Below are positions 1 to 64,000 of a stretch of 64,000 nucleotides of DNA, piece by piece. The notes below the pieces were generated by a model. The model worked only from the letters and a program-made list of their open reading frames with translations, was not told where the DNA came from and did no database searches. Both the position numbers and the translations under genes were made by a program. Each line of letters begins with the position of its first letter. Position 1 is the first letter of the stretch. Origin of the DNA: Humibacter sp. RRB41 (lineage in GTDB: Bacteria > Actinomycetota > Actinomycetes > Actinomycetales > Microbacteriaceae); assembly GCF_022761015.1 (NCBI RefSeq), contig NZ_JAKWJQ010000001.1, positions 248,001-312,000 on the forward strand, written 5' to 3'.

Positions 1-1
1 C

Positions 2-376
2 GGATTCCTCTCCATCGGGGTGGGCATCCTGTTCATCCTGCTGCGCTATGTCGCTGACATCGCCACGCTCGGCGGTCAGTTCGGGGTGACGCTGATCGGG
101 GCGGGCGTCATCTTGTTCGGGCTGTTCATCATCGCTCTCGCGTCGGCCCTGAGCCGCGGCAAGCACTACGCCCGGGTAGGGCTCACGATCGCCCTCGGCG
201 TGGAGACGGCCCTGGCCGTGATCTCGCTCATCGTCGACGCAGACTCGGTGTGGTTCGAGGTACTGCTGATCGTGGTGAGCGTGCTGATCGTGCTCGCGCT
301 CTGGGTCGGGCGTCCTCGGGCGTACTTCGCGCACGTCAGTGAACGGGATGCCGCGGCCCGCAGGACCGGCATGTGA
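2..376 (+). CDS. Membrane protein, 5'-truncated by the window edge
   Basis: The reading frame is open from base 2, so the true start probably lies before the window; a GTG at 20 is the first internal start candidate. The visible part is about 124 residues with roughly four hydrophobic segments and a short charged C-terminal tail ending in RRTGM. No family is recognised. It is convergent with the P-type ATPase gene on the other strand, with only 7 bases between the two stop codons. Confidence 0.6.
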   Translation, partial: GFLSIGVGILFILLRYVADIATLGGQFGVTLIGAGVILFGLFIIALASALSRGKHYARVGLTIALGVETALAVISLIVDADSVWFEVLLIVVSVLIVLALWVGRPRAYFAHVSERDAAARRTGM

Positions 377-383
377 CGCACGC

Positions 384-2786
384 TCAGTAGTCGCCGGTGG
401 CTCCGTGCCTGCGCACGTAACGGCGGTGGATGAAGCGCACCACCTCGATGCCCACGATCGCCACGATCGAGATGCCGATCACGAGAAGCGTGTCGATCAG
501 CGTCGGGTCGACCAGGTTGAGGAAGGTGCGGGCGATCGGCACCGCGTAGACCAGCACGAGGCCGATCATCATGGCCCCGATGATGACGATCTTCCAGCCA
601 TCGATCGGGCGGGAGAGCACGACGAGCACCCACAGCCCGACGATCGTCAGGATGAGCGTCGCACCGGTGCGCAGTTCGGCCTGCGGAACACCCGCACCGG
701 CCGCCGCGGCCGCGTACCACCACAGCACCAGGCCGACGATCACGCCGGCGGGAATGGCGAAGGTGAGCGCTCGGCGCAGGAAGCCCGGAATGTAGCGGCG
801 CGGGTTCGGCATCAGCGCGAGGAAGAACGCCGGAATGCCGATGGTGAGCCCGTCGATCACCGAAAGCTGTCTCGGCAGGAACGGGAACTGCATGATCGTG
901 ATGCCGAAGACGATCGCGAGCACCGTCGCGTACGCGGTCTTCGTGAGGAACAGCATCGAGACGCGCTCGATGTTCGCGATCACCTGACGTCCCTCGGCGA
1001 CCACGCCGGGAAGGTGCTCGAACTTGCCGTCGAGCAGAACGATGCGGGCGACGGCCTTGGTCGCCGCCGATCCGGATTCCATCGCGATGCCGATGTCGGC
1101 CTCTTTGATGGCCAGTGCGTCGTTCACGCCGTCGCCGGTCATCGCAACGGTGTGCCCGCGCGACTTCAGTGCCTGCACGATCGCCTTCTTCTGGTCGGGG
1201 GTGACCCGCCCGAACACGGTGTGCTGCTCCAGGGCCTCAGCGAGGGCATCCGTCTCGTCGGGCAGCTCGCGAGCGTCGAAGCCCGTCGGGGCATCCAGCC
1301 CCACCTCGCGCGCGATCGCCGCAACGGTCTGCGGGTTGTCGCCGGAGATGACCTTGACGTCGACGCCCTGTGACGCGAAGTAGCCGAGCGTCTCGCGTGC
1401 ATCGGAGCGCACCTGCTCACGGAACGTGAGCAGCGTTGCTGCCTCGAGCCCTGCGGGCAGCCGCTCCCCATCGATCTCGCTCTCGGTGAGCGTGAGTGGC
1501 GAATGCGCGAGCACCAGAGTCCGGCGACCGGATGCCGCCAGCTCGGCCGATCGCGCCCGCAGGTCCTCGTGATCCGCACCAGGGAACACCATCTCGGGTC
1601 CGCCGAGGACCCAGGTGCCCCGTGCGGCATCCGCGAACGAGACTGCGCTCCACTTGCGAGCCGAGGAGAACGGGATGCGTCCCTGCGGCTCGAGCCCGCC
1701 GTCCACCGAATAGGCGAGCCTGAGACAGCGCGCCGTCGCGTTCGCATCCGGTTCGGCGCCGTACCAGGCGAGCGCGTCGCGCCAGCCTGAAGGAGAGGCA
1801 TCCGTCACAGGATGCGCCTCGTCGAACACGATCTCGCCCTCGGTGAGCGTGCCGGTCTTGTCGAGGCAGATGACGTCGACGCGTGCGAGGCCCTCGACGG
1901 CCGGCAGCTCCTGCACGAGAACCTGGCGGGAAGCGAGCCTTACGGCACCGACCGCGAAGGCGATGCTCGTCATCAGCACGAGGCCGAGCGGGATCATCGC
2001 GATCACCGCCGCGATCGCGTTGACCGCCGCCTGGCGCCACTCACCGCTTTTGATGGCGTCCGGCCAGCCGCCGAACACGAAGATCTGGGCGTTGAGCACC
2101 AGCAAGGCGATCGGGCCGATGATCCAGGCCTGGAACTTGAGCACCTTGCCGACCGAACGGCGCAGCTCGCTGGAGACCAGCGAGAATCGCTTCGCCTCGC
2201 TCGCGAGCCTGTTGGCGAACGAGTCGGCGCCCACTCGGGTGACCCGGGCGGCACCCTCACCGCCGACGACGATCGACCCGCTCAGTGCTTCGTCGGAGGG
2301 CAGCTTGTCGACGGCATCCGACTCGCCCGTGAGCATCGACTCGTCGACCTGCAGCCGTGCGGAGTGGAGCACTACGCCGTCGGCGGCAACCTGGTCGCCG
2401 GCGCGCAGCACGAGAAGGTCGTCCAGCACGACCGCGGAGACCGGCACCTCGCGCAGCTCCCCGTCGCGCAGTACTCGCGCGCTCGGTGCGTGCAGCAGGG
2501 CGAGCTTGTCGAGTGCGGCCTTGGCGCGGAACTCCTGCACCGATCCGATGATGGTGTTCGCGACAGCGCTCAGGCCGAACAGGGCGTCCTGCCACCTGCC
2601 GAGCCCGAGCAGCACCGCGAAGCAGGCGACGATGATGCCGTTGAAGAGCGTGAAGACGTTGGCGCGGATGATGCTCCACGCCGACCGACTGGTCTGGTCG
2701 GTGTACGCGTTGGTCTTGCCGGCTTCGACGCGCTCGACGACCTCGGCGTCGGTGAGACCGTGGAGCACGTCAGACGTGTCGGTCAT
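384..2786 (-). CDS. CtpE-like cation-translocating P-type ATPase
   Basis: An 800-residue P-type ATPase that couples ATP hydrolysis to cation transport across the plasma membrane. It shows the actuator motif LTGES, the phosphorylation motif DKTGTLT (Asp309), the hinge motif GDGVND, and membrane helices at both ends. The whole layout, including the segment LVLMTSIAFAVG after helix M4, resembles mycobacterial CtpE, which is associated with calcium uptake; that substrate is inference here. The M4 motif usually written PEGL reads PLGL (Pro266, Leu267). The ATG at 2786 is chosen because the residues upstream of MTDTSD look non-conserved. It is transcribed away from the GAF regulator gene and appears monocistronic. 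Confidence 0.88.
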   Translation of the reverse strand: MTDTSDVLHGLTDAEVVERVEAGKTNAYTDQTSRSAWSIIRANVFTLFNGIIVACFAVLLGLGRWQDALFGLSAVANTIIGSVQEFRAKAALDKLALLHAPSARVLRDGELREVPVSAVVLDDLLVLRAGDQVAADGVVLHSARLQVDESMLTGESDAVDKLPSDEALSGSIVVGGEGAARVTRVGADSFANRLASEAKRFSLVSSELRRSVGKVLKFQAWIIGPIALLVLNAQIFVFGGWPDAIKSGEWRQAAVNAIAAVIAMIPLGLVLMTSIAFAVGAVRLASRQVLVQELPAVEGLARVDVICLDKTGTLTEGEIVFDEAHPVTDASPSGWRDALAWYGAEPDANATARCLRLAYSVDGGLEPQGRIPFSSARKWSAVSFADAARGTWVLGGPEMVFPGADHEDLRARSAELAASGRRTLVLAHSPLTLTESEIDGERLPAGLEAATLLTFREQVRSDARETLGYFASQGVDVKVISGDNPQTVAAIAREVGLDAPTGFDARELPDETDALAEALEQHTVFGRVTPDQKKAIVQALKSRGHTVAMTGDGVNDALAIKEADIGIAMESGSAATKAVARIVLLDGKFEHLPGVVAEGRQVIANIERVSMLFLTKTAYATVLAIVFGITIMQFPFLPRQLSVIDGLTIGIPAFFLALMPNPRRYIPGFLRRALTFAIPAGVIVGLVLWWYAAAAAGAGVPQAELRTGATLILTIVGLWVLVVLSRPIDGWKIVIIGAMMIGLVLVYAVPIARTFLNLVDPTLIDTLLVIGISIVAIVGIEVVRFIHRRYVRRHGATGDY

Positions 2787-2966
2787 CCTCGATCGCATCC
2801 CCCGTTTCGCGCCGATGAACCGGCTCAGAATGGATTCGGTCGCGCGCACCGACCGCGATTTGCGAGCCTAGTAGACACCGGTGATGCTTCGATGTCCCCT
2901 GCGCAGGGTGCACGTACCATAGAGAGGTCGCGGTAGTCAGCGACGTCGACCGAGGGTGGCGACGGC

Positions 2967-4217
2967 ATGCGTGCGAATGACGCCAACGAATGGCTCGCTT
3001 CGCCGGAGGGCAGGCAGCCCACTCAGAGGCGCGTCGTGGCCGAGTCGTGGCGCCGCTCGCTCGCACTGTCGTTGGATCCGGACACCGTTCTGCCGCCGTT
3101 GGCGATCGAGGGCTCGCACCTCCGCGAGTTTCGCGAAGAGCATTCGCTGGCCGGTCTCATGCCGCTGATCAGACGGCTGGTGGTCAGCGATGTCGAAGGC
3201 TCCGGCCTGCTGGTCGCCGTCGGGGACGAGCGCGGGCGGCTTCTCTGGGTGGAGGGTGACTCCGCGGCACGCAGTCGTGCAGAAGGGCTGGTCTTCGTCG
3301 CGGGAGCGAACTGGTCGGAGGATGCCGTCGGCACCTCGGCACCGGGAACGGCACTCGCGCTCGATCACGGCATCCAGATCCACGACGCTGAACACTTCGG
3401 AACCATCGTGCACGGCTGGAGTTGCACCGCCGTTCCACTGCACGATCCGCAGACCGGCAAGCCGATCGGCGTCATCGACATCACAGGCGACAGCCGTGCC
3501 GTCGACCCCTTCGCCATGACCCTGCTGCAGGCGACGGCGGCCGCAGCCGAGTCAGAACTCACCGTTCGGCGGCTCGCCCAGCAGCCCCGCATGAAGACGG
3601 CGACTCGGATGCCCGTGCTCCGCCAGGCCTCGCCCGCCCCGGTGCTACACGTGTCAGGCCGAGATGTCGGGGAGCTCGTCTGCGGTGACACGGTCATTCC
3701 GCTCAGCACGCGGCACGCGACCATCGTCGCCGTTCTGGCATGGCACGCACGAGGGCTGAGCGCCGAAGCGCTCCGCGAGGCGGTGTACGCAGACGGCGGC
3801 GCCGACGTGACGCTACGCGTGGAGCTGGCTCGCTTGCGCAAGGTGCTGCAGGCATCCGGAATCGCGCTCGGGCTCCTGTCCAATCCCTACCGCTTCGACC
3901 GCGCCGTCGAGCTCGACGCGAAGAACGTGCTGCGACTCGTGCAGCGCGGTGCCCATCGGGCGGCACTCGCCGCGTACGAGGGTCCCGTGCTGCCGGCGAG
4001 CACGGCGCCCGGAGTTGGGGAGATCCGGCGCGATGTGCTGCGACGATTGCGGGACGCGATGCTGAGCGAAGCATCCGCAGACGTGCTGGTGCAGTACGCG
4101 ATGATGCCGGAAGCCGCTGACGACGTCGAGGTGCTGCGTGAAGCGCTCCGCCTGCTGCCGCCGCGCTCGCCGAAGCGACTCACGATCGTGGAAAAGATCG
4201 AGGCGCTCGAGGGCTGA
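2967..4217 (+). CDS. GAF-domain transcriptional regulator with C-terminal winged helix
   Basis: A 416-residue regulator. The N-terminal third (about 20-190) matches the GAF sensor region of AcoR-like activators, with typical phrases such as SWRRSLA near the start and PIGVIDITG closing the GAF fold. About residues 225-290 look like a winged helix (LSTRHATIVAVLAWHARGLS, then ELARLRKVLQ), so it probably binds DNA directly and lacks a sigma-54 AAA module. In actinobacteria, relatives are commonly found beside aldehyde dehydrogenase genes; none is present here. It is divergent from the P-type ATPase gene, which could be a target. The ligand is unknown. Confidence 0.75.
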   Translation: MRANDANEWLASPEGRQPTQRRVVAESWRRSLALSLDPDTVLPPLAIEGSHLREFREEHSLAGLMPLIRRLVVSDVEGSGLLVAVGDERGRLLWVEGDSAARSRAEGLVFVAGANWSEDAVGTSAPGTALALDHGIQIHDAEHFGTIVHGWSCTAVPLHDPQTGKPIGVIDITGDSRAVDPFAMTLLQATAAAAESELTVRRLAQQPRMKTATRMPVLRQASPAPVLHVSGRDVGELVCGDTVIPLSTRHATIVAVLAWHARGLSAEALREAVYADGGADVTLRVELARLRKVLQASGIALGLLSNPYRFDRAVELDAKNVLRLVQRGAHRAALAAYEGPVLPASTAPGVGEIRRDVLRRLRDAMLSEASADVLVQYAMMPEAADDVEVLREALRLLPPRSPKRLTIVEKIEALEG

Positions 4218-4640
4218 GCGTCGACGCTTCGGCGGAGGTGCGAGCAGGGGCATGCGATCGCCTGCAACGGGTTGCAACATACCTTCGTCTACCCTTTCGC
4301 TCGACGGCTTATCGCGTTCAGTCTCGCCGAGGGAGTTGGGGCACCGTAAGAGAAGTCGTCGACGCGTTGTGGGGGTGCGTCGACGCCTGTAATGGGGGAA
4401 AGGTGGGGCGGGAGTTCGGGTTCTTCCGCCCCACGATCCCGTTAAGCGTGTTGCGCCGGAGCCGATCTCGACCGGGCGCTTGTATACCGCTACGCTGCCG
4501 AAACTGGCTCCGCGCACGGCCTAGCCGTTGGCGAGCGTGAGGGTGCTGCACTCTTCGGCTGTGGAGCGGCGCACGACGAGGAATGAGCGCACAAACGTAC
4601 GTCGACTACAAGTGTCAGTGGATTCGTGCACGCTCGAGAC
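4218..4640. other. Intergenic region, 423 bases, no convincing gene
   Basis: No reading frame here looks coding on either strand. It holds two inverted repeats: 8-base arms GTCGACGC/GCGTCGAC at 4358-4384, and a GC-rich hairpin at 4403-4434 listed separately. Base composition becomes less GC-rich towards the membrane-protein gene that follows, marking the edge of an accessory patch. Confidence 0.6.
4403..4434 (+). terminator. GC-rich hairpin, possible terminator
   Basis: Perfect 9-base arms GTGGGGCGG and CCGCCCCAC flank a 14-base loop. There is no U-run, as is usual in high-GC actinobacteria. It lies about 185 bases after the GAF regulator stop codon, so its assignment to that gene is only plausible. 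Confidence 0.4.
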
Positions 4641-5810
4641 ATGGCACAGGATGCAACTAATCGCACGGGTGAGAGGTCGTCCCAGTTCGGCGTCGGAAGC
4701 CTGCTTTCCCGTATCGGACTCATGATTCTGGTGGTTCTCCTGGCTGCCGAGTTGGTGACGGTCCCGATGCTCGCTTTCGAAAGAGGGCAGGGCCAGCTGC
4801 GTCATGTCGTGAGCTTGAGCCGTGGTGTCTCTGTAGGAGACGCCTGGGCGTTTCTGGGCATCCTGGCCGCGCTCGTAGTTGCCATGCAGATAGCCGTGTG
4901 GTCTGATCGCCAGAGCGATGACGCGATAACCCGCGTCAGGTATCGACGGTTTGTCGGTGCAGCCGTGCTTACTGGCGCTGCTGCAATCATTTCGTGGCTC
5001 ATCTTCCTCAAATCGTTTGGAGCGAACCACCCAGGTGAGTTTCTGATCGTCACACTGGCGGTTGTCGGAATAGTGCTCTTCGCGGCTGATGGCGCGTCGC
5101 TCGTGCTGCGCGTCGACCGCCGTGCAGAGTTGCGTAGCGGTGCGAGAGAAGGCATCAGACGCATCGAGTCATCGTTGAGGCAGGAATACCTCAACTTGCG
5201 CCGCCCGGCACTTGTTCTCGTCGGCTGCGTTGTGGCCTGTGGGACGTGGGCGATATTGATCTCGGTGGCGACGCTGAGCGCGTTCTACATCGGCGCACTG
5301 TGGGCGGGCGAGTACGCGGCGAGACAGAACTGGGGACCACTCATCGCTGACGTAATTGCAATTTCGATATCATTTTTTGCCTGGGGTGTGTTTGCCGTAG
5401 CGCTTATATGGGCGGCAAGACGCACAGAGTCTTCGTGGGTAAGAGTGATCACGCGGATCGCGGTTGCCATTCTTCTGCTTTTGCCATTGGCCGCGACTTT
5501 GTCGATGGTCGGCTCGGGAATCGCCAGTGACCAGCCGGCATGGGTCATAGTGCTGACCGGAATTTATGTGCTGGTGCCGTGCGGCCTTCCGATGCTTGCG
5601 CTGACGATGCGGACCAGGGCTTCGCGCAAGTCCTCGTGGTGGCATCCTCGCGGCGCGTTGAGGCTGGGAGGTGCTGCCGTAGCACGGCTCCTAGTCCAGT
5701 CGCAGTTGAAGTCTGCCGCGTTCCTCGATGTTGTCTTTGGCGACGGGTGCGCAGGAGGGTCTGCTGGGCTGGCCTCCGAACACCGTCAGGATCTTCAGTC
5801 TGCGGCGTGA
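4641..5810 (+). CDS. Polytopic membrane protein of unknown function
   Basis: About 389 residues with some eight to nine hydrophobic segments, for example LMILVVLLAAELVTVPML near the N-terminus and AVAILLLLPLAATL in the second half. An Arg-rich cytoplasmic stretch (about 165-190) separates two membrane blocks, and the C-terminal 60 residues are non-hydrophobic. No family is recognised. The ATG at 4641 is preferred over 4626, but no clear ribosome-binding site decides this. Codon use is visibly more relaxed (more A/T in third positions) than in neighbouring genes, consistent with recent acquisition together with the toxin-antitoxin pair downstream. Confidence 0.65.
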   Translation: MAQDATNRTGERSSQFGVGSLLSRIGLMILVVLLAAELVTVPMLAFERGQGQLRHVVSLSRGVSVGDAWAFLGILAALVVAMQIAVWSDRQSDDAITRVRYRRFVGAAVLTGAAAIISWLIFLKSFGANHPGEFLIVTLAVVGIVLFAADGASLVLRVDRRAELRSGAREGIRRIESSLRQEYLNLRRPALVLVGCVVACGTWAILISVATLSAFYIGALWAGEYAARQNWGPLIADVIAISISFFAWGVFAVALIWAARRTESSWVRVITRIAVAILLLLPLAATLSMVGSGIASDQPAWVIVLTGIYVLVPCGLPMLALTMRTRASRKSSWWHPRGALRLGGAAVARLLVQSQLKSAAFLDVVFGDGCAGGSAGLASEHRQDLQSAA

Positions 5811-5943
5811 TGACTTCGGGACATGAGCACGGCCCCAGCATCGAGTCGCTGTGTGAACGGGCAGATTGTCGGCTCGACGGGCGATCATCTCCCGGAGTAC
5901 GACGGCTCTGAGTCCGTTCATACTAGATTTAAGGTATATTCGA

Positions 5944-6306
5944 ATGAGTTGGCACGTCGAGTTCGAGCTGATCGCCGATTGGCTTGAGGCGCAGGACCCG
6001 AAGGTACAGCGGCGGGTGATTGCGGCAGCAACTGTTCTTGCTCAAGACGGTCCACAACTCGGTCGGCCGCTCGTCGACTCAGTCGAGGGCTCACGGCACA
6101 ACAACATGAAGGAACTGCGCACGTCGTCGAACACAGTTGCTGCTATCCGAATCTTGTTCTCCTTCGACCCGCGGCGGCAGGCGATCCTTCTACTTGCGGG
6201 GAACAAGGCAGGGAATTGGAAGCGTTGGTACCGGGAGAACATTTCGGTCGCCGACGACTTGTTCGACGAGCACCTGATCAGCCTCAAAAACGGGAGTGCG
6301 AGATGA
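5944..6306 (+). CDS. RelE/ParE-superfamily toxin (HigB/Gp49 type)
   Basis: A 120-residue protein with the layout of Gp49/HigB-type toxins: MSWHVEFELIADWL at the N-terminus, the central NNMKELR segment, RILFSFDPRRQAILL and a C-terminal ADDLFDEHL. Family members are mRNA interferases acting at the ribosome. The ATG at 5944 is chosen because family similarity begins there. The preceding bases are A/T-rich (TATATT at 5935-5940), giving a likely promoter. Its stop overlaps the antitoxin start (ATGA at 6303-6306), so the toxin is encoded first and the two are translationally coupled, the HigBA order. Confidence 0.85.
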   Translation: MSWHVEFELIADWLEAQDPKVQRRVIAAATVLAQDGPQLGRPLVDSVEGSRHNNMKELRTSSNTVAAIRILFSFDPRRQAILLLAGNKAGNWKRWYRENISVADDLFDEHLISLKNGSAR

Positions 6307-6608
6307 CTGTTTCGCTGGAGCAGATGGCCGAGCGTCTCGGAATCTCGGAGGAGCAGCGCATCGCCGATTCCGAACGTCTCCGCGCTGAGGCTCGTGCGTG
6401 GCGTCTGCGCGAACTGCGCCGAGCGGCGGGGCTCACCCAAGCCGAACTTGCGGCCGTGATCAGTGTGAGTCAGAAGCGCATTTCACAGATCGAGCGAGGC
6501 GATGTCGAGATGTTGAAGGTGGACACGTTGCGTCGCTACCTGCGTGGCATCGGCCTAGAGCCAAGCCTCTTCATCACGGTGGACAACCAGCTCGCGAAGA
6601 TCGCCTGA
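6303..6608 (+). CDS. HigA-like XRE-family antitoxin
   Basis: A 101-residue helix-turn-helix protein. Residues about 38-90 form an XRE domain (RRAAGLTQAELAAVISVSQK, then RISQIERGD). Antitoxins of this type bind the cognate toxin and repress the shared promoter. The start overlaps the toxin stop by four bases. The N-terminal 35 residues (MAERLGISEEQRIADSERL) are helical and charged and may form the toxin-binding part. It ends 95 bases before poxB, with no obvious terminator between. Confidence 0.85.
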   Translation: MTVSLEQMAERLGISEEQRIADSERLRAEARAWRLRELRRAAGLTQAELAAVISVSQKRISQIERGDVEMLKVDTLRRYLRGIGLEPSLFITVDNQLAKIA

Positions 6609-6703
6609 CTCCGCCGCGCCCGCAATAGGCTGGAACCCAACCGCATCGATCGCGTGGGGGCCGCGCTGTTGCCGGCGTTCGTGCCCGCTGGAAAGCAGGA
6701 GCC

Positions 6704-8437
6704 ATGCCGAAGAACGTCGCCGATCTGTTCGTCGAGACCCTGCGCGCGGCGGGCGTGAGCCGCATCTGGGGTCTGCCCGGGGACTCGCTCAATGCGTTCA
6801 CCGATGCGCTGAGGCGCGACGGGCACCTGCGCTGGATGCACATGCGACACGAGGAGTCCGGTGCGTTCGCCGCTGCCGCCGAGGCCGAGATCACCGGTGA
6901 GCTCGCCGTCGTCGCGGGTAGCTGCGGCCCTGGCAACCTGCACTTCATCAATGGGCTGTTCGACGCCCAGCGCAGCCGGGTGCCCGTGCTCGCGATCGCC
7001 TCGCACATTCCGTCGGAGCAGATCGGCAGCGGCTACTTCCAGGAGACGCATCCGCAGGAGCTGTTCCGCGAGTGCAGCGTCTACAGCGAGCTGGTCGGCG
7101 ATCCGTCGCAGCTTCCGTGGGTGCTCGAGATCGCCATGCGCGCGGCCGTCGAACGGCGTGGCGTCGCCGTGGTGGTCGTTCCGGGCGACGTCTTCTTCGC
7201 GGATGCGCCTGGCCGGCGGGCATCCGCACCGATCCGCAAATCGCCTGCGCACGTCGTGCCGGCGGATGCCGAGCTGGATGCCGCGGTGAAGCTGCTCGAC
7301 AAAGCCAAGCGGGTGACCATCCTGGCCGGTGCAGGCGTCGCCGGCGCGCACGACAACGTGCTCGCGCTCGCCGACCGACTCAAGGCTCCGATCGTGCACG
7401 CCCTGCGCGGCAAGGAGCACATCGAGTACGACAATCCGTTCGACGTGGGGATGACCGGCCTTCTCGGCTTCTCGTCCGGATATCGCGCGATGGAGAAATG
7501 CGACGTGCTCCTGATGCTCGGCACCGACTTTCCGTATCGGCAGTTCTACCCGGACAAGGCGAAGATCGTGCAGGTGGACATCCGCGGCGAGCAGCTGGGA
7601 CGTCGCACCCCCGTCGATCTCGGCCTTGTCGGCGACGTGAGTGACACCGCCAAGGCGCTGGTGCCCCGTTTGAAGAAGCGGGACGACTCGCGTCACCTCG
7701 ACGAGAGCGTTGCGCGCTATCGCAAGGCACGCAAGGAGCTCGACGAGTTGGCGAACGACGACGGCAAGCAGCCGCTGCATCCGCAGTACGTCACCCGTCT
7801 GATCGACGGCCTCGCGGATGCCGACGCCGTCTTCACTGCGGATGTCGGCACCCCCTCGATCTGGGCGGCCCGCTACCTGAGCATGACCAAAGAGCGACGC
7901 CTGATCGGGTCGTTCACGCACGGATCGATGGCGAACGCGATGCCTCAGGCACTCGGCGCGCAGGCGGTCGACACGAAGCGGCAGGTGATCGCGCTCGCCG
8001 GCGACGGCGGTCTCGCCATGCTGATGGGCGACCTCATCTCGATCCACCAGAACAAGCTGCCGGTGAAGATCGTGGTCTTCAACAACTCGTCCCTCGACTT
8101 CGTCGAGCTCGAGATGAAGGCGGCAGGCATCGTCAACTACGGCACGAGTCTCGAGAACCCGAGCTTCGCTGCGGTGGCCGAGGCAGTGGGCATCCGTGGC
8201 ATTCGAGTGGAGAAGGGTGCGGACCTTGAGGCGGCGCTGCGCTCAGCTCTCAGCGACAACGGGCCCGTGCTCGTCGACGTCGTCACGGCGAGGCAGGAGC
8301 TGTCGCTGCCGCCCTCGATCACCGCTGCACAGGCGAAGGGCTTCTCGCTCTGGGCGCTGCGCTCGGTGATGTCGGGCCGCGGCGACGAGCTCATCGACCT
8401 CGCCGACACGAACGTTCTGCGCCGACTGCTGCGCTGA
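6704..8437 (+). CDS. poxB: Pyruvate dehydrogenase (quinone) / pyruvate oxidase
   Basis: A 577-residue thiamine-diphosphate enzyme of the PoxB family, which decarboxylates pyruvate to acetate and CO2 and passes electrons to the membrane quinone pool through FAD. The N-terminal Pyr domain carries the catalytic Glu50 (RHEESGAF), the middle domain binds FAD, and the C-terminal PP domain has the metal/ThDP motif GDGGL (433-437). The C-terminus ends in a short amphipathic stretch, as in membrane-associating PoxB. A good ribosome-binding site (CAGGAG) lies 5 bases before the ATG. It converges on the aldo-keto reductase gene with a 21-base gap. Confidence 0.92.
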   Translation: MPKNVADLFVETLRAAGVSRIWGLPGDSLNAFTDALRRDGHLRWMHMRHEESGAFAAAAEAEITGELAVVAGSCGPGNLHFINGLFDAQRSRVPVLAIASHIPSEQIGSGYFQETHPQELFRECSVYSELVGDPSQLPWVLEIAMRAAVERRGVAVVVVPGDVFFADAPGRRASAPIRKSPAHVVPADAELDAAVKLLDKAKRVTILAGAGVAGAHDNVLALADRLKAPIVHALRGKEHIEYDNPFDVGMTGLLGFSSGYRAMEKCDVLLMLGTDFPYRQFYPDKAKIVQVDIRGEQLGRRTPVDLGLVGDVSDTAKALVPRLKKRDDSRHLDESVARYRKARKELDELANDDGKQPLHPQYVTRLIDGLADADAVFTADVGTPSIWAARYLSMTKERRLIGSFTHGSMANAMPQALGAQAVDTKRQVIALAGDGGLAMLMGDLISIHQNKLPVKIVVFNNSSLDFVELEMKAAGIVNYGTSLENPSFAAVAEAVGIRGIRVEKGADLEAALRSALSDNGPVLVDVVTARQELSLPPSITAAQAKGFSLWALRSVMSGRGDELIDLADTNVLRRLLR

Positions 8438-8458
8438 GGGATGTCCGCAGGCCCAGTG

Positions 8459-9484
8459 TTACGCCGCTGACCGTTCCACGACGGGGCGTCGGCGCAGAGC
8501 CGGCTCGCCGACCTCCGGGCCGCGATAGACCATGTCCATCGCGCCGATGCTCTCCCCGGGCGGCACGATCTCGTCGATGTGGCTCAGCACCTCATCGGAG
8601 AGCGCGACATCGACGCCCGCGAGCGTGTCCTCGAGCTGCTCCATGGTGCGCGGCCCCGCGATCGCGGAGGTGACTCCGGGATGCGCGATGACGAAGGCCA
8701 TCGCCAAGTGGGTCAACTTCACGCCGACCTCGTCGGAGAGCGCGATCAGTTGTTCGACGGCGGCGAGACGTCGCTCGTCCCTGAAGTGACGCATGCCCGT
8801 GCGTGCAGATCGGAAGTTGTCGTTCTCCTGACCTGAGCGGTATCGACCCGTCAGAGTGCCGCCGGCCAGCGGGCTGTAGACCAGAGTGCCCATGCCGTAG
8901 CGCTGGGCGACCGGGAGGATCTCGCGCTCGATCTCGCGGTCGAGCATCGAGTAGTTCGGCTGTTCGGTGCGGAAGCGTTCGAAGCCGCGGCGCTCGGACA
9001 TCCATTGCGCCTCGACGATCTCAGATCCGCGCATCGACGACGTGCCGATCGCGCGCACCTTGCCCTGCCGCACGAGGTCTGTCATCGCGGAAAGCGTCTC
9101 GTCGATGTCGGTGTCAGAGTCGGGGCGATGCAGCTGGTAGAGGTCGATGTGGTCGGTCTGCAGATTGCGGAGCGAACGATCGACGGCCTCCATGATCCAA
9201 CGACGGGATGCACCGCGGTGGTTGATGTCGTCGTCCACCGGTCCCCAGAACTTGGTCGCGAGCACGACCTCGTCGCGGCGTCCCTTCAAGGCTTCGCCGA
9301 CGACCTCCTCCGAATCTCCGTAGCGGTCGGCGGTGTCGATGAAGTTGATGCCGGCGTCGAGCGCCCGATGGATGATACGGATGCCGTCCTGCCGGTCGGG
9401 ATTGCCGAGCGAGCCGAGCATCATCGCGCCCAGCGCGTAGGGGGTCACCTTGATGCCGGTGCGACCGAGGGTTCTGTAGTGCAT
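8459..9484 (-). CDS. Aldo-keto reductase
   Basis: A 341-residue NAD(P)H-dependent aldo-keto reductase with the TIM-barrel signature: catalytic Asp and Tyr in DTADRYGDSEEVVG, Lys in VVLATKFW, His in YQLHRPD, and the cofactor-binding C-terminal part around AIAGPRTMEQLEDT. The physiological substrate cannot be predicted. CAGGAG precedes the ATG. It is transcribed divergently from a TetR gene, and the 159-base gap between them carries three matching palindromes, so it is very likely the target of that regulator. Confidence 0.9.
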   Translation of the reverse strand: MHYRTLGRTGIKVTPYALGAMMLGSLGNPDRQDGIRIIHRALDAGINFIDTADRYGDSEEVVGEALKGRRDEVVLATKFWGPVDDDINHRGASRRWIMEAVDRSLRNLQTDHIDLYQLHRPDSDTDIDETLSAMTDLVRQGKVRAIGTSSMRGSEIVEAQWMSERRGFERFRTEQPNYSMLDREIEREILPVAQRYGMGTLVYSPLAGGTLTGRYRSGQENDNFRSARTGMRHFRDERRLAAVEQLIALSDEVGVKLTHLAMAFVIAHPGVTSAIAGPRTMEQLEDTLAGVDVALSDEVLSHIDEIVPPGESIGAMDMVYRGPEVGEPALRRRPVVERSAA

Positions 9485-9541
9485 GTTGCCTGCTCCTGTG
9501 GGTGATGACCGCGACAGCGTCGTGTCGTATGATCGACTAAT

Positions 9542-9623
9542 CGGAACATCATTCCGGATGAGCGGGGCTCATTTCCGGAACAGTGTTCCGTTTAGTACAG
9601 ACTGTACACGGAACGCCGTTCCG
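9542..9623. promoter_or_regulatory. Three evenly spaced TetR-type operators
   Basis: Three copies of the palindrome CGGAA-N5-TTCCG lie at 9542-9556, 9576-9590 and 9609-9623, with centres 34 and 33 bases apart. The second and third extend to CGGAAC-N3-GTTCCG. A further perfect 13-base palindrome, GTACAG-A-CTGTAC (9595-9607), sits between copies two and three. They occupy the divergent gap of the aldo-keto reductase and TetR genes, the usual place for an autoregulated TetR operator array. Confidence 0.75.
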
Positions 9624-9643
9624 TTCGCTAGAGGAGCTGCTGC

Positions 9644-10264
9644 ATGCCCGTGATCTCGAGCACCGGCGTGGGCAAGGCCGACTCCGAGTCGCGACGGATG
9701 CGAGCTGATGCGCGACAGAACGTCGTCGCGCTGGTGGAGGCGGCGAAGGCGGTGTTCGCCGAGTCCGGTGTGGATGCGCCGGTGCGATCGATCGCCGAGC
9801 GGGCGGGCGTCGGCGTCGGCACGCTCTACCGGCACTTTCCGCTGCGGTCCGATCTCATCTCAGCGGTCTTCCGGCACGAGATGGATGCCTGCATCGACGC
9901 GGCGCCCGAGCTCGAGGCGAACCACCCACCAGGTGAGGCGCTCGATCTGTGGATCATGCGCTACACGCAGTTCGTCGCCACGAAACGCGGCCTCGCCGCG
10001 GCTTTGCACTCGGGCGACCCCGCCTACGAGCCGCTCGCCGACTACTTCTCGACGCATCTGGCGCCGACCCTCGATCGCTTGCTCGCCGCGGCTGCGAAGT
10101 CGGGCGAGATCACTCAGGATGTCGATGCATCCGAATTCCTCGGCGCCGTCGCCAACCTCTGCCACGGCGGCGACCCGTCGGGGAAAGAGAGCTCCGGCCG
10201 CGCAGAGCGGATGGTGCAACTGCTGTTGGCCGGGCTGCGAGCCGAGCCCTCGATACTGCGGTAG
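9644..10264 (+). CDS. TetR-family transcriptional repressor
   Basis: A 206-residue TetR-type regulator. The N-terminal helix-turn-helix (about residues 25-70) reads VRSIAERAGVGVGTLYRHFP, typical of the family; the rest is the variable ligand and dimerisation domain. A strong GAGGAG precedes the ATG. The divergent aldo-keto reductase gene and the triple palindromes between them suggest it represses both genes and is released by a substrate or stress signal of the reductase. The aldo-keto reductase gene at 10448 downstream on the same strand might also belong to the regulon. Confidence 0.88.
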   Translation: MPVISSTGVGKADSESRRMRADARQNVVALVEAAKAVFAESGVDAPVRSIAERAGVGVGTLYRHFPLRSDLISAVFRHEMDACIDAAPELEANHPPGEALDLWIMRYTQFVATKRGLAAALHSGDPAYEPLADYFSTHLAPTLDRLLAAAAKSGEITQDVDASEFLGAVANLCHGGDPSGKESSGRAERMVQLLLAGLRAEPSILR

Positions 10265-10447
10265 GGCTGTTCCTGCCGTCTCGCATTCATCGACTGCGTT
10301 GCTGAATGTGAGAGGAATCCACTGTTGGAGTTGATGAACGCCGCGATCTAGCATCGACCGCGGCATCCGCCTCACGGTGTCACGCCGAAAGCCACCTCTG
10401 CCGCCTTTGACGCGGGCGAGGTCGTCACACCATCGAAAGGCCAACTC

Positions 10448-11461
10448 ATGCAGTTCAGATACCTGGGCAACTCCGGTTTCAAGATCTCAGAGATCACATA
10501 CGGGAACTGGCTCACCCATGGTTCGCAGATCGAGAACGACACCGCGGCCGCGTGCGTGCGGGCCGCGCTCGACGCTGGCATCACCACGTTCGACACCGCA
10601 GACGTGTACGCGAACACGGCGGCGGAGACCGTTCTCGGTGAGGCTCTCAAGGGGGAGCGCCGCCAGTCGCTGGAGATCTTCACCAAGGTGTTCGGCCCGA
10701 CCGGCCCCAAGGGCCACAACGACGTCGGTCTGTCGCGCAAGCACATCCTCGAGTCGATCGACGGGTCGCTGACGCGGCTGCAGACCGATTACGTCGACCT
10801 CTACCAGGCGCACCGCTTCGACTTCCATACGCCGCTCGAGGAGACGATGCAGGCCTTCGCCGACGTCGTCCGTCAGGGCAAGGCGCTCTACATCGGCGTC
10901 AGCGAGTGGACCGCCGAGCAGCTGCGTGCCGGGGCGGCGCTCGCGAAGGAGCTGAACGTGCAGCTGATCTCGAACCAGCCGGAGTACTCAGCGCTGTGGC
11001 GAGTCATCGAGTCGGACGTCGTTCCGGCCTCGAGGGAGCTGGGCATCTCGCAGATCGTCTGGTCCCCGGTCGCCCAAGGCGTGCTCAGCGGCAAGTACCT
11101 TCCCGGTGCGCCCGTTCCGGCAGGCAGCAGGGCCACGGATGAGAAGGGCGGCGGAGCGCAGGCCATCTCGCGATGGCTGAGCGATGACGTTCTCACGAGG
11201 GTGCAACGGCTGAAGCCGATCGCGCAGGAGCTCGGCCTCACGCCGGCACAGCTCGCCGTCGCGTGGGTTCTCCAGAACGGCAACGTCGCATCCGCGATCA
11301 TCGGGGCATCCCGTCCCGAGCAGGTCGTAGAGAACGTGAGGGCATCCGGCGTCACTATTCCCGCCGAGCTATCGGCCAGCATCGACGAGGTTCTCGGCGA
11401 TGCCATCGAACGCGACTCTGCGCACACGGCGAGCCGCTCGCCGAAGGAGCGCGAAGCGTAG
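10448..11461 (+). CDS. Aldo-keto reductase, Kv-beta-like
   Basis: A 337-residue aldo-keto reductase of the potassium-channel beta-subunit-like group. The signature residues are in DTADVYANTAAETVLG (Asp, Tyr), EIFTKVFG (Lys) and YQAHRFD (His), with the cofactor-binding segment AIIGASRPEQVVEN near the C-terminus. It differs clearly from the other aldo-keto reductase in this window and is not a recent duplicate. GAAAGG precedes the ATG by 7 bases. A possible promoter, TTGGAG (10325-10330) and TAGCAT (10349-10354) with an 18-base spacer, lies upstream. It is followed by a strong terminator hairpin. Confidence 0.9.
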   Translation: MQFRYLGNSGFKISEITYGNWLTHGSQIENDTAAACVRAALDAGITTFDTADVYANTAAETVLGEALKGERRQSLEIFTKVFGPTGPKGHNDVGLSRKHILESIDGSLTRLQTDYVDLYQAHRFDFHTPLEETMQAFADVVRQGKALYIGVSEWTAEQLRAGAALAKELNVQLISNQPEYSALWRVIESDVVPASRELGISQIVWSPVAQGVLSGKYLPGAPVPAGSRATDEKGGGAQAISRWLSDDVLTRVQRLKPIAQELGLTPAQLAVAWVLQNGNVASAIIGASRPEQVVENVRASGVTIPAELSASIDEVLGDAIERDSAHTASRSPKEREA

Positions 11462-11487
11462 AGAGGCTCGGCGTCACCCGCTGAATG

Positions 11488-11521
11488 CGAATGGCGGCAC
11501 CCCTCGAGGTGCCGCCATTCG
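11488..11521. terminator. Bidirectional terminator hairpin
   Basis: Perfect 14-base arms (CGAATGGCGGCACC and its complement) surround a six-base loop CCTCGA. It lies between the aldo-keto reductase stop and the 3' end of the oppositely oriented tRNA gene, where it can terminate both transcripts. Confidence 0.8.
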
Positions 11522-11527
11522 TGTCAG

Positions 11528-11598
11528 AGCCGATGACGGGAATCGAACCCGCGCTCTCTGCTTGGGAAGCAGAAGTTCTGCCATTGAACTACATCGGC
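11528..11598 (-). tRNA. tRNA-Gly (anticodon CCC)
   Basis: The complement strand folds as a standard tRNA: a 7-base acceptor stem GCCGATG/CATCGGC, a D arm around TAGTTCAATGGCAGAAC, an anticodon stem TCTGC/GCAGA with loop TTCCCAA giving anticodon CCC, and a T arm with GGTTCGATTCC. This reads GGG glycine codons. CCA is not encoded. No integrase or direct repeat of the tRNA 3' end was seen nearby, so it does not appear to be an occupied attachment site. Confidence 0.93.
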
Positions 11599-11657
11599 GT
11601 GCCCGCCTGAGCGAGCAACGACCATCCTAACCGGCGATCTCGGCACGTTCGCCCCCG

Positions 11658-11724
11658 CGACAGCGCCATCTGCGCTTAACAGCGCCAGTCGTAGTGGCGC
11701 GATTAAGCGCAAATGGCGCTGTTC
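11658..11724. repeat. Long nested inverted repeat
   Basis: Outer arms at 11660-11679 and 11703-11722 match over 20 bases with one mismatch. Inside them a second perfect hairpin, GCGCCA/TGGCGC (11682-11700), has a 7-base loop, so nearly the entire 67 bases can fold. It is located beyond the SDR stop and upstream of the tRNA on the same strand. It may terminate the SDR transcript or be a copy of an extragenic palindromic element. Confidence 0.7.
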
Positions 11725-11778
11725 GGGTTTGCGGGTTGCGGGAAGCGCACGCGTGATCGGTGCGCGTCGCTGTCGGCG

Positions 11779-12534
11779 TCAGACGACCGACCAGCCGCCG
11801 TCGCTCGGCAAGATGGCGCCGTTCACGTTCGCGGAGTCGTCGCTCAGCAGCCAGATGATCGCTGCGGCGAGCTGCTCCGGCTGAGCCACGCCGGGGATAT
11901 TCGTCTGCATGATCGGGCCGACGATGCTCGCGGCGAATTCCGACTTGAACGGTGACTCTATGTTGGTCGCCACCGCACCGGGCGCGACCGCGTTCGCACG
12001 GATGCCCTGCTTGCCGTAGAAGAACGCGATCGACTTGGTCAGACCGGCGACGGCGTGCTTCGACGCCGTATACGCGACACCGGCGGCGGACGCCTTCAGC
12101 GCGGCCTCCGACGCAACGTTCACGATGGCGCCCTTGCCGGCACCCAGCATCAGGGGAAGCACCGCACGTGCGAGACGCATCGGCCCCGTCAGGTTGACGT
12201 TCAGCACGCGCTCCCAGGTGGCGTCGTCGACCTCGGCGGGCGGGAGGAAGGCATCCATGATGCCCGCCACGTTCGCCAGGCCGTCGACCTTGTCGCCGGC
12301 GGCGGCGATGATCGCGTCGATCGTCTCTGCGGATGCCACGTCGCCGGTCACCGTCGTGACGTCGTACTCGTTCAGTTCCTTCTCGAGGTCGGCGAGACGT
12401 TCGGCGACCACGTCGGTGCCGATCACTCGTGCGCCTTCGTGTGCGAGGCGCGTCGCCGTCGCCTTGCCGATGCCGCTGCCTGCCCCCGTCACAATGATCG
12501 TCTTGCCCGCGAAACGGTCCGAAACCTCGGTCAT
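11779..12534 (-). CDS. Short-chain dehydrogenase/reductase
   Basis: A 251-residue classical SDR. It has the nucleotide-binding motif TGAGSGIG near the N-terminus, the NAG-equivalent NVAG, the catalytic Ser in NVASEAAL and the Tyr-X3-Lys pair in YTASK, and a C-terminal VNGAILPSDGGWSVV. The ATG at 12534 is preferred because GAAGGAG precedes it by 6 bases and the SDR fold begins at once; the longer frame upstream is not conserved-looking. The substrate is unknown. A divergent TetR gene and an operator-like palindrome in the shared promoter region suggest local repression. Confidence 0.9.
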   Translation of the reverse strand: MTEVSDRFAGKTIIVTGAGSGIGKATATRLAHEGARVIGTDVVAERLADLEKELNEYDVTTVTGDVASAETIDAIIAAAGDKVDGLANVAGIMDAFLPPAEVDDATWERVLNVNLTGPMRLARAVLPLMLGAGKGAIVNVASEAALKASAAGVAYTASKHAVAGLTKSIAFFYGKQGIRANAVAPGAVATNIESPFKSEFAASIVGPIMQTNIPGVAQPEQLAAAIIWLLSDDSANVNGAILPSDGGWSVV

Positions 12535-12620
12535 CACCGACTCCTTCACTTGTCGTGTTGTCGCCTCGCGCACGCCGCGCGCGGCATCCTGTCCACCAAC
12601 GTGGTGGCCTGCTGACACAG

Positions 12621-12641
12621 TTATAACACTCAGTGCCATAA
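12621..12641. promoter_or_regulatory. Operator-like palindrome, SDR/TetR
   Basis: TTAT-N2-CACT-C-AGTG-N2-ATAA is a 21-base inverted repeat in the divergent SDR/TetR gap. It falls where the -35 region of the predicted leaderless tetR promoter would be, so binding would block that gene and probably the SDR gene. Confidence 0.6.
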
Positions 12642-12655
12642 ATGGGCTGAGAGCC

Positions 12656-12661
12656 TAAGCT
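12656..12661 (+). promoter_or_regulatory. -10 box of leaderless tetR promoter
   Basis: TAAGCT lies exactly 6 bases before the GTG at 12668, the spacing expected when transcription starts at the first base of the start codon. No Shine-Dalgarno sequence is present. Confidence 0.5.
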
Positions 12662-12667
12662 TGCGTC

Positions 12668-13297
12668 GTGACGGCAACACAGGCATCCGAATCGAGCGAC
12701 GCGGCTCCGCGCCGCGGGCGCCCCGTCGAGGTGCAACCGGAGCAGGCGGCGCTCATCGCGCTACGCCTCTTCGACGAGCGCGGCTATGACGAGGTGTCGA
12801 TGGAGGACGTCGCCCGAGCGGCGGGAATGAGCCGGCGCTCGCTCTTCCGGTACTTTCCGCGCAAGGCCGACCTCGTCTGGTCGGGTGCGGCGGAGGCGCA
12901 GACGGACATCCGCGGGGCTCTCGCGCGGGCTCGGCCCGAGGCATCCACGATCGACGCGCTGCGGGCCGCGTACGCGACGGCGCTCGACTTCAGCGAGGAC
13001 CAGTGGGAGGCCACCAGGAGGCGCCTGCTGCTCATCCAGCGGCATCCGTCGCTCTACGACGCAGTACGCGGCCAGCTGGACGATCAGCGCGAGCTCCTCG
13101 CCTCGTTCATCGCCGAGCGCGAGGGTCTCGCACGCGAATCGCTGCTCGTGCACGTGCTGACGGATGCCGTCTCCGCCGCCTCGTTCTCGGCGCTGGTGTG
13201 GTGGGCATCCGGCGACGAGCGATCACCCGCCGAGGCGGTCAATGCGGCGCTGGCCGAACTGCAGAAGGCCTTCGGCGCAACGTCGCCGATCAACTGA
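12668..13297 (+). CDS. TetR-family transcriptional regulator
   Basis: A 209-residue regulator. The N-terminal helix-turn-helix reads VSMEDVARAAGMSRRSLFRY and is followed by FPRKADLVW. The C-terminal part is typical of the larger TetR group whose ligands are unknown or acyl-CoA-like. It is divergent from the SDR gene with a 21-base palindrome between them, making autoregulation and control of the SDR likely. The GTG start is supported by a TANNNT box 6 bases upstream rather than by a ribosome-binding site. Confidence 0.87.
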   Translation: MTATQASESSDAAPRRGRPVEVQPEQAALIALRLFDERGYDEVSMEDVARAAGMSRRSLFRYFPRKADLVWSGAAEAQTDIRGALARARPEASTIDALRAAYATALDFSEDQWEATRRRLLLIQRHPSLYDAVRGQLDDQRELLASFIAEREGLARESLLVHVLTDAVSAASFSALVWWASGDERSPAEAVNAALAELQKAFGATSPIN

Positions 13298-13343
13298 CAT
13301 CGGTCGGCCCGGGCAGATGCCGCGAGCATTCGCCGTCGGACGT

Positions 13344-13826
13344 TCAGCTCGCGAGACTCGCGATCGCGAAGACCAGCAGCACGATGCCGACCACGAGATC
13401 GGTGCAGCACGCGAGCCATTCCTTGCCACCCTTGCCCGCCTTGAAGAGGTGACGAATGCCGGCGGCGAACAGGAAGACACCGCCGGCGACCGCCACGGCG
13501 GCCGTCCACCCGCCGTGAGTCGTGCCTCCGATCCACGGCGCGACGATTCCCGCGGCACCGAGTCCGAGGTTGGCGAATCCGAGCTCCTGCACAACGTGGT
13601 TCGTATTCTCGTCCGCGCCGCGTCCGAGGATGTTCTCCGCGGTGAACGAGGGACGGACGATCTGGCTGACTCCCGCGATGAACAAGCGAACGCCCATCGC
13701 CCAGAACACGAACCACTTGCCGATGAGTGCGAGCGCGTCGGGCATCCATCCCGAGACGAAGCCCTCGATGAGCACCGACGCGACGGGCAGCACGAGCATG
13801 AGTCCGATGACCATCACCCAGTACAT
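13344..13826 (-). CDS. Small integral membrane protein (DUF6790-like)
   Basis: A 160-residue protein with about four to five membrane segments (LMLVLPVASVLIEGF, KWFVFWAMGVRLFIAGV, then two to three C-terminal helices). It looks like the DUF6790 group of uncharacterised membrane proteins, judged by eye from VQELGFANLGLGAAGI. The ATG at 13826 follows GAGAGGAGC and begins a hydrophobic helix, so the longer upstream frame is rejected. It converges with the TetR gene; no function can be assigned. Confidence 0.7.
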   Translation of the reverse strand: MYWVMVIGLMLVLPVASVLIEGFVSGWMPDALALIGKWFVFWAMGVRLFIAGVSQIVRPSFTAENILGRGADENTNHVVQELGFANLGLGAAGIVAPWIGGTTHGGWTAAVAVAGGVFLFAAGIRHLFKAGKGGKEWLACCTDLVVGIVLLVFAIASLAS

Positions 13827-13993
13827 GTCGCTCCTCTCGAAAGGGCCGGCGCTCATCGCTCGGCTGGGGCGACAATATCGCGCCGACGGGGTGAACACGA
13901 CGGTTGTCTCTACGGGCGTTGCGCCGTGCACGAACGGCGATGACCACGAAACATTTGTCGGATGCTCGCGCTGTGCGCTCGACCGACTCAATC

Positions 13994-14031
13994 GGCGGGG
14001 TGAGCGTGAGCAAGCTCCCGCTCACCCCGCC
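13994..14031. repeat. GC-rich hairpin upstream of dcd
   Basis: Perfect 13-base arms GGCGGGGTGAGCG and CGCTCACCCCGCC enclose a 12-base loop. It ends 23 bases before the dcd start codon and 11 bases before the predicted dcd -10 box, so it lies in the promoter region and not in the transcript. It could be an operator or a leftover terminator. Confidence 0.55.
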
Positions 14032-14042
14032 TCAATCGCCGG

Positions 14043-14048
14043 TAGTCT
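14043..14048 (+). promoter_or_regulatory. -10 box of leaderless dcd promoter
   Basis: TAGTCT stands exactly 6 bases before the GTG at 14055, with no Shine-Dalgarno sequence between them. Confidence 0.5.
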
Positions 14049-14054
14049 GACGAG

Positions 14055-14693
14055 GTGCTGCTCTCAGATCGCGACATCACGGCCGAACTCGGCGAAGGGC
14101 GCATCGCTCTGGAGCCCTACGAGCCGGAGATGATCCAGCCGTCGAGCATCGACGTGCGCCTCGACCGCTTCTTCCGGCTGTTCGACAACCACAAGTACGC
14201 CTTCATCGATCCCTCGGAAGACCAGCCGGAGCTCACTCACCTGGTCGAGGTGGACGGCGACCAGCCGTTCATCCTGCACCCCGGCGAGTTCGCGCTCGGG
14301 TCGACGTACGAGCGCGTTGCGCTGCCCGACGACATCGCTGCCAGGCTCGAAGGCAAGAGTTCGCTGGGTCGGCTCGGCCTACTCACCCACTCCACGGCCG
14401 GATTCATCGACCCAGGTTTCACAGGGCACGTCACCCTCGAGCTGAGCAACGTGGCCACCCTGCCGATCAAGCTCTGGCCCGGCATGAAGATCGGGCAGAT
14501 GTGTTTCTTCAGGCTGTCTTCTCCCGCCGAGAAGCCGTACGGTTCTGCCGCATACAGCTCCCGATACCAGGGGCAGCGCGGGCCGACGGCATCCCGTTCC
14601 TATTTGAACTTCCACCGCACGGACGTCAGCGGCTCCACCGTCGGCGACCCCGCGCAGGCTGGCGGCGGCCCCGTCGAGAAGGTGACGTCATGA
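14055..14693 (+). CDS. dcd: dCTP deaminase
   Basis: A 212-residue member of the dCTP deaminase/dUTPase family. It opens [17 protein letters not shown] and includes [29 protein letters not shown] and [16 protein letters not shown], the conserved nucleotide-binding and catalytic blocks. Actinobacterial members are often bifunctional, converting dCTP directly to dUMP; that is inferred, not seen. It has about 20 residues more than the usual 190 at a Gly-rich C-terminus ([10 protein letters not shown]). The stop overlaps the start of the next gene (ATGA), indicating translational coupling. Confidence 0.93.
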
Positions 14694-15208
14694 CCGAACA
14701 GTCCGACCACAACGACTTCGCGGATGCCCTGATCAGCGCAGGTCCGTCGCCGAAGCACCCGAAGCGCATGACGCGATTCGGGCAGCTCGTCGGCTCGTGG
14801 AAGGTGCACGGCACGCGGCTCGACGAGGCGACGGGCGAGTGGTCCGACCGCGACTTCACGTGGATCGTGCAATGGGTGATGGACGGCCACGCGATCGAGG
14901 ACCTCGAGGCCGTCGACACTGCAGACGGACGAGTGACCACGGCGGTCGCGCTGCGCGTTCACGATCCGTCGGCCGGGCTCGTGCGGGTGAGCTACTTCTC
15001 CCCCGCGACGAACCAGTACGCGAACCTCGTCGCGCAGGGCTGGCGCGACGGCATCCGCGAAGACGGTTCGCAGAACGACGGCAGGCCGATCCGCTGGAAT
15101 TTCAGCTCGATCACCGACGAGTCCTACGAGTGGGACGGCTGGGTGAGCGACGACGACGGCACGACGTGGAAGCTCGTGGAACATCTCGAGGGCGTCAAGA
15201 TCCCGTAG
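14690..15208 (+). CDS. DUF1579-like small-molecule-binding protein, function unknown
   Basis: A 172-residue soluble protein of the type often annotated near DUF1579: [18 protein letters not shown] begins a likely beta-barrel and [16 protein letters not shown] follows. No catalytic motif is visible. The start at 14690 overlaps the dcd stop by four bases, so the two are cotranscribed and translationally coupled, although no functional connection with pyrimidine metabolism is obvious. The family assignment is by eye and tentative. Confidence 0.7.
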
Positions 15209-15320
15209 CCTCGCGGCCGGCCTTGGCGTGTCTGATGGTGGATCGACCGGGGGCGGGGTAGAACAGCGTGGGGGCAATTCGGGGGGATCGCTTCGCTGAC
15301 CGGCTGAAAGGAATCTCCCC

Positions 15321-15488
15321 GTGAAGATCGTCAGACGCGTTGTCATGGTGTTGATCATCGCCTTCGCCCTCTTCTACATCATCGCCCGCCCGCAGGATGC
15401 GGCGAACGCGGTACAAGTTGCCGTAGGAGCCGTGTTCGCTGCCGGCACCGCGGTCATGAACTTCTTCACCGCGCTAGCCGGTTCATGA
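15321..15488 (+). CDS. 55-residue single-span membrane peptide
   Basis: The GTG at 15321 follows GAAAGGA by 8 bases and opens VKIVRRVVMVLIIAFALFYI, a positively charged N-terminus with a strong membrane helix. A second, weaker hydrophobic stretch (QVAVGAVFAAGTAVMNFFTA) follows. The stop overlaps the ATG of the PH-domain gene (ATGA at 15485-15488). The ribosome-binding site and the coupling support it as a real small gene, possibly a partner of the PH-domain membrane protein. Confidence 0.7.
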   Translation: MKIVRRVVMVLIIAFALFYIIARPQDAANAVQVAVGAVFAAGTAVMNFFTALAGS

Positions 15489-16036
15489 CGGAGGTCGATC
15501 CGCGCACCGCAAAGCACCTCATCGCCGATCAGGGTGAGGTGGTCATCGACGAGGTGCGCAAACACTGGGCGGCGCTGGTCGGGCCGGCGCTCGAACTCGT
15601 GGCCGGCGTGGTCATTGTCTTTCTGGCGATGGCCGTTCCCAAGATCTGGTGGCTGCCGGTCATCGTCGGCCTCGGCGTGATCCTGCACGCGGCGTGGCGC
15701 ATCCTCGCCCGACGGCGGGACCACTTCGTCATCACGAACATGCGGGTCTTCCGCATCCACGGCATCCTGTCGGAGCAGGTGGCGACGATGCCGCTCGCCC
15801 GCATTCTCGACATCTCGGTGTACAAGCCGGTTCTCGGGCGCATGTTGGGCTACGGGCATTTCGTCTTCGAATCGGCCGCCCAGGCGCAGGGACTGCGCGA
15901 GATCCGGTACGTGGGCGCCCCGGACAAGCGCGGACTCACCATCCAGCGCGTGATTCAGCGGGCCGGTCTTCGCGGATACGCCGACAGGTGGTCGAACCCC
16001 GAGGGAGCGGTCCCGGACGGCAGCTTGGACCGCTGA
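15485..16036 (+). CDS. PH-domain (bPH2) membrane protein
   Basis: A 183-residue protein. Two adjacent membrane helices (about 30-70: WAALVGPALELVAGVVIVFL and a second segment) are followed by a bacterial PH domain (about 75-155) with the typical FVITNMRVFRIHG and SEQVATMPLARILDISVYK. Such proteins are membrane-anchored; their ligands are unknown. Translational coupling with the 55-residue peptide suggests they act together. It converges with the UMF1-type transporter. Confidence 0.85.
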   Translation: MTEVDPRTAKHLIADQGEVVIDEVRKHWAALVGPALELVAGVVIVFLAMAVPKIWWLPVIVGLGVILHAAWRILARRRDHFVITNMRVFRIHGILSEQVATMPLARILDISVYKPVLGRMLGYGHFVFESAAQAQGLREIRYVGAPDKRGLTIQRVIQRAGLRGYADRWSNPEGAVPDGSLDR

Positions 16037-16045
16037 CGCGAGTCT

Positions 16046-16062
16046 GCAGGTAAGTTACCTGC
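16046..16062. repeat. Perfect 17-base palindrome
   Basis: GCAGGTAA-G-TTACCTGC lies in the short convergent gap between the PH-domain gene and the UMF1-type transporter. It may be a short terminator; no other role can be read from it. Confidence 0.4.
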
Positions 16063-16099
16063 CCGGATGTCGAGTCTGGCGCGGAGGCGTCGGTCTGGC

Positions 16100-17500
16100 T
16101 CAACGACTCAGATCGAGCTTGCCGGCGCTCGCGCGCACCAGGAGCATCAACACGAGACCGACGGCCACGACGATCATGATTCCGACGATCCCCCAGATCT
16201 GCTTGCCGCCGATCGCGATGAACGCACTGAACAGCAGCGGCGAGAGGAAGGTCGCCGCGCGCCCGGTCGTCGCGTAGAGCCCGAACACCTCGCCCTCGTG
16301 GCCGACCGGGATGATCCGTGCGAGGAAGCTTCGCGACGCGGACTGCGCCGGCCCGACGAACAGGCAGAGGAACAGGCCGAAGATCCAGAAGATCCAAGCG
16401 GGTGCGAGGCCGCTCGGAGACCCGTCTGACTGGATCGGACCGGCCATCGGGTCGAAAAACCCGAGTGCCAGTCCGAACGCCGCGACGCCGGATACCAGAA
16501 GACCCACGAGCGAGGTGATGATGACGCGTCGTGGGCCGAACCGATCGTCGAGGGTACCGGTGGCGATAGTCGCGATGCCGGCAACGAGATTCGCTGCCAC
16601 GGCGAAGTAGATTACGAGGCTCGGCGAGAAGCCGAAAGTGCCAGAGGCGATCACACCGCCGAAGGTGAAGATGCCGGTGAGTCCATCGCGGAAGATCGCG
16701 CTCGCGATGAGGAACCACACGGTGTTTCGGCTGCGTGTCCACAGCCGAGCGATCGAACGGCAGAGCTCGACGTAGGCACCAAGGAGGCCAGCGCGCGTCA
16801 CGCCGCCGGAGGCAGGTTGCTTGTTCTCGCCGACAGCGAAAAAGACCGGGAGTGAGAAGCCGACGTACCAGAGCGTCGCGACCATCATCGACAACTGCAC
16901 ATAGTGGAATGGCCCGAGCTGAAGCTCGGGGTCGATGAATGCGAACAGCAGGATGAGCAACTGCACGATGCCGCCGACATAGCCCATGCCCCAGCCGAAG
17001 CCGCTCACCCGTCCGACGTTCCTCGACGTCGACACCTGGGTGAGCATCGCGTAATAGTTGACGTTTGCGAGCTCGATCGAGATTGTGCCGATCGACAGCG
17101 CGAAGAACCCCAGAACCACGAACTGAGGATCAGGGAAGACGAACGCCATCGCTAGGAGGGCGATCGCGGTTATCCCGGTCCACACGCCCAGCCATCGCTT
17201 CCGATGGCCGCCGGCATCGGACTGCTGCCCGGTGATTGGAGCTGTCAGCGCGACGAGCAGGCCGGCGAGCCCGAGCCAGAGCCCGAGCTGGCCGGAGAGT
17301 TCGTCGGTATCGCCGAACGTTGAGCTCGTGAGGTAGCGGGTGAAGACGAATGTGGTCGCGACGGCGTTGAAGGATGAGCCAGCCCAGTCATATAGGGCCC
17401 ACGCGACCACTTTTTTGCGGGGAACGGGCCCGACATCCGGCCCGGCGGTATCGAGGGTTGCAGGGGCATCGTTGCCCGCACTGCTCGGGTGGTCGGTCAT
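16100..17500 (-). CDS. UMF1-family MFS transporter (Atg22-like)
   Basis: A 466-residue MFS-type transporter with about 12 membrane helices. VVAWALYDWAGSSFNAVATT near the N-terminus is typical of UMF1/Atg22-like proteins. Fungal Atg22 exports amino acids from the vacuole; bacterial substrates are unknown. The start at 17500 is supported by a TANNNT box 6 bases upstream; a GTG two codons earlier is less likely. It is divergent from the ROK regulator gene, which might control it. Confidence 0.85.
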   Translation of the reverse strand: MTDHPSSAGNDAPATLDTAGPDVGPVPRKKVVAWALYDWAGSSFNAVATTFVFTRYLTSSTFGDTDELSGQLGLWLGLAGLLVALTAPITGQQSDAGGHRKRWLGVWTGITAIALLAMAFVFPDPQFVVLGFFALSIGTISIELANVNYYAMLTQVSTSRNVGRVSGFGWGMGYVGGIVQLLILLFAFIDPELQLGPFHYVQLSMMVATLWYVGFSLPVFFAVGENKQPASGGVTRAGLLGAYVELCRSIARLWTRSRNTVWFLIASAIFRDGLTGIFTFGGVIASGTFGFSPSLVIYFAVAANLVAGIATIATGTLDDRFGPRRVIITSLVGLLVSGVAAFGLALGFFDPMAGPIQSDGSPSGLAPAWIFWIFGLFLCLFVGPAQSASRSFLARIIPVGHEGEVFGLYATTGRAATFLSPLLFSAFIAIGGKQIWGIVGIMIVVAVGLVLMLLVRASAGKLDLSR

Positions 17501-17506
17501 GCGCAC

Positions 17507-17512
17507 ACCCTA
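17507..17512 (-). promoter_or_regulatory. -10 box of leaderless UMF1 transporter promoter
   Basis: On the minus strand TAGGGT lies exactly 6 bases before the ATG at 17500. Confidence 0.5.
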
Positions 17513-17679
17513 CTGGGAGGCTGCGAACAAGGATCGTCGCCGCGTCGTTGAGAGGGCCGTGCGAGAACGCCACGCCTCGCTCGGGACTTCCATCACGACT
17601 TAGAATTGGGTGCAGCAGACTGTTCGGCGGGTCGTCCCGCCCGTACCTGAACGGTCGCAGGAGAAGTCAGGGTGGACAG

Positions 17680-18963
17680 ATGCCGTCAGCTCGTTCAACG
17701 ACGGTGCGCGACCTGCGCAGAAGCAACCGGTCGCGCACGCTCTGGGCGCTCTACCTGCACGGCCCGCTCACCTACCAGGAAGTGGCGACCGCCACCGGCG
17801 TCAGTCTGGCGACGGTGTCGAACGTGATCGGCGACCTGCTGCGCACCGGCGCCGTCGTCGAGGTGGGCTCCGAGGGGTCGAACGGCGGACGGCCGCGCGG
17901 GCTGTTCCACATCAGGTCGGACTTCGGCTACGTGCTCGGCGTCGACGTGGGTGAAACCGCGGTCATGGTCGAACTGTTCGATCTCGGGATGCGGGCACTG
18001 GCATCCCATCGCTCGCTCACCAGGCACAGCCGGCTCGACCCCGACGAGGTCGTCGAGCAGGTCATCGAAGGTATCGAGGCGGTCGTCGCGGAGTCGGACG
18101 TCGACGAGTCCGACGTGCTCGGCGTCGGCGTCGGCGTGCCGGGACTGGTGGAGCGACGCCCGGCGGATGTCGGTGCACACGATGTCGCGGGCGCCACCGA
18201 GGCCGTCGTCTATGACCAGAGCATCGGTTGGGGCACCGTGCCGATCGAACGGATGCTGCGCGACCGCACCGCGCTCCCCCTCGTCGTCGACAACGGCGCG
18301 AACACACTGGGGCAGGCCGAGCGCTGGTTCGGCGCTGCCAAAGACCGCGGCAACGCCATCATCGTGCTGCTTGGAGCTGGCGTCGGCGCGAGCATCGTCT
18401 CCACGCCAGACGGCGACACCGGCGCGTTCGCCGCCGAGCTCGGCCACACCAAGGTGGTCGCGGGCGGACGTGAGTGCGTCTGCGGCGCGAAGGGGTGTCT
18501 GGAGGCCTACGCCGGAGCGGACGCGATCGTCTCCCGCTATGACCACCTCAAGCGGCGCACCCGTGCAGCGGACCCGCGCGAGGTCGAGGAGCGCACGCTG
18601 GCCATCCTCGCCGCCGCCGACTCGGATCACGTGGCGACCCAGGTGGTCGACGAACTCGTCGAGTACCTCGGCGTCGGCCTCGGCAATCTCGTCAACCTGT
18701 TCACACCCGAGCGCATCGTGATCGGCGGATGGCTGGGGCACGCGCTCGACGACTCGGTGCTTCCACGCATCCGTGCCGCCGTCGGCGAGAATGCACTCGC
18801 CCGTCCGTTCGAGCGGCTCGACCTCGTGCGCGCGCAGCTCGGAACGGATGCCGTCGCCCTCGGAGCGGCGACCCTCCCCGTCGCGGAGTTCCTCCACAGC
18901 GGCGGGGTGCGAGCGCGTTCCGCTGCGGCGACCCACCCGCAGGCCGCCGAGCCGCTCGCGTGA
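17680..18963 (+). CDS. ROK-family transcriptional regulator
   Basis: A 427-residue NagC/XylR-type ROK protein. An N-terminal winged helix (TYQEVATATGVSLATVSNVI, about residues 28-47) is followed by a sugar-kinase-like ROK domain with an ATP-site-like VLGVDVGET and a zinc site CVCGAKGCLE. Such proteins bind a sugar or sugar phosphate and repress catabolic genes. The start at 17680 is supported by AGGAGA and CAGGG upstream. It ends 4 bases from the convergent LacI gene and sits next to the alpha-galactosidase/ABC operon, so a role in the same sugar response is likely but not proven. Confidence 0.88.
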   Translation: MPSARSTTVRDLRRSNRSRTLWALYLHGPLTYQEVATATGVSLATVSNVIGDLLRTGAVVEVGSEGSNGGRPRGLFHIRSDFGYVLGVDVGETAVMVELFDLGMRALASHRSLTRHSRLDPDEVVEQVIEGIEAVVAESDVDESDVLGVGVGVPGLVERRPADVGAHDVAGATEAVVYDQSIGWGTVPIERMLRDRTALPLVVDNGANTLGQAERWFGAAKDRGNAIIVLLGAGVGASIVSTPDGDTGAFAAELGHTKVVAGGRECVCGAKGCLEAYAGADAIVSRYDHLKRRTRAADPREVEERTLAILAAADSDHVATQVVDELVEYLGVGLGNLVNLFTPERIVIGGWLGHALDDSVLPRIRAAVGENALARPFERLDLVRAQLGTDAVALGAATLPVAEFLHSGGVRARSAAATHPQAAEPLA

Positions 18964-18967
18964 GGGG

Positions 18968-20056
18968 TCAGCCCTTCGCGTCGACCCGCTGTGTGTTGGC
19001 TTTCGCAGTGCTCTTGCGCACGATGAACGTCGGGTCGAGCAGGGCGTGCTCGGTCTGCTGCTCTCCCCCTTCGACGCGTGCGACGAGCATCTCGATGGCG
19101 CGACGCCCGACCGAGCGGAAATCCTGCTGCACGGTCGTGAGCGGCGGGTTGTAGTACGGGGCGTCATCCCCGTCGTCGTAGCCGACGACACTGACGTCGT
19201 TCGGAACGGAGAGACCGCGCTCGCTGAAAGCCAGCATGAGGCCGAGCGCCATCTGGTCGTTACCGGCGAAGACGGCCGTCAGCTCTGGGATGCGCGCGAG
19301 CACCTGTCCCGCTTCGTAGCCCGAGCGCGCCGTCCAGTCTCCGACCATCGGCATCGGCGCCTCCGCGCCGGCGGCGTCGAGGGCGGATCGCCATCCGTTC
19401 AGGCGATCTTGGGTCTGCATCCACTCTGCAGGGCCGCGTACATGGAAGACCGTTTCGTGACCCAGTGAGAGCAGATGCTCGGTCGCCGTCTTGGCGCCGG
19501 CGGTCTGATCGATGCCGACCGTCGAGATGTCTCCCCCTGCACCGCCTTCGATCGCGACGACCGGGAGGCCGGGGGGAACGGAGGCCAGGGCATCCGCTGT
19601 CGCGTCGATCGGTGCGATGACGAGCAGGCCGGCAATGGACTGCTCGGCGAGACGACCGACGGTCGCCTGCACGGAGGTGCGGTCGACGGCATCCACCGCG
19701 CCGATGCCCACGAAGTAGCCGAGTTCACGGGCGCTGTGCTCGATGCCGTACAGGGGTGTCAGTCCCTCGCTGTCTGCGACGTCGAGCACGAGGACGCCGA
19801 GTGTGCGCGAGCGGCCGGTCACCAGGGTGCGAGCCGCGTTGCTCGGGCGGTAGCCCAACTCGTCCACAGCACCCAGAACGGCGAGCCTCGTGGCGGGCCG
19901 CACGCTGGGGTGCCCGTTCAGCACCCGCGAGACCGTCTGGTACGACACGTTGGCGAGGGCCGCCACGTCGACGATCGACGGGGGCCTGCCTGCGCGCGCG
20001 GGGGCATCCTTGACGGCCTCCGCCCTCGCACCGGACTCGTCGCCCTTGCTCGTCAT
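18968..20056 (-). CDS. LacI-family transcriptional repressor
   Basis: A 362-residue LacI-type regulator. After about 25 charged residues the helix-turn-helix and hinge read IVDVAALANVSYQTVSRVLN; the C-terminal domain is periplasmic-binding-protein-like with SVVGYDDGDDAPYYNPPLTT. GGGGTGA precedes the ATG by 7 bases. It is divergent from the alpha-galactosidase gene, and a LacI-style palindrome lies at the likely transcription start of that gene. It is therefore the likely local repressor of the galactoside locus; the inducer is not known. Confidence 0.9.
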   Translation of the reverse strand: MTSKGDESGARAEAVKDAPARAGRPPSIVDVAALANVSYQTVSRVLNGHPSVRPATRLAVLGAVDELGYRPSNAARTLVTGRSRTLGVLVLDVADSEGLTPLYGIEHSARELGYFVGIGAVDAVDRTSVQATVGRLAEQSIAGLLVIAPIDATADALASVPPGLPVVAIEGGAGGDISTVGIDQTAGAKTATEHLLSLGHETVFHVRGPAEWMQTQDRLNGWRSALDAAGAEAPMPMVGDWTARSGYEAGQVLARIPELTAVFAGNDQMALGLMLAFSERGLSVPNDVSVVGYDDGDDAPYYNPPLTTVQQDFRSVGRRAIEMLVARVEGGEQQTEHALLDPTFIVRKSTAKANTQRVDAKG

Positions 20057-20360
20057 GCGACGTCACCCCTTGTCGGTCGTGGTTCGCTGCCGGCGGATGC
20101 CGCGGAATGGCCGGTTCGGAGCCCGCGAATCGCGCCACCGAGTGTGATCGTCATGGACAAAGGCGCTCGCAAGTGAACGTTTCCCCGTCGCAACATGTCG
20201 GTCATATCTCCATGCTATCCGACCAAATCAGGCAATTCGAGCAGAAATATCGCTGGACAAATCCGATTCCGTACTCGTACCGTGTGAACGTACACATTTG
20301 GCGAGACCCGCTCGTCGTACGTACATGCTCCCTCGAGGATGAGGAGACAGGAACCCGAAG
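20057..20360. promoter_or_regulatory. Divergent LacI/alpha-galactosidase control region
   Basis: No gene lies in these 304 bases. A candidate promoter for the alpha-galactosidase operon is TGGACA (20254-20259) and TACCGT (20278-20283) with an 18-base spacer. The palindrome TGTGAA-CG-TACACA (20283-20296), with the central CG usual for LacI operators, overlaps its start point. The half-site GTGAACGT recurs at 20173-20180, 111 bases upstream, as expected for an auxiliary operator or the LacI gene's own operator. Confidence 0.55.
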
Positions 20361-23021
20361 ATGCGCAATTCGACGACACTGAGCGTGCTGTTCGCCGCCG
20401 CGCTCGCGGCGGCCGCAGCCTGGGGCACCGCAGCGCCGGCCGCGGCTGCACCCGTCATCTCCGCACGGGCCGCGACCGGCAGCGCAGGATCCGCAACCGT
20501 CTCCGCCACGGCGAGCACGTCTGCAATCCGCTCCGCCTCCGACGCGACGCCGCCGATGGGATGGAACAGCTACAACGCCTACGCCTGCGACAACGGCGCA
20601 CAGAACATGGAGGCCGTGGCGAAGTTCATCCACGACTCCGGACTCGAGGCCGACGGCTACTCGTACGTGAACAGCGACGGGTGCTACGACGACCTGGAGA
20701 GCCTCGGCAGCCCGAACACCTACGGCATCACGGCCCCGATCGCCCAGAACGCCGAGACCTGCGGAGCGGTCAACGGCCGCCTTCCCGACGGGGAGCTCTA
20801 CGTCAACTCCTACGACTTTCCACCGAGCGCACCCTGCGCGAACGACGGCTTCAAGCTCGTCGGGGACGACCTGCACTCGCTCGGCCTCAAGCTCGGCCTC
20901 TACTACGACGCAAGCAACAACTGGAACTGCGAGGAGATTCCAGGAAGCTACGGCTTCGATCAGACGGATGCCGCGACCCTCTCGTCGTGGGGCGCGGACT
21001 ACGTGAAGCTCGACTGGGGATGCGGCGACGACCTCGTACCGCCGGCCAGCAACGCCCCATCCGGATACACCGGCATCGACGCCGCGCCTGGAAACGAGGG
21101 CTTCGGCGGACCCACCTTCTCGACGAACTCCGCGTACGACACGAACCAGGAGCAGACGCAGATCAAGATGTACACAGCGCTGGTGAAGGCGATCCGTGCG
21201 CAGAAACGCCCGATCACGGTCAGCATCGCCGGCGCCGGAACCGTCGACTCGCAGACCTGGGGTCTCGCGCTCGGCGACCTCGACAGGCCGACAGGAGACG
21301 CGAACGCCAACTTCACCGTGACCGGCAAGCACGCGGCAGGCAGCGTCGTAGGCATCGTCAACGCCGATGCGCAGACATACGAGTCGTTGACCGGTCCCGG
21401 CCACTGGGTCGATCCCGACGCGATGGAGGTCGGCAACGGATCGCTCACGGAGGCGGAGGACCGCTCCGAGATGTCGATGTTCTCCGAGATGGCGGAGCCC
21501 CTGCTGATGTCGACGAACCTGTGCCCCGGTAACTGCGGTCCCGACACCACGCCTGCGACGAAGGCCCAGCTCGCGCTCGCCGTCTCGGTCTTCGGCAACA
21601 AACGCGTGATCGCCGTCGATCAGGATGCCCTCGGGTCTCCCGCGCACATCGCCGGCACCTTCGACGGCACGCACCTGACCATGACCAGGAAGCTGAAGAA
21701 CGGCGACGTCGCGGTCACGATGTTCAACGAGAGCACGACGGATGCCGCGACCATGTCAGCGACGGCGGCCGACCTCGGCTTGCCCTCGGCCTCGCGCTAC
21801 AGCGTGCAGGATCTGTGGACGGGCGCGACGACCACCTCGACCGGTGCCATCTCGGCGACGGTCGCTCCGACCCAGACGGTGATGTACCGCATCTCACCGG
21901 TCACGGGCTCGCATGGGACCGGCATCGGCGCTACCCGTGACGCGGCATCCGCGACGGCCGCCCGGGCGTCCAGCACCCACCCCACCAACGTCGGCTCGAC
22001 CACTGAGGGCTCAGCCGCCAACGGCTCCACCGCCACCGTCCCGGCGAACCTCACGTCGGTGTCGTGCGCGAGCGCCATTCGCTGCGCGGGCGTCGACGAG
22101 TACGGTGCGGCCGTCGTCTTCGACCCTGCGCATCCGTCGAAGGCGTCACGACTGTCGATCGACCCCGGCCAGACACTCGCAGCTGTCTCCTGCCCGAAGA
22201 ACGGAGCGGACTGCACGGCGGTCGACGGCCGAGGCGTGACGTTCACGTTCGGAGTCTCCGGACGCGGGCCTGTCTCACGGCATGCGATCGACCAGGGCGG
22301 ACAGCCCACCGCGATCGATTGCATCACAGACGGCCAGTGCACGGTGGTCGACGGCAAGGGCGTCGAGGTCACGTTCAACCCGGCGAACGGCCGCACGGTG
22401 GGCCGCGGCGGCGTCTCGGTCGACCCGAACACCTACCTCGCGGCGGTCTCGTGCCCCTCTTCCACGCAATGCACGGCAGCGGGCGGCGGGGGCAACAACG
22501 GTGACACCGAGGTGACGTTCAACCCGAAGACCGGTGCTGTCGCGACTGCGGGAGTCACCTCGATCGACGCCGACACGGTCAACGGCGTCTCGGCGGTCTC
22601 GTGCCCGAGCGTCGGCCAATGCACGGTCGTCGACGGTGCAGGCGACGAAGTCACCTTCGTGCCCTCGTCCGGAACGGTCGTCGGCAGCGGACCCGTCGCG
22701 CTCGAGGGCGCCGACCTGGCGGCCGGACTCGGCGTCATGAAGTCGGTGTCGTGCATGGATGCCGGCCACTGCGTCGCGGTCGACCTCAGCGGCAAGGCGG
22801 TCGCCTTCGACCCGGCGACCGGCGTCGTCGCCGCATCGGGAGCGGTGATGATCGACGGGAGCGGCACCGGGCTCGAGTCGGTGACGTGCGTCACGGCATC
22901 CGTCTGCGTCGCCGTCGACCTCGGTGGTCGCGAGGTCACGTTCGCTCCAACCGGTCTCGGAGTCTCGCACTCGACTCTCGTCGACCAGCCGGTGCGTTGG
23001 CGCTCGCCTCTCACAGACTGA
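20361..23021 (+). CDS. Secreted GH27 alpha-galactosidase with seven Cys-paired C-terminal repeats
   Basis: An 886-residue secreted enzyme. A Sec signal peptide (about 1-30, Ala-rich, ending AAPAAAA) precedes a GH27 catalytic domain that opens PPMGWNSYNAY. The nucleophile is Asp218 in YVKLDWGC and the likely acid/base is Asp306 in LALGDLDRP. A beta-sandwich (about 420-515) follows. Residues 564 to the end hold seven repeats of about 42 residues, each with SC-X(4-6)-C and usually AVD or VVD, resembling a seven-bladed propeller. It is the first gene of an operon with an oligopeptide-type ABC importer. It probably releases galactose from alpha-galactosides outside the cell; the repeat domain may bind polysaccharide. 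Confidence 0.9.
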   Translation: MRNSTTLSVLFAAALAAAAAWGTAAPAAAAPVISARAATGSAGSATVSATASTSAIRSASDATPPMGWNSYNAYACDNGAQNMEAVAKFIHDSGLEADGYSYVNSDGCYDDLESLGSPNTYGITAPIAQNAETCGAVNGRLPDGELYVNSYDFPPSAPCANDGFKLVGDDLHSLGLKLGLYYDASNNWNCEEIPGSYGFDQTDAATLSSWGADYVKLDWGCGDDLVPPASNAPSGYTGIDAAPGNEGFGGPTFSTNSAYDTNQEQTQIKMYTALVKAIRAQKRPITVSIAGAGTVDSQTWGLALGDLDRPTGDANANFTVTGKHAAGSVVGIVNADAQTYESLTGPGHWVDPDAMEVGNGSLTEAEDRSEMSMFSEMAEPLLMSTNLCPGNCGPDTTPATKAQLALAVSVFGNKRVIAVDQDALGSPAHIAGTFDGTHLTMTRKLKNGDVAVTMFNESTTDAATMSATAADLGLPSASRYSVQDLWTGATTTSTGAISATVAPTQTVMYRISPVTGSHGTGIGATRDAASATAARASSTHPTNVGSTTEGSAANGSTATVPANLTSVSCASAIRCAGVDEYGAAVVFDPAHPSKASRLSIDPGQTLAAVSCPKNGADCTAVDGRGVTFTFGVSGRGPVSRHAIDQGGQPTAIDCITDGQCTVVDGKGVEVTFNPANGRTVGRGGVSVDPNTYLAAVSCPSSTQCTAAGGGGNNGDTEVTFNPKTGAVATAGVTSIDADTVNGVSAVSCPSVGQCTVVDGAGDEVTFVPSSGTVVGSGPVALEGADLAAGLGVMKSVSCMDAGHCVAVDLSGKAVAFDPATGVVAASGAVMIDGSGTGLESVTCVTASVCVAVDLGGREVTFAPTGLGVSHSTLVDQPVRWRSPLTD

Positions 23022-23085
23022 CCACGGCTGAAAACGGCAGCATCCCCTTACCCGAAGACCCCACGATCCCGATGGGAAGAATGCA

Positions 23086-24774
23086 ATGCGAACCATCACC
23101 AAGACCCTGGTCTCCGTCATCGCGGCGGCTTCGCTTCTCGTTCTCGCGGCGTGCAGCAGCGAGACGAGCACGGACAGCGGCGGCGGCTCGAGCGGGCAGC
23201 ACACCGGCGGCACCTTGCATCTCACGGCTCAGTCAGCCGGAGGAACGCTCGACCCGCAGGTGAACTACACGCTGCAGTACTGGCAGCTGTATCAGGGCGC
23301 CTACGACGGGCTGCTCACGTACGCCAGGGTCGGCGGCAAGAAGTCGGAGGACATCGTGCCCGACCTCGCGACCGCGATGCCGAAGGTGTCGACGAACGGC
23401 AAGACCTACACGTTCCAGCTGCGCAAGGGCATCGAGTTCTCCAACGGCAAGACCGTGACTACGGACGATGTCGTCGCTTCGTTCCGGCGCCTGTTCAAGG
23501 TGTCGAGCCCGAACGCCGGGTCCTGGTACAACGTGATCGTCGGGGCCGATGCCTGCCTCAAGACGCCCGCGTCATGCACGCTGAACGGCGGCGTGGTCGC
23601 CGACGCGTCGACGAACACCATCACCTTCAACCTCACGCAGGCCGACCCGGAGTTCGAGGCGCAGCTGGCCATGCCGTTCGCATCGGTGCTGCCCGCGGAC
23701 ACGAAGGCGAAGGACGAAGGAACCACGCCCATCCCCACGACGGGGCCGTACTACTTCGCGAGTTACTCGCCGAACAAGGCGCTCGTGATGAAGCGCAACA
23801 CGCATTTCAAGTCCTGGTCCGCCGAAGCCGCCCCGGTCGGGTACCCGGACGAGATCGACGAGACGTTCGGTCTTACCGCCGAGGCCGAGGTGACGGCCAT
23901 CGAGAACGGCCAGGCGGACTGGATGTACGACACCCCGCCGTCCGACCGTCTCTCCGAGATCTCGTCGAAGTACGCCTCCCAGACGCACGTGACGCCGCTG
24001 ACGGCTCTCTGGTACCTCGGGCTGAACACGAACATCGCGCCCTTCAACAACGAGAAGGCCAGGCAGGCGATCAACTGGGCGATCGACCGTTCCGCCGTCG
24101 TGAAGCTCTACGGCGGCACCTCGCTCGCCTCGCCGGCGTGCACCATCCTGCCGCCCGACTTCCCCGGTCACGCGGACTTCTGCGACTACACGAAGAACGG
24201 CGGCAACACGTGGACCGCTGCGGACGTCGACAAGGCGAAGCAGCTCATCCAGCAGTCCGGAACCGCCGGCCAGTCCGTCGGCGTCGTCGTGCAGAACGAC
24301 AGCGTCAACAAGGGCATCGGCCTCTACCTGGTGAGCCTGCTCAACCAACTCGGCTACAAGGCGACGCTGAAGGCACTGTCGAACAACATCCAGTACAACT
24401 ACATCCAGAACACCGGCAACCACGTTCAGATGAGCCTCACGCAGTGGTATCAGGACTACCCGGCGGCATCCGACTTCTTGCGCGTGCTGCTCTCGTGCGC
24501 GTCGTTCCACCCGAACAGCGACAGCTCGATCAACATCGCCGGCTACTGCAACACCGGGCTGGATGCCCAGATGGCGAAGGCAGACGACGAAGGACTGACC
24601 GATCCCACGGCGGCGAACGCGGCATGGGGTGAGATCGACAAGGCGTACATGTCCGAGTCGCCTCTGGTGCCGTTGTTCAACCCGAAGCTGATCGACTTCA
24701 CCTCGAACCGCGTCTCGAACTACCAGTTCAGCGATCAGTACTACATGCTCGTGGACCAGCTGTGGTTGAAGTGA
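23086..24774 (+). CDS. ABC transporter substrate-binding lipoprotein, SBP family 5
   Basis: A 562-residue extracytoplasmic binding protein of the oligopeptide/dipeptide/nickel class. A lipoprotein signal peptide ends in the lipobox LAAC at about residue 21-24, so it is anchored to the outer face of the membrane. The mature part contains TPLTALWYLGLNTNIAPFNN and KARQAINWAIDRSAVVKLYG, typical of SBP_bac_5. Although the class is named for peptides, members such as the rhizobial AgpA bind melibiose and raffinose. The preceding alpha-galactosidase gene makes galactosides a reasonable ligand. GGGAAG precedes the ATG. Confidence 0.9.
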   Translation: MRTITKTLVSVIAAASLLVLAACSSETSTDSGGGSSGQHTGGTLHLTAQSAGGTLDPQVNYTLQYWQLYQGAYDGLLTYARVGGKKSEDIVPDLATAMPKVSTNGKTYTFQLRKGIEFSNGKTVTTDDVVASFRRLFKVSSPNAGSWYNVIVGADACLKTPASCTLNGGVVADASTNTITFNLTQADPEFEAQLAMPFASVLPADTKAKDEGTTPIPTTGPYYFASYSPNKALVMKRNTHFKSWSAEAAPVGYPDEIDETFGLTAEAEVTAIENGQADWMYDTPPSDRLSEISSKYASQTHVTPLTALWYLGLNTNIAPFNNEKARQAINWAIDRSAVVKLYGGTSLASPACTILPPDFPGHADFCDYTKNGGNTWTAADVDKAKQLIQQSGTAGQSVGVVVQNDSVNKGIGLYLVSLLNQLGYKATLKALSNNIQYNYIQNTGNHVQMSLTQWYQDYPAASDFLRVLLSCASFHPNSDSSINIAGYCNTGLDAQMAKADDEGLTDPTAANAAWGEIDKAYMSESPLVPLFNPKLIDFTSNRVSNYQFSDQYYMLVDQLWLK

Positions 24775-25805
24775 CCGTGGCGATCGCGACGTCGGAACGC
24801 GGGACGCCACGATCGCGACGGTCGGCAGGCCCGTGGCGCGTCGCCTTCACCCAGATCGCGCACAACCCCGTCGCAGTCGGCTCCGCCATCGCCCTGGTGA
24901 TCATCGTCGCCGTCTGCCTGGCCGCTCCGCTGTATGCGCAGTTCATCGCTCATACCGATCCGTTCCAGTCGAACATCAACGGCACGACGGTGATCGACGG
25001 GCATTCGGTGGCGGTGCTTCAGCAGCAGACGCAGGGCCTCGGCCTGGGCGTCGAGCCGATCGGTCCGACGTGGAACATCTCCAACTACTTCCTTGGAGCT
25101 GACAGTCAGGGACGGGATGTTTTCGCGCGTCTGCTCTACGGCGGCCGTACCACCCTGCTGATCGGCTTCTCGTCCGCGCTGATCTGCTGCGCGCTCGGTG
25201 CACTGGTCGGCATCATCGCCGGCTACTTCGGAGGTCCCGTCGACTGGGTGCTCTCGCGACTGATGGACATCATCTGGGCGTTCCCGGTCTATCTGCTGGC
25301 GATCTCGCTCTCGGTGGTGCTGCTCACCGGTGGCCTGAGGCTCGGGCCCATCGTGATCGGTCCATCGAACCTGCTGCTGCCCATCCTGATCATCGCGCTC
25401 ATCTACGTGCCTTACGTTGCACGCCCGATTCGCGGGCAAGTGCTCTCGCTGAAGAACCGGGAATTCGTGAAAGCCGCCATCGGCCTCGGGGCGAGCGACT
25501 GGCGCATCTTGCGCATTGAGATCCTGCGCAACGTGCTGCCGACGGTGATCGTCTTCATTCCTTTGATGATGGCGTTGAACATGCTCACAGAGTCGGCGCT
25601 GTCGTTCCTTTCGATCGGCGTTCAGCCGCCGAACGCCAGCTGGGGAACGATCATCAACGACGGACTCGACCTGCTGTACACCCGGCCGGCCGTCGCCATC
25701 GCCCCGGGAATCATGCTCGTCATCACCGCCGTCGCGCTCAACCTGCTCGGCGACGCGGTGCGCGACGCGCTCGACCCGAAGGCGAAGCTGCGGGGTGCCG
25801 CCTGA
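24771..25805 (+). CDS. ABC transporter permease, DppC type
   Basis: A 344-residue permease with an N-terminal helix, an extracytoplasmic insert of about 70 residues (ending before LGADSQGRDVFARLLYGG, the DppC signature) and five further membrane helices. The EAA loop is near EFVKAAIGLGASDWRILRIE. The GTG at 24771 overlaps the stop of the binding-protein gene (GTGA); nearby GTG codons at 24762 and 24777 are alternatives. In most dpp/opp operons the B-type permease comes first; here the C-type does. Confidence 0.88.
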   Translation: MTVAIATSERGTPRSRRSAGPWRVAFTQIAHNPVAVGSAIALVIIVAVCLAAPLYAQFIAHTDPFQSNINGTTVIDGHSVAVLQQQTQGLGLGVEPIGPTWNISNYFLGADSQGRDVFARLLYGGRTTLLIGFSSALICCALGALVGIIAGYFGGPVDWVLSRLMDIIWAFPVYLLAISLSVVLLTGGLRLGPIVIGPSNLLLPILIIALIYVPYVARPIRGQVLSLKNREFVKAAIGLGASDWRILRIEILRNVLPTVIVFIPLMMALNMLTESALSFLSIGVQPPNASWGTIINDGLDLLYTRPAVAIAPGIMLVITAVALNLLGDAVRDALDPKAKLRGAA

Positions 25806-26770
25806 TGCTGTTCGTCGCAAAGCGGCTCGGCTCCGCCCTTCTCGTCATGTTCGCGATCAGCATCGTCGTGTTCCTGATCTTCTTCGCCACACCCGGCGTC
25901 GATCCGGCGGCGAGGCTCGCGGGTCGCGGGGCATCCCCCGAGGTGCTGTCGCAGGTGCGGCACGCGTTCGGCTTCGACCAGCCGCTTCCTGTTCGATACG
26001 TGCTGATGATGGACCACCTGTTCGTCACCCGGGACCTCACCTCGTACGTCAACATCGGCGACAAGGTCGTGCCGCAGATCATGCAGGCCGCGCCGGTCAC
26101 CCTGTCGCTCGTGCTCGGCGCAGCCGTCATCTGGATCGTGCTGGGACTCGGCGGAGGCATCCTGGCCACGCGTTTTCGCGGCAGCGTGGTCGACCCGATC
26201 ATCATGGTCATCGGCATCGCGGCCGTCTCACTGCCCGCCTACTGGGTGGGTGAGGTCGTGAATCTGATCACCCAGGACCGCCTTCACGACAGCGTCTTCT
26301 CCTGGGTGCCTCCCCTGGGCTATGTGCCGTTCGCGCAGAATCCCGGGCAATGGGCCCTGCATCTGCTCTTCCCGTGGCTGACGCTTGCACTGCTCTACGG
26401 CGGCATCTACGCGCGCGTGCTGCGCGCCGAACTCGTGACCGCGATGGGCGAGGACTACGTGCGAACCGGCAGGGCGAAGGGGCTCTCCGAGCGGCGCATC
26501 CTGTGGCGGCACGCGCTGCGCGGATCGCTGTCGCCGGTCGTGTCGCTCTTCGGGCTCGACCTCGGCTCGCTGATCGGCGGCGCCGCACTGCTCACCGAGG
26601 TCGTGTTCGGACTGCCGGGCATCGGCAAGCTCACCTGGGACTCGCTGCAGAACCTCGACCTGCCGGTGATCATGGCGTGCGTCTTGTACGCGGCGTTCTT
26701 CGTCGTTGCCGCGAACGCGATCGTCGACCTGTTGTACGCCGTGATCGATCCGAGGGTGCGTCGTGCCTGA
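25805..26770 (+). CDS. ABC transporter permease, DppB type
   Basis: A 321-residue inner permease. It opens MLFVAKRLGSALLVMFAISI, the conserved first helix of DppB proteins, and contains the coupling loop YVRTGRAKGLSERRILWRHA and the ending LTWDSLQNLDLPVIMA with VDLLYAVIDPRVR. The start overlaps the preceding stop by one base (TGATG). It forms the transmembrane pore with the DppC-type partner. Confidence 0.9.
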   Translation: MLFVAKRLGSALLVMFAISIVVFLIFFATPGVDPAARLAGRGASPEVLSQVRHAFGFDQPLPVRYVLMMDHLFVTRDLTSYVNIGDKVVPQIMQAAPVTLSLVLGAAVIWIVLGLGGGILATRFRGSVVDPIIMVIGIAAVSLPAYWVGEVVNLITQDRLHDSVFSWVPPLGYVPFAQNPGQWALHLLFPWLTLALLYGGIYARVLRAELVTAMGEDYVRTGRAKGLSERRILWRHALRGSLSPVVSLFGLDLGSLIGGAALLTEVVFGLPGIGKLTWDSLQNLDLPVIMACVLYAAFFVVAANAIVDLLYAVIDPRVRRA

Positions 26771-27791
26771 AAGCGAGAAAGATGCCATGCCCGCTGCCCC
26801 GCTGCTCGAGGTCGACGACCTGCGGGTCGCCTTCCGCACCCGCGACGGTGTCGTCAACGCCGTCAACGGGCTGTCCTTCACCGTCGGCCGCGGCGAGGTG
26901 CTCGGCATCGTCGGCGAGTCCGGCTCGGGTAAGTCGATGGCGATGTACTCGATGATGGGCCTGCTCGACAATCCGAACGCGACGGTCACCGGGTCGGCCC
27001 GGTTCGAGGGCACGGAACTGATCGGCATGCCGCTGCCCAAGCTGAACCGTCTGCGAGGAAGCAGCATCGCGATGATCTTCCAAGACCCGATGACAGCGCT
27101 CACCCCGGTGTACACGGTGGGGTGGCAGATCGTGGAGCAGATCCGCACGCACGAGAAGGTGTCATCGCAGGCAGCGTGGAAGCGGGCGATCGCGCTGCTC
27201 GACGAGGTGGGCATCCCGGATGCCGCCCGCCGCGCCAAGTCGTACCCCCACGAGTTCTCAGGAGGCATGCGCCAGCGCGTGATGATCGCGATGTCGCTGG
27301 CGTGTCATCCGTCGCTCCTGATCGCCGACGAGCCCACCACGGCGCTCGACGTGACGACGCAGCGGCAGATCCTCGAACTCATCCGCGACCTGCAGGCCAA
27401 GTACGGATCGTCGGTCATCATGATCACCCACGACATGGGCGTGATCTCCGAGATCGCCGACCGGGTGATCGTGATGTACGCGGGACGCGCCGTGGAGCTC
27501 GGAGGCAAGTCGCAGGTGGTGCGCTCGCCGCGGCATCCGTACACCTGGGGTCTGCTCGGAGCGATACCGCGACCCGGTCAGCGGGGACAGCGGCTGGCCA
27601 CCATTCCAGGGCTACCGCCCGGACCGCACGACGACCAGATCGGTTGTCCGTTCCGCTCCCGCTGCCGCTTCGCCATGGACGAGTGCTCCGAGATGCCGCA
27701 GCTCCGCGCTACGGGCGAGGCCGCGGACCATCTGGATGCCTGCTGGCTGTCCGGCGATGCCAGGAAGTCATTGCGAGGGGAGATCGCATGA
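26763..27791 (+). CDS. ABC transporter ATP-binding protein, DppD type
   Basis: A 342-residue ATPase with Walker [10 protein letters not shown]-loop [11 protein letters not shown], signature [14 protein letters not shown], Walker [13 protein letters not shown] and an H-loop ITHD. The C-terminal oligopeptide/dipeptide extension includes the Cys cluster [14 protein letters not shown], known in this class to carry an iron-sulfur cluster in some members. The GTG at 26763 overlaps the permease stop by 8 bases. Confidence 0.92.
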
Positions 27792-28783
27792 GCGAGACCA
27801 TTCTGCGCGCCGACGACGTGGTGAAGCAGTTCGCCCTGCGCGGCAGGCACAGGGGAACGATCAAGGCGGTCGACGGGGTCAGCCTCGAGGTGAAGGCCGG
27901 AGAGACGCTCGGGATCGTCGGCGAGTCCGGCTGTGGCAAGTCGACGTTCGGGCAGTGCCTCACGCGCCTGGTCGACGTGACGAGCGGAACGATTCAGTTC
28001 GAGGGCACCGATATCTCGAAGCTGTCGCGCAGGCAGCTGAGGCCGGTGCGAAGCCGGCTGCAGATGGTGTTCCAGGACCCATATTCGTCGCTCAACCCGC
28101 GCATGCGCGTCGGCGACATCGTTGCCGAGCCCATGCGCATCCACAAGACAGGTGACCGGCGTGCGATTCAGGCTCGGGTGGCCGATCTGCTGGAGCGTGT
28201 CGGCTTCGACGCGAGTATGGCCGGCCGGTTTCCGCACGAGTTCTCCGGCGGTCAGCGGCAGCGCATCGGCATCGCGCGAGCGCTCGCGTTGAACCCGAGC
28301 GTGCTCGTCGCCGACGAGCCGGTCTCGGCCCTCGACGTCTCGGTGCAGGCACAGGTGCTCAACCTGCTGGCCGACCTGCAGGATGAGTTCGGGCTGACCT
28401 ACGTGTTCATCGCGCACGACCTCGGCGTCGTCGAGCACGTCTCCGACCGGGTCGCCGTGATGTACCTCGGCGAGATCGTCGAACTGGCGGATGCCGAGGA
28501 ACTGTACGCGTCGCCCGCGCATCATTACACGGCGGCCCTGCTGTCGGCGATCCCGCAGCTCGACGGCGAGGCGGAGCCGGAACGCGAGCGCATCGTCCTC
28601 ACCGGCGACGTGCCCAGCCCCGCGAACAAGCCGAGCGGATGCCCGTTCCACCCGCGCTGTCCCGCCGCGACCGAGATCTGCCGCACCGAGCATCCGGTGC
28701 TGCATGAGGAGGGCGGGCGAGCGGTCGCATGCCACCATCCGCTGCCGTTGCGCGTGCTCTCGAGTGCGGAGCGCGGAGCGTGA
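27788..28783 (+). CDS. ABC transporter ATP-binding protein, DppF type
   Basis: A 331-residue ATPase with Walker [10 protein letters not shown]-loop [13 protein letters not shown], signature [16 protein letters not shown], Walker [13 protein letters not shown] and H-loop IAHD. The C-terminal extension carries [14 protein letters not shown]. It starts at an ATG overlapping the DppD stop (ATGA) and ends the five-gene importer. It pairs with the DppD-type protein as a heterodimeric motor. Confidence 0.92.
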
Positions 28784-28847
28784 TGGCACGCGGTGTCGGG
28801 GTGCCTATGCCGGCCATGCGTCGCACAGGGCTGCGGTAGGCGTCGTC

Positions 28848-29618
28848 GTGGCGTACATCACGGTGTCGGGGGCCGACGTGTATCACGAGGTGGCCGGCGA
28901 TGGTCCGCCGTTGCTGCTGCTGCACGGCGGGTACTGCTCGATCGAGACGATGCGGGCTCAGATCGATGACCTGTCGCGTGCCTATCGGGTCTATGCACCG
29001 GAGCGGCCGGGTCACGGTCGCACCGCTGACCGCGAGGGGCCGATCACGTTCGACGGCATCGTGACCGACATCATCGGCTACATGGATGCCGTCGGCCTGG
29101 CGGACGCCCACCTGCTCGGCTTCAGCGATGGCGGCATCGCCGGCCTGTTGCTGGCCCTCGATCGCGCGGAGCGGGTTCGGTCCCTCGTGGCGATCGGCGC
29201 GAACCTCGATCCTTCGGGACTCGTCGAGGGCGACGACGCGATCGACAAGTCGGGAGCGGACGGTCACGTGCCGGCCGATCCGCTCGTGCGCGAACTGGAG
29301 CAGAAGATGCAGGCCGACTACGACCGGCTCAGCCCCGACGGTCCGGAGCACGCCGAGGTCATGCGCGAGAAGCTGGCGCAGCTCTGGCAGAACGAGCCGT
29401 GCATCCCGGTCGCGCGTCTTGCGAGCGTGACGGCGCCGACCCTGGTGATGGCGGGCGACCATGACTCGATCACGACCAAGCACACGGTGCGGATCGCCGA
29501 GGGCATCCCGCACGCGCAACTCTGCATCGTGCCCGGCGCAAGCCACCTGGTGATGATGGAGCGGCCCGCGTTGGTGAACCGGATCGTCGCGGAGTTCCTC
29601 GGCGCAGTGGCGGGCTGA
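28848..29618 (+). CDS. Alpha/beta hydrolase
   Basis: A 256-residue alpha/beta hydrolase. The oxyanion region is LLLLHGGYCS, the nucleophile elbow is LLGFSDGGIAG (Ser), the acid lies in AGDHDSITT and the catalytic His in PGASHLVMMERP. The GTG at 28848 is chosen because the fold begins immediately (AYITVSGADVYHEV); no clear ribosome-binding site supports it. It follows the ABC operon by 64 bases on the same strand and could be read through from it, but its substrate is unknown. Confidence 0.82.
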   Translation: MAYITVSGADVYHEVAGDGPPLLLLHGGYCSIETMRAQIDDLSRAYRVYAPERPGHGRTADREGPITFDGIVTDIIGYMDAVGLADAHLLGFSDGGIAGLLLALDRAERVRSLVAIGANLDPSGLVEGDDAIDKSGADGHVPADPLVRELEQKMQADYDRLSPDGPEHAEVMREKLAQLWQNEPCIPVARLASVTAPTLVMAGDHDSITTKHTVRIAEGIPHAQLCIVPGASHLVMMERPALVNRIVAEFLGAVAG

Positions 29619-29647
29619 CGTTCGGTGCCATCGCCTCAGCCGCTGAG

Positions 29648-30727
29648 CTAGAACGCGCCGAGACCCAGCGCGACGAGCAGCCCGGCAATGGTCCAGAACC
29701 GCACGACGATGGTCACTTCGCGCCAGCCCATCAGCTCGAAGGTGTGGTGGATCGGGGTCATGAGGAAGATGCGCTTGCCGTGCGTCGCCTTGAAGTACGC
29801 GCGCTGGACGATCACCGATCCGGCCTCGATGACGAAGAGGCCGCCGATCAGAATGAGCAGCAATTCCGTGCGGGTTTCGATCGCGAGAGCGCACAGCGCG
29901 CCGCCGAGGCCGAGTGATCCGGTGTCGCCCATGATGATCTTCGCCGGGCTGGTGTTCCACCAGAGAAAGCCGATGAGTGCGCCGCAGATCGCCGCAGCGA
30001 CGATCGCGAGCGACAGCGGATCGTTCGTCGTGTAACACGTGCTCCTGTCGGACATGACGCTGCAGCCGAGCTGGTTGAACTGCCAGAAGCCGATGAAGAC
30101 ATAGGAGCCGATCGCGAGAATGGATGCTCCTGCAGCGAGGCCATCCAATCCGTCCGCGAGATTCACGCCGTTGGTCGCTGCGGCGGCGAGAACGTTGATC
30201 CAGAGCAGGTAGAGGACGACCCCGACCAACGGGACGGCGGTCGCGATCTTCGCGAGGTCGAGGGCCGGGATGTCACGGATGGCCGAGATCGCCATCGACG
30301 CGGGGGTGTAGCCATGCTCGTTCGGGAACTGGATCGCGAGCAGGCCGTACACCGTCGCGACGATCACCTGTCCAGCGATCTTGGCCCAGCCGGTGAGGCC
30401 GAGGCTGCGCTGGTTGCGCACCTTGAGAAAGTCGTCGACGAATCCGACGGCGCCCATGCCGACGAGCATCAGCAGGATGAGCAGCGATGATGCAGAAATA
30501 CCGTCGCCTCCATTGAGCAGCGCCGAGACGAAAAATCCGAACAGGGCCGCCAGGGTGATCACGAGGCCGCCCATCGTGGGCGTGCCACGCTTCGCGTGGT
30601 GCGACTCGGGACCATCGTCGCGGATGAACTGGCCGAGTCCCCACCGCTTGAACAGACGGACGACGAGCGGAGTGAGGAAGAGGGAGAAGACGAGAGCGAG
30701 GGCGCCGGCGGTCAGAAGCGTCCTCAC
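29648..30727 (-). CDS. MraY-type phospho-MurNAc-pentapeptide transferase, isolated copy
   Basis: A 359-residue integral membrane enzyme of the MraY family, which transfers phospho-MurNAc-pentapeptide to undecaprenyl phosphate to make lipid I. It has ten predicted helices and the conserved [22 protein letters not shown] (Asp98, Asp99), [13 protein letters not shown] and [10 protein letters not shown]. The HHH motif is altered to HHT (His327, His328, Thr329 in PIHHTFE). The GTG at 30727 is chosen because canonical MraY begins at VRTLL; a GTG at 30757 is possible. It is not in a division and cell-wall cluster: neighbours are a hydrolase and a ferritin-like gene, suggesting a second copy. Confidence 0.88.
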
Positions 30728-30941
30728 GCGGACGATGCTTCCAGGAGTCGCCGACACAGGTCAGGTCTTCGAGCGGTAGATGTGTCGTTCGTTCAGGATG
30801 TGCGATCGGTACGTCGACCTGGGCCGCGGGCGCGAACGGCGGTTTGTCACCCTGGATACATGCCGGGCGCAACCGGCGGACCTTAGCGTCGAAAGGACGG
30901 GCTGCTCGAACGCCCGGAAAGGACGAGGGGGGGGTTGTGTG

Positions 30942-31712
30942 ATGAGTTTCGACCAGTGGGTGACGTACTTCCGGCGCAATCGCGGGCGGCAGGAGCGTAT
31001 CGAGGCCGGCGTCGACTGGGACGCATCGTGCTCGATGACGGAAAACGAGCGTGCCGCGCTGGTTCGATCGTTCCAGCGCTTCGAACTGGGAGAGTCCGGT
31101 GAGGGCCACGAACTGCTGCGGAAGGCGGCGCGTGCCGGCGACCCGGAGTACCTGGAAGCTTTGAAAGGCCTTGTGGTCGAGGAGCAGCGGCACTCTGCTC
31201 TCTTCGGGCGAGGGCTTCGCCACATGGGCGCATCCAGCTTGCCGGCTCATTGGTCCGATGGTGCCTTCACGGCGTTGCGGCATGCGCTCGGCTTGCGCAC
31301 GGAGATCGGCCTCTTCCTTGTCGCCGAAACCGTTGCACTCGGCTATTTCCGTGGGCTCGCCGAGCACGGTCCTGACGAAGTGATCCGCGGAATCGGGGAG
31401 CGCATCGTGACGGACGAGGTCGAACACGTGCGTTTCCAGATCGATCGGTTGCGTCTGGGATTCGCCGGCTCCACGAGCATTGCGCGGTTCGCGGCGCGAG
31501 GAGCGCTGTCGGTGGTCGCGGCCGGAGCGGCGACGGTGCTGGTCGTGGATCACCGAGCCGCCCTGAGGGCGGTGGGCTTCAGCCTCTACGGGTACTGGTC
31601 AGACGGACTCCGCACCTTCGCGCGGGCCGCTTCGGCTGCCTTCGGCAAGGAGTCACGGATGCTCGGCCCCAGTTTGCCGGCCGACTCAGTGCTGCAGGCC
31701 CCTTCCCGCTGA
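30942..31712 (+). CDS. Ferritin-like di-iron protein with hydrophobic C-terminal helix
   Basis: A 256-residue protein with ligand patterns of the ferritin-like superfamily: EEQRH (Glu80/Glu81/His84), a Glu in VAETVALGYF, and DEVEHVRFQ near residue 165, as in di-iron carboxylate oxidases. A hydrophobic stretch follows at about 185-205 (RGALSVVAAGAATVLVV), and this may attach it to the membrane. The ATG at 30942 follows a G-rich ribosome-binding region. No specific family is recognised; it might be an oxidase, hydroxylase or iron-handling protein. It is divergent from the mraY-like gene. Confidence 0.7.
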   Translation: MSFDQWVTYFRRNRGRQERIEAGVDWDASCSMTENERAALVRSFQRFELGESGEGHELLRKAARAGDPEYLEALKGLVVEEQRHSALFGRGLRHMGASSLPAHWSDGAFTALRHALGLRTEIGLFLVAETVALGYFRGLAEHGPDEVIRGIGERIVTDEVEHVRFQIDRLRLGFAGSTSIARFAARGALSVVAAGAATVLVVDHRAALRAVGFSLYGYWSDGLRTFARAASAAFGKESRMLGPSLPADSVLQAPSR

Positions 31713-31784
31713 CGCATCGAGCTGCGCGGCATCTTCAGTGGCTCGGCGAACGGAGGCGGGGCGGGGCGATGGAATGATCGTGCT

Positions 31785-32318
31785 GTGGATACTCAGATCA
31801 GCGAACTTGCTCGGGATATCGATGCGGCATGCCGGCTCTCCGGCGAGTTCACGCTCAGAAGCGGTTTGATCGCCACGGAGTACTTCGACAAGTACCGATT
31901 CGAGACCGACCCTGTTCTGCTGTGCCGCGTGGCCGCCGCGATGGTACCGCTCCTGCCACCCGACACCGAAGTGCTGGGAGGGCTGGAGCTCGGCGGGGTG
32001 CCGATCGCGACGATGGTCAGTTCCTTGACCGGACTGCCCGCCCTGTTCGTGAGGAAAGAACCGAAGGGATATGGCACGAGGAAGCTCGCGGAGGGCGATG
32101 ATGTGGAAGGCGCGCGAGTGACCCTGATCGAGGACGTGATCACCACCGGAGGCGCGGTGCGGAACGCCGCGATCGCCCTTCGCACTCTCGGCGCACGGGT
32201 TCATACCGTCGTCTGCGCGATCGACCGATCCGAGCCCGGCCAGAACGTCCTCGAGTCGATCGGGTTGACCACCACATCCGTCTTGACCAAGAGGATGCTC
32301 GACGACGCACGCGCATAG
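31785..32318 (+). CDS. pyrE: Orotate phosphoribosyltransferase
   Basis: A 177-residue phosphoribosyltransferase that converts orotate and PRPP to OMP in pyrimidine synthesis. It has FTLRSGLIATEYFDKYRFE, the orotate-binding N-terminal block, RKEPKGYGTRKLAEG, the flexible catalytic loop, and the PRPP motif LIEDVITTGGAV. The GTG at 31785 has no Shine-Dalgarno site, but AATGAT lies 6 bases upstream. It stands alone, away from other pyr genes in this window. Confidence 0.9.
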   Translation: MDTQISELARDIDAACRLSGEFTLRSGLIATEYFDKYRFETDPVLLCRVAAAMVPLLPPDTEVLGGLELGGVPIATMVSSLTGLPALFVRKEPKGYGTRKLAEGDDVEGARVTLIEDVITTGGAVRNAAIALRTLGARVHTVVCAIDRSEPGQNVLESIGLTTTSVLTKRMLDDARA

Positions 32319-32378
32319 CGCGGCGCACGCGTGGCTGCGGATGAGCGGATGCCCGCCGGCGCGATAGCGTAGAAGGCT

Positions 32379-32441
32379 ATGGCTGCTGGGCGCGACGAGA
32401 CGGTGATCGAGCGGCACGTGCGCGCTCGGATCGCGCTGTGA
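32379..32441 (+). CDS. 20-residue leader ORF coupled to the MFS gene
   Basis: The ATG at 32379 opens a 20-codon frame, M-A-A-G-R-D-E-T-V-I-E-R-H-V-R-A-R-I-A-L, whose TGA overlaps the GTG start of the MFS gene (GTGA at 32438-32441). A TAGCGT box lies 8 bases before the ATG. Translation of this frame could deliver ribosomes to the MFS gene, which lacks its own clear ribosome-binding site. It may be a regulatory peptide or only a coupling device. Confidence 0.4.
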   Translation: MAAGRDETVIERHVRARIAL

Positions 32442-33685
32442 GCGACCTCGGGTTCAGGGCATACGGCAAGCTGCTCTCGGTACCCTCCCGCACGCTGATG
32501 GTGGTCGCCGGCCTGCTCGCGCGCACCCCGATCGCGGTGCTCGGGTTCGGCTTCCTCTATTTCGCCCACGCGAGCACCGGCTCGTATGCTCTCGGTGGTC
32601 TCACCTCCGGCCTCGCCATCGCTTCGATGGGCCTCGTCGGGCCGCTTGCCGGACGCGTCGCAGACCGGCGCGGGCAGCGGCAGCTGCTGCTGGCATCCGC
32701 GATCACGCATCCGCTCGCAGTCGCGGGCGCCGTCGCCAGCGGCTACCTCGGCTCGATGGTCGGCCTCGTCATCATGTCGGTGTTCTGCGGCGTCACGGTC
32801 GCACCCGTCGGCGCCTTCATGCGCGCCCGCTGGTCGACGATCGTGGAGGACACGTTCCTGCTGCGCACGGCGTTCGCCATCGAGGCGGTCGCAGACGAGA
32901 TCGTCTGGGTGTTCGGTCCGGCGGTCGCCGCATTCCTCGCCGCTGGAGTCGCACCGGCGGGCGGGCTCATCCTGTCCGGGATCATCGGCCCGCTCGGCGC
33001 TCTCTTCCTGCGGATGATGCCAGACGCGAAACCGCTGCCCAGAACCGAGCACACCCATCGACCCGACCAGCTCTTGCGTTCGGCGCCCTTCGTCATCCTC
33101 CTGGTCGCGAGCTTCGCAACCGGAATCGGCTTCGGCATCAACGACCTGTCGATCGTCTCGCTCGCGACGGCCGGCGGCGTGCCGGCACTCGCGGGCACTG
33201 TGCTCACTGTCTACTCCATCGGCAGCGCCCTGGGCGGGTTCGTCTTCGGCGCACTGTCCACCAGGCTGCGCTCGCGACAGATGCTCGTCGGCACATCGCT
33301 GGCACTGTTCATCACCTGGGCATCGCTCGCGCTCGCCCCCAGCATCTGGTGGTTCTACCCGCTCGGCTTCTTCGCGGGCGCGACGATCGCCCCGCTGATG
33401 ATCTCGGTCAACCACATCGCGCAGGAGATCGTCGCGCCCGAGATCGTCACAGAGGCGCTCGCGTGGCTGAACACGTTCGTCATCTGCGGGATGTCCATCG
33501 GCTCGTTCGCCGGCGGCCTCATCAACGACGCGGCCGGCCCGCGGACCGCGTTCGTGGTCGTCGCATGCTCGTCCGTTGTGCCGATCCTGCTGGTACTCAT
33601 GGGGCTCCGGGCATTCAAGACCGTCGGACGTGCGCCTGTCCCCAGTACGGGGCAAGCCGGCGGTGGGGAGCCCGGCCGATCCTAG
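32438..33685 (+). CDS. MFS transporter
   Basis: A 415-residue major facilitator protein with about 12 helices. The MFS loop 2-3 motif appears as GPLAGRVADRRGQRQ, and the second half repeats the fold around GGFVFGALSTRLRSRQ. It is of the kind often annotated as a drug or metabolite exporter; the substrate is unknown. It follows pyrE by 119 bases and is preceded by a short coupled leader frame. Confidence 0.85.
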   Translation: MSDLGFRAYGKLLSVPSRTLMVVAGLLARTPIAVLGFGFLYFAHASTGSYALGGLTSGLAIASMGLVGPLAGRVADRRGQRQLLLASAITHPLAVAGAVASGYLGSMVGLVIMSVFCGVTVAPVGAFMRARWSTIVEDTFLLRTAFAIEAVADEIVWVFGPAVAAFLAAGVAPAGGLILSGIIGPLGALFLRMMPDAKPLPRTEHTHRPDQLLRSAPFVILLVASFATGIGFGINDLSIVSLATAGGVPALAGTVLTVYSIGSALGGFVFGALSTRLRSRQMLVGTSLALFITWASLALAPSIWWFYPLGFFAGATIAPLMISVNHIAQEIVAPEIVTEALAWLNTFVICGMSIGSFAGGLINDAAGPRTAFVVVACSSVVPILLVLMGLRAFKTVGRAPVPSTGQAGGGEPGRS

Positions 33686-33688
33686 AAT
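33683..33688 (+). promoter_or_regulatory. -10 box of leaderless promoter
   Basis: TAGAAT lies exactly 6 bases before the ATG at 33695, in a gap of only 9 bases after the MFS stop. The gene downstream therefore probably has its own promoter inside the end of the MFS gene. Confidence 0.5.
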
Positions 33689-33694
33689 CTCCCC

Positions 33695-34963
33695 ATGATC
33701 GGCTGGGGGCGAGCCATCGGGGTCGTCGCTGTCGCCGCCGTCGCGGCGATCGCGATCGTGACCGCGCCGACGGCAGCTCACGCGGTGACGAACACCGAGT
33801 TGGACAAACTCTGGACGATGACGCCGAAGCAGGCGCAGGCATATCTGCTCAAGCATCCTGAGACGGCCGTCGACCTCGCGAACTCCGACAGTTCCTATGT
33901 CGACGAGCTCTGGAACGATGCGACTCCGAAGCAGCGCCGCAAAGCGCTGAAGTCGGCGCCGGAGCTGATCGGCAACCTCGAAGGTGTCGATTACACCGAT
34001 CGCGACCGTGCGAACCGGCTCTACCTCGCACAGGCGCTGAAGGCCACGACCAAGAAGGTCGCGGCGAAGCCCAGGGACGAGGCCGCACAGTTCAGGCTGA
34101 GGGCGCTCAAGGCGGTGAAGGCATCCCTGCGCGCAACGCACCGACCGCGGAGGTATCTCGTCGAGCTCACGCCTGCCCCGAGACCCTTGGCGGCGGTCGC
34201 GGTGGGCGACCCGGACACCGCGCAACAGGTCACGTTCGACGTGCCGGGCATGGGCACGTACTCCGACGACATGCAGCTGTGGGCGCAGGCCGCCCAGAAC
34301 GTGTACGACGAACAGGGGAAGGCGGGTGCTCCGGCCGAGCGCTCGGTCGTCGCGTGGATCGGATACGTCACGCCTCCGCCGGGCATCGACGCCACGCTCG
34401 GCGAGTACGCGGCACAGGGTGCGCCGCGTCTGGTGTCAGCGCTCGAAGGGTTCATCGCGAGCAGGAGCGGGGATCCCGACGTCGATCTGAGCGTCGTCGC
34501 GCATTCATACGGCACGACGACCGCAGCGAACGCGCTGGCATCCGTGCACCTCGGCATCTTCGCGTTCGTGATGCTCGGGTCGGCAGGCGTCGAGGAGAGC
34601 ATTCGGGATGCCCGCGCGCTGCACGCGAAGCACGTGTACGCGGGCGAGGCATCCGGTGACACCCAGGCGCAGTGGGGCAGGCTTTCGCGGCGCGACCCGC
34701 GTGCGCCATCGTTCGGAGCGACGATTCTGCACGTCGAAGGCACGGCGACGAAGCTGCCGGTCACGAACCACGAGCCGATCAAGCACTCGAACTGGAACAA
34801 CGACCCCACCTCGGCCGCCTACGCGAAGTTCAGCGACATGACGGCGCTCGCCAAGAAGTACGGCGAGCATGTGACGACCTTCGGCTATCTGGATGCCGGA
34901 ACCGAGTCGCTCGCGAACACGGCGACCGCGACCGTGCGGTATCCGACCCGTGGGCTGACCTGA
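33695..34963 (+). CDS. Secreted DUF1023-type alpha/beta hydrolase
   Basis: A 422-residue exported protein. A signal peptide (about 1-30, ending ptaAHAV) is followed by a helical region of about 130 residues rich in Lys and Ala, then an alpha/beta hydrolase domain of the DUF1023 type with VTFDVPGMGTYSDDM, the nucleophile elbow VVAHSYGTT and His in NHEPIKHSNW. DUF1023 proteins are common in actinobacteria and mostly uncharacterised. It is converged on by the alpha/beta hydrolase gene at 34995. Confidence 0.83.
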   Translation: MIGWGRAIGVVAVAAVAAIAIVTAPTAAHAVTNTELDKLWTMTPKQAQAYLLKHPETAVDLANSDSSYVDELWNDATPKQRRKALKSAPELIGNLEGVDYTDRDRANRLYLAQALKATTKKVAAKPRDEAAQFRLRALKAVKASLRATHRPRRYLVELTPAPRPLAAVAVGDPDTAQQVTFDVPGMGTYSDDMQLWAQAAQNVYDEQGKAGAPAERSVVAWIGYVTPPPGIDATLGEYAAQGAPRLVSALEGFIASRSGDPDVDLSVVAHSYGTTTAANALASVHLGIFAFVMLGSAGVEESIRDARALHAKHVYAGEASGDTQAQWGRLSRRDPRAPSFGATILHVEGTATKLPVTNHEPIKHSNWNNDPTSAAYAKFSDMTALAKKYGEHVTTFGYLDAGTESLANTATATVRYPTRGLT

Positions 34964-34994
34964 GCGCCCGGTCTCGACCGCGTGAGCGAGCGGG

Positions 34995-35762
34995 TCAGGC
35001 GATGCCGCCATCCGACTCGACACCGGTTGCGTGGGCGATGATCATGGATGCCACCGGCTGAGGGCTGCGGATCATCGCCTCGTGACCGCGGCCGGCGATC
35101 TCGCGCATCTGGGCATCCGGAATCAGCTCTGCGACCCGCGCAACCCATGGCCGCGGGCAGACCCTGTCGACTTCGCCGCGGAGCACGAGGGTGCGGGCTC
35201 TGACGTCGGGCAGAACGTCCTCGACATGGTGCGCCAGCATCTGGCGCAATTTGCGCACGAACCACGCGGGCCCGGCCTTCGCATACTGCACGGTGCCGAG
35301 CCAGAGCACCCGCGGGCTCTCGTCGGCGAGGTCCTGCATCATGCGCCACGCCTGCTGCCGAGCGGTGCGTTCGGCGGGGTTCACCGTCGGGGCGATCAGC
35401 ACTGCGCGCGTCGCGATCTGCGGATGCCTGACCAGCGCCTCGCTGACCACCTGCGTGCCCATCGAGTGCCCGACGAGCACGGGGTCGACGACGTCGAGCG
35501 ACGCGACGAACGCGGCGAGGAAGTCTCCGCTGGATGGCATATCCAACGGGTCGGGTGGTTCGGGCGAGTCGCCGAAGCCCGGAAGATCGACAGCATAGAC
35601 GGGGCCGGCCTTGCCGAGCTCCTCAGCGAGATCGCGGAAGACTCTGTGACCCATGCCGATGCCGTGCACGAGCACGAACGCCGTTCCCGTCGCGGCCCCG
35701 CTGCGGGTGTACACCATCGATCGCCCGTCATGCGCGAACGTGCGGACGACGTCATCGCTCAT
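34995..35762 (-). CDS. Alpha/beta hydrolase
   Basis: A 255-residue cytoplasmic alpha/beta hydrolase: oxyanion motif LVHGIGMGHRVF, nucleophile elbow LVGHSMGTQV (Ser), acid in LRGEVDRVCP and His in IAGRGHEAMI. The cap and substrate pocket give no prediction. The ATG at 35762 has TACCGT exactly 6 bases upstream on its strand and no Shine-Dalgarno, indicating a leaderless mRNA. Confidence 0.85.
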   Translation of the reverse strand: MSDDVVRTFAHDGRSMVYTRSGAATGTAFVLVHGIGMGHRVFRDLAEELGKAGPVYAVDLPGFGDSPEPPDPLDMPSSGDFLAAFVASLDVVDPVLVGHSMGTQVVSEALVRHPQIATRAVLIAPTVNPAERTARQQAWRMMQDLADESPRVLWLGTVQYAKAGPAWFVRKLRQMLAHHVEDVLPDVRARTLVLRGEVDRVCPRPWVARVAELIPDAQMREIAGRGHEAMIRSPQPVASMIIAHATGVESDGGIA

Positions 35763-35768
35763 GCGCCA

Positions 35769-35774
35769 ACGGTA
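35769..35774 (-). promoter_or_regulatory. -10 box of leaderless hydrolase promoter
   Basis: TACCGT on the minus strand lies exactly 6 bases before the ATG at 35762. Confidence 0.5.
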
Positions 35775-36013
35775 TCCCGACCAAGGCGAGGCGGTTCTGC
35801 TCGCATCGTCGTGCGCGGGCCAAAGCTGCCTGGCCTACGCGCAGAGCTTGCCGTTTGCTATGGCAGAGCTGAGCGAAACCGCCGCATTGACTCGGTGAAT
35901 TCGTAGGCCGCTCCACAGCCTCCGACTGCTGCCGGAAAATGCCGCTTCCTACGGTCGACGAGTACTTGGTCGATTCGCGCCGAGTGGACCGTTGACAGCC
36001 GCAAGGAGCATCC

Positions 36014-37489
36014 ATGTTCGCCACGTACTTGAGACGTGAACTCAGCAACCGCAAGAAACAGAGCATCATCATCGCGATAGGCATGGCCTTGGCGATCGCG
36101 CTCGTCATCCTGGTGAACGGGGTGTCGGCCGCCGTCAAAGACGCCGAGACCACCGCGCTCTCGTCGGTGAACGGTGTCGGCACGGACATCACCATCAGCA
36201 AGACGGCGAAGCCGGGAAGCGGCAACCAGAGGTTCGCCTTCGGCTCCGGCGACCAGTCGAGCGCCAGCGACGGCAGCACCAAGCTGTCGCAGAGCACCCT
36301 GGCCGCGGCCATGGGAACGGCGACCTACAGCTCGAGCGCACTGAAGAAGGTAAAGGCGGTCGACGGCGTCTCCGCCGCCACCGCGACCCTGTCGCTGCGC
36401 AACAGCACTTTCTCTGGGCAGATCGCCCAGGGCTCGGGCACATCCGGTGGCGGCACGACGGGTCAATCCGGGGCCGGCGGCGGAGCTCCCTCCGGCGCGT
36501 CCGGCACGGGCGGATCGGGCCCGAGCTCGTTCAACGTCGACTCCTTCTCAGTCGCCGGTATCACGCCGGGCACCACCAAGGTCGGTCCGATGAGCTCGAC
36601 CGAGCTGAGCAGCGGCCGCTACCTCAAGGCGAGCGACGACGGCACGTACGTGACCGTTCTGGATGCCAGCTACGCGAAGAGCGAAAGCCTCAAGGTGGGC
36701 AGCACCCTGACCATGGGCGGCAAGAAGTTCACCGTGGTCGGCATCGTGAAGTCCACGTCCTCCGACTCGACCACAGCATCGAACACGTACATCCCGCTCG
36801 ACACCGCGCAGAAGCTCGCGGATCTCGACGGCAAGGTCTCGAACATCTACGTGAGCGCGGCATCCGCCGGCGACGTCGCAACACTGAAGACGGCGCTCGA
36901 GAAGGTGCTGCCGAGCGTGACCGTCAACACGCAGGCCGACCTGGCATCCAGCATCTCCGGCTCGCTGTCGACGGTGTCGACGCTCGTGGCCAACCTCGGC
37001 ACCTGGCTTTCACTGCTCGTGCTGGCCGCGGCATTCCTGATCGCGGTGCTCTTCACCATCTCGGGCGTCGGCAGGCGCACCAAGGAGTTCGGCACGCTGA
37101 AGGCGATCGGCTGGAGCAACGGACGCATCGTGCGCCAGGTCACCGGTGAGTCGCTCGTCAACGGGCTGATCGGTGGCGCCATCGGCACGGTCGTCGGCAT
37201 CGCCGCCATCGTCATCGTCAACCTCATCTCCCCGACGCTGTCGACAGACGGGGCGACAGCGGGTGCGGCCGGCGGGGCGGGAGCACCAGGCGGAGGCGGT
37301 GGAGCACCTGGTGCGGCCCAAGCCGCGAGTTCGGCGGCCACAGCGATCTCGCTGCACATTCCGTTCACCGGCGGCATCGTGCTGATCGCCGTCGGGCTGG
37401 CCGTGCTCGGCGGCCTCATCGCCGGAGCGTTCGGCGGATGGCGTGCCGCTCGACTTCGCCCGGCCGAAGCCTTCAGGAGCGTCGCGTGA
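36014..37489 (+). CDS. ABC transporter permease, MacB/FtsX type
   Basis: A 491-residue permease with one N-terminal helix (IIIAIGMALAIALVILVNGV), a large extracytoplasmic MacB-PCD domain, and three C-terminal helices of the FtsX fold (TKEFGTLKAIGWSNGRI is the coupling segment). The extracytoplasmic part carries a Gly/Ser-rich linker (about 140-175), and another Gly/Ala-rich stretch (about 410-440) lies between the last helices. AAGGAG precedes the ATG by 5 bases. It forms an exporter or mechanotransmission complex with the ATPase at 37587; its substrate is unknown. Confidence 0.88.
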   Translation: MFATYLRRELSNRKKQSIIIAIGMALAIALVILVNGVSAAVKDAETTALSSVNGVGTDITISKTAKPGSGNQRFAFGSGDQSSASDGSTKLSQSTLAAAMGTATYSSSALKKVKAVDGVSAATATLSLRNSTFSGQIAQGSGTSGGGTTGQSGAGGGAPSGASGTGGSGPSSFNVDSFSVAGITPGTTKVGPMSSTELSSGRYLKASDDGTYVTVLDASYAKSESLKVGSTLTMGGKKFTVVGIVKSTSSDSTTASNTYIPLDTAQKLADLDGKVSNIYVSAASAGDVATLKTALEKVLPSVTVNTQADLASSISGSLSTVSTLVANLGTWLSLLVLAAAFLIAVLFTISGVGRRTKEFGTLKAIGWSNGRIVRQVTGESLVNGLIGGAIGTVVGIAAIVIVNLISPTLSTDGATAGAAGGAGAPGGGGGAPGAAQAASSAATAISLHIPFTGGIVLIAVGLAVLGGLIAGAFGGWRAARLRPAEAFRSVA

Positions 37490-37590
37490 TGCCCGCCCCA
37501 CGCCACCCGAACGATCACCGAAGCGACGATCCCCGAGACGACAAGCACCGAGACGACAAGCACCGAAACGACAAGGAAGCACACCGATGA
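37489..37590 (+). CDS. 33-residue Asp/His/Arg-rich linker ORF between exporter genes
   Basis: The ATG at 37489 overlaps the permease stop (TGATG), and the TGA at 37588 overlaps the ATPase ATG (ATGA), so this frame fills the spacer exactly. The product begins MPAPRHPNDHRSDDP and continues with the 5-residue repeat R-D-D-K-H, R-D-D-K-H, R-N-D-K-E, encoded by a 15-base unit repeated three times. It may be a real metal- or nucleic-acid-binding micropeptide or just a coupling frame; the repeat keeps all frames open, which weakens the case. Confidence 0.4.
   Translation: MPAPRHPNDHRSDDPRDDKHRDDKHRNDKEAHR
37534..37578 (+). repeat. 15-base tandem repeat, three units
   Basis: Three consecutive units of the form CGAGACGACAAGCAC, the last one diverged (CGAAACGACAAGGAA), lie between the permease and ATPase genes. 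A unit length divisible by three means copy-number change would not alter the frame. Confidence 0.7.
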
Positions 37591-38309
37591 CCGACACACT
37601 CGCCATGCCGAGCGCACCAGAAGAACAGTCGATCGGCGACGCCTACGTGCTGCGCGGAGTCACCAAGACCTACACGCAGAAGGGCAGGACGGTGCAGGCG
37701 CTGCGCGGGATCGACCTGGAGATTCCACGCGGTCAGCTCGTGGCGGTCCAGGGCCCGACCGGCGGCGGCAAGTCCACGCTGTTGCAGATGCTGGGCGCGC
37801 TCGACCGGCCGACATCCGGATCGGTCCAGATGGGTCGAAACGACCTGTCGACGGCGAACGACAAGGAGCTGGCGAAGATCCGCGGGGTGGAGATCGGATT
37901 CGTCTTCCAGGGCTTCAACCTCATACCGACGCTGTCTGCAGCGGAGAACGTGGAGACCGCGTTCGCGACGAACGAGCTGCCGCGGGCCGAGCGCAGGCGG
38001 CGCAGTGCGGAGGCACTGGCATCCGTCGGCCTGCAAGATCGGGCGGACCATCTGCCGGCCGAGCTCTCCGGCGGTCAGCAGCAGCGTGTTGCCATCGCAC
38101 GGGCGCTCGTCAAGGAGCCGACCGTGCTGCTGGCGGACGAGCCGACGGGCGCTCTCGACGAGGGAACGCGCGACGAGATCATGGCGCTGCTCGAGAAGGT
38201 CTGGCACGAGCGGTTGCTGACAGTGGTGATCGTCACGCACGACTCGGCTGTCGCGCGGCGGGCGGAGCGTCGGCTGCGCATCAAAGACGGCGCGATCAAG
38301 GAGGTGTGA
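37587..38309 (+). CDS. ABC transporter ATP-binding protein, MacB/LolD type
   Basis: A 240-residue ATPase: Walker A GPTGGGKST, Q-loop FVFQGFNLIPTLSAAENV, signature ELSGGQQQRVAIARALV, Walker B VLLADEPTGALD and H-loop VTHD. This is the standard partner of the MacB-type permease upstream. The ATG at 37587 is preferred because AAGGAAG lies 8 bases upstream; the frame is open further upstream through the tandem repeat. Confidence 0.9.
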   Translation: MTDTLAMPSAPEEQSIGDAYVLRGVTKTYTQKGRTVQALRGIDLEIPRGQLVAVQGPTGGGKSTLLQMLGALDRPTSGSVQMGRNDLSTANDKELAKIRGVEIGFVFQGFNLIPTLSAAENVETAFATNELPRAERRRRSAEALASVGLQDRADHLPAELSGGQQQRVAIARALVKEPTVLLADEPTGALDEGTRDEIMALLEKVWHERLLTVVIVTHDSAVARRAERRLRIKDGAIKEV

Positions 38310-38326
38310 TCGCGCACCACGTGCCG

Positions 38327-38387
38327 CGCTACACGAATCGGCATCCGCTACTGAACAACTCGGTAGCGGATGCCGATCTGTGTAGCG
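38327..38387. terminator. Bidirectional terminator hairpin
   Basis: A 14-base perfect stem (38338-38351 with 38363-38376) is extended by an 8-base outer stem CGCTACAC/GTGTAGCG after a 3-base internal loop. It lies between the convergent ABC ATPase and sugar isomerase genes and should end transcription from both sides. Confidence 0.8.
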
Positions 38388-38406
38388 TGACGGCGCTGAG
38401 AGCGGC

Positions 38407-39210
38407 TCAGGCCTTGTCGTTCTCCTTCAGCCAGGCCAAGGACTCCGCGATGCCTTCGAACACGTCGCCCTTGTAGGCGTCGAACTCGACGACGCGCAGC
38501 GCGTTCGGGGCGGCCTCGAGGATCGCCTTCACGTCGACGTCACCCTGGCCGGCCGGCTTCTGATTCTCGAACGCGGCCTGCAGCGCCTCGGGCACGATCA
38601 GCGCGCTCTCGCTGCTGGGCAGCACGTTCAGGATGTCGTCGGTGATCGTGCCGTCCTTGATGTGCAGTGCGCGCACGCGGTCGCCGAGCGAGCGGAGCAC
38701 GGCAGGGGTGTCGGCGCCGCCGACGGTGGCCCAGAACGTGTCAACCTCGAGCACGGTGTCTGGACCGAGCAACTCGACGAACAGCTCGTAGACCGGGCGG
38801 CCGTCGACCTTGTTCGTGAACTCCCACTGGTGGTTGTGGTACCCGAACTCCAGGCCGCCGGCCTTCGCCTGCTCGGTGAGCTCGTTCACGCGCTCGGCGA
38901 GACGGCGCACGTCGTCGGCGGTCTGCCAGCGATCGGTCGGAATGAAGGGGTCGATGACGGTCGTCATGCCCAGTTCGGATGCCGCGTCGAAGATCGCACC
39001 CGCGTCATCCGAATCGATGACGGGAGCGTGGCCCGACGGGGCGGTCAGACCTGTTGCGGCGAACGCGCGGACGTAGTCGGCGGTGCGCAGGTGGAACGCG
39101 TAGGGCTCGACCTTGGTGAAGCCGATCTCGGCGACGCGGGCGACCGCGCTGTCGAGATCCGCGTCGATGGCATCGCGTACCGAGTACAGCTGCACAGAGG
39201 GGTTGGACAC
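38407..39210 (-). CDS. Sugar phosphate isomerase/epimerase (TIM barrel)
   Basis: A 267-residue protein of the xylose-isomerase-like TIM-barrel family. Metal-site residues are visible in YHNHQWEF, LEVDTFWATVGG and ALHIKDG, with a final Glu in VVEFDAYKGD. Relatives include inosose dehydratases and keto-sugar epimerases or 3-keto-glycoside hydrolases; the exact reaction cannot be named. The GTG start follows AAGGAG by 6 bases. It lies 29 bases after the GH3 gene in the same direction, forming a two-gene sugar operon. Confidence 0.85.
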   Translation of the reverse strand: MSNPSVQLYSVRDAIDADLDSAVARVAEIGFTKVEPYAFHLRTADYVRAFAATGLTAPSGHAPVIDSDDAGAIFDAASELGMTTVIDPFIPTDRWQTADDVRRLAERVNELTEQAKAGGLEFGYHNHQWEFTNKVDGRPVYELFVELLGPDTVLEVDTFWATVGGADTPAVLRSLGDRVRALHIKDGTITDDILNVLPSSESALIVPEALQAAFENQKPAGQGDVDVKAILEAAPNALRVVEFDAYKGDVFEGIAESLAWLKENDKA

Positions 39211-39239
39211 AGATTGCTCCTTCGTTGGAATTGGTCGCG

Positions 39240-41483
39240 TCAGGCGTCGACCGCGACGGTGAACTCGGCATGTGCGTCGGCATCGGCGCTGCCGCCGACC
39301 CAGACATCGAAGACCGTGGCATCGAGCACCCAGTCGTGCGGCGCTGCACTCCAGTATCGACGCTCTTCGGGCGTGACCTCGAATGTCACGGTCTGCGTCG
39401 CGCCTGCGGCGACCTCGACGCGACGGAAGGCCTTCAGTTGGCGCAGCGGCCGTGAGGATGTCCCGAACCGCTGGTGCAAGTACAGCTGCGCGACCTCGAC
39501 GCCGTCGCGATCGCCGGCATTCGTCACATTGACGGACACCGTGACGGTGTCATTCACACCCGAGCCGTCGCGGTCGACGCGCACCTCGCTGTACTCGAAG
39601 GACGTGTACGTCAGTCCGTGGCCGAACGGGAAGAGCGGGGTGCTCTCCTCATCCCAGTACCGCTTGCCCTGGGCATCCGGTGCGTGTGAACGCGTCGCAG
39701 CGTGATGGATCGGCACCTGCCCGACGCTGCGCGGCCAGGTGAAGGGCAGCTTGCCCGCCGGAGCCGCATCGCCGAACAGCAGTGCGGCGACGGCGGAGCC
39801 GCCCCGCGTGCCCGGGTACCAGATGTCGAGGATCGCCGGCACGTTCTGTGCCGCCCACCGCACGTCGAGCGGGCGCCCGTTCATCAGCAGCAGCACGATC
39901 GGAGTTCCGGTGGCGACGGCGGCCTCGAGCAGCTTCTGCTGATCGCCGGGCAGCGAGAGGTCGGAGCGCGACGCGTTCTCGCCGATCATGTCCTGCTGCT
40001 CGCCGAGCACGATAACGGCGACATCGGCGTCGGCTGCCGCCTCGACGGCACGCGTGAACGCGGCATCCGCGTCGAAGTCGGCGGGCGCCGACGGGCTGCT
40101 GTCGCCGAACGCCTCGAACATCGACGGGAACGTGCGCTTCGGTTCGGCCACACCCTGCTCGTACGTGACGGATGCCGTGCCCGCCAGCCGCTCACGGATG
40201 CCGTCGACCACCGTGACGGTCTCGTCGAGATCGAAGTCGAACACCCACGGCCCGATGGTGTCGCGCTTCGATCCAGCGAGGGGTCCGAGCACAGCGACCT
40301 TCGTCAGCGACTCAGCGCTCAGCGGCAGCAGGACGCCCTCGTTGCGCAGCAGAACTGCGGAGCGCTCGGCCGCGCGCTGCGACTCGTCGCGGTGCCCGGT
40401 ATCCGCCAGCACGCGCACGGACTCCTGCACGTCGACGTACGGCTGCTCGAAGAGTCCGAGCTTCTCCTTGACGACGAGGACGCGCCGCACCGCCTCGTCG
40501 AGGCGTGCTGCGGAGACCCGCCCGTCGTCGACAGCGGCGACGAGGGTCTCGAACGCCGGCTGGAAGACGCCCATCTCCATGTCGACGCCCGCGTTCAGAG
40601 CGCGCACCGCGGCATCCGCTGCGTCGGCGGCGAAGTGGTGCGTCTGCAGATCTTTGGCGGCGTTGGCGTCGGTGACGACGAAGCCCTCGAAGCCGAGCTC
40701 GTCGCGCAGCACCTCGGTGAGCAGCCAGTGGTTCCCGGAGGCGGGAACACCGTTCAGGTCCATGTACGCCGACATGATGTTGCCGGCGCCCGCGTCGATC
40801 GCGGCCTTGAATGGCGGGAGATACGTGTTCCAGAACTCCTGGTCCGAGAGGTCGACCTCGTCGTAGTCGCGGCCGCCGAGCGCCGCCCCGTAGCCCGCGA
40901 AGTGCTTCGGGCCGGCGACGATGTGATCGGGTGCTCCGAGCTCGCTGCCCTGAAAGCCGCGCACCTGGGCGGCCGCGACGACGGATGCCAGCAGCGGGTC
41001 CTCGCCGGCGCCCTCGATGATGCGTCCCCAGCGCGGATCCCGCGCGATGTCGACCATCGGCGCGAACGCCCAGTGGATGCCGACGGCGCGCGCCTCCTTC
41101 GCCGCGACGGCCTGCGCGCGCTCGATGGTGTCGGCATCCCACGACGCGGCCAGCGCGATCGGCACCGGGAAGATCGTGCGCAGCCCGTGGATGACGTCGA
41201 ACCCGAACAGCAGCGGAATGCCGTGCACGCTGCCCTCGATCGCCTGCTTCTGCAGCCGGTTCGTCTGCTCGGGATCGGTGACGAAGAGCAGTGAGCCGAC
41301 CGAGCCTTCGGCCAGCGCGGCCTCGACTGCCTGCGGCTGACGAGCCATGAACGGGTCCACGCCCTCCGCTCCGGCCGGGATGGAGAAGTAGAAGTACTGG
41401 ATCAGCTGGCCGACCTTCTCCTTCGTGGTGAGGTCGGCGAGCAGCTGCTCGATGCGCGGGCCGGCGGCGGCGTTCTCGGTCAT
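39240..41483 (-). CDS. GH3 beta-glucosidase
   Basis: A 747-residue glycoside hydrolase family 3 enzyme without a signal peptide, hence cytoplasmic. The N-terminal barrel contains FGFDVIHGLRTIFPVPIALA, KHFAGYGA and the nucleophile Asp272 in GFVVTDANAAKD; the second domain contains VIVLGEQQDM with the likely acid/base Glu in this loop, and PAGKLPFTWPRS follows. A C-terminal fibronectin-III-like domain (about 640-740) completes it. It probably hydrolyses beta-glucosides or xylosides taken up from outside. AAAGGA precedes the ATG. A TetR gene is divergent. Confidence 0.92.
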   Translation of the reverse strand: MTENAAAGPRIEQLLADLTTKEKVGQLIQYFYFSIPAGAEGVDPFMARQPQAVEAALAEGSVGSLLFVTDPEQTNRLQKQAIEGSVHGIPLLFGFDVIHGLRTIFPVPIALAASWDADTIERAQAVAAKEARAVGIHWAFAPMVDIARDPRWGRIIEGAGEDPLLASVVAAAQVRGFQGSELGAPDHIVAGPKHFAGYGAALGGRDYDEVDLSDQEFWNTYLPPFKAAIDAGAGNIMSAYMDLNGVPASGNHWLLTEVLRDELGFEGFVVTDANAAKDLQTHHFAADAADAAVRALNAGVDMEMGVFQPAFETLVAAVDDGRVSAARLDEAVRRVLVVKEKLGLFEQPYVDVQESVRVLADTGHRDESQRAAERSAVLLRNEGVLLPLSAESLTKVAVLGPLAGSKRDTIGPWVFDFDLDETVTVVDGIRERLAGTASVTYEQGVAEPKRTFPSMFEAFGDSSPSAPADFDADAAFTRAVEAAADADVAVIVLGEQQDMIGENASRSDLSLPGDQQKLLEAAVATGTPIVLLLMNGRPLDVRWAAQNVPAILDIWYPGTRGGSAVAALLFGDAAPAGKLPFTWPRSVGQVPIHHAATRSHAPDAQGKRYWDEESTPLFPFGHGLTYTSFEYSEVRVDRDGSGVNDTVTVSVNVTNAGDRDGVEVAQLYLHQRFGTSSRPLRQLKAFRRVEVAAGATQTVTFEVTPEERRYWSAAPHDWVLDATVFDVWVGGSADADAHAEFTVAVDA

Positions 41484-41562
41484 GCGGGTCCTTTCGTAGT
41501 GGTGTTCAATGGCGCAGTTGCGCGGCGAGCGTCGGCGAGGGAGTCCCGCTGGCTGGGCGGCC

Positions 41563-41568
41563 TACGAT
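41563..41568 (+). promoter_or_regulatory. -10 box of leaderless tetR promoter
   Basis: TACGAT lies exactly 6 bases before the ATG at 41575. Confidence 0.5.
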
Positions 41569-41574
41569 GTCAGG

Positions 41575-42216
41575 ATGAGCGACGGTCGGGCGAGCGAGGA
41601 TGCCGCCCCGCGTCGGTCGTACGCGAAGGGCATCGCTCGGCGCAAGCAGATCATCGAGAGCGCCATTGCGGAGTTCGCCGATCACGGCGTCGACGGCACG
41701 TCGCTGCGCACGCTCGGCGATGCGATCGGGGTCTCGCACGCCACGCTGAGGCACTACTTCGCCTCGCGTGACGAGCTGCTCGTCGAGGTCTACCGGGCGC
41801 ACGAGCAGAGCACGGTCGGCGAGATGCTCGAAGCCGCGAAGCACGATGCGACAGCCGTCGAGGTGATGGCCGCGAGCGCCGAGCGCAACCGGTCGATCCC
41901 GGGACTCGTGCGCCTCTACGCGACGCTCTCGACCGATGCCCTGCAGGAAGGGCATCCGGCGTCCGAGGCGTTCATCAAGGAACGTTTCGAGGGTCTGAGG
42001 ACCGTGCTGGCGGAGCGGATCCGCGACGACCAGGCGGCGGGACGCATCGCGGGCGACATCGACCCGGCGGATGCCGCAGCCCTGGTCATCGCAGCCTCCG
42101 ACGGTCTGCAGGTGCAGTGGCTGCTCGCGCCGGACACCGTGGACGTGCGGCGTTCTCTGGCGCTGCTGGAGCGCATCCTGCCCGCTCCGGCCGGCGACGA
42201 GCGCTCTATCGACTGA
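41575..42216 (+). CDS. TetR-family transcriptional regulator
   Basis: A 213-residue TetR regulator: helix-turn-helix TSLRTLGDAIGVSHATLRHY (about residues 42-61), then FASRDELLVEVY, and a BetI/TetR_C_6-like C-terminal domain. The start is chosen on the TANNNT box 6 bases upstream and on the family N-terminus. It is divergent from the GH3 beta-glucosidase gene, so it may repress the beta-glucoside operon; the MMPL gene downstream on its own strand is another possible target. Confidence 0.87.
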   Translation: MSDGRASEDAAPRRSYAKGIARRKQIIESAIAEFADHGVDGTSLRTLGDAIGVSHATLRHYFASRDELLVEVYRAHEQSTVGEMLEAAKHDATAVEVMAASAERNRSIPGLVRLYATLSTDALQEGHPASEAFIKERFEGLRTVLAERIRDDQAAGRIAGDIDPADAAALVIAASDGLQVQWLLAPDTVDVRRSLALLERILPAPAGDERSID

Positions 42217-42308
42217 CCCGTTGAACACGCGACATCGCTGCGTCACGAACATGCCCAGCACCCCTTCGTCGTCGTTCACGAACGATCGTACAGGCAAAAA
42301 CCTGCCGA

Positions 42309-42332
42309 TGTAAGGTTTTATCACCCCTTACA
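42309..42332 (+). promoter_or_regulatory. Operator-like inverted repeat before the MMPL gene
   Basis: Perfect 7-base arms TGTAAGG and CCTTACA are separated by 10 bases. A smaller repeat, CAGG-N6-CCTG, lies just upstream (42291-42304). Both are in the 183-base gap before the MMPL gene and are candidates for binding of a local regulator. Confidence 0.45.
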
Positions 42333-42399
42333 CGGGGGCGAGCGGGCGGTCATCCCTGCGGCATACATTCAGCGCAAAGCTGCGGCAAGGGGGCCGAGC

Positions 42400-45237
42400 A
42401 TGTCGTCCTTTCTCTACAGTGTCGGGCGATGGGCCTACCGTGCCCGCGCGTTTGTGCTCACGGGCTGGCTGATCGTGCTGGCCGTCGCGATCGCGTGTGC
42501 GGCGCTTCTCGGCACCGGCACGCAGAACACCTATGCGATTCCGGGCACGGAATCCCAGCAGGCGCTCGATTCCCTGGCCCGCACCTTTCCGCAGATGAGC
42601 GGGGCGACGGCGCAGCTTGTCGTGGTCGCGCCGAAGGACTCCACTGTGCGGGAGTCGTCGTTCGAATCGGCGGTCGACGCGAGCGTGAAGCGACTCGCCG
42701 CCATTCCGCAGGTCGCGTCGGTCACGTCGCCGTACGCATCCTCGTCGAGCGCGAATATCAGCTCGGATGCCTCGGCAGCCATCGTTCCCGTACAGCTCAC
42801 GGTCGTGCAGAGTCAGGTGAAGCCGTCGACGGCCGACGCGCTGCAGGCGGAGGCCCATCGCTTGCAGAAACAGCTCCCTGCCGGTTCGCAGACGGCCATG
42901 GGCGGCCAACTCTTCTCACAGACCGCCGCGGGCATCAGCGTGACGGAGCTGCTGGGCATCGCCGTCGCGTTCGGCGTTCTCGCGCTCACCTTCGTCTCTC
43001 TGCTCGTGGCGTCGATGCCATTGATCACGTCGCTGCTGGGCGTCGGGGTGGCGCTGGCCGTCATCCTGGCGATGACCTCCATCACGACCATCACGTCGAC
43101 GACGCCACTGCTCGCCCTGATGCTCGGCCTCGCCGTCGGCATCGACTACGCGCTGTTCATCACCTCACGACATCAGGACCAGGTGCGGCACGGCGTCGAT
43201 CCGCAGGAGTCTGCCGCGCGCTCGGTCGCGACGGCGGGGTCCGCGGTGGTGTTCGCCGCCGTCACGGTGATCATCGCCCTGCTCGGGCTGAGCGTGGCGG
43301 GCATCCCGTTCCTCACGACGATGGGGGTGGCATCCGCCGGCGCCGTCGCACTGGCAGTGCTCGTGTCGCTCACGCTCACCCCTGCGCTGCTCGGCTTCGC
43401 GGGATGGCGCGTCGTGCGTCGTCGATATCGGCCGGGCGAGAGCGAACGGATGCCCCGCAGCAAGCGAGCGCAAGCGCGCAAGGCACGCCGTGAGCAGGCC
43501 GCCGCGCACGCCGCCGCGGAGGGCCAAGCCACGCGCCCGCCGCGATTCTTCCTCGGATGGGTGCGCGGCGCCACCAAGTGGCCGGTGGTCACGATCGTGG
43601 TCATCGTCGCGGGGCTCGGCCTGCTCACTCTGCCGATGACGCATCTGCGGCTCGCCCTCCCCGACGCGGGTTCGCTACCGGCCGGCGAGCCGGGACGTGT
43701 GGCGTACGACCTCATCGACGAGCACTTCGGACCCGGATACAACGGGCCGCTGATCATGACCGGGTCGATCATCCAGAGCAAAGATCCGGTCGGACTCATG
43801 AACGACCTCGGCGCGAGCATCGCGAAGGTGCCGGGCGTGGTCGCTGTGCCGCTCTCCACGCCGAACCAGGGCGGCGATACGGGCGTGGTGCAGGTCATTC
43901 CCAACGGTTCCCCCGACTCCGTCGCGACCGAGCAGCTGGTCGCGCGACTGCGCGCCATGCATACCACGTTCCAGAAGGAGTACGGCGTCGATCTCTCCGT
44001 CACCGGATACACCGCGGCGGGCATCGACGTGTCGGAGCGGCTCGGGCAGGCGCTGCTGCCGTTCGGCATCCTGGTCGTCGGGCTGTCGCTCGTGCTGCTT
44101 GCGATGGTGTTCCGATCGATCGTCGTGCCCGTCACGGCCGCGCTCGGCTACCTGCTCTCGATCGGTGCCGCCTTCGGGTTCACCAGCCTGGTCTTCGAGA
44201 ACGGGTTCCTCGCAGGGCCGCTCGGCGTCGCATCCCTCGGGTCCGTGATCAGTTTCATGCCGATCATCCTGATGGGTGTGCTGTTCGGACTGGCGATGGA
44301 CTACGAGGTGTTCCTGGTCAGCCGCATGCGCGAGGACTACGTGCGCCACGGCGACGCGCACTCCGCGATCCGCACAGGATTCCTCGGCTCGGCCCGCGTG
44401 GTCACGGCCGCGGCGATCATCATGTTCGCGGTGTTCGCCGCGTTCGTGCCAGAAGGCGACGCGTCGATCCAGCCGATCGCGCTCGGCCTCGCGGTCGGCG
44501 TCGCAATCGATGCGTTCGTGGTGCGCATGACGCTCATCCCGGCCGTGCTCACGCTGTTCGGAAGACACGCCTGGTGGATGCCCCACAGCCTCGACCGCGT
44601 TCTGCCGCACTTCGACGCGGAGGGTGAAGGGATCGCCCTCGAACTCGAGCTCGCGAACTGGCCCAACGATGCCGGCGAGCTCGCGATCGCCGCATCGGAT
44701 GTCTCGATCCAGAGGTCCGGCCTCGACGTCGTCACCGGCTTCAGCGCTCGCGTGCCGTACGGCGACGTGCTGGTGGTGCGATCGGACGACCGTATGGCGG
44801 GGGCGGCGCTCGTCGCGGCGATCTGCGGTCGCCGGCCGGCGGCATCCGGAAGGCTCAAGGTCGATGGATACGTTCTGCCATCCAGGAGCGGCGCCGTACG
44901 CGGACGGTCGGGCGTCGTGCCGTTGCGCGGCGCGCTCCGACCGGTCGACCGGGCGAGAATCGTGCTGCGCAGCGGGGTCGCGCTGATCGGGCTCTGCGAC
45001 ATCGACGCTGTCGCAGGTGGTCGCGATCGTGCCGCGTTGGCCGCGCTGCTGCAGGATGCCCGTGCCGCCGGCGCGGGAAGCCTGACCGTTGTTGCATCCT
45101 GCGCTGCGGACTCCCCGGTGACGGACGTGCTCGGGACCGAGGGCGTGCACGAAGTGACGATCGGTGGGTCGCCGATCGGTGGGGCGCCGACCGGCGCGGA
45201 GCCCGCGGAGTCTGCTGTGCAAGCGGGGGTGAGCTGA
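42400..45237 (+). CDS. MMPL transporter fused to a degenerate ABC-ATPase-like domain
   Basis: A 945-residue protein. Residues 1 to about 735 are a complete MMPL/RND-type exporter: two porter domains and about 12 helices, with the conserved GLAVGIDYALFI and GLAMDYEVFLVSRM segments carrying the proton-relay Asp-Tyr pairs. The remaining 210 residues are cytoplasmic and resemble an ABC nucleotide-binding domain (ASDVSIQRSGLDVVTGFSA, then GDVLVV). The Walker A position (about 793-803) reads VRSDDRMAGAA with no GKS/T, and a Walker-B-like ALIGLCDIDAV follows, so ATP hydrolysis is unlikely. AAGGGGG precedes the ATG. The YhgE/Pip gene follows after one base. Confidence 0.87.
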   Translation: MSSFLYSVGRWAYRARAFVLTGWLIVLAVAIACAALLGTGTQNTYAIPGTESQQALDSLARTFPQMSGATAQLVVVAPKDSTVRESSFESAVDASVKRLAAIPQVASVTSPYASSSSANISSDASAAIVPVQLTVVQSQVKPSTADALQAEAHRLQKQLPAGSQTAMGGQLFSQTAAGISVTELLGIAVAFGVLALTFVSLLVASMPLITSLLGVGVALAVILAMTSITTITSTTPLLALMLGLAVGIDYALFITSRHQDQVRHGVDPQESAARSVATAGSAVVFAAVTVIIALLGLSVAGIPFLTTMGVASAGAVALAVLVSLTLTPALLGFAGWRVVRRRYRPGESERMPRSKRAQARKARREQAAAHAAAEGQATRPPRFFLGWVRGATKWPVVTIVVIVAGLGLLTLPMTHLRLALPDAGSLPAGEPGRVAYDLIDEHFGPGYNGPLIMTGSIIQSKDPVGLMNDLGASIAKVPGVVAVPLSTPNQGGDTGVVQVIPNGSPDSVATEQLVARLRAMHTTFQKEYGVDLSVTGYTAAGIDVSERLGQALLPFGILVVGLSLVLLAMVFRSIVVPVTAALGYLLSIGAAFGFTSLVFENGFLAGPLGVASLGSVISFMPIILMGVLFGLAMDYEVFLVSRMREDYVRHGDAHSAIRTGFLGSARVVTAAAIIMFAVFAAFVPEGDASIQPIALGLAVGVAIDAFVVRMTLIPAVLTLFGRHAWWMPHSLDRVLPHFDAEGEGIALELELANWPNDAGELAIAASDVSIQRSGLDVVTGFSARVPYGDVLVVRSDDRMAGAALVAAICGRRPAASGRLKVDGYVLPSRSGAVRGRSGVVPLRGALRPVDRARIVLRSGVALIGLCDIDAVAGGRDRAALAALLQDARAAGAGSLTVVASCAADSPVTDVLGTEGVHEVTIGGSPIGGAPTGAEPAESAVQAGVS

Positions 45238-45238
45238 C

Positions 45239-47005
45239 GTGTCCGGGAATCCGTTGTCTGCGCTGTCGGGAACGGAGCGGCCCCGCACGGTGATGCTCGC
45301 CGTGGTGGTCCTTCTACCCCTCCTGATCGGAATGATGCTCACGTGGGGGCTCTCCACGCCGGCGCTGCACCTGGACCGCGTTCAGGCCGCGATCGTGAAC
45401 GACGACGTGCCCGTCACGATCAACGGCACGACGACACCGCTCGGCCGCCAGTTCGCGGCGGGGCTGATCGCCGGTTCCAGTCCGAACGAGGACGCCCCGA
45501 CCCAGGCCACCCGAGTCGGCTCGAACTTCGACTGGGTGCTGACGAACGACCAGGATGCCTCCGACGGCCTCGCGAGCGGACGGTACGCCGCGGTCGTGAC
45601 CGTTCCCGGCGCGTTCTCCACGTCGATCAGCTCGCTGTCCGGGCCGGCGCAGAGCGCGGTGCCGACGCTGGTCCAGGTGAGGACCAGCCCGTCGGCCGCG
45701 CTTCTGGATCCCGCGCTCGTGCAAGCGGTCACGGCGACCGCCACCGCGCAGCTCAACCAGCAGATCGTGGACCAGTATCTGCAGGGCGTCTACCAGGGCT
45801 TCAACTCTGTGCACGACCAGATCGCGCAGGCGTCGTCGGGGGCGACGCAGGTGGCATCCGGTGCGGACTCGGTGTCGAGCGGCGCGCAACAGCTGAACTC
45901 GGGCGCGCAGTCGCTGTCGTCCGGCCTGAACACGCTCGCGTCGCAATCCGCGAGCCTGCCGGATCAGACCGCTCAGCTGGCGGATGGCGCGGGCCAAGTG
46001 AGTGCGGCGACGCAAGGCATCTCGTCGTCGGTCTCGTCTGCCGCGTCGTCGTTCGCACCCGTCGTGGCGCAGATCTGCCAGCATCCGGGGGCGGTGTGCG
46101 ACCAGGCGACGGCGGCGCTCGCGAAGTTGCAGAGCGCGTCGTCGAGCGCGAGCCAACTCGCGTCGGGGGCAGGAGCCGTGGCATCCGGCTCGTCGGCACT
46201 CGCGGCAGCGATGCCACAACTCGTGGGCGGCATCGATCAGGCGGCGTCCGGTGCCTCGTCGCTGGCGAGCGGTGAGGCGAGCCTCGCGTCGGGTGCCGAT
46301 CAGGTCGCCAGTGGTGCCGACCAGCTCGCTTCGGGGCTGGCGCAGGCGGTCGACAAGATTCCGTCGTACTCCGATTCGGACATCCAGGTGCTGTCGTCGA
46401 CCGCGTCGCAGCCGGTCGTGATCGATCCGCGTTCTGCGCCGTCGGGCATCCAGGCGGCACCGTTGTTCACGCTGCTCGGGTTGTGGATCGGCGGCCTGGT
46501 GCTTGCACTGGTGCGCAAGTCGGTACCGCAGTCCCGGCTGCTCACCAGCGCACCGTCGCTCGGGCTTGCTGCACGATCGGCCGGAATCGGCGCCGCGCTC
46601 GGCGCCGCCCAGGGACTGGTGCTCGGAGCCGTGGTGCTCCTCGGGTTGGGTCTCGCGCCTGGTGTGTGGGCGGGATACCTGGGTACGTCGGTGCTTGTCG
46701 GTGCCGTCTTCGCAGTCGTGAACCAGGGTCTCGTGGCCGCGTTCGGTGCGGTCGGACGCCTGCTCGCCGTGCTCGTCGGCGTCGTGGCCCTCGCCGTGGG
46801 CATCTCGTCGACGGTGCCTGCGTCTCTGGCCGGTGTCGCGGCCGCCTTGCCGACATCACCTGCGCTCTCGGCGCTTCGTGGTGCCGTCACGGGCGAACCG
46901 GCGCTCGCCGTGCAGGCCGGAGTGCTCGTTGTGCTCTGGGGCATCGGGGGGATCGCGCTCGTGTTCGCCGGCGTCGTTGCGCGACGGCGGCTTCGCGTGG
47001 TGTGA
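45239..47005 (+). CDS. YhgE/Pip-family membrane protein
   Basis: A 588-residue protein of the YhgE/Pip group, ABC-2-exporter-like. It has one N-terminal helix, a large extracytoplasmic region of about 370 residues, then five to six C-terminal helices. The extracytoplasmic part contains runs of a 7-residue pattern such as LASGADQ, V-A-S-G-A-D-x and L-S-S-G-L-x-x (about 195-250 and 320-365), predicting a long coiled structure. The GTG follows the MMPL stop with a one-base gap. Homologues are involved in phage infection and ESX/type VII-like export, but their function here is unknown; the pairing implies a joint exporter. Confidence 0.85.
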   Translation: MSGNPLSALSGTERPRTVMLAVVVLLPLLIGMMLTWGLSTPALHLDRVQAAIVNDDVPVTINGTTTPLGRQFAAGLIAGSSPNEDAPTQATRVGSNFDWVLTNDQDASDGLASGRYAAVVTVPGAFSTSISSLSGPAQSAVPTLVQVRTSPSAALLDPALVQAVTATATAQLNQQIVDQYLQGVYQGFNSVHDQIAQASSGATQVASGADSVSSGAQQLNSGAQSLSSGLNTLASQSASLPDQTAQLADGAGQVSAATQGISSSVSSAASSFAPVVAQICQHPGAVCDQATAALAKLQSASSSASQLASGAGAVASGSSALAAAMPQLVGGIDQAASGASSLASGEASLASGADQVASGADQLASGLAQAVDKIPSYSDSDIQVLSSTASQPVVIDPRSAPSGIQAAPLFTLLGLWIGGLVLALVRKSVPQSRLLTSAPSLGLAARSAGIGAALGAAQGLVLGAVVLLGLGLAPGVWAGYLGTSVLVGAVFAVVNQGLVAAFGAVGRLLAVLVGVVALAVGISSTVPASLAGVAAALPTSPALSALRGAVTGEPALAVQAGVLVVLWGIGGIALVFAGVVARRRLRVV

Positions 47006-47166
47006 GGCGCGGGCTGCTGGAGGTGCACGGGAGGCCGCGCGCACTGATCGAGGTGAGGGGTCCATCCTCGGCCGGCGCCTGTTAATCCGAGCGCATCGTG
47101 AGGCCGAGCCGTGATCCGCGCCTTGTCGAAGGGTGAATCGGCTGATGCTGCCGTCACACTGGAACT

Positions 47167-48243
47167 ATGACTCCCGCACGCCGGTGGGTGCTGCACGTGG
47201 ATCTCGACCAGTTCGTCGCGGCTGTCGAGGTGCTGCGCAGGCCCGAGCTTGCCGGCAAGCCGGTGATCGTCGGTGGCAGGGGAGATCCGACCGAGCGGGC
47301 CGTGGTCTCGACGGCGTCCTACGAGGCTCGCGCATTCGGAGTCGGTTCGGGGATGCCACTGCGCATCGCTGCGCGCAAGGCGCCGGATGCGATCATCCTG
47401 CCCGTGGACGCACCGGTGTACACGGCAGCGTCGGAGGAGGTGATGGTCACTCTTCGCGAGCAGCCAGGCGCGGTCGTTCAGGTGCTTGGTTGGGACGAGG
47501 CCTTCCTCGGTGTGACCACTGACGATCCTGAGGCGTACGCGCGACGTGTTCAGGAGGCGGTGCTCGAACGGACGCAGCTGCACTGCAGCGTCGGCATCGG
47601 CGACACGCTCGTGCGGGCCAAGAACGCGACCGACTTCGGAAAGCCGAGCGGCACCTTCCGGCTCACAGCCGAGAACTGGATGGAGGTCATGGGCGACAAG
47701 CCGACGATCGCCCTGTGGGGAGTGGGTTCGAAGATCTCGAAGCGGCTCGCAGCGCATGGCATCCTGACCGTCGCGCAACTCGCGAGCGCGGATGACGCCG
47801 TGCTCGTGGCGGAGTTCGGGCCGAAGATGGGGCCGTGGTTCGGTCAGCTCGGCCGCGGTGAGGGTTCGTCGGTGGTGGATGACACGCCCTGGGTCGCGCA
47901 CGGTCACGGCCGCGAGACCACCTTCCAGCAGGATCTCGTCGATCGTTCCGAGATCGAGCAGGCGGCACGCGACCTGGTCGCGCGGGTGCTCGAAGACGTG
48001 GTTGCAGAGGGCCGACCGGTCGTCGGTGTCGGCCTCAAGGTGCGGTACGCACCATTCACGACCACGACACTCGTCCACAAGATCGCGCCCACCTTCGAGC
48101 GCGACACGGTCCTGGTCGAGACGATGAAGCTCGTCGACAAGATCGAGCCCGACCGCCCGCTGCGCCTCCTCGGCGTTCGGGCGGAGATGGCGATGCCGGA
48201 TGATGCCCGCCAGGGACACACGCCCACTCGCAGCGGGTGGTAA
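47167..48243 (+). CDS. DinB2-like Y-family DNA polymerase
   Basis: A 358-residue translesion polymerase of the DinB class. The palm carries the metal residues in VDLDQF (Asp12) and GWDEAFLG (Asp-Glu), plus ASYEARAFGV; the thumb helix-hairpin-helix is LWGVGSKISKRLAAHGI; the little finger follows. GWDEA replaces the usual SIDEA, as in mycobacterial DinB2. The steric gate position, normally Phe or Tyr, is Val17. No beta-clamp motif is obvious at the short C-terminus. CACACT lies 6 bases before the ATG, hinting at a leaderless transcript. Probable role: DNA repair synthesis, possibly with ribonucleotides. Confidence 0.88.
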   Translation: MTPARRWVLHVDLDQFVAAVEVLRRPELAGKPVIVGGRGDPTERAVVSTASYEARAFGVGSGMPLRIAARKAPDAIILPVDAPVYTAASEEVMVTLREQPGAVVQVLGWDEAFLGVTTDDPEAYARRVQEAVLERTQLHCSVGIGDTLVRAKNATDFGKPSGTFRLTAENWMEVMGDKPTIALWGVGSKISKRLAAHGILTVAQLASADDAVLVAEFGPKMGPWFGQLGRGEGSSVVDDTPWVAHGHGRETTFQQDLVDRSEIEQAARDLVARVLEDVVAEGRPVVGVGLKVRYAPFTTTTLVHKIAPTFERDTVLVETMKLVDKIEPDRPLRLLGVRAEMAMPDDARQGHTPTRSGW

Positions 48244-48616
48244 GCACACGTCCACATGCCCGGACGATCCGGCGCCGCGCCGCGCCGCGCCGCCGGACGG
48301 CGTTCGTTGCCAGCGCAGGCGGGACTGCTACGGGGCAACGGTCTGCGTCCGCTGGAACCGATAGGCCCGACGAATGATCCGACCATTACTGACGTAACAC
48401 TCAAGCACCAGCACTGTGCCCAAGGCGGATGGTTTTGCGGACATGGGACGATCAGGAGATGGGCGAATAAGGTTCGACCGACGCGGGTGCTCCTGAAGTC
48501 GGGGCATTGGCCATCAACGTAGTGGTGCCTCAGGAGTTGCGGTGGCGTGCCTCTCGCCGTGGCGAGGAGTATGGGTTGCGGAGCATCACAGTGAGGCAGC
48601 GGACCGCCCCGCGGAG
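48244..48616. other. Intergenic region, 373 bases, no confident gene
   Basis: The first 60 bases are a CG-rich stretch with repeated GCCGC units (48269-48296) that can fold on itself. A short plus-strand frame ends at 48641 and reads VVVPQELRWRASRRGEEYGL near its start; it lacks a good start and overlaps the TetR gene end, and may be a remnant. Otherwise nothing is seen. Confidence 0.5.
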
Positions 48617-49291
48617 CTATCGGGCTCCCATTGATGCTTGACCCCGAACAAGCCGATCACTGGCTGAGGAGCCCGCAGAGCTTTCCGTTGCGTGGCCATC
48701 CGTGAACGTGAGCGCGGGTCGGATGACCGTGCGGAACAGTTGTTCTCTGCTTGCGCGGCTGCTTTCTCGGCCGTCGATCAGGGAGAAGAAGGCGAGATCG
48801 GTGAGGATGACGTAGGCCAACCGCGTGAACAGGGGCGAGTCGCGCACGATGTCGCCGCGGTCCGCAGCGTTCTCGAAAAGAGCGGCGAGCTCGTCCAGGC
48901 GGGGCATGATGATCTCGTTGCGCAGGTGGGTGGCGAAGTCCGGGTCGCTCGATCCCGCCTGCAAGAGCAGGATTCCCATGCGCAGGTCGCGATCCGACAA
49001 GCGTTCTGACGAGGCCAGCTGCGTGAATGCTTCGTCGAGCGAGATCGTTTCGATGTTGTCGATCAGAGGCGGGTGTTGGGCATCGTCCTGCGTCAGAGCG
49101 GCCAGGACCAGTCCGGACTTGCTGTCCCATTGCCTGTAGAGCGTGGCCTTGCTCGTTCGGGCGCCGGACGCAACCGCGTCGAAGGTCAACCGTTCATAAC
49201 CAACCGTCAGCAGCAGCTCGCGGACCACGCTGAACAGTTCGGCACGACGCTCAGAAGACATCCGTGAACGACGTGGAGCATCACTTGGCAT
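48617..49291 (-). CDS. TetR-family transcriptional regulator
   Basis: A 224-residue TetR regulator with helix-turn-helix LTFDAVASGARTSKATLYRQ and WDSKSGLV following; the C-terminal half resembles the TetR_C_11/16 type. The ATG at 49291 is chosen, not the one at 49321, because TACACT lies exactly 6 bases upstream and the longer version would place the operator inside the gene. It is divergent from the ketopantoate-reductase-like gene, with a 19-base palindrome in between, so it very likely represses both. Confidence 0.87.
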   Translation of the reverse strand: MPSDAPRRSRMSSERRAELFSVVRELLLTVGYERLTFDAVASGARTSKATLYRQWDSKSGLVLAALTQDDAQHPPLIDNIETISLDEAFTQLASSERLSDRDLRMGILLLQAGSSDPDFATHLRNEIIMPRLDELAALFENAADRGDIVRDSPLFTRLAYVILTDLAFFSLIDGRESSRASREQLFRTVIRPALTFTDGHATESSAGSSASDRLVRGQASMGAR

Positions 49292-49297
49292 GCCATA

Positions 49298-49303
49298 AGT
49301 GTA
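49298..49303 (-). promoter_or_regulatory. -10 box of leaderless tetR promoter
   Basis: On the minus strand TACACT lies exactly 6 bases before the ATG at 49291 and overlaps the edge of the operator palindrome. Confidence 0.5.
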
Positions 49304-49319
49304 CGATACCGTTTCGTAC
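49301..49319. promoter_or_regulatory. TetR operator palindrome
   Basis: GTACGA-N7-TCGTAC is a 19-base inverted repeat, symmetric at 16 of 19 positions counting the centre. It sits between the divergent tetR and reductase-like genes and overlaps the tetR -10 box, so binding should block tetR and probably the opposite promoter. Confidence 0.7.
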
Positions 49320-49338
49320 ATTTAAATGGAGGCGGATC

Positions 49339-50295
49339 ATGAAGATCCTGATGTTCGGTCGCGGTGTGATCTCGACCATTTACGGCTGGGCACTGGAGCA
49401 GGCCGGGCACGACGTCGAGTTCTATGTGCGACCCGGCCGTGCCGCAGCCTACGGAGACACCATCGACCTCGACATCATCGACGCCCGACACGGCATACGG
49501 GGGCGCCAGGTCCGCCATGCTTGGCCCGTGCGCTACCGCGAGACTCTGGCGGCGGACCACGACTTCGACCTGATCGTGCTCAGCGTCGGTCATCATCGTC
49601 TCCCCGAGGCCGCCGAGTTCCTCGCCTCGCGTGTCGGCCGGGCCACCGTGCTCGTCTTCGGCAACATCTGGGCAGAGCCACTGGACGCGGTCGCGGGCCT
49701 GCCCACGGATCGTCTCGCGTGGGGCTTCCCCCAGGCCGGCGGCGGATTCGATGAGGACGGCGTGCTCCGTGGGATGCTGCTGCGCTCAGTCATCCTCGGC
49801 ACCCTCGACGGACACGTCAGCGAACAGGGACACGAAGTGCGCCGGATGTTCCACCAGGCCGGATTCCGGATCAGCGAACAGCCGGACGTCACCGCCTGGC
49901 TCTGGATCCATTTCATAGCCGACGCGGGCATGCACTCTCAAGGGTTGATGGCCGGCTCACTCTCCAAGCTCGTCGGGTCGACCAGCGGCTTTCGCGAAGC
50001 GCTGCTCACGACGCGGGAGCTGCTCCCGCTCTTGACCGCGCGCGGTATCGACCTCAGCGAACATCGGCGAAGCGTGCTTCTCTACCGCTTGCCCGTTCGG
50101 CTGAGCTCCACCGCCTTCGCGTGGGTAACGGCACACCTGACATCGATCAGCCGCTCCCTGCGGGCGCACACCGATCCCACCGCAGAGGAGCCACGGGCCG
50201 TCTGCCGCGACACCCTTGCCGAAGCGCGACGCCTGGGTGTCCCCGCACCGCGACTTGAAGCCGTGGAACCACGATTCATTGAGACGACGACGTGA
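49339..50295 (+). CDS. Ketopantoate reductase-like dehydrogenase (ApbA/PanE family)
   Basis: A 318-residue protein with an N-terminal Rossmann fold (KILMFGRGVISTIYGWALEQ) and a C-terminal helical domain, as in ApbA/PanE enzymes. The glycine motif is GRGVIS instead of the usual GxGxxG, and the catalytic Lys and Glu of real ketopantoate reductases are not obvious, so an unknown oxidoreductase is more likely than pantothenate synthesis. GGAGG precedes the ATG by 5 bases. The divergent TetR and operator suggest an inducible role, for example in detoxification. Confidence 0.75.
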   Translation: MKILMFGRGVISTIYGWALEQAGHDVEFYVRPGRAAAYGDTIDLDIIDARHGIRGRQVRHAWPVRYRETLAADHDFDLIVLSVGHHRLPEAAEFLASRVGRATVLVFGNIWAEPLDAVAGLPTDRLAWGFPQAGGGFDEDGVLRGMLLRSVILGTLDGHVSEQGHEVRRMFHQAGFRISEQPDVTAWLWIHFIADAGMHSQGLMAGSLSKLVGSTSGFREALLTTRELLPLLTARGIDLSEHRRSVLLYRLPVRLSSTAFAWVTAHLTSISRSLRAHTDPTAEEPRAVCRDTLAEARRLGVPAPRLEAVEPRFIETTT

Positions 50296-50520
50296 GCCGG
50301 TTCGGAGCCCGGACGCGGACGGCGGAGTCGGCCGTGATGCCCTCGCGCAACCGGTCGATGAGAGTGCCGTCGACCGGGACGCCAGCGGTCTGAAAGCCGA
50401 TGAGCGCAGCCAGGTGGGCGCCGCGGTGAGCCACGACCGCGTCGTTCACGACGATCCGAGCACGCGCCGCAGCGCGCTCGATGGATCATGCCCGCGTCTG
50501 AAGAAGGAGATGATCGTGCA

Positions 50521-50955
50521 ATGGAATTCACGGGGACGGGCGCACGTCGAGCCGCGGCAGCAGGGCGGATCGAGCAGTGGGTGCATCAGTTCATGCGCGG
50601 CTCGGGCGACAACCGCCCGCTCGCCGACGGTCTTGCGTTGCAGCCCAGGTGGTGGCTCGGACCCGTCATGGTCCCGGCCGGGCTCCTCAGGCGCAAGACC
50701 GGGCCCGAAGAGGGCATGGAGTACCGAGTGCCTGCCGACGAGTGGGAGGCCGGGTTGCCGAGCTACATCCGCGCGATAGCGGCGGCATGGGATGTCCCGC
50801 CGCTGATTGCGGAGTACGTCGGCGAGTCAGAGCTTCTGCTTGCCGACGGCAGCCACCGGGTAGAGGCGCTGCGCGCTCTGGGGCGTGCCGAGATCGAGGT
50901 TGTGATCTGGTTCAACTCCGAAGCGGAATGGGCGTCGTATCGGCTTGAACCCTGA
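50521..50955 (+). CDS. ParB/Srx-like domain protein, function unknown
   Basis: A 144-residue protein. The C-terminal half includes LLLADGSHRVEALRALGRAE, which matches the catalytic-type G-x-H-R box of ParB N-terminal/sulfiredoxin-like domains. There is no DNA-binding HTH, so it is not a partition protein. AAGGAG lies 12 bases before the ATG. The 225 bases upstream contain a possible minus-strand remnant frame (50276-50449). No partner gene is apparent. Confidence 0.65.
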   Translation: MEFTGTGARRAAAAGRIEQWVHQFMRGSGDNRPLADGLALQPRWWLGPVMVPAGLLRRKTGPEEGMEYRVPADEWEAGLPSYIRAIAAAWDVPPLIAEYVGESELLLADGSHRVEALRALGRAEIEVVIWFNSEAEWASYRLEP

Positions 50956-50980
50956 GGTACGCGATGACGGAGGCGCTCGG

Positions 50981-50986
50981 TACGGT
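50981..50986 (+). promoter_or_regulatory. -10 box of leaderless promoter
   Basis: TACGGT lies exactly 6 bases before the ATG at 50993. Confidence 0.5.
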
Positions 50987-50992
50987 GACCCC

Positions 50993-51295
50993 ATGACCTT
51001 CGCAAACGCCGGCTCATTGGGCACGGTTCCCGGAAAGCGCGACGAGCTCGTGCGGCACCTGACACAGCACAGCGACACCCTCAGAGAGATCGGGTGTCTC
51101 GCCTACGAGGTCGGAGTCAACGACGACGAACCCGACACCGTCTTCGTCATCGAGCTGTGGGAGAGCGCGGCTGCGCACCAGGCGTCGCTCACGCGACCGG
51201 AGGTGCAGGCGTCGATCGCTGCGGCGCGGCCCTTGCTCTCCGGAACGTTCGGCGGGTTCCGTTTCGACGTCGTGGGGTCGCCGCTGCGCGACTGA
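50993..51295 (+). CDS. Antibiotic biosynthesis monooxygenase-like (ABM) protein
   Basis: A 100-residue single-domain ferredoxin-like protein of the ABM family: VPGKRDELVRHLTQHSDTLR, then CLAYEVGVNDDEPDTVFVIE and LWESAAAHQASLTRPEV. Such dimers act as cofactor-free oxygenases or in quinone and haem chemistry; most are uncharacterised. The ATG at 50993 is supported by the TANNNT box; the longer frame from 50945 overlaps the ParB-like gene. Confidence 0.85.
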   Translation: MTFANAGSLGTVPGKRDELVRHLTQHSDTLREIGCLAYEVGVNDDEPDTVFVIELWESAAAHQASLTRPEVQASIAAARPLLSGTFGGFRFDVVGSPLRD

Positions 51296-51328
51296 ACGGG
51301 CCGCGTGCCGCCGCCGAAGCGACGACGG

Positions 51329-52276
51329 TCAGATCGCGTCGAGTGGCGCCCACTCCACGATCCGGAACTCGCCGTCGCGCTTCTCCACCTTGAAGCCGCT
51401 GTGTCCGCCGAAGTGCGCGGGGAACATCAGGATGCCCTTCTCGGCCGCCTCGGAGAAGATCCGGTCGCGCGTGAGGTGCGCTTCGACAGCATCCTCATCG
51501 AAGCAGCTCGACGTGTGGATATCACGCACCTGCGCCGGGCTGTGCAGGGTGTCGCCGATGAAGAGCACTTCCGCGCCGCCGGAGACCAGTCGCAGGATCG
51601 ATGCTCCCGGCGTGTGCCCAGGGGCGGCTTCGAGGATCAGCGCGTCGTCGATGCGATGACTCCCGCTCCACGATGTGACCTGACCGGCGGCGATGATCGG
51701 GGCGATGCTGTCGGCCCAGGCGGTGTGCGCTCCGGCGCCCATGATCGTCGCGTTGCCGTTCGCCGGATCCCAGAACGCGAGGTCCTCGGCGGGCAGGAGA
51801 TACTCCGCGTTCGGAAACGTCGGAACCCACTCACCGTCCACCAACCGCGTGTTCCATCCGATGTGATCGGCGTGCAGGTGCGTGTTGATGACGACGTCGA
51901 CGTCTTCCGGCGCGACTCCCGCCGAGGCGAGGCGCTCGAGGAACGCGGTCTGCAGGTGGGACCAGGCGGGGACATCCGGCCGGTCCTTGTCGTTGCCGAT
52001 GGCCGCATCGATGAGGATCGTCTTGTCGCCGCTGCGCAGCACCCACGTCTGCATCGCGACGCGTGACGTGCTCGCCATCGGGGTCGCGCCATCCGACTCG
52101 AGGAAGTGCGGGCGCAGCGCGTCGACGTCATCGGTCCAGGCCGACTCGTCGGTGCCTGGAAAGAACTGGTCGGGCGTCATGCCGATGCTGCCCACGCTCT
52201 CGACGACGCGCGTAACGCTGACGTCGCCGAACGTGAGGGCGGGTGCGGTCAGGGCGGGAGGTGCGATGGTGCTCAT
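51329..52276 (-). CDS. MBL-fold metallohydrolase
   Basis: A 315-residue metallo-beta-lactamase-fold hydrolase. The zinc motif is NTHLHADHIGWN; further ligands are in PGHTPGASIL (His) and FIGDTLH (Asp), with a C-terminal FPAHFGGHSGF (His). The arrangement fits lactonase-like or alkylsulfatase-unrelated small MBL enzymes; the substrate is unknown. AAGGAC precedes the ATG. It is divergent from the XRE/MmyB-type regulator gene, a common arrangement in which the regulator controls its neighbour. Confidence 0.88.
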   Translation of the reverse strand: MSTIAPPALTAPALTFGDVSVTRVVESVGSIGMTPDQFFPGTDESAWTDDVDALRPHFLESDGATPMASTSRVAMQTWVLRSGDKTILIDAAIGNDKDRPDVPAWSHLQTAFLERLASAGVAPEDVDVVINTHLHADHIGWNTRLVDGEWVPTFPNAEYLLPAEDLAFWDPANGNATIMGAGAHTAWADSIAPIIAAGQVTSWSGSHRIDDALILEAAPGHTPGASILRLVSGGAEVLFIGDTLHSPAQVRDIHTSSCFDEDAVEAHLTRDRIFSEAAEKGILMFPAHFGGHSGFKVEKRDGEFRIVEWAPLDAI

Positions 52277-52421
52277 GTCGTGGTCGTCCTTCGTTCGGTG
52301 GGGATGGAGACCAGAGTCGTCGCGCGGCCCGGCGCGTGACAGCGCCGGGTTTTCCTATCCCTCGCGTTCCTGACCCCGGCAGGGGTAGGCAGAGGCGTGG
52401 CCGGCCGACGAAGCTGTACGC

Positions 52422-53324
52422 ATGGCACACGAGAACGGAGTCCTCGGCGACTTCCTGCAGGCCAGCCGCGCTCGCATCACCCCCGAGCGGGCCGGCCTCA
52501 CGCTCTACGGGGACCGGCGCCGCGTGCCGGGGCTCCGCCGCGAAGAGCTGGCCATGCTCGCCGGAATCAGCCCGTCGTACTACACGCGACTCGAGCAGGG
52601 GCAGTCCCGCAGCGCCTCGACGCAGGTACTGGATGCCATCGCGACGGCCCTGCGACTGGACGAGACCGAGCGCGCGCACCTGCGTGATCTCGCCGCGTTG
52701 AGCGAGCAGCGTAGGCCGGCGAAGAAGCCGCCGGTGGAGAAGCCGGATGCCGCGCTCCTCGAACTCGTGGCCGCTCTCGGTGACGTGCCGTCGGTCATCC
52801 TCGGCCGCCGCAGCGACGTCTTGGCGTGGAACGCTCTCGGGCACGCGCTGCTCGCCCCGCACCTCGACCCGGCGTCGCCGCTCGTCTCCTCGACACGTCC
52901 CAACATGGCCACCCTCGTCTTCCTCGATTCCGATACCCGCGAGCTCTACGTCGACTGGCGGGCGAAGAGCCGCGCCGTGGTCGGCAACCTGCGACTCGTC
53001 GCGGGGAAGCATCCTGACGACCCCTTGCTCGCCGCGCTGATCGGCTCGCTGAGCGTCGCCAGCCCCGAGTTCGCATCCCTGTGGGCCGACCACAGGGTGC
53101 GGCCGTGCGCGACGGCGGTCTACGAACTGCGGCATCCACTCGTGGGAAACCTCGTCGTGACTCAGCAGACGCTCCGGTCGATCGACCAGCCGGACCAGGC
53201 GTTGGTGACCCACACGGTTCCGGCCGGCTCGCCGTCCGCCGAGGGGCTGACGCTCCTCGCCCAGCTCGTGGGCGGCCCGCGAGCGGATGCCCGTGACCCC
53301 TCGCCCGTCGTGTCGGCCGGCTGA
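52422..53324 (+). CDS. XRE-family regulator with MmyB-like ligand domain
   Basis: A 300-residue regulator. The N-terminal HTH reads VPGLRREELAMLAGISPSYY followed by TRLEQG, the standard form of this group. The C-terminal MmyB-like domain (about 105-270) includes ILGRRSDVLAWNALGHALL and PEFASLWADHRV and is proposed to bind fatty acids or other small ligands. Proteins of this kind usually control an adjacent divergent enzyme gene, here the metallohydrolase. Confidence 0.9.
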   Translation: MAHENGVLGDFLQASRARITPERAGLTLYGDRRRVPGLRREELAMLAGISPSYYTRLEQGQSRSASTQVLDAIATALRLDETERAHLRDLAALSEQRRPAKKPPVEKPDAALLELVAALGDVPSVILGRRSDVLAWNALGHALLAPHLDPASPLVSSTRPNMATLVFLDSDTRELYVDWRAKSRAVVGNLRLVAGKHPDDPLLAALIGSLSVASPEFASLWADHRVRPCATAVYELRHPLVGNLVVTQQTLRSIDQPDQALVTHTVPAGSPSAEGLTLLAQLVGGPRADARDPSPVVSAG

Positions 53325-53406
53325 AGGCGAAGGCCCGCGCGCCGACGACCGCCGGACGACATCGTCATCCGGCGGCCGGGCATCCGCGGCTCGAGAATCC
53401 GAGCGG

Positions 53407-54339
53407 TCAGCGCACCTCCTTCAACAGCTGCTTCACCTCGTCGATGACGAGGGCGGGACGATCCAGTGGGATGTCGTGCGAGCTGTGCGCCGCGGTCACC
53501 AGGCGTCGATCGGCGGGCGCGGCCTTCACGAACTCCGCTTGCGCGTCACGCCAGCGGGCGGCGTCGAGCGCCGTCGGGAACGGAGTCGAGGCGGACACGA
53601 TCGCGATCGCGGGAACGTCGGCCGGCCACGACAACTGGTGGTACGCAGTGTGCGCCGGACCGTAGTTCGCGGCCATCGCGATGAGCTGACGATCGGCCTT
53701 GGTGAGCTTCTTCTGCTTCTCGAGGGCGGCGACTCCCGGCGCGTTGGCTGCCACGACGCGTGCGGTCTCGTCCGCTGTGTAGAACTGCGGGAGGCTCGCG
53801 TCGACGAGCACGGCACCGGCCACGAGACCGGGGTCATCGTTCACGAGATACGTCGCCACCTCCCCCGCCTCCGAATGCGGCACCAGCACGGCGTCGTGCG
53901 TGACGCCGAGCGATTTCAGCCCGGCAGCCAGATCGGATGCCGCGACCTCGGCACTGTATGGTCCGGGCACCGCCTCGCTTCGGCCCATCCCCGCCTGGTC
54001 GTACGTGATGATCTCGGAGCCGGTGCTCTTCGCCAGCGTGGGAACCAGGTGTTTCCAATACGTCGAGTCGTTGCCGCCACCCGCCTCGAGCACGATCGCC
54101 GGCTGGTGTCCGGCCGTGACGTGGAACGCGATCTTGTGTCCGTCGTGGCTGATCATGTGCAGACCGGGAGCTGCGGAGGCGCTCTTGGCGGTGATGCTGT
54201 GCGCCGGACCGGATGCCGGTGTCGATGCGGATGCCGGCGACGCGGTGCAGGCGGCCAGCCCTCCGACGACGAGCGCAGCAGCCGTTGCGGCGAACGCGGT
54301 GCGGCGAAGACGACGGGGACGTGTGTTGTGGTCGGTCAT
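53407..54339 (-). CDS. Exported alpha/beta hydrolase lipoprotein
   Basis: A 310-residue alpha/beta hydrolase with an N-terminal Arg-rich signal peptide ending in the lipobox-like LAAC (Cys at about 31), followed by a Ser/Ala-rich linker. The hydrolase core has VLEAGGGNDS, the nucleophile region VLVPHSEAGEV and a C-terminal AAHSSHDI for the catalytic His. The elbow PHSEAG differs from the usual GHSxGG, leaving only one of the flanking glycines. AAAGGG precedes the ATG. No function is known; a role at the cell surface is inferred from the signal. Confidence 0.82.
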   Translation of the reverse strand: MTDHNTRPRRLRRTAFAATAAALVVGGLAACTASPASASTPASGPAHSITAKSASAAPGLHMISHDGHKIAFHVTAGHQPAIVLEAGGGNDSTYWKHLVPTLAKSTGSEIITYDQAGMGRSEAVPGPYSAEVAASDLAAGLKSLGVTHDAVLVPHSEAGEVATYLVNDDPGLVAGAVLVDASLPQFYTADETARVVAANAPGVAALEKQKKLTKADRQLIAMAANYGPAHTAYHQLSWPADVPAIAIVSASTPFPTALDAARWRDAQAEFVKAAPADRRLVTAAHSSHDIPLDRPALVIDEVKQLLKEVR

Positions 54340-54564
54340 GGGATGAGCCCTTTCGAGTGACGGGTCGCGTCGCCTTTCGACGGCATCGATCCGAGGAGGA
54401 TCTGCGACGTTCTCCAGCGTCGCGGCACACGGCGGCCCGCACGATGGGGCAGCCCCTCCGACTCCCCGACGTGATTCCCCCGTCGATTCCGGGGGTCACC
54501 CGGAGTGTGGCAGCGGGCGCGCAGTCGCCGATCACGCGCCAGGAATAGAGGGACATGCTGCAAA

Positions 54565-54585
54565 GTTGATATGAGTGTGCTCAAC
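54565..54585. promoter_or_regulatory. HAIR-type HspR operator, distal
   Basis: GTTGATA-N7-GCTCAAC has the 7-7-7 geometry of the HspR-associated inverted repeat. Its flanks extend the symmetry: AAAGTTGA (54562-54569) pairs perfectly with TCAACTTT (54581-54588). It lies just upstream of the dnaK -35 box. Confidence 0.65.
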
Positions 54586-54627
54586 TTTGACGAGGTGAAC
54601 TTGACAGGCATCCGGGCGCTCGCATAA

Positions 54628-56610
<1,983 letters not shown>

Positions 56611-56612
56611 TC

Positions 56613-57347
56613 ATGGCGAAGAACGACGACCCTTCGAAGGGCCGTGGGCCCGACGAGCAGCCGGACGAGCCGGTCGTGCGCGATAAGCGCAGGATCGATC
56701 CCGAGACGGGCAAGGTCCGTCGGCCGCAGGGTTCCGATTTCCCGGAGCCAGTCGAAGGGTCCGCGAATGGCGACCCTTCGGCTGGGGTCCCCGGCCCCGA
56801 CTCGGGGGACGGAGCCGACCTCGAGCACGAGCAGGTTGTGGATACCGGCGAGGGCTTCGAGGGTCCGGATGTCGAGACCTCGTTCTCCGACGCCGACCTC
56901 GACTTCCTGTCGGGACAGTCGAATGCCGAGGAGCTCGCTGCGGAGCGACTCGCCGATCTGCAGCGTGTGACGGCCGAGTACGCGAACTACCGCAAGCGCA
57001 CCGAGGCCAACCGCGAGGTGGAGCGGGAGCGCGCCGTCGCCGACACGGCGAAGGCGATCCTCCCTGTGCTCGACGACCTCGACCGTGCCGAGAAGCACGG
57101 TGATCTCGGCGTCGACAGTCCGTTCGCGACGATCGCGGCCAAGCTGCGTGCGGCATCCGAGAAGCTCGGGCTCGCATCGTTCGGGGCGGTTGGAGAGCCG
57201 TTCGACCACAACGTGCACGAGGCGATCTTCCAGCAGCCGACGGCCGGTGTGACCGAGCCGACCGTGATCGACGTGGTCGAGCTCGGCTACACCCTCGGGT
57301 CCACGTTGGTGCGTGCGGCCAAGGTGGTCGTGGCGGTTCCGCAGTAA
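56613..57347 (+). CDS. grpE: Nucleotide exchange factor GrpE
   Basis: A 244-residue GrpE, longer than usual because of an acidic, Pro-rich disordered N-terminal region of about 100 residues. The conserved core has ANYRKRTEANREVE, AILPVLDDLDRAEKH and the beta domain ending in NVHEAIFQQPT and VLRAAKVVVAVPQ-like residues. It promotes ADP release from DnaK. The ATG is 2 bases after the dnaK stop; the dnaK 3' end supplies the ribosome-binding site, GAGCAGG. Confidence 0.94.
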   Translation: MAKNDDPSKGRGPDEQPDEPVVRDKRRIDPETGKVRRPQGSDFPEPVEGSANGDPSAGVPGPDSGDGADLEHEQVVDTGEGFEGPDVETSFSDADLDFLSGQSNAEELAAERLADLQRVTAEYANYRKRTEANREVERERAVADTAKAILPVLDDLDRAEKHGDLGVDSPFATIAAKLRAASEKLGLASFGAVGEPFDHNVHEAIFQQPTAGVTEPTVIDVVELGYTLGSTLVRAAKVVVAVPQ

Positions 57348-57363
57348 CGTCGCATCACCATTC

Positions 57364-57426
57364 CGTTCAGGTCGCACAAACTGGTATTCGGGACCCCCGA
57401 TTCGCCCAGTTTCTGCGACCTGAACG
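57364..57426. repeat. Long hairpin between grpE and dnaJ
   Basis: Arms of 21 bases at 57364-57384 and 57406-57426 match with one mismatch (each includes GTTCAGGTCGC or its complement). The 21-base loop itself contains a smaller hairpin, CGGG/CCCG. It begins 16 bases after the grpE stop and ends 39 bases before the dnaJ start. It could attenuate transcription or mark an RNA processing point that lowers dnaJ-hspR relative to dnaK-grpE. Confidence 0.8.
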
Positions 57427-57465
57427 TGGGTGGGGTGTTCAACACAGACAGAAAGGAGGTGCCGG

Positions 57466-58470
57466 GTGGCCAGTCAGGACTGGTTCGACAAGGACTTCTA
57501 CAAGGTGCTCGGCGTCTCCAAAGACGTGCCGCAGGCGGACCTGAAGAAGACCTACCGCAAGCTCGCGCGTCAGTATCACCCGGACTCGAACCCGGGCGAT
57601 GCCAAGGCCGAAGGCAAGTTCAAGGAGATCAGCGAGGCCTACTCCGTGCTCTCCGACGAGGAGCAGCGCAAGGAATACGACCAGGTGCGCGCCATGGGCA
57701 CCGGTGCCCGGTTCACGGCACCGGGCGGGGGCGCAGGCGCCGGCGGCTTCGAGGATGTCTTCGGCGGCATGTTCAACCAGGGCGGCCGCGGCCAGAGCTA
57801 CACGTACCAGCAGGGCGGTGGCGGCGCCGACTATGACGACCTGCTCGGCGGCCTGTTCGGCAACGGGCGCTTCGGCCAGACGACCGGCGGGTACCGCGGA
57901 TATGGCGGGCCGACGCCAGGGCAGGATGTCTCGGCATCCACCACCATTGACTTCCAGACCGCGGTCTCCGGTGAGACGGTGCACCTCACCGTCGACGGCG
58001 AGACCGTGAAGGTGCGCATCCCGGCGGGTGTCGCCGACAAGCAGCGCATCCGCGTGCCGCGCAAGGGCCGGCGGTCGCCGGACGGCGGCGAGCGCGGCGA
58101 CCTCTATCTCACGGTGACGGTGCGCAAGCATCCGGTGTTCGAGCGCGACGGTCTGAACCTGCGTGTCAACGTGCCGGTGACGTTCGCCGAGGCGACTCTC
58201 GGCGCCACGATCGAGGTGCCGACGCTGAGCGGCGACACCGTGCGCCTCAAGGTGGCACCGGGAACGCCGAGCGGTCGCGTGCTGCGCGTCAAGGGTCGCG
58301 GCGTCTCGACCAAGAAGGGCACGGGTGATCTGCTCGCTGTCGTTCAGGTCGCGGTGCCGTCGCACCTCAGCAAGGAGGGCGAAGAGGCTCTCAAGGCGTT
58401 CGAAGCGACGCTTCCCGACGAGAATCCGCGCGAGGATCTGCTGGCGAAGGCCAGAGCGGCGGCGCGATAG
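57466..58470 (+). CDS. dnaJ: J-domain co-chaperone DnaJ (no zinc finger)
   Basis: A 334-residue Hsp40. The J domain (about 5-72) carries [11 protein letters not shown] and the HPD motif in YHPDSNPG. A Gly/Phe-rich region (about 85-155) follows, then the two C-terminal beta-barrel domains ([19 protein letters not shown], then [15 protein letters not shown]). The four CXXCXGXG zinc repeats of classical DnaJ are absent, making it a class B/CbpA-like protein within a dnaK operon. The GTG at 57466 follows AAAGGAGG by 6 bases. Confidence 0.93.
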
Positions 58471-58546
58471 GCGCAGCGCTGCGGCACGATAGGCACCGGG
58501 CTGCGGCATGCTGACGCACCAAGCGCGGCTTCGGCCGTCAGAGTTG

Positions 58547-58981
58547 ATGGGGGTGGTGAGAGTGGAACTGGATGAGACGACTCCGGTCTTCGCGATCGCC
58601 GCGGCCGCCGAGCTGGCCGGCATGCACCCGCAGACGTTGCGCCAGTACGACCGACTCGGGCTGGTGAGTCCACGGCGAACGGCCGGCCGATCGCGCCGGT
58701 ATTCGATGCGCGACGTCGTTCAGTTGCGCGAAGTGGCGCGGCTGGGCGCCGAGGGCGTGAGCTTGGAAGGCATCCGGCGCATCCTGCAGCTCGAGAACCA
58801 GGTCGGACGCCTGACGGATCGGGTGCGCGAACTCGAGTCCGCGCTCGCCGACGAGATGCTGAACCGTCCGGGGCGACGCGTGTTCGCCGCCGGGTCGGAG
58901 GGCGAGGTCGTGTCGTTGCGCGCCGGCACTCGTGTGCGGCGCAGCAATCAGGTGGTGGTCTGGCGGCCGCTGGATCGGTGA
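58547..58981 (+). CDS. hspR: Heat-shock repressor HspR (MerR family)
   Basis: A 144-residue MerR-type repressor: PVFAIAAAAELAGMHPQTLR then QYDRLGLVSPRRTAGRSRRY is the HspR signature, and a coiled coil (LQLENQVGRLTDRVRELESA) follows. HspR binds HAIR sites with DnaK as co-repressor; two such sites precede dnaK here, closing a feedback loop. The start is uncertain: the ATG at 58547 or GTGs at 58556 and 58562 are possible, with similarity beginning near VELDETT. It is 76 bases after dnaJ. Confidence 0.92.
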   Translation: MGVVRVELDETTPVFAIAAAAELAGMHPQTLRQYDRLGLVSPRRTAGRSRRYSMRDVVQLREVARLGAEGVSLEGIRRILQLENQVGRLTDRVRELESALADEMLNRPGRRVFAAGSEGEVVSLRAGTRVRRSNQVVVWRPLDR

Positions 58982-59123
58982 GGGAGCTGGCGCCAGTGCG
59001 TAATACGACGCGCAGCCGCTGTGTTCGGTCTCTTCGGTGGGGCACAATTCTCTCGTGGCATGCGGCGCACAACGCCGCAGCCACAGCGAGGACGACCGAA
59101 GCACAAGAGCGGAAAGCCACAGC

Positions 59124-60167
59124 ATGAAAGCACTGTTCAAACCCGAACCCGGCGCGGGACTGCAACTCGTAGACCGGCCAGACCCGATCGCAGGCCCTGA
59201 CGAGGTGACGATCCGCGTGCTTCGCACCGGAATCTGCGGCACCGACCTGCACATCCTGCGCTGGGACGACTGGGCGGCATCCGCTGTCAGCACCCCACTG
59301 ATCCCTGGCCACGAATTCTTCGGCGAGGTCGTCGAGGTAGGGCCGCTCGTGCACGACGTGCAGATCGGCGACCTGGTGTCGGGCGAGGGGCACATCGTGT
59401 GCGGCATGTGCCGCAACTGTCGCGCGGGCCGCCGCCAGATGTGCATCCGCACCGAAGGACTCGGCGTGCAGCGCGACGGAGCGTTCGCCGAATACCTCAC
59501 GCTTCCGGGCGCCAACGTGTGGGTGCATCATTCGTCGATCGACCCCGAGGTGGGTGCGATCTTCGACCCGCTCGGCAACGCAGTGCACACCGCGCTCGCG
59601 TTCCCGTTGGTCGGCGAAGACGTGCTCGTGACCGGATGCGGACCGATCGGCCTCATGGCGATCGCCGTCGCCCGACACGTGGGCGCCAGGTTCATCGTCG
59701 GCACGGACGTCAGCCCTGCGAGGCTCGAGCTCGCGCGCTCGATGGGCGCTGACTACACGGTGGATGTCTCGACGTCGCCGATCTCCGACGCCCAGGTCGC
59801 GCTCGGCATGCGCGAGGGCTTCGACATCGGTTTCGAGATGAGCGGAGCGCCGACGGCGTTGCCGCAGATGATCGAGAACATGACGCACGGTGGCCGCATC
59901 GCGATGCTGGGGCTGGCATCCGGACCGTTCTCCATCGACTGGGGCAAGGTCGTCACGCACATGCTGACGCTGAAGGGCATCTACGGTCGCGAGATGTTCG
60001 AGACGTGGAATGCTATGGGCGCCATGCTGCAGTCCAGTTCGGTGCTGCGGGATGCCATCGCCTCCGTCATCTCCGAACGCTTCCCCGCGCGCGACTGGCA
60101 GCGCGGTTTCGAGGCCGCCGCAGCTGGCGGCACGGGCAAGGTCATCCTGGATTGGACGCAACTGTGA
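59124..60167 (+). CDS. tdh: L-threonine 3-dehydrogenase
   Basis: A 347-residue zinc-dependent medium-chain dehydrogenase that oxidises L-threonine to 2-amino-3-ketobutyrate with NAD+. The catalytic zinc site is in [15 protein letters not shown] and [12 protein letters not shown]; the structural zinc cysteines are in [15 protein letters not shown]; the Rossmann motif is [12 protein letters not shown]. The adjacent kbl gene, coupled by overlapping stop and start, confirms the pathway. GGAAAG precedes the ATG. Confidence 0.93.
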
Positions 60168-61348
60168 CGTACGGCGCATATCGACAGCACGCCTCCGACG
60201 AGCTCGCCGGAATCGAGGCGGCGGGGCTCACCAAGCGCGAGCGCGGCATCCGCGGCCCGCAGCAGACCGAGATCGTGGCGGACGGTGATCAGGTTCTGAA
60301 CTTCTGCGCGAACAACTACCTCGGACTAGCGGATGACCCACGCCTGGTCTCCGCAGCGCGAGACGCTCTCGACACGTGGGGCTACGGCATGGCGAGCGTG
60401 CGGTTCATCTGCGGCACGCAGGAGCAGCACCTCGAACTCGAGCGTCGTGTCTCGCGCTTCCTCGGCACGGACGCGACGATTCTGTTCTCGTCGTGCTTCG
60501 ATGCCAACGGCGGGGTCTTCGAGACTCTGTTCGGAGCTGAGGATGCCATCATCTCCGACGCACTGAACCACGCGTCGATCATCGACGGCATCCGTCTCTC
60601 CAAGGCGCGGCGGTTGCGCTACGCGAACCGCGACATGGCGGACCTCGAGGCGCAGTTGGTCGAGGCATCCGACGCGCGGTTCCGCGTGATCGTCACCGAC
60701 GGCGTGTTCTCGATGGACGGCTACATCGCACCGCTGCGGGAGATCTGCGACCTGGCCGACCGTTACGACGCCCTCGTCTTCGTCGACGACTCTCACGCGG
60801 TCGGCTTCATCGGCGAGCACGGTCGCGGCACCCCTGAGCTGTGCGGCGTCGAGGGACGCGTCGACATCTACACGGGAACGTTCGGCAAGGCGCTGGGCGG
60901 GGCCTCCGGCGGGTACGTGTCGTCGCATCGCGAGATCGTCGACCTGCTGAGGCAACGAGCGCGGCCCTATCTTTTCTCCAACACGCTGGCTCCGTCGATC
61001 GTCGCCGGCACGCTCGCCGCGCTCGATCTGCTCGAGGGATCAGGCGAGCTGCGCGAGCGCCTCCGTGGCAACGCCGAGCTGTTCCGCCGTCTGATGACGG
61101 AGGCGGGGTTCGAGGTGCTGCCCGGCGAGCATCCGATCGTTCCGGTGATGTTCGGCGACGCAGCGCTCACGGCCAAGGTCGCCGACGAGATGCAGCGGCG
61201 CGGCATCTACGTGACGGCGTTCAGCTTTCCGGTGGTGCCGCGGGGGCTGGCGCGCATCCGCGTGCAGCTGTCGGCGGCACACACCCACGACCAGATCGAG
61301 CGGTGCGTGCGCGCGTTCGTCGACTCGAGGGAGACGGTCGCGGCGTAG
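60164..61348 (+). CDS. kbl: Glycine C-acetyltransferase (2-amino-3-ketobutyrate CoA ligase)
   Basis: A 394-residue PLP-dependent enzyme of the alpha-oxoamine synthase family that cleaves 2-amino-3-ketobutyrate with CoA to glycine and acetyl-CoA. It has [46 protein letters not shown] and the PLP-lysine region [16 protein letters not shown]. The GTG overlaps the tdh stop (GTGA), so both enzymes are made together and the unstable intermediate can be passed on. Confidence 0.94.
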
Positions 61349-61409
61349 GGCCGCGGGCTGCTGCGCGCAGACGGGCGCCGAGGCCCAGGACGAGTTCAGG
61401 CATCCGTCT

Positions 61410-61415
61410 TACCCT
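61410..61415 (+). promoter_or_regulatory. -10 box of leaderless promoter
   Basis: TACCCT lies exactly 6 bases before the ATG at 61422. Confidence 0.5.
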
Positions 61416-61421
61416 GGTGTG

Positions 61422-61694
61422 ATGCCTCAGAACCTCACCGAAGCCCCCGTCGACCGCATCACCATGTTCGGTGCGGCCTGGTGCGGCGACTGCCGCCGCT
61501 CGAAGTCGCTGCTCGACCGGGTCGGCGCCGACTACGAGTACCTCGACCTCGAGGCGACCCCTGAGCTGGCCGACAAGGCGCACGCGATCAGTGGGCGCAC
61601 GAACATCCCGGTGGTCGTCTTCCCTGACGGCACGCACTTCGTCGAGCCGACGGATGCCGAGCTGCAGCAGAAGCTCGACGCGATCGGCGCGTAG
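61422..61694 (+). CDS. Glutaredoxin/mycoredoxin-like protein
   Basis: A 90-residue thioredoxin-fold protein with the active-site pair in AAWCGDCRRSKSLLDR and the cis-Pro region TNIPVVVFPDGTHFVEP. This layout fits mycoredoxin/glutaredoxin-like proteins, which in actinobacteria reduce mycothiol-mixed disulfides; that substrate is inferred. The ATG at 61422 is chosen over the GTG at 61419 because of the TANNNT box spacing. Confidence 0.87.
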   Translation: MPQNLTEAPVDRITMFGAAWCGDCRRSKSLLDRVGADYEYLDLEATPELADKAHAISGRTNIPVVVFPDGTHFVEPTDAELQQKLDAIGA

Positions 61695-61772
61695 CCGCCC
61701 GCCGCTACTCGACCGACGGGGTGCGGCCAGGCAGCCCTTGACCGCCTGAAGGCGGCGCGCCAGTGTGGTCGC

Positions 61773-62495
61773 ATGTGGGTAGATCGCACCAAGGACCCGG
61801 CAGATCGTCCGCCACCTCCATCGATCGACGACTGGGCGGCACTCATCCCGGTGCCGGTGCTCGGGCTGGTGCAACAGTCGTCCGTCGAAGAGTTCGGCGG
61901 TGGTAGCAACGCGCAGACCAGCAACGGCGTGACACTGGAGCGATCGGTGCGCATCTCATACACGCTGTGGCGGTTTCCGGAGGACAAGGATGATCCCCGC
62001 AACCTCGCAGAGCTGACCGACGACATGCGACGATCGCTTGACACCCCACCGCCGGTGCGGCTGCCCGAATGGATCGTCAAGACCCGGCGGCTCATGCGCT
62101 ACCCGTTCCTCTGGGATGCTGTCAGCACAGCCTGGTACTCCCCCGATCGGTACAACGGGCGACCGGCTCTCGAGCAAGAACTGGCGCAGCATGCGAACAA
62201 CATTCTGGTGAACAAGCATCCCGAGCCCGGCGACCGCGACGCGGATGGCGTGACACGGCGCGAGGCATGGGAGCGCGTGCGCGAGTCGCACGTTCAGCAC
62301 GGGTTCGAGATTGAGGTGAACGGCCGGGCGGTCGACGGCATTCGCATCGACACGGATCCGTACGTGTATGCAGTCGCAGCCGACCTAGGCGATCGGATGC
62401 TCACCGCCGTGTTCGACCGGGACGTGCTGCCGTATCTGCGGCTGGCGTTCGCGGATCGCCCCATCGCGCTACCCGACCAACGAGAGCGCGTATGA
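61773..62495 (+). CDS. Protein of unknown function
   Basis: A 240-residue soluble protein, mildly acidic, with no signal peptide or membrane helix. Recognisable stretches are MWVDRTKDPADRPPPP at the N-terminus, LERSVRISYTLWRFPEDKDD in the middle and YVYAVAADLGDRMLTAVFDR towards the end, suggesting mixed alpha/beta structure. No family is recognised. CAGTGT lies 6 bases before the ATG. It precedes the flavin monooxygenase by 54 bases in the same direction; no functional link can be read. Confidence 0.65.
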   Translation: MWVDRTKDPADRPPPPSIDDWAALIPVPVLGLVQQSSVEEFGGGSNAQTSNGVTLERSVRISYTLWRFPEDKDDPRNLAELTDDMRRSLDTPPPVRLPEWIVKTRRLMRYPFLWDAVSTAWYSPDRYNGRPALEQELAQHANNILVNKHPEPGDRDADGVTRREAWERVRESHVQHGFEIEVNGRAVDGIRIDTDPYVYAVAADLGDRMLTAVFDRDVLPYLRLAFADRPIALPDQRERV

Positions 62496-62549
62496 CGCCG
62501 TGTTGCGCCGGGTTACGGACTCTTGCCCTGCCTCGGCGACCATGGACGG

Positions 62550-63935
62550 ATGCCACGACAGATCCGCTTCAACGCCTTCGACATGAACTGCGTCGCCCAC
62601 CAGACCTCCGGGCTCTGGAAGCACCCGGCCGACCGTGCCGACCACTACAAGGACATCGAGTACTGGACCGAGCTCGCGAAGCTGCTGGAGCGCGGCAGGT
62701 TCGACGGCATCTTCATCGCCGACGTGCTCGGCACGTACGACGTGTATGGCGGCAACAACGAGGCGGCCATTCGCAACGGCGCCCAGGTGCCCGTGAACGA
62801 CCCGTTGCTGGTCATTCCTCCGATGGCATATGTCACTGAGCATCTCGGGTTCGGGGTGACGGCGGGAACGGCGTACGAGCATCCGTACCCGTTCGCGCGC
62901 CGCATGTCGACGCTCGACCATCTCACCAAGGGCCGCGTCGGCTGGAACGTCGTCACCGGATACCTCCCGTCCGCCGCCCGCAACATGGGCCACGACGACC
63001 AGGCGGAGCACGACGACCGCTACGACCACGCCGATGAGTACCTCGAAGTGCTCTACAAGCTGTGGGAGGGCTCGTGGGAAGACGACGCTGTCGTGAAGGA
63101 TGCCGAGCGCGGCATCTTCACGGATCCGGCGAAGGTGCACGAGATCGGCCACAAGGGCAAGCACTTCACGGTGCCGGGCATCCACATCGCCGAGCCGTCG
63201 CCTCAGCGCACGCCCGTGATCTACCAGGCGGGGGCATCCTCGCGGGGTATGCGTTTCGCGGCCGAGAACGCCGAGGCGATCTTCATCGCCGGCCCGACGA
63301 AGTCGGTCGTCGCTTCGACCGTGAAGAAGATCCGGGATGCCCTCGAGGCTGCCGGTCGCGACCGTTACGCCGCGAAGATCTACACCCTGCTCACCCTCAT
63401 CACCGACGAGACGGACGAGAAAGCCCAAGCGAAGTACGAGGAGTACCTCAGCTACGCGAGTGAGGAGGGCGCGCTCGTCTTCATGTCGGGCTGGATGGGC
63501 ATCGACCTCTCGCAGTACGCGCTCGACGAGCCGATCGGCAACGTGAAGTCGAACGCGATCCAGTCGGTCGTGGCGAGCTTTCAGGAGACCAACGACAACG
63601 GACGCGAATGGACGGTGGGCGACATCGCCCGGCACAGCGCGATCGGTGGCCTCGGCCCGTTCGTGGTCGGCTCGGGCGAGAGGGTCGCGGACACGCTGCA
63701 GCAGTGGGTCGACGAAACCGACGTCGATGGCTTCAACCTGGCGTATGTCGTGACCCCCGGCACGTTCGAGGACATCGTGGAGCACGTGATCCCGGTGCTG
63801 CAGGAGCGCGGCGCCTACCCGACGGAGTACGCCGACGGCACGCTGCGCAACAAGCTGCACGGCGCGGGTGACCGCCTGCCGGATGCCCACCGCGGCGCCC
63901 GCTACCGCGTAGGCCAGTTCGAGCGCAGTCTCTGA
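62550..63935 (+). CDS. Flavin-dependent monooxygenase, NtaA/SnaA/DszA family
   Basis: A 461-residue LLM-class FMN-dependent monooxygenase. It opens MPRQIRFNAFDMNCVAHQTS, with FDGIFIADVLGTYDVYGG, VGWNVVTGYLPSAARNMG and IYQAGASSRGMRFAAENAEA, typical of the NtaA/SnaA/DszA group. These use FMNH2 from a separate reductase to oxidise chelators, sulfones or related compounds; the substrate here is unknown. The ATG at 62550 is chosen because family similarity starts there. No flavin reductase gene lies within the window. Confidence 0.92.
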   Translation: MPRQIRFNAFDMNCVAHQTSGLWKHPADRADHYKDIEYWTELAKLLERGRFDGIFIADVLGTYDVYGGNNEAAIRNGAQVPVNDPLLVIPPMAYVTEHLGFGVTAGTAYEHPYPFARRMSTLDHLTKGRVGWNVVTGYLPSAARNMGHDDQAEHDDRYDHADEYLEVLYKLWEGSWEDDAVVKDAERGIFTDPAKVHEIGHKGKHFTVPGIHIAEPSPQRTPVIYQAGASSRGMRFAAENAEAIFIAGPTKSVVASTVKKIRDALEAAGRDRYAAKIYTLLTLITDETDEKAQAKYEEYLSYASEEGALVFMSGWMGIDLSQYALDEPIGNVKSNAIQSVVASFQETNDNGREWTVGDIARHSAIGGLGPFVVGSGERVADTLQQWVDETDVDGFNLAYVVTPGTFEDIVEHVIPVLQERGAYPTEYADGTLRNKLHGAGDRLPDAHRGARYRVGQFERSL

Positions 63936-64000
63936 GGTCGCCTCACGCGACTGAGGGAAGGCCGCCGCCGAAGGCGGTCGCGTGGTCTGCCGCCCAGCTG

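Follow-up and report, generated by a model that had tools for sequence, protein, structure and literature searches.

A degenerate ABC nucleotide-binding domain fused to an MMPL transporter and paired with a YhgE/Pip protein in Humibacter: a candidate docking module

Exporters of the ABC and RND kinds are regarded as two distinct classes, each with an energy source of its own. Among the latter are the mycobacterial exporters of lipids and drugs MmpL3, MmpL4 and MmpL5, and among the former the ABC-2 or type V exporters, for example ABCG1, ABCG2, ABCG5/8 and Pdr5. In SbmA, which lacks a nucleotide-binding domain (NBD), the transporter itself is driven by protons, and we know of no established transport role for the YhgE/Pip (phage infection protein) family. 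This family (TC 9.B.74) was noted earlier, in the part of the source available to us, to have ABC-2 homologues (PMC3924187). In the literature searched, the coverage of which was incomplete, we found neither a described NBD or MMPL-NBD partner for YhgE, nor a description of a pump fused to a dead NBD and paired with YhgE. In the window (the whole stretch of 64,000 nucleotides of Humibacter sp. RRB41 DNA that was analysed), a single gene appears to span the two exporter classes, encoding a pump driven by protons together with what is left of an ABC motor.

The MMPL protein, its tail and the YhgE/Pip protein

The features of the locus are as follows.

41509..42216, + strand: TetR-family regulator (TetR_N PF00440, E 7.8e-12), directly upstream of the MMPL gene and on the same strand
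42400-45237, + strand: MMPL open reading frame, 945 aa (PF03176, E 6.5e-81)
42400..44601, + strand: MMPL (RND-type) transporter part, residues 1-734 (PF03176; MmpL3 alignment)
43144..43149, + strand: Asp249-Tyr250, presumed first proton-relay pair, aligned with 'DY' of MmpL3
44299..44304, + strand: Asp634-Tyr635, presumed second proton-relay pair, aligned with 'DY' of MmpL3
44602..45237, + strand: predicted degenerate C-terminal ABC NBD without helical subdomain, residues 735-945 (AlphaFold2 model, VIA-align)
44782..44805, + strand: lost Walker A, SDDRMAGA, residues 795-802 (alignment tables)
44827..44901, + strand: conserved segment from the P-loop helix to the Q-loop strand, residues 810-834 (column conservation)
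44980..45012, + strand: Walker-B-like strand ALIGLCDIDAV, residues 861-871 (alignment, motif scan)
45239..47005, + strand: YhgE/Pip protein, 588 aa, GTG start (TIGR matches, AlphaFold2 model)
45689..46357, + strand: predicted coiled-coil helices of YhgE, residues 151-373 (AlphaFold2 secondary structure, local pLDDT 57-82)

Residues 9-733 of the MMPL protein align with residues 6-739 of MmpL3 (7nvh; E 7e-46), in an MmpL3-like architecture, and both Asp-Tyr pairs, which we take from the work on MmpL3 to be the proton-relay pairs, are intact as judged from this alignment. Given the length of the protein, no coiled-coil insertion would be expected. The coordinates confirm that one base separates the MMPL stop codon from the YhgE/Pip gene. 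From its position the TetR gene may regulate the pair; a TetR-like reading frame was found in 7 of 102 loci by a one-sequence phmmer search, too insensitive to count for or against conservation. A scan for promoters and terminators by consensus only found none.

The original prediction, made from the sequence itself, saw in the tail of the MMPL protein a degenerate ABC NBD, and predicted fold and profiles agree with this. In the AlphaFold2 model of the tail (pLDDT 85.6), the folded core extends over approximately protein residues 759-924 (model 59-224). Its best VIA-align match is the ABC ATPase 4yer_A (Z 16.0, 160 residues, 2.5 A), and every one of the 50 VIA-align matches listed is, by its title or known identity, an ABC protein. 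Foldseek gives an ABC match at E 2.9e-9; among the 50 matches listed, 48 are ABC proteins, judged in the same way, and the remaining two are titled 'Mitochondrial outer membrane protein'. The window tail alone has no match in Pfam, a weak match to NodI (E 0.07) and two insignificant ones in the PDB, to dihydrofolate reductase (E 0.82) and to the ABC protein Uup (E 0.96). A profile of 29 orthologous tails reaches ABC NBDs of known structure (best 2.8e-8), the best 60 of its 436 PDB matches all being ABC proteins, and 4 of 10 orthologous tails scanned exceed the Pfam ABC_tran cutoff. A chance resemblance is ruled out by the profile matches, the ABC_tran passes and the predicted fold. The assignment of the tail to the ABC NBD fold, with a RecA-like core and a beta-subdomain, is strongly supported by modelling.

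The motifs quoted in the prediction are found where it had placed them: ASDVSIQRSGLDVV at residues 765-778, GDVLVV at 788-793, RSDDRMAGAA at 794-803 and ALIGLCDIDAV at 861-871. GKS/T is indeed lacking, and a scan of the window tail for 'GK', GxxxxGK[ST] and 'SGG' found none of these, ruling out an intact Walker A or LSGGQ elsewhere in the domain. At the site of SDDRMAGA, some orthologues carry GPHRSGKS, GGHHSGKS or GEHRTGKS. Walker B reads Cys-Asp without the catalytic Glu, and the position of Cys866 is occupied by Asp in 84% of the P-loop-free relatives. LSGGQ is absent as had been claimed, but not by mere degeneration: its helical subdomain is missing, with only 37 residues between beta3 and Walker B as against 83-122 in 55 free-standing relatives. 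Across 56 P-loop-free short tails, G810, R811, G817, P827 and R834 are conserved at 0.95-0.98 (R811 and R834 at 0.98), and the P-loop columns at only 0.21-0.71.

The YhgE/Pip protein matches TIGR03061 (E 6.4e-24, 84.4 of 96.15 bits) and TIGR03062 (E 7.8e-16, 58.3 of 102.2 bits), both below the curated cutoffs, as well as TIGR03057 (E 6.1e-16). Its predicted layout comprises an N-terminal transmembrane helix, an extracellular domain, a long heptad coiled coil and a C-terminal transmembrane bundle. The 50 listed VIA-align matches of its AlphaFold2 model (pLDDT 76.1, pTM 0.49) are all ABC transporters that their titles or known identities place among the ABCG, ABCH or PDR types, with Z 13.3-16.8, where helical models can score Z ~13-14 without kinship. 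The best superposition, on membrane domains of the ABCG/Pdr5 kind, reaches Z 16.8 over 213 residues (3.5 A) and comes from re-alignment of Foldseek's own list, in which Foldseek alone has no match at E <= 0.001. One relative of YhgE (L183) passes PF12698 with 80.4 bits. The membrane fold predicted for YhgE is the one found in ABCG-type exporters.

Linkage, origin and decay of the tail

YhgE was proposed to be an ABC-2-like permease that normally has an NBD partner, and its surroundings in other genomes bear this out. In a class survey of 60 regions, hand-picked from listed places with genus g91 deliberately under-sampled, 58 of 64 YhgE genes are preceded either by a free-standing NBD (42 genes) or by a fused MMPL gene (16 genes; in two of these, L172 and L184, NBD profiles do not recognise the tail). 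No partner was detected by profile for the other 6 of the 64; L152 was scored 'none' in this way although a degenerate NBD is readable there, and YhgE genes without an adjoining NBD occur in L155 (twice), L156 (twice) and L183.

In keeping with the original prediction, the domain is also present in orthologues, beside YhgE. All 76 tail-bearing MMPL genes examined in the host's family adjoin YhgE (the tails of L103 and L240 being unrecognised by NBD profiles), as against 0 of the 20 domain-free MMPL genes examined, among which L200 and L210 carry a stretch of 139-145 residues behind MMPL in which NBD profiles find nothing, and L209 has a weak MMPL broken into three frames. The Fisher value of 4.6e-21 is descriptive only, the rows being related, and the 20 domain-free and 40 of the tail-bearing regions were hand-picked from listed rows of one search. 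The window is no isolated oddity, the architecture being common in the host's family, and an assembly or annotation artefact is ruled out because the fusion recurs in independent genomes.

In a search of the phylum, the 13 strongest matches outside long MMPL-type frames (L085-L097) all directly precede YhgE; the NBD searches scored the best 8 and the best 3 candidates per genome, and genome counts are lower bounds. Since its closest free-standing relatives lie directly upstream of YhgE, descent of the tail from YhgE's own NBD is strongly supported; most probably a proton-driven pump has taken over the ATPase subunit that belonged to YhgE. There is a graded series, from free-standing NBD genes directly before YhgE, over full-length fused NBDs with an intact Walker A (GKT; L084, L135, L136, L174, L176) and short fused NBDs that lack the helical subdomain and keep GKS/T (L008, L010, L015, L016, L018, L160, L218), to P-loop-free fused forms such as that of the window.

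GK[ST] is kept in 12 of 113 fused NBDs and absent from 48 of the 55 free-standing ones beside YhgE, which furthermore contain neither LSGGQ (0/55) nor a Glu after Walker B (0/55). In the whole group of 168 NBDs, an LSGGQ-like motif never occurs and Asp-Glu at Walker B occurs once (L045). The free-standing relatives are thus already catalytically odd, so that the decay either preceded the fusion or set in independently of it, and the MMPL fusion is not its sole cause.

On a tree of the MMPL part, with the tail excluded, at least 7-8 changes in the state of the P-loop can be counted; L184 is an outlier with a long branch. Ten rows representing near-identical species or the same genome (L004, L035, L037, L038, L039, L041, L044, L048, L050, L052) entered neither of the two trees nor the conservation count, and are still inside the 168-row table; L002, absent from that table, was also omitted from the MMPL-only tree. 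The dN/dS ratio of the tail is 0.06-0.55 in 20 of 21 pairs and 0.84 in one, with one saturated dS value (pair L019/L026). It exceeds that of MMPL in 19 of the 21, often twofold or more, which would also fit relaxed constraint. Sequence comparison strongly supports repeated loss of the catalytic parts, with retention of the fold and of the segment before the Q-loop.

A proposed path from motor to docking module

The reading that we favour, with some reserve, is that of a two-gene exporter, in which the MMPL pump acquired the ATPase subunit from an ABC-2-like exporter and the dead remnant of that subunit serves as docking module for the exporter's permease, YhgE. The tail is probably now reduced to this role. 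It would still bind the cytoplasmic face of YhgE at the position of the NBD, and MMPL and YhgE would therefore form one complex. Energy would come from the proton gradient through MMPL and not from ATP, with MMPL powering or gating YhgE. The helical subdomain of an NBD is one wall of the groove that receives the coupling helices; since it is missing and this wall is lost, docking would have to be atypical. In some fused members, which keep GK[ST] and an Asp pair at Walker B, nucleotide binding may still matter. The long extracellular coiled coil of YhgE may supply in trans the cell-wall-crossing element that MmpL4/5 have in cis. Going further, it could tentatively be imagined that the pair is a hybrid RND-ABC exporter: an ABC-2 permease repowered from ATP to the proton gradient, with its own ATPase as an adaptor welded to an RND pump and its extracellular coiled coil as a conduit across the Gram-positive cell wall. 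The interpretation in the original prediction, that a dead NBD could couple YhgE to the proton gradient or act as a docking module, is as a whole partly supported.

As to the substrate, our guess is that it is hydrophobic or lipid-like. A further point for the two-gene reading comes from Saccharopolyspora hirsuta. In the portion of the study that was available, cholesterol induces both a YhgE gene and an MMPL gene whose locus tags are neighbours (F1721_04135 and F1721_04140; 3.82 and 3.33; PMC9782250). They are 2 of the 28 induced genes listed there, and may be a comparable pair.

The dead NBD could instead be a pure tether whose task is to hold YhgE and MMPL to each other during assembly or localisation. 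All transport would then fall to MMPL, and YhgE would be an accessory of the MmpS or EsaA type, a passive coiled-coil extension that does not move. YhgE hits the EsaA model TIGR03929 (E 3e-12, though at 46.5 of 122 bits), its top Foldseek row is, weakly, a chain of the MmpL5-S5-AcpM complex 9mvz (E 4.8e-3), and the tail keeps the segment before the Q-loop while its P-loop columns drift, all of which would suit a tether. However, the C-terminal part of YhgE keeps a predicted transporter-like membrane fold, and YhgE has its own NBD in many genomes, as expected of a moving permease, which makes this explanation rather unlikely.

We regard as improbable that the tails bearing GKS/T bind ATP or ADP and regulate the pump, the window tail being a decayed sensor. 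Besides the 12 of 113 fused NBDs with GK[ST], this finds some footing in the covariation of Walker A and Walker B, in which G[KR][ST] and a second Asp/Glu/Asn after the Walker B Asp are both present in 14 cases, both absent in 85 and mixed in 4 (n=103); only 4 phylogenetically independent pairs can be drawn on starred branches, with a sign test median p of 0.125. The P-loop is nevertheless missing in most members, the window included, and with LSGGQ-like motifs in 0 of 168 a dimer site of the canonical ABC type would not be expected.

Some ABC systems are known to share an ATPase, and YhgE might be ATP-driven through such an enzyme encoded elsewhere, the fused tail being an unused relic. The host genome has 130 first-look NBD-profile candidates (the best 8 of 130 were scored), and the few YhgE genes without an adjoining NBD would also be accommodated. 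Purifying selection on the tail and its unfailing adjacency to YhgE in the loci examined render this quite improbable, as does the host's only other strong YhgE match, which has its own P-loop-free NBD (L134). That tail and pairing are leftovers without present function, as the looser constraint and repeated motif loss might suggest, is highly improbable in view of the low dN/dS in 20 of 21 pairs, the near-invariant residues, the confidently predicted fold and the lack of YhgE beside the 20 domain-free MMPL genes examined.

Comparison with described exporters

Under the docking reading, the data suggest that two kinds of exporter were joined by turning an ABC motor into a coupling. Most of the steps in between survive in present-day genomes, and the conversion of an ATPase to a non-catalytic part is therefore traceable and testable. 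For YhgE/Pip proteins a testable role likewise emerges in the host phylum, that of ABC-2-type permeases served by NBDs of their own.

With MmpL3 and MmpL4/MmpL5 the locus has the pump in common, its MMPL part aligning with MmpL3 at both Asp-Tyr pairs. It differs from them by its C-terminal ABC NBD remnant, by a YhgE partner in the place of MmpS and by a coiled coil predicted in YhgE instead of in the MMPL protein. The model of YhgE superposes on the membrane domains of ABC-2 exporters, and YhgE is paired with an NBD gene in related genomes; unlike in those exporters, the NBD of the window sits on an RND pump and is devoid of P-loop, LSGGQ and helical subdomain, and YhgE extends into a long coiled coil outside the cell. 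With the YhgE/Pip family and with EsaA of type VII secretion the protein bears comparison through its TIGR03061/03062/03057 and TIGR03929 matches. Finally, the SbmA/SLiPT peptide transporters, as described in the accessible part of the source, offer a functional analogy only, in that such a transporter has kinship with ABC membrane domains and draws its energy from the proton gradient (PMC13316013); here, in contrast, the drive would come from a second protein, an RND pump.

Locus and fold of the tail

The genes concerned, and an ATPase that served as a normal nucleotide-binding domain (NBD) for comparison, are located as follows.

37443-38309: MacB/LolD-like ABC ATPase with intact motifs
41509-42216, + strand: TetR gene, upstream of the MMPL gene and sharing its strand
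42400-45237, + strand: gene encoding the MMPL protein with its tail (945 residues)
45239-47005: YhgE/Pip gene, one base 3' of the MMPL gene

Residues 9-733 of the MMPL protein align with MmpL3, the trehalose monomycolate exporter, including both Asp-Tyr pairs, which we take, by the work on MmpL3, to be the proton relay. The closest of 22 named loci is that of Humibacter albus (72% identity in the best segment). The genome itself has MMPL matches at four places, with a tail and a YhgE neighbour only at that of the window.

Pfam gives no match for the last 210 residues, which the original prediction had read as a degenerate ABC NBD, and sequence searches with the window tail alone (residues 735-945) return nothing significant, the divergence being too great. 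A tail model built on 39 sequences, from the window and orthologous tails (pLDDT 85.6, pTM 0.76), has an ABC ATPase as its top Foldseek match (E 2.9e-9). By title or known identity, ABC proteins make up 48 of the 50 matches listed, the other two carrying the title 'Mitochondrial outer membrane protein'. With VIA-align they make up all 50 matches listed, 160 residues being superposed at 2.5 Å (Z 16.0) over model residues 59-224, that is, protein residues 759-924. Furthermore, a profile from 29 tails matches ABC NBDs of solved structure (best 2.8e-8), and four of ten orthologous tails scanned (loci L012, L015, L016 and L018) pass the Pfam ABC_tran cutoff. By its predicted fold and the profile of orthologous tails, the window tail is an ABC NBD.

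Its catalytic parts are lost. The Walker A site reads SDDRMAGA, against GPHRSGKS, GGHHSGKS or GEHRTGKS in some orthologues; a scan of the tail finds no 'GK' anywhere, and the expected Walker B strand is ALIGLCDID. The helical subdomain is missing, with 37 residues between 'LKVxG' (beta3) and Walker B as compared to 83-122 in 55 free-standing relatives. None of the 168 NBDs of the group has an LSGGQ-like motif, and a Walker B Asp-Glu occurs in a single one, the Sediminivirga luteola tail (L045:7047-7844), yet its P-loop is lost. In one clade of fused short tails (L223, L224, L226, L227, L229) the NBD is shorter still, with 30 residues from beta3 to Walker B.

Association with YhgE

In the window's family, YhgE adjoins all 76 tail-bearing MMPL genes examined (30 loci, L001 and L003-L031; six, L098-L103; and 40, L214-L253), including L103 and L240, whose tails go unrecognised by NBD profiles. 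Twenty domain-free MMPL genes taken from the same search all lack a YhgE gene within about 6 kb; two of them carry about 140 unrelated residues after the MMPL part. Since the rows are related, the value of Fisher's exact test (4.6e-21) is descriptive and no proof.

Across 396 genomes of the phylum, once long MMPL-type frames are set aside, the tail profile scores best against ABC-like genes that stand free, and the best 13 of these (L085-L097) all lie directly 5' of a YhgE gene. In the class, a YhgE profile finds the protein in at least 91 of the 296 genomes searched. In 60 regions hand-picked from these places, 42 of 64 YhgE genes lie directly 3' of a free NBD gene and 16 lie 3' of a tail-bearing MMPL gene (the tails of L172 and L184 being unrecognised as NBD); therefore, YhgE of this class is usually paired with an NBD, free or fused. 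Six have no profile-detected partner (L152, L155 twice, L156 twice, L183), though at L152 a degenerate NBD is readable by eye. At L155 and L156, YhgE-like genes stand in tandem with no profile-detected NBD adjacent, and the genes 5' of them resemble, by eye, argininosuccinate synthase and TetR. L138 and L141 each hold two NBD-YhgE cassettes in tandem, arranged as if to provide a heterodimeric exporter set. The sole other strong YhgE match in the window's own genome (L134, G000:C1:454600-463500, outside the window) is preceded by a TetR-like frame, recognised by eye, and a free NBD whose P-loop is also lost (AETEQRPS).

The PIP family was earlier stated to have ABC-2 homologues (PMC3924187). 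The YhgE model (20 sequences; pLDDT 76.1, pTM 0.49) aligns with ABCG-type membrane domains over 213-224 residues at 3.4-4.0 Å (Pdr5, Z 16.8; ABCG1, 16.5; ABCG5, 16.4), where, as the alignment tool cautions, helical models without kinship can reach a Z of about 13-14. Because of this caution, and because Foldseek alone gives no match at E <= 0.001, the assignment leans on the agreement of the 50 matches listed and on a relative, the YhgE of L183, whose Pfam ABC2_membrane_3 score of 80.4 bits is above the cutoff. Residues 151-373 are predicted to form long helices, read as a coiled coil.

Graded loss and remaining constraint

The NBDs can be arranged in a graded series, of which we infer the order of steps.

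State 1a: free, full-length, GKT (e.g. L085, L086, L088, L089)
State 1b: free, full-length, GRT (L087, L090-L097)
State 2: full-length with GKT, on MMPL (L084, L135, L136, L174, L176)
State 3: fused, full-length, no P-loop (L099-L102, L151, L178, others)
State 4: fused, no helical subdomain, GKS/T present (L008, L010, L015, L016, L018, L160, L218)
State 5: fused, no helical subdomain, no P-loop (the window and most others)

In counts that take in redundant species, GK, GR and other sequences number 7, 31 and 17 among 55 free NBDs, 5, 0 and 32 among 37 fused long ones, and 7, 3 and 66 among 76 fused short ones. The state 2 proteins would be the top candidates for an ATP-binding hybrid.

On a tree of 105 rows, made from MMPL residues with the tail excluded, a minimum of two changes is needed for the helical subdomain, or one should the long branch of L184 be wrongly placed. 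For the P-loop the minimum is eight changes when G[KR][ST] is scored against none and seven when GK[ST] is scored against its absence; on an earlier tree of 66 rows it was six for GK against its absence. L005/L006, with the P-loop lost, are sister to L010/L016, with GKS, and the changes are probably losses and not regains. Of 103 rows, 14 have both Walker A and the Walker B acidic pair, 85 have neither and 4 are mixed; a sign test of their joint loss, with just four independent pairs on starred branches, is not significant.

The tail is constrained, though more loosely than the MMPL part, because its dN/dS is 0.06-0.55 in 20 of 21 pairs of relatives (0.84 in L234/L178), against 0.03-0.28 for MMPL, and exceeds the MMPL value in 19 of the 21. 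In 56 P-loop-free short tails, conservation is 0.21-0.71 at the P-loop columns, 0.96 and 0.93 at linker residues W754 and P755, and 0.95-0.98 at five residues that follow the P-loop helix and precede the Q-loop strand, G810, R811, G817, P827 and R834. In NBDs this stretch runs toward the permease-contact region, and docking is for that reason the favoured role of the tail.

A putative hybrid exporter

On the favoured reading, the dead, fused NBD keeps YhgE in place at the MMPL pump. With the Asp-Tyr pairs of the pump intact and the ATPase not, the proton gradient would be the source of energy. Contact, coupling, conduit and substrate are what we infer for the pair. A hint, and the sole expression clue, comes from Saccharopolyspora hirsuta on cholesterol, where YhgE and MMPL genes with neighbouring tags (F1721_04135 and F1721_04140) are up 3.82 and 3.33 and are two of 28 genes listed as cholesterol-responsive (PMC9782250). 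The fused form occurs in two other Saccharopolyspora species (L034, L035) and may be present in S. hirsuta.

In the available text of papers naming both YhgE and MMPL, the pairing is nowhere treated as one system, and a literature search with most subscription journals outside its scope found neither an MMPL-NBD fusion nor an NBD partner for YhgE described. All parts belong to known families; within the literature covered, it is their combination that appears new, the hybrid-exporter reading being the novel case. For MmpS5L5 a periplasmic coiled-coil tube has been reported (PMC12501195). Unlike that system, the MMPL protein here seemingly has no coil. The coil of MmpS5L5 belongs to MmpL5 itself, and the long helices of YhgE could form such a coiled-coil conduit in trans.
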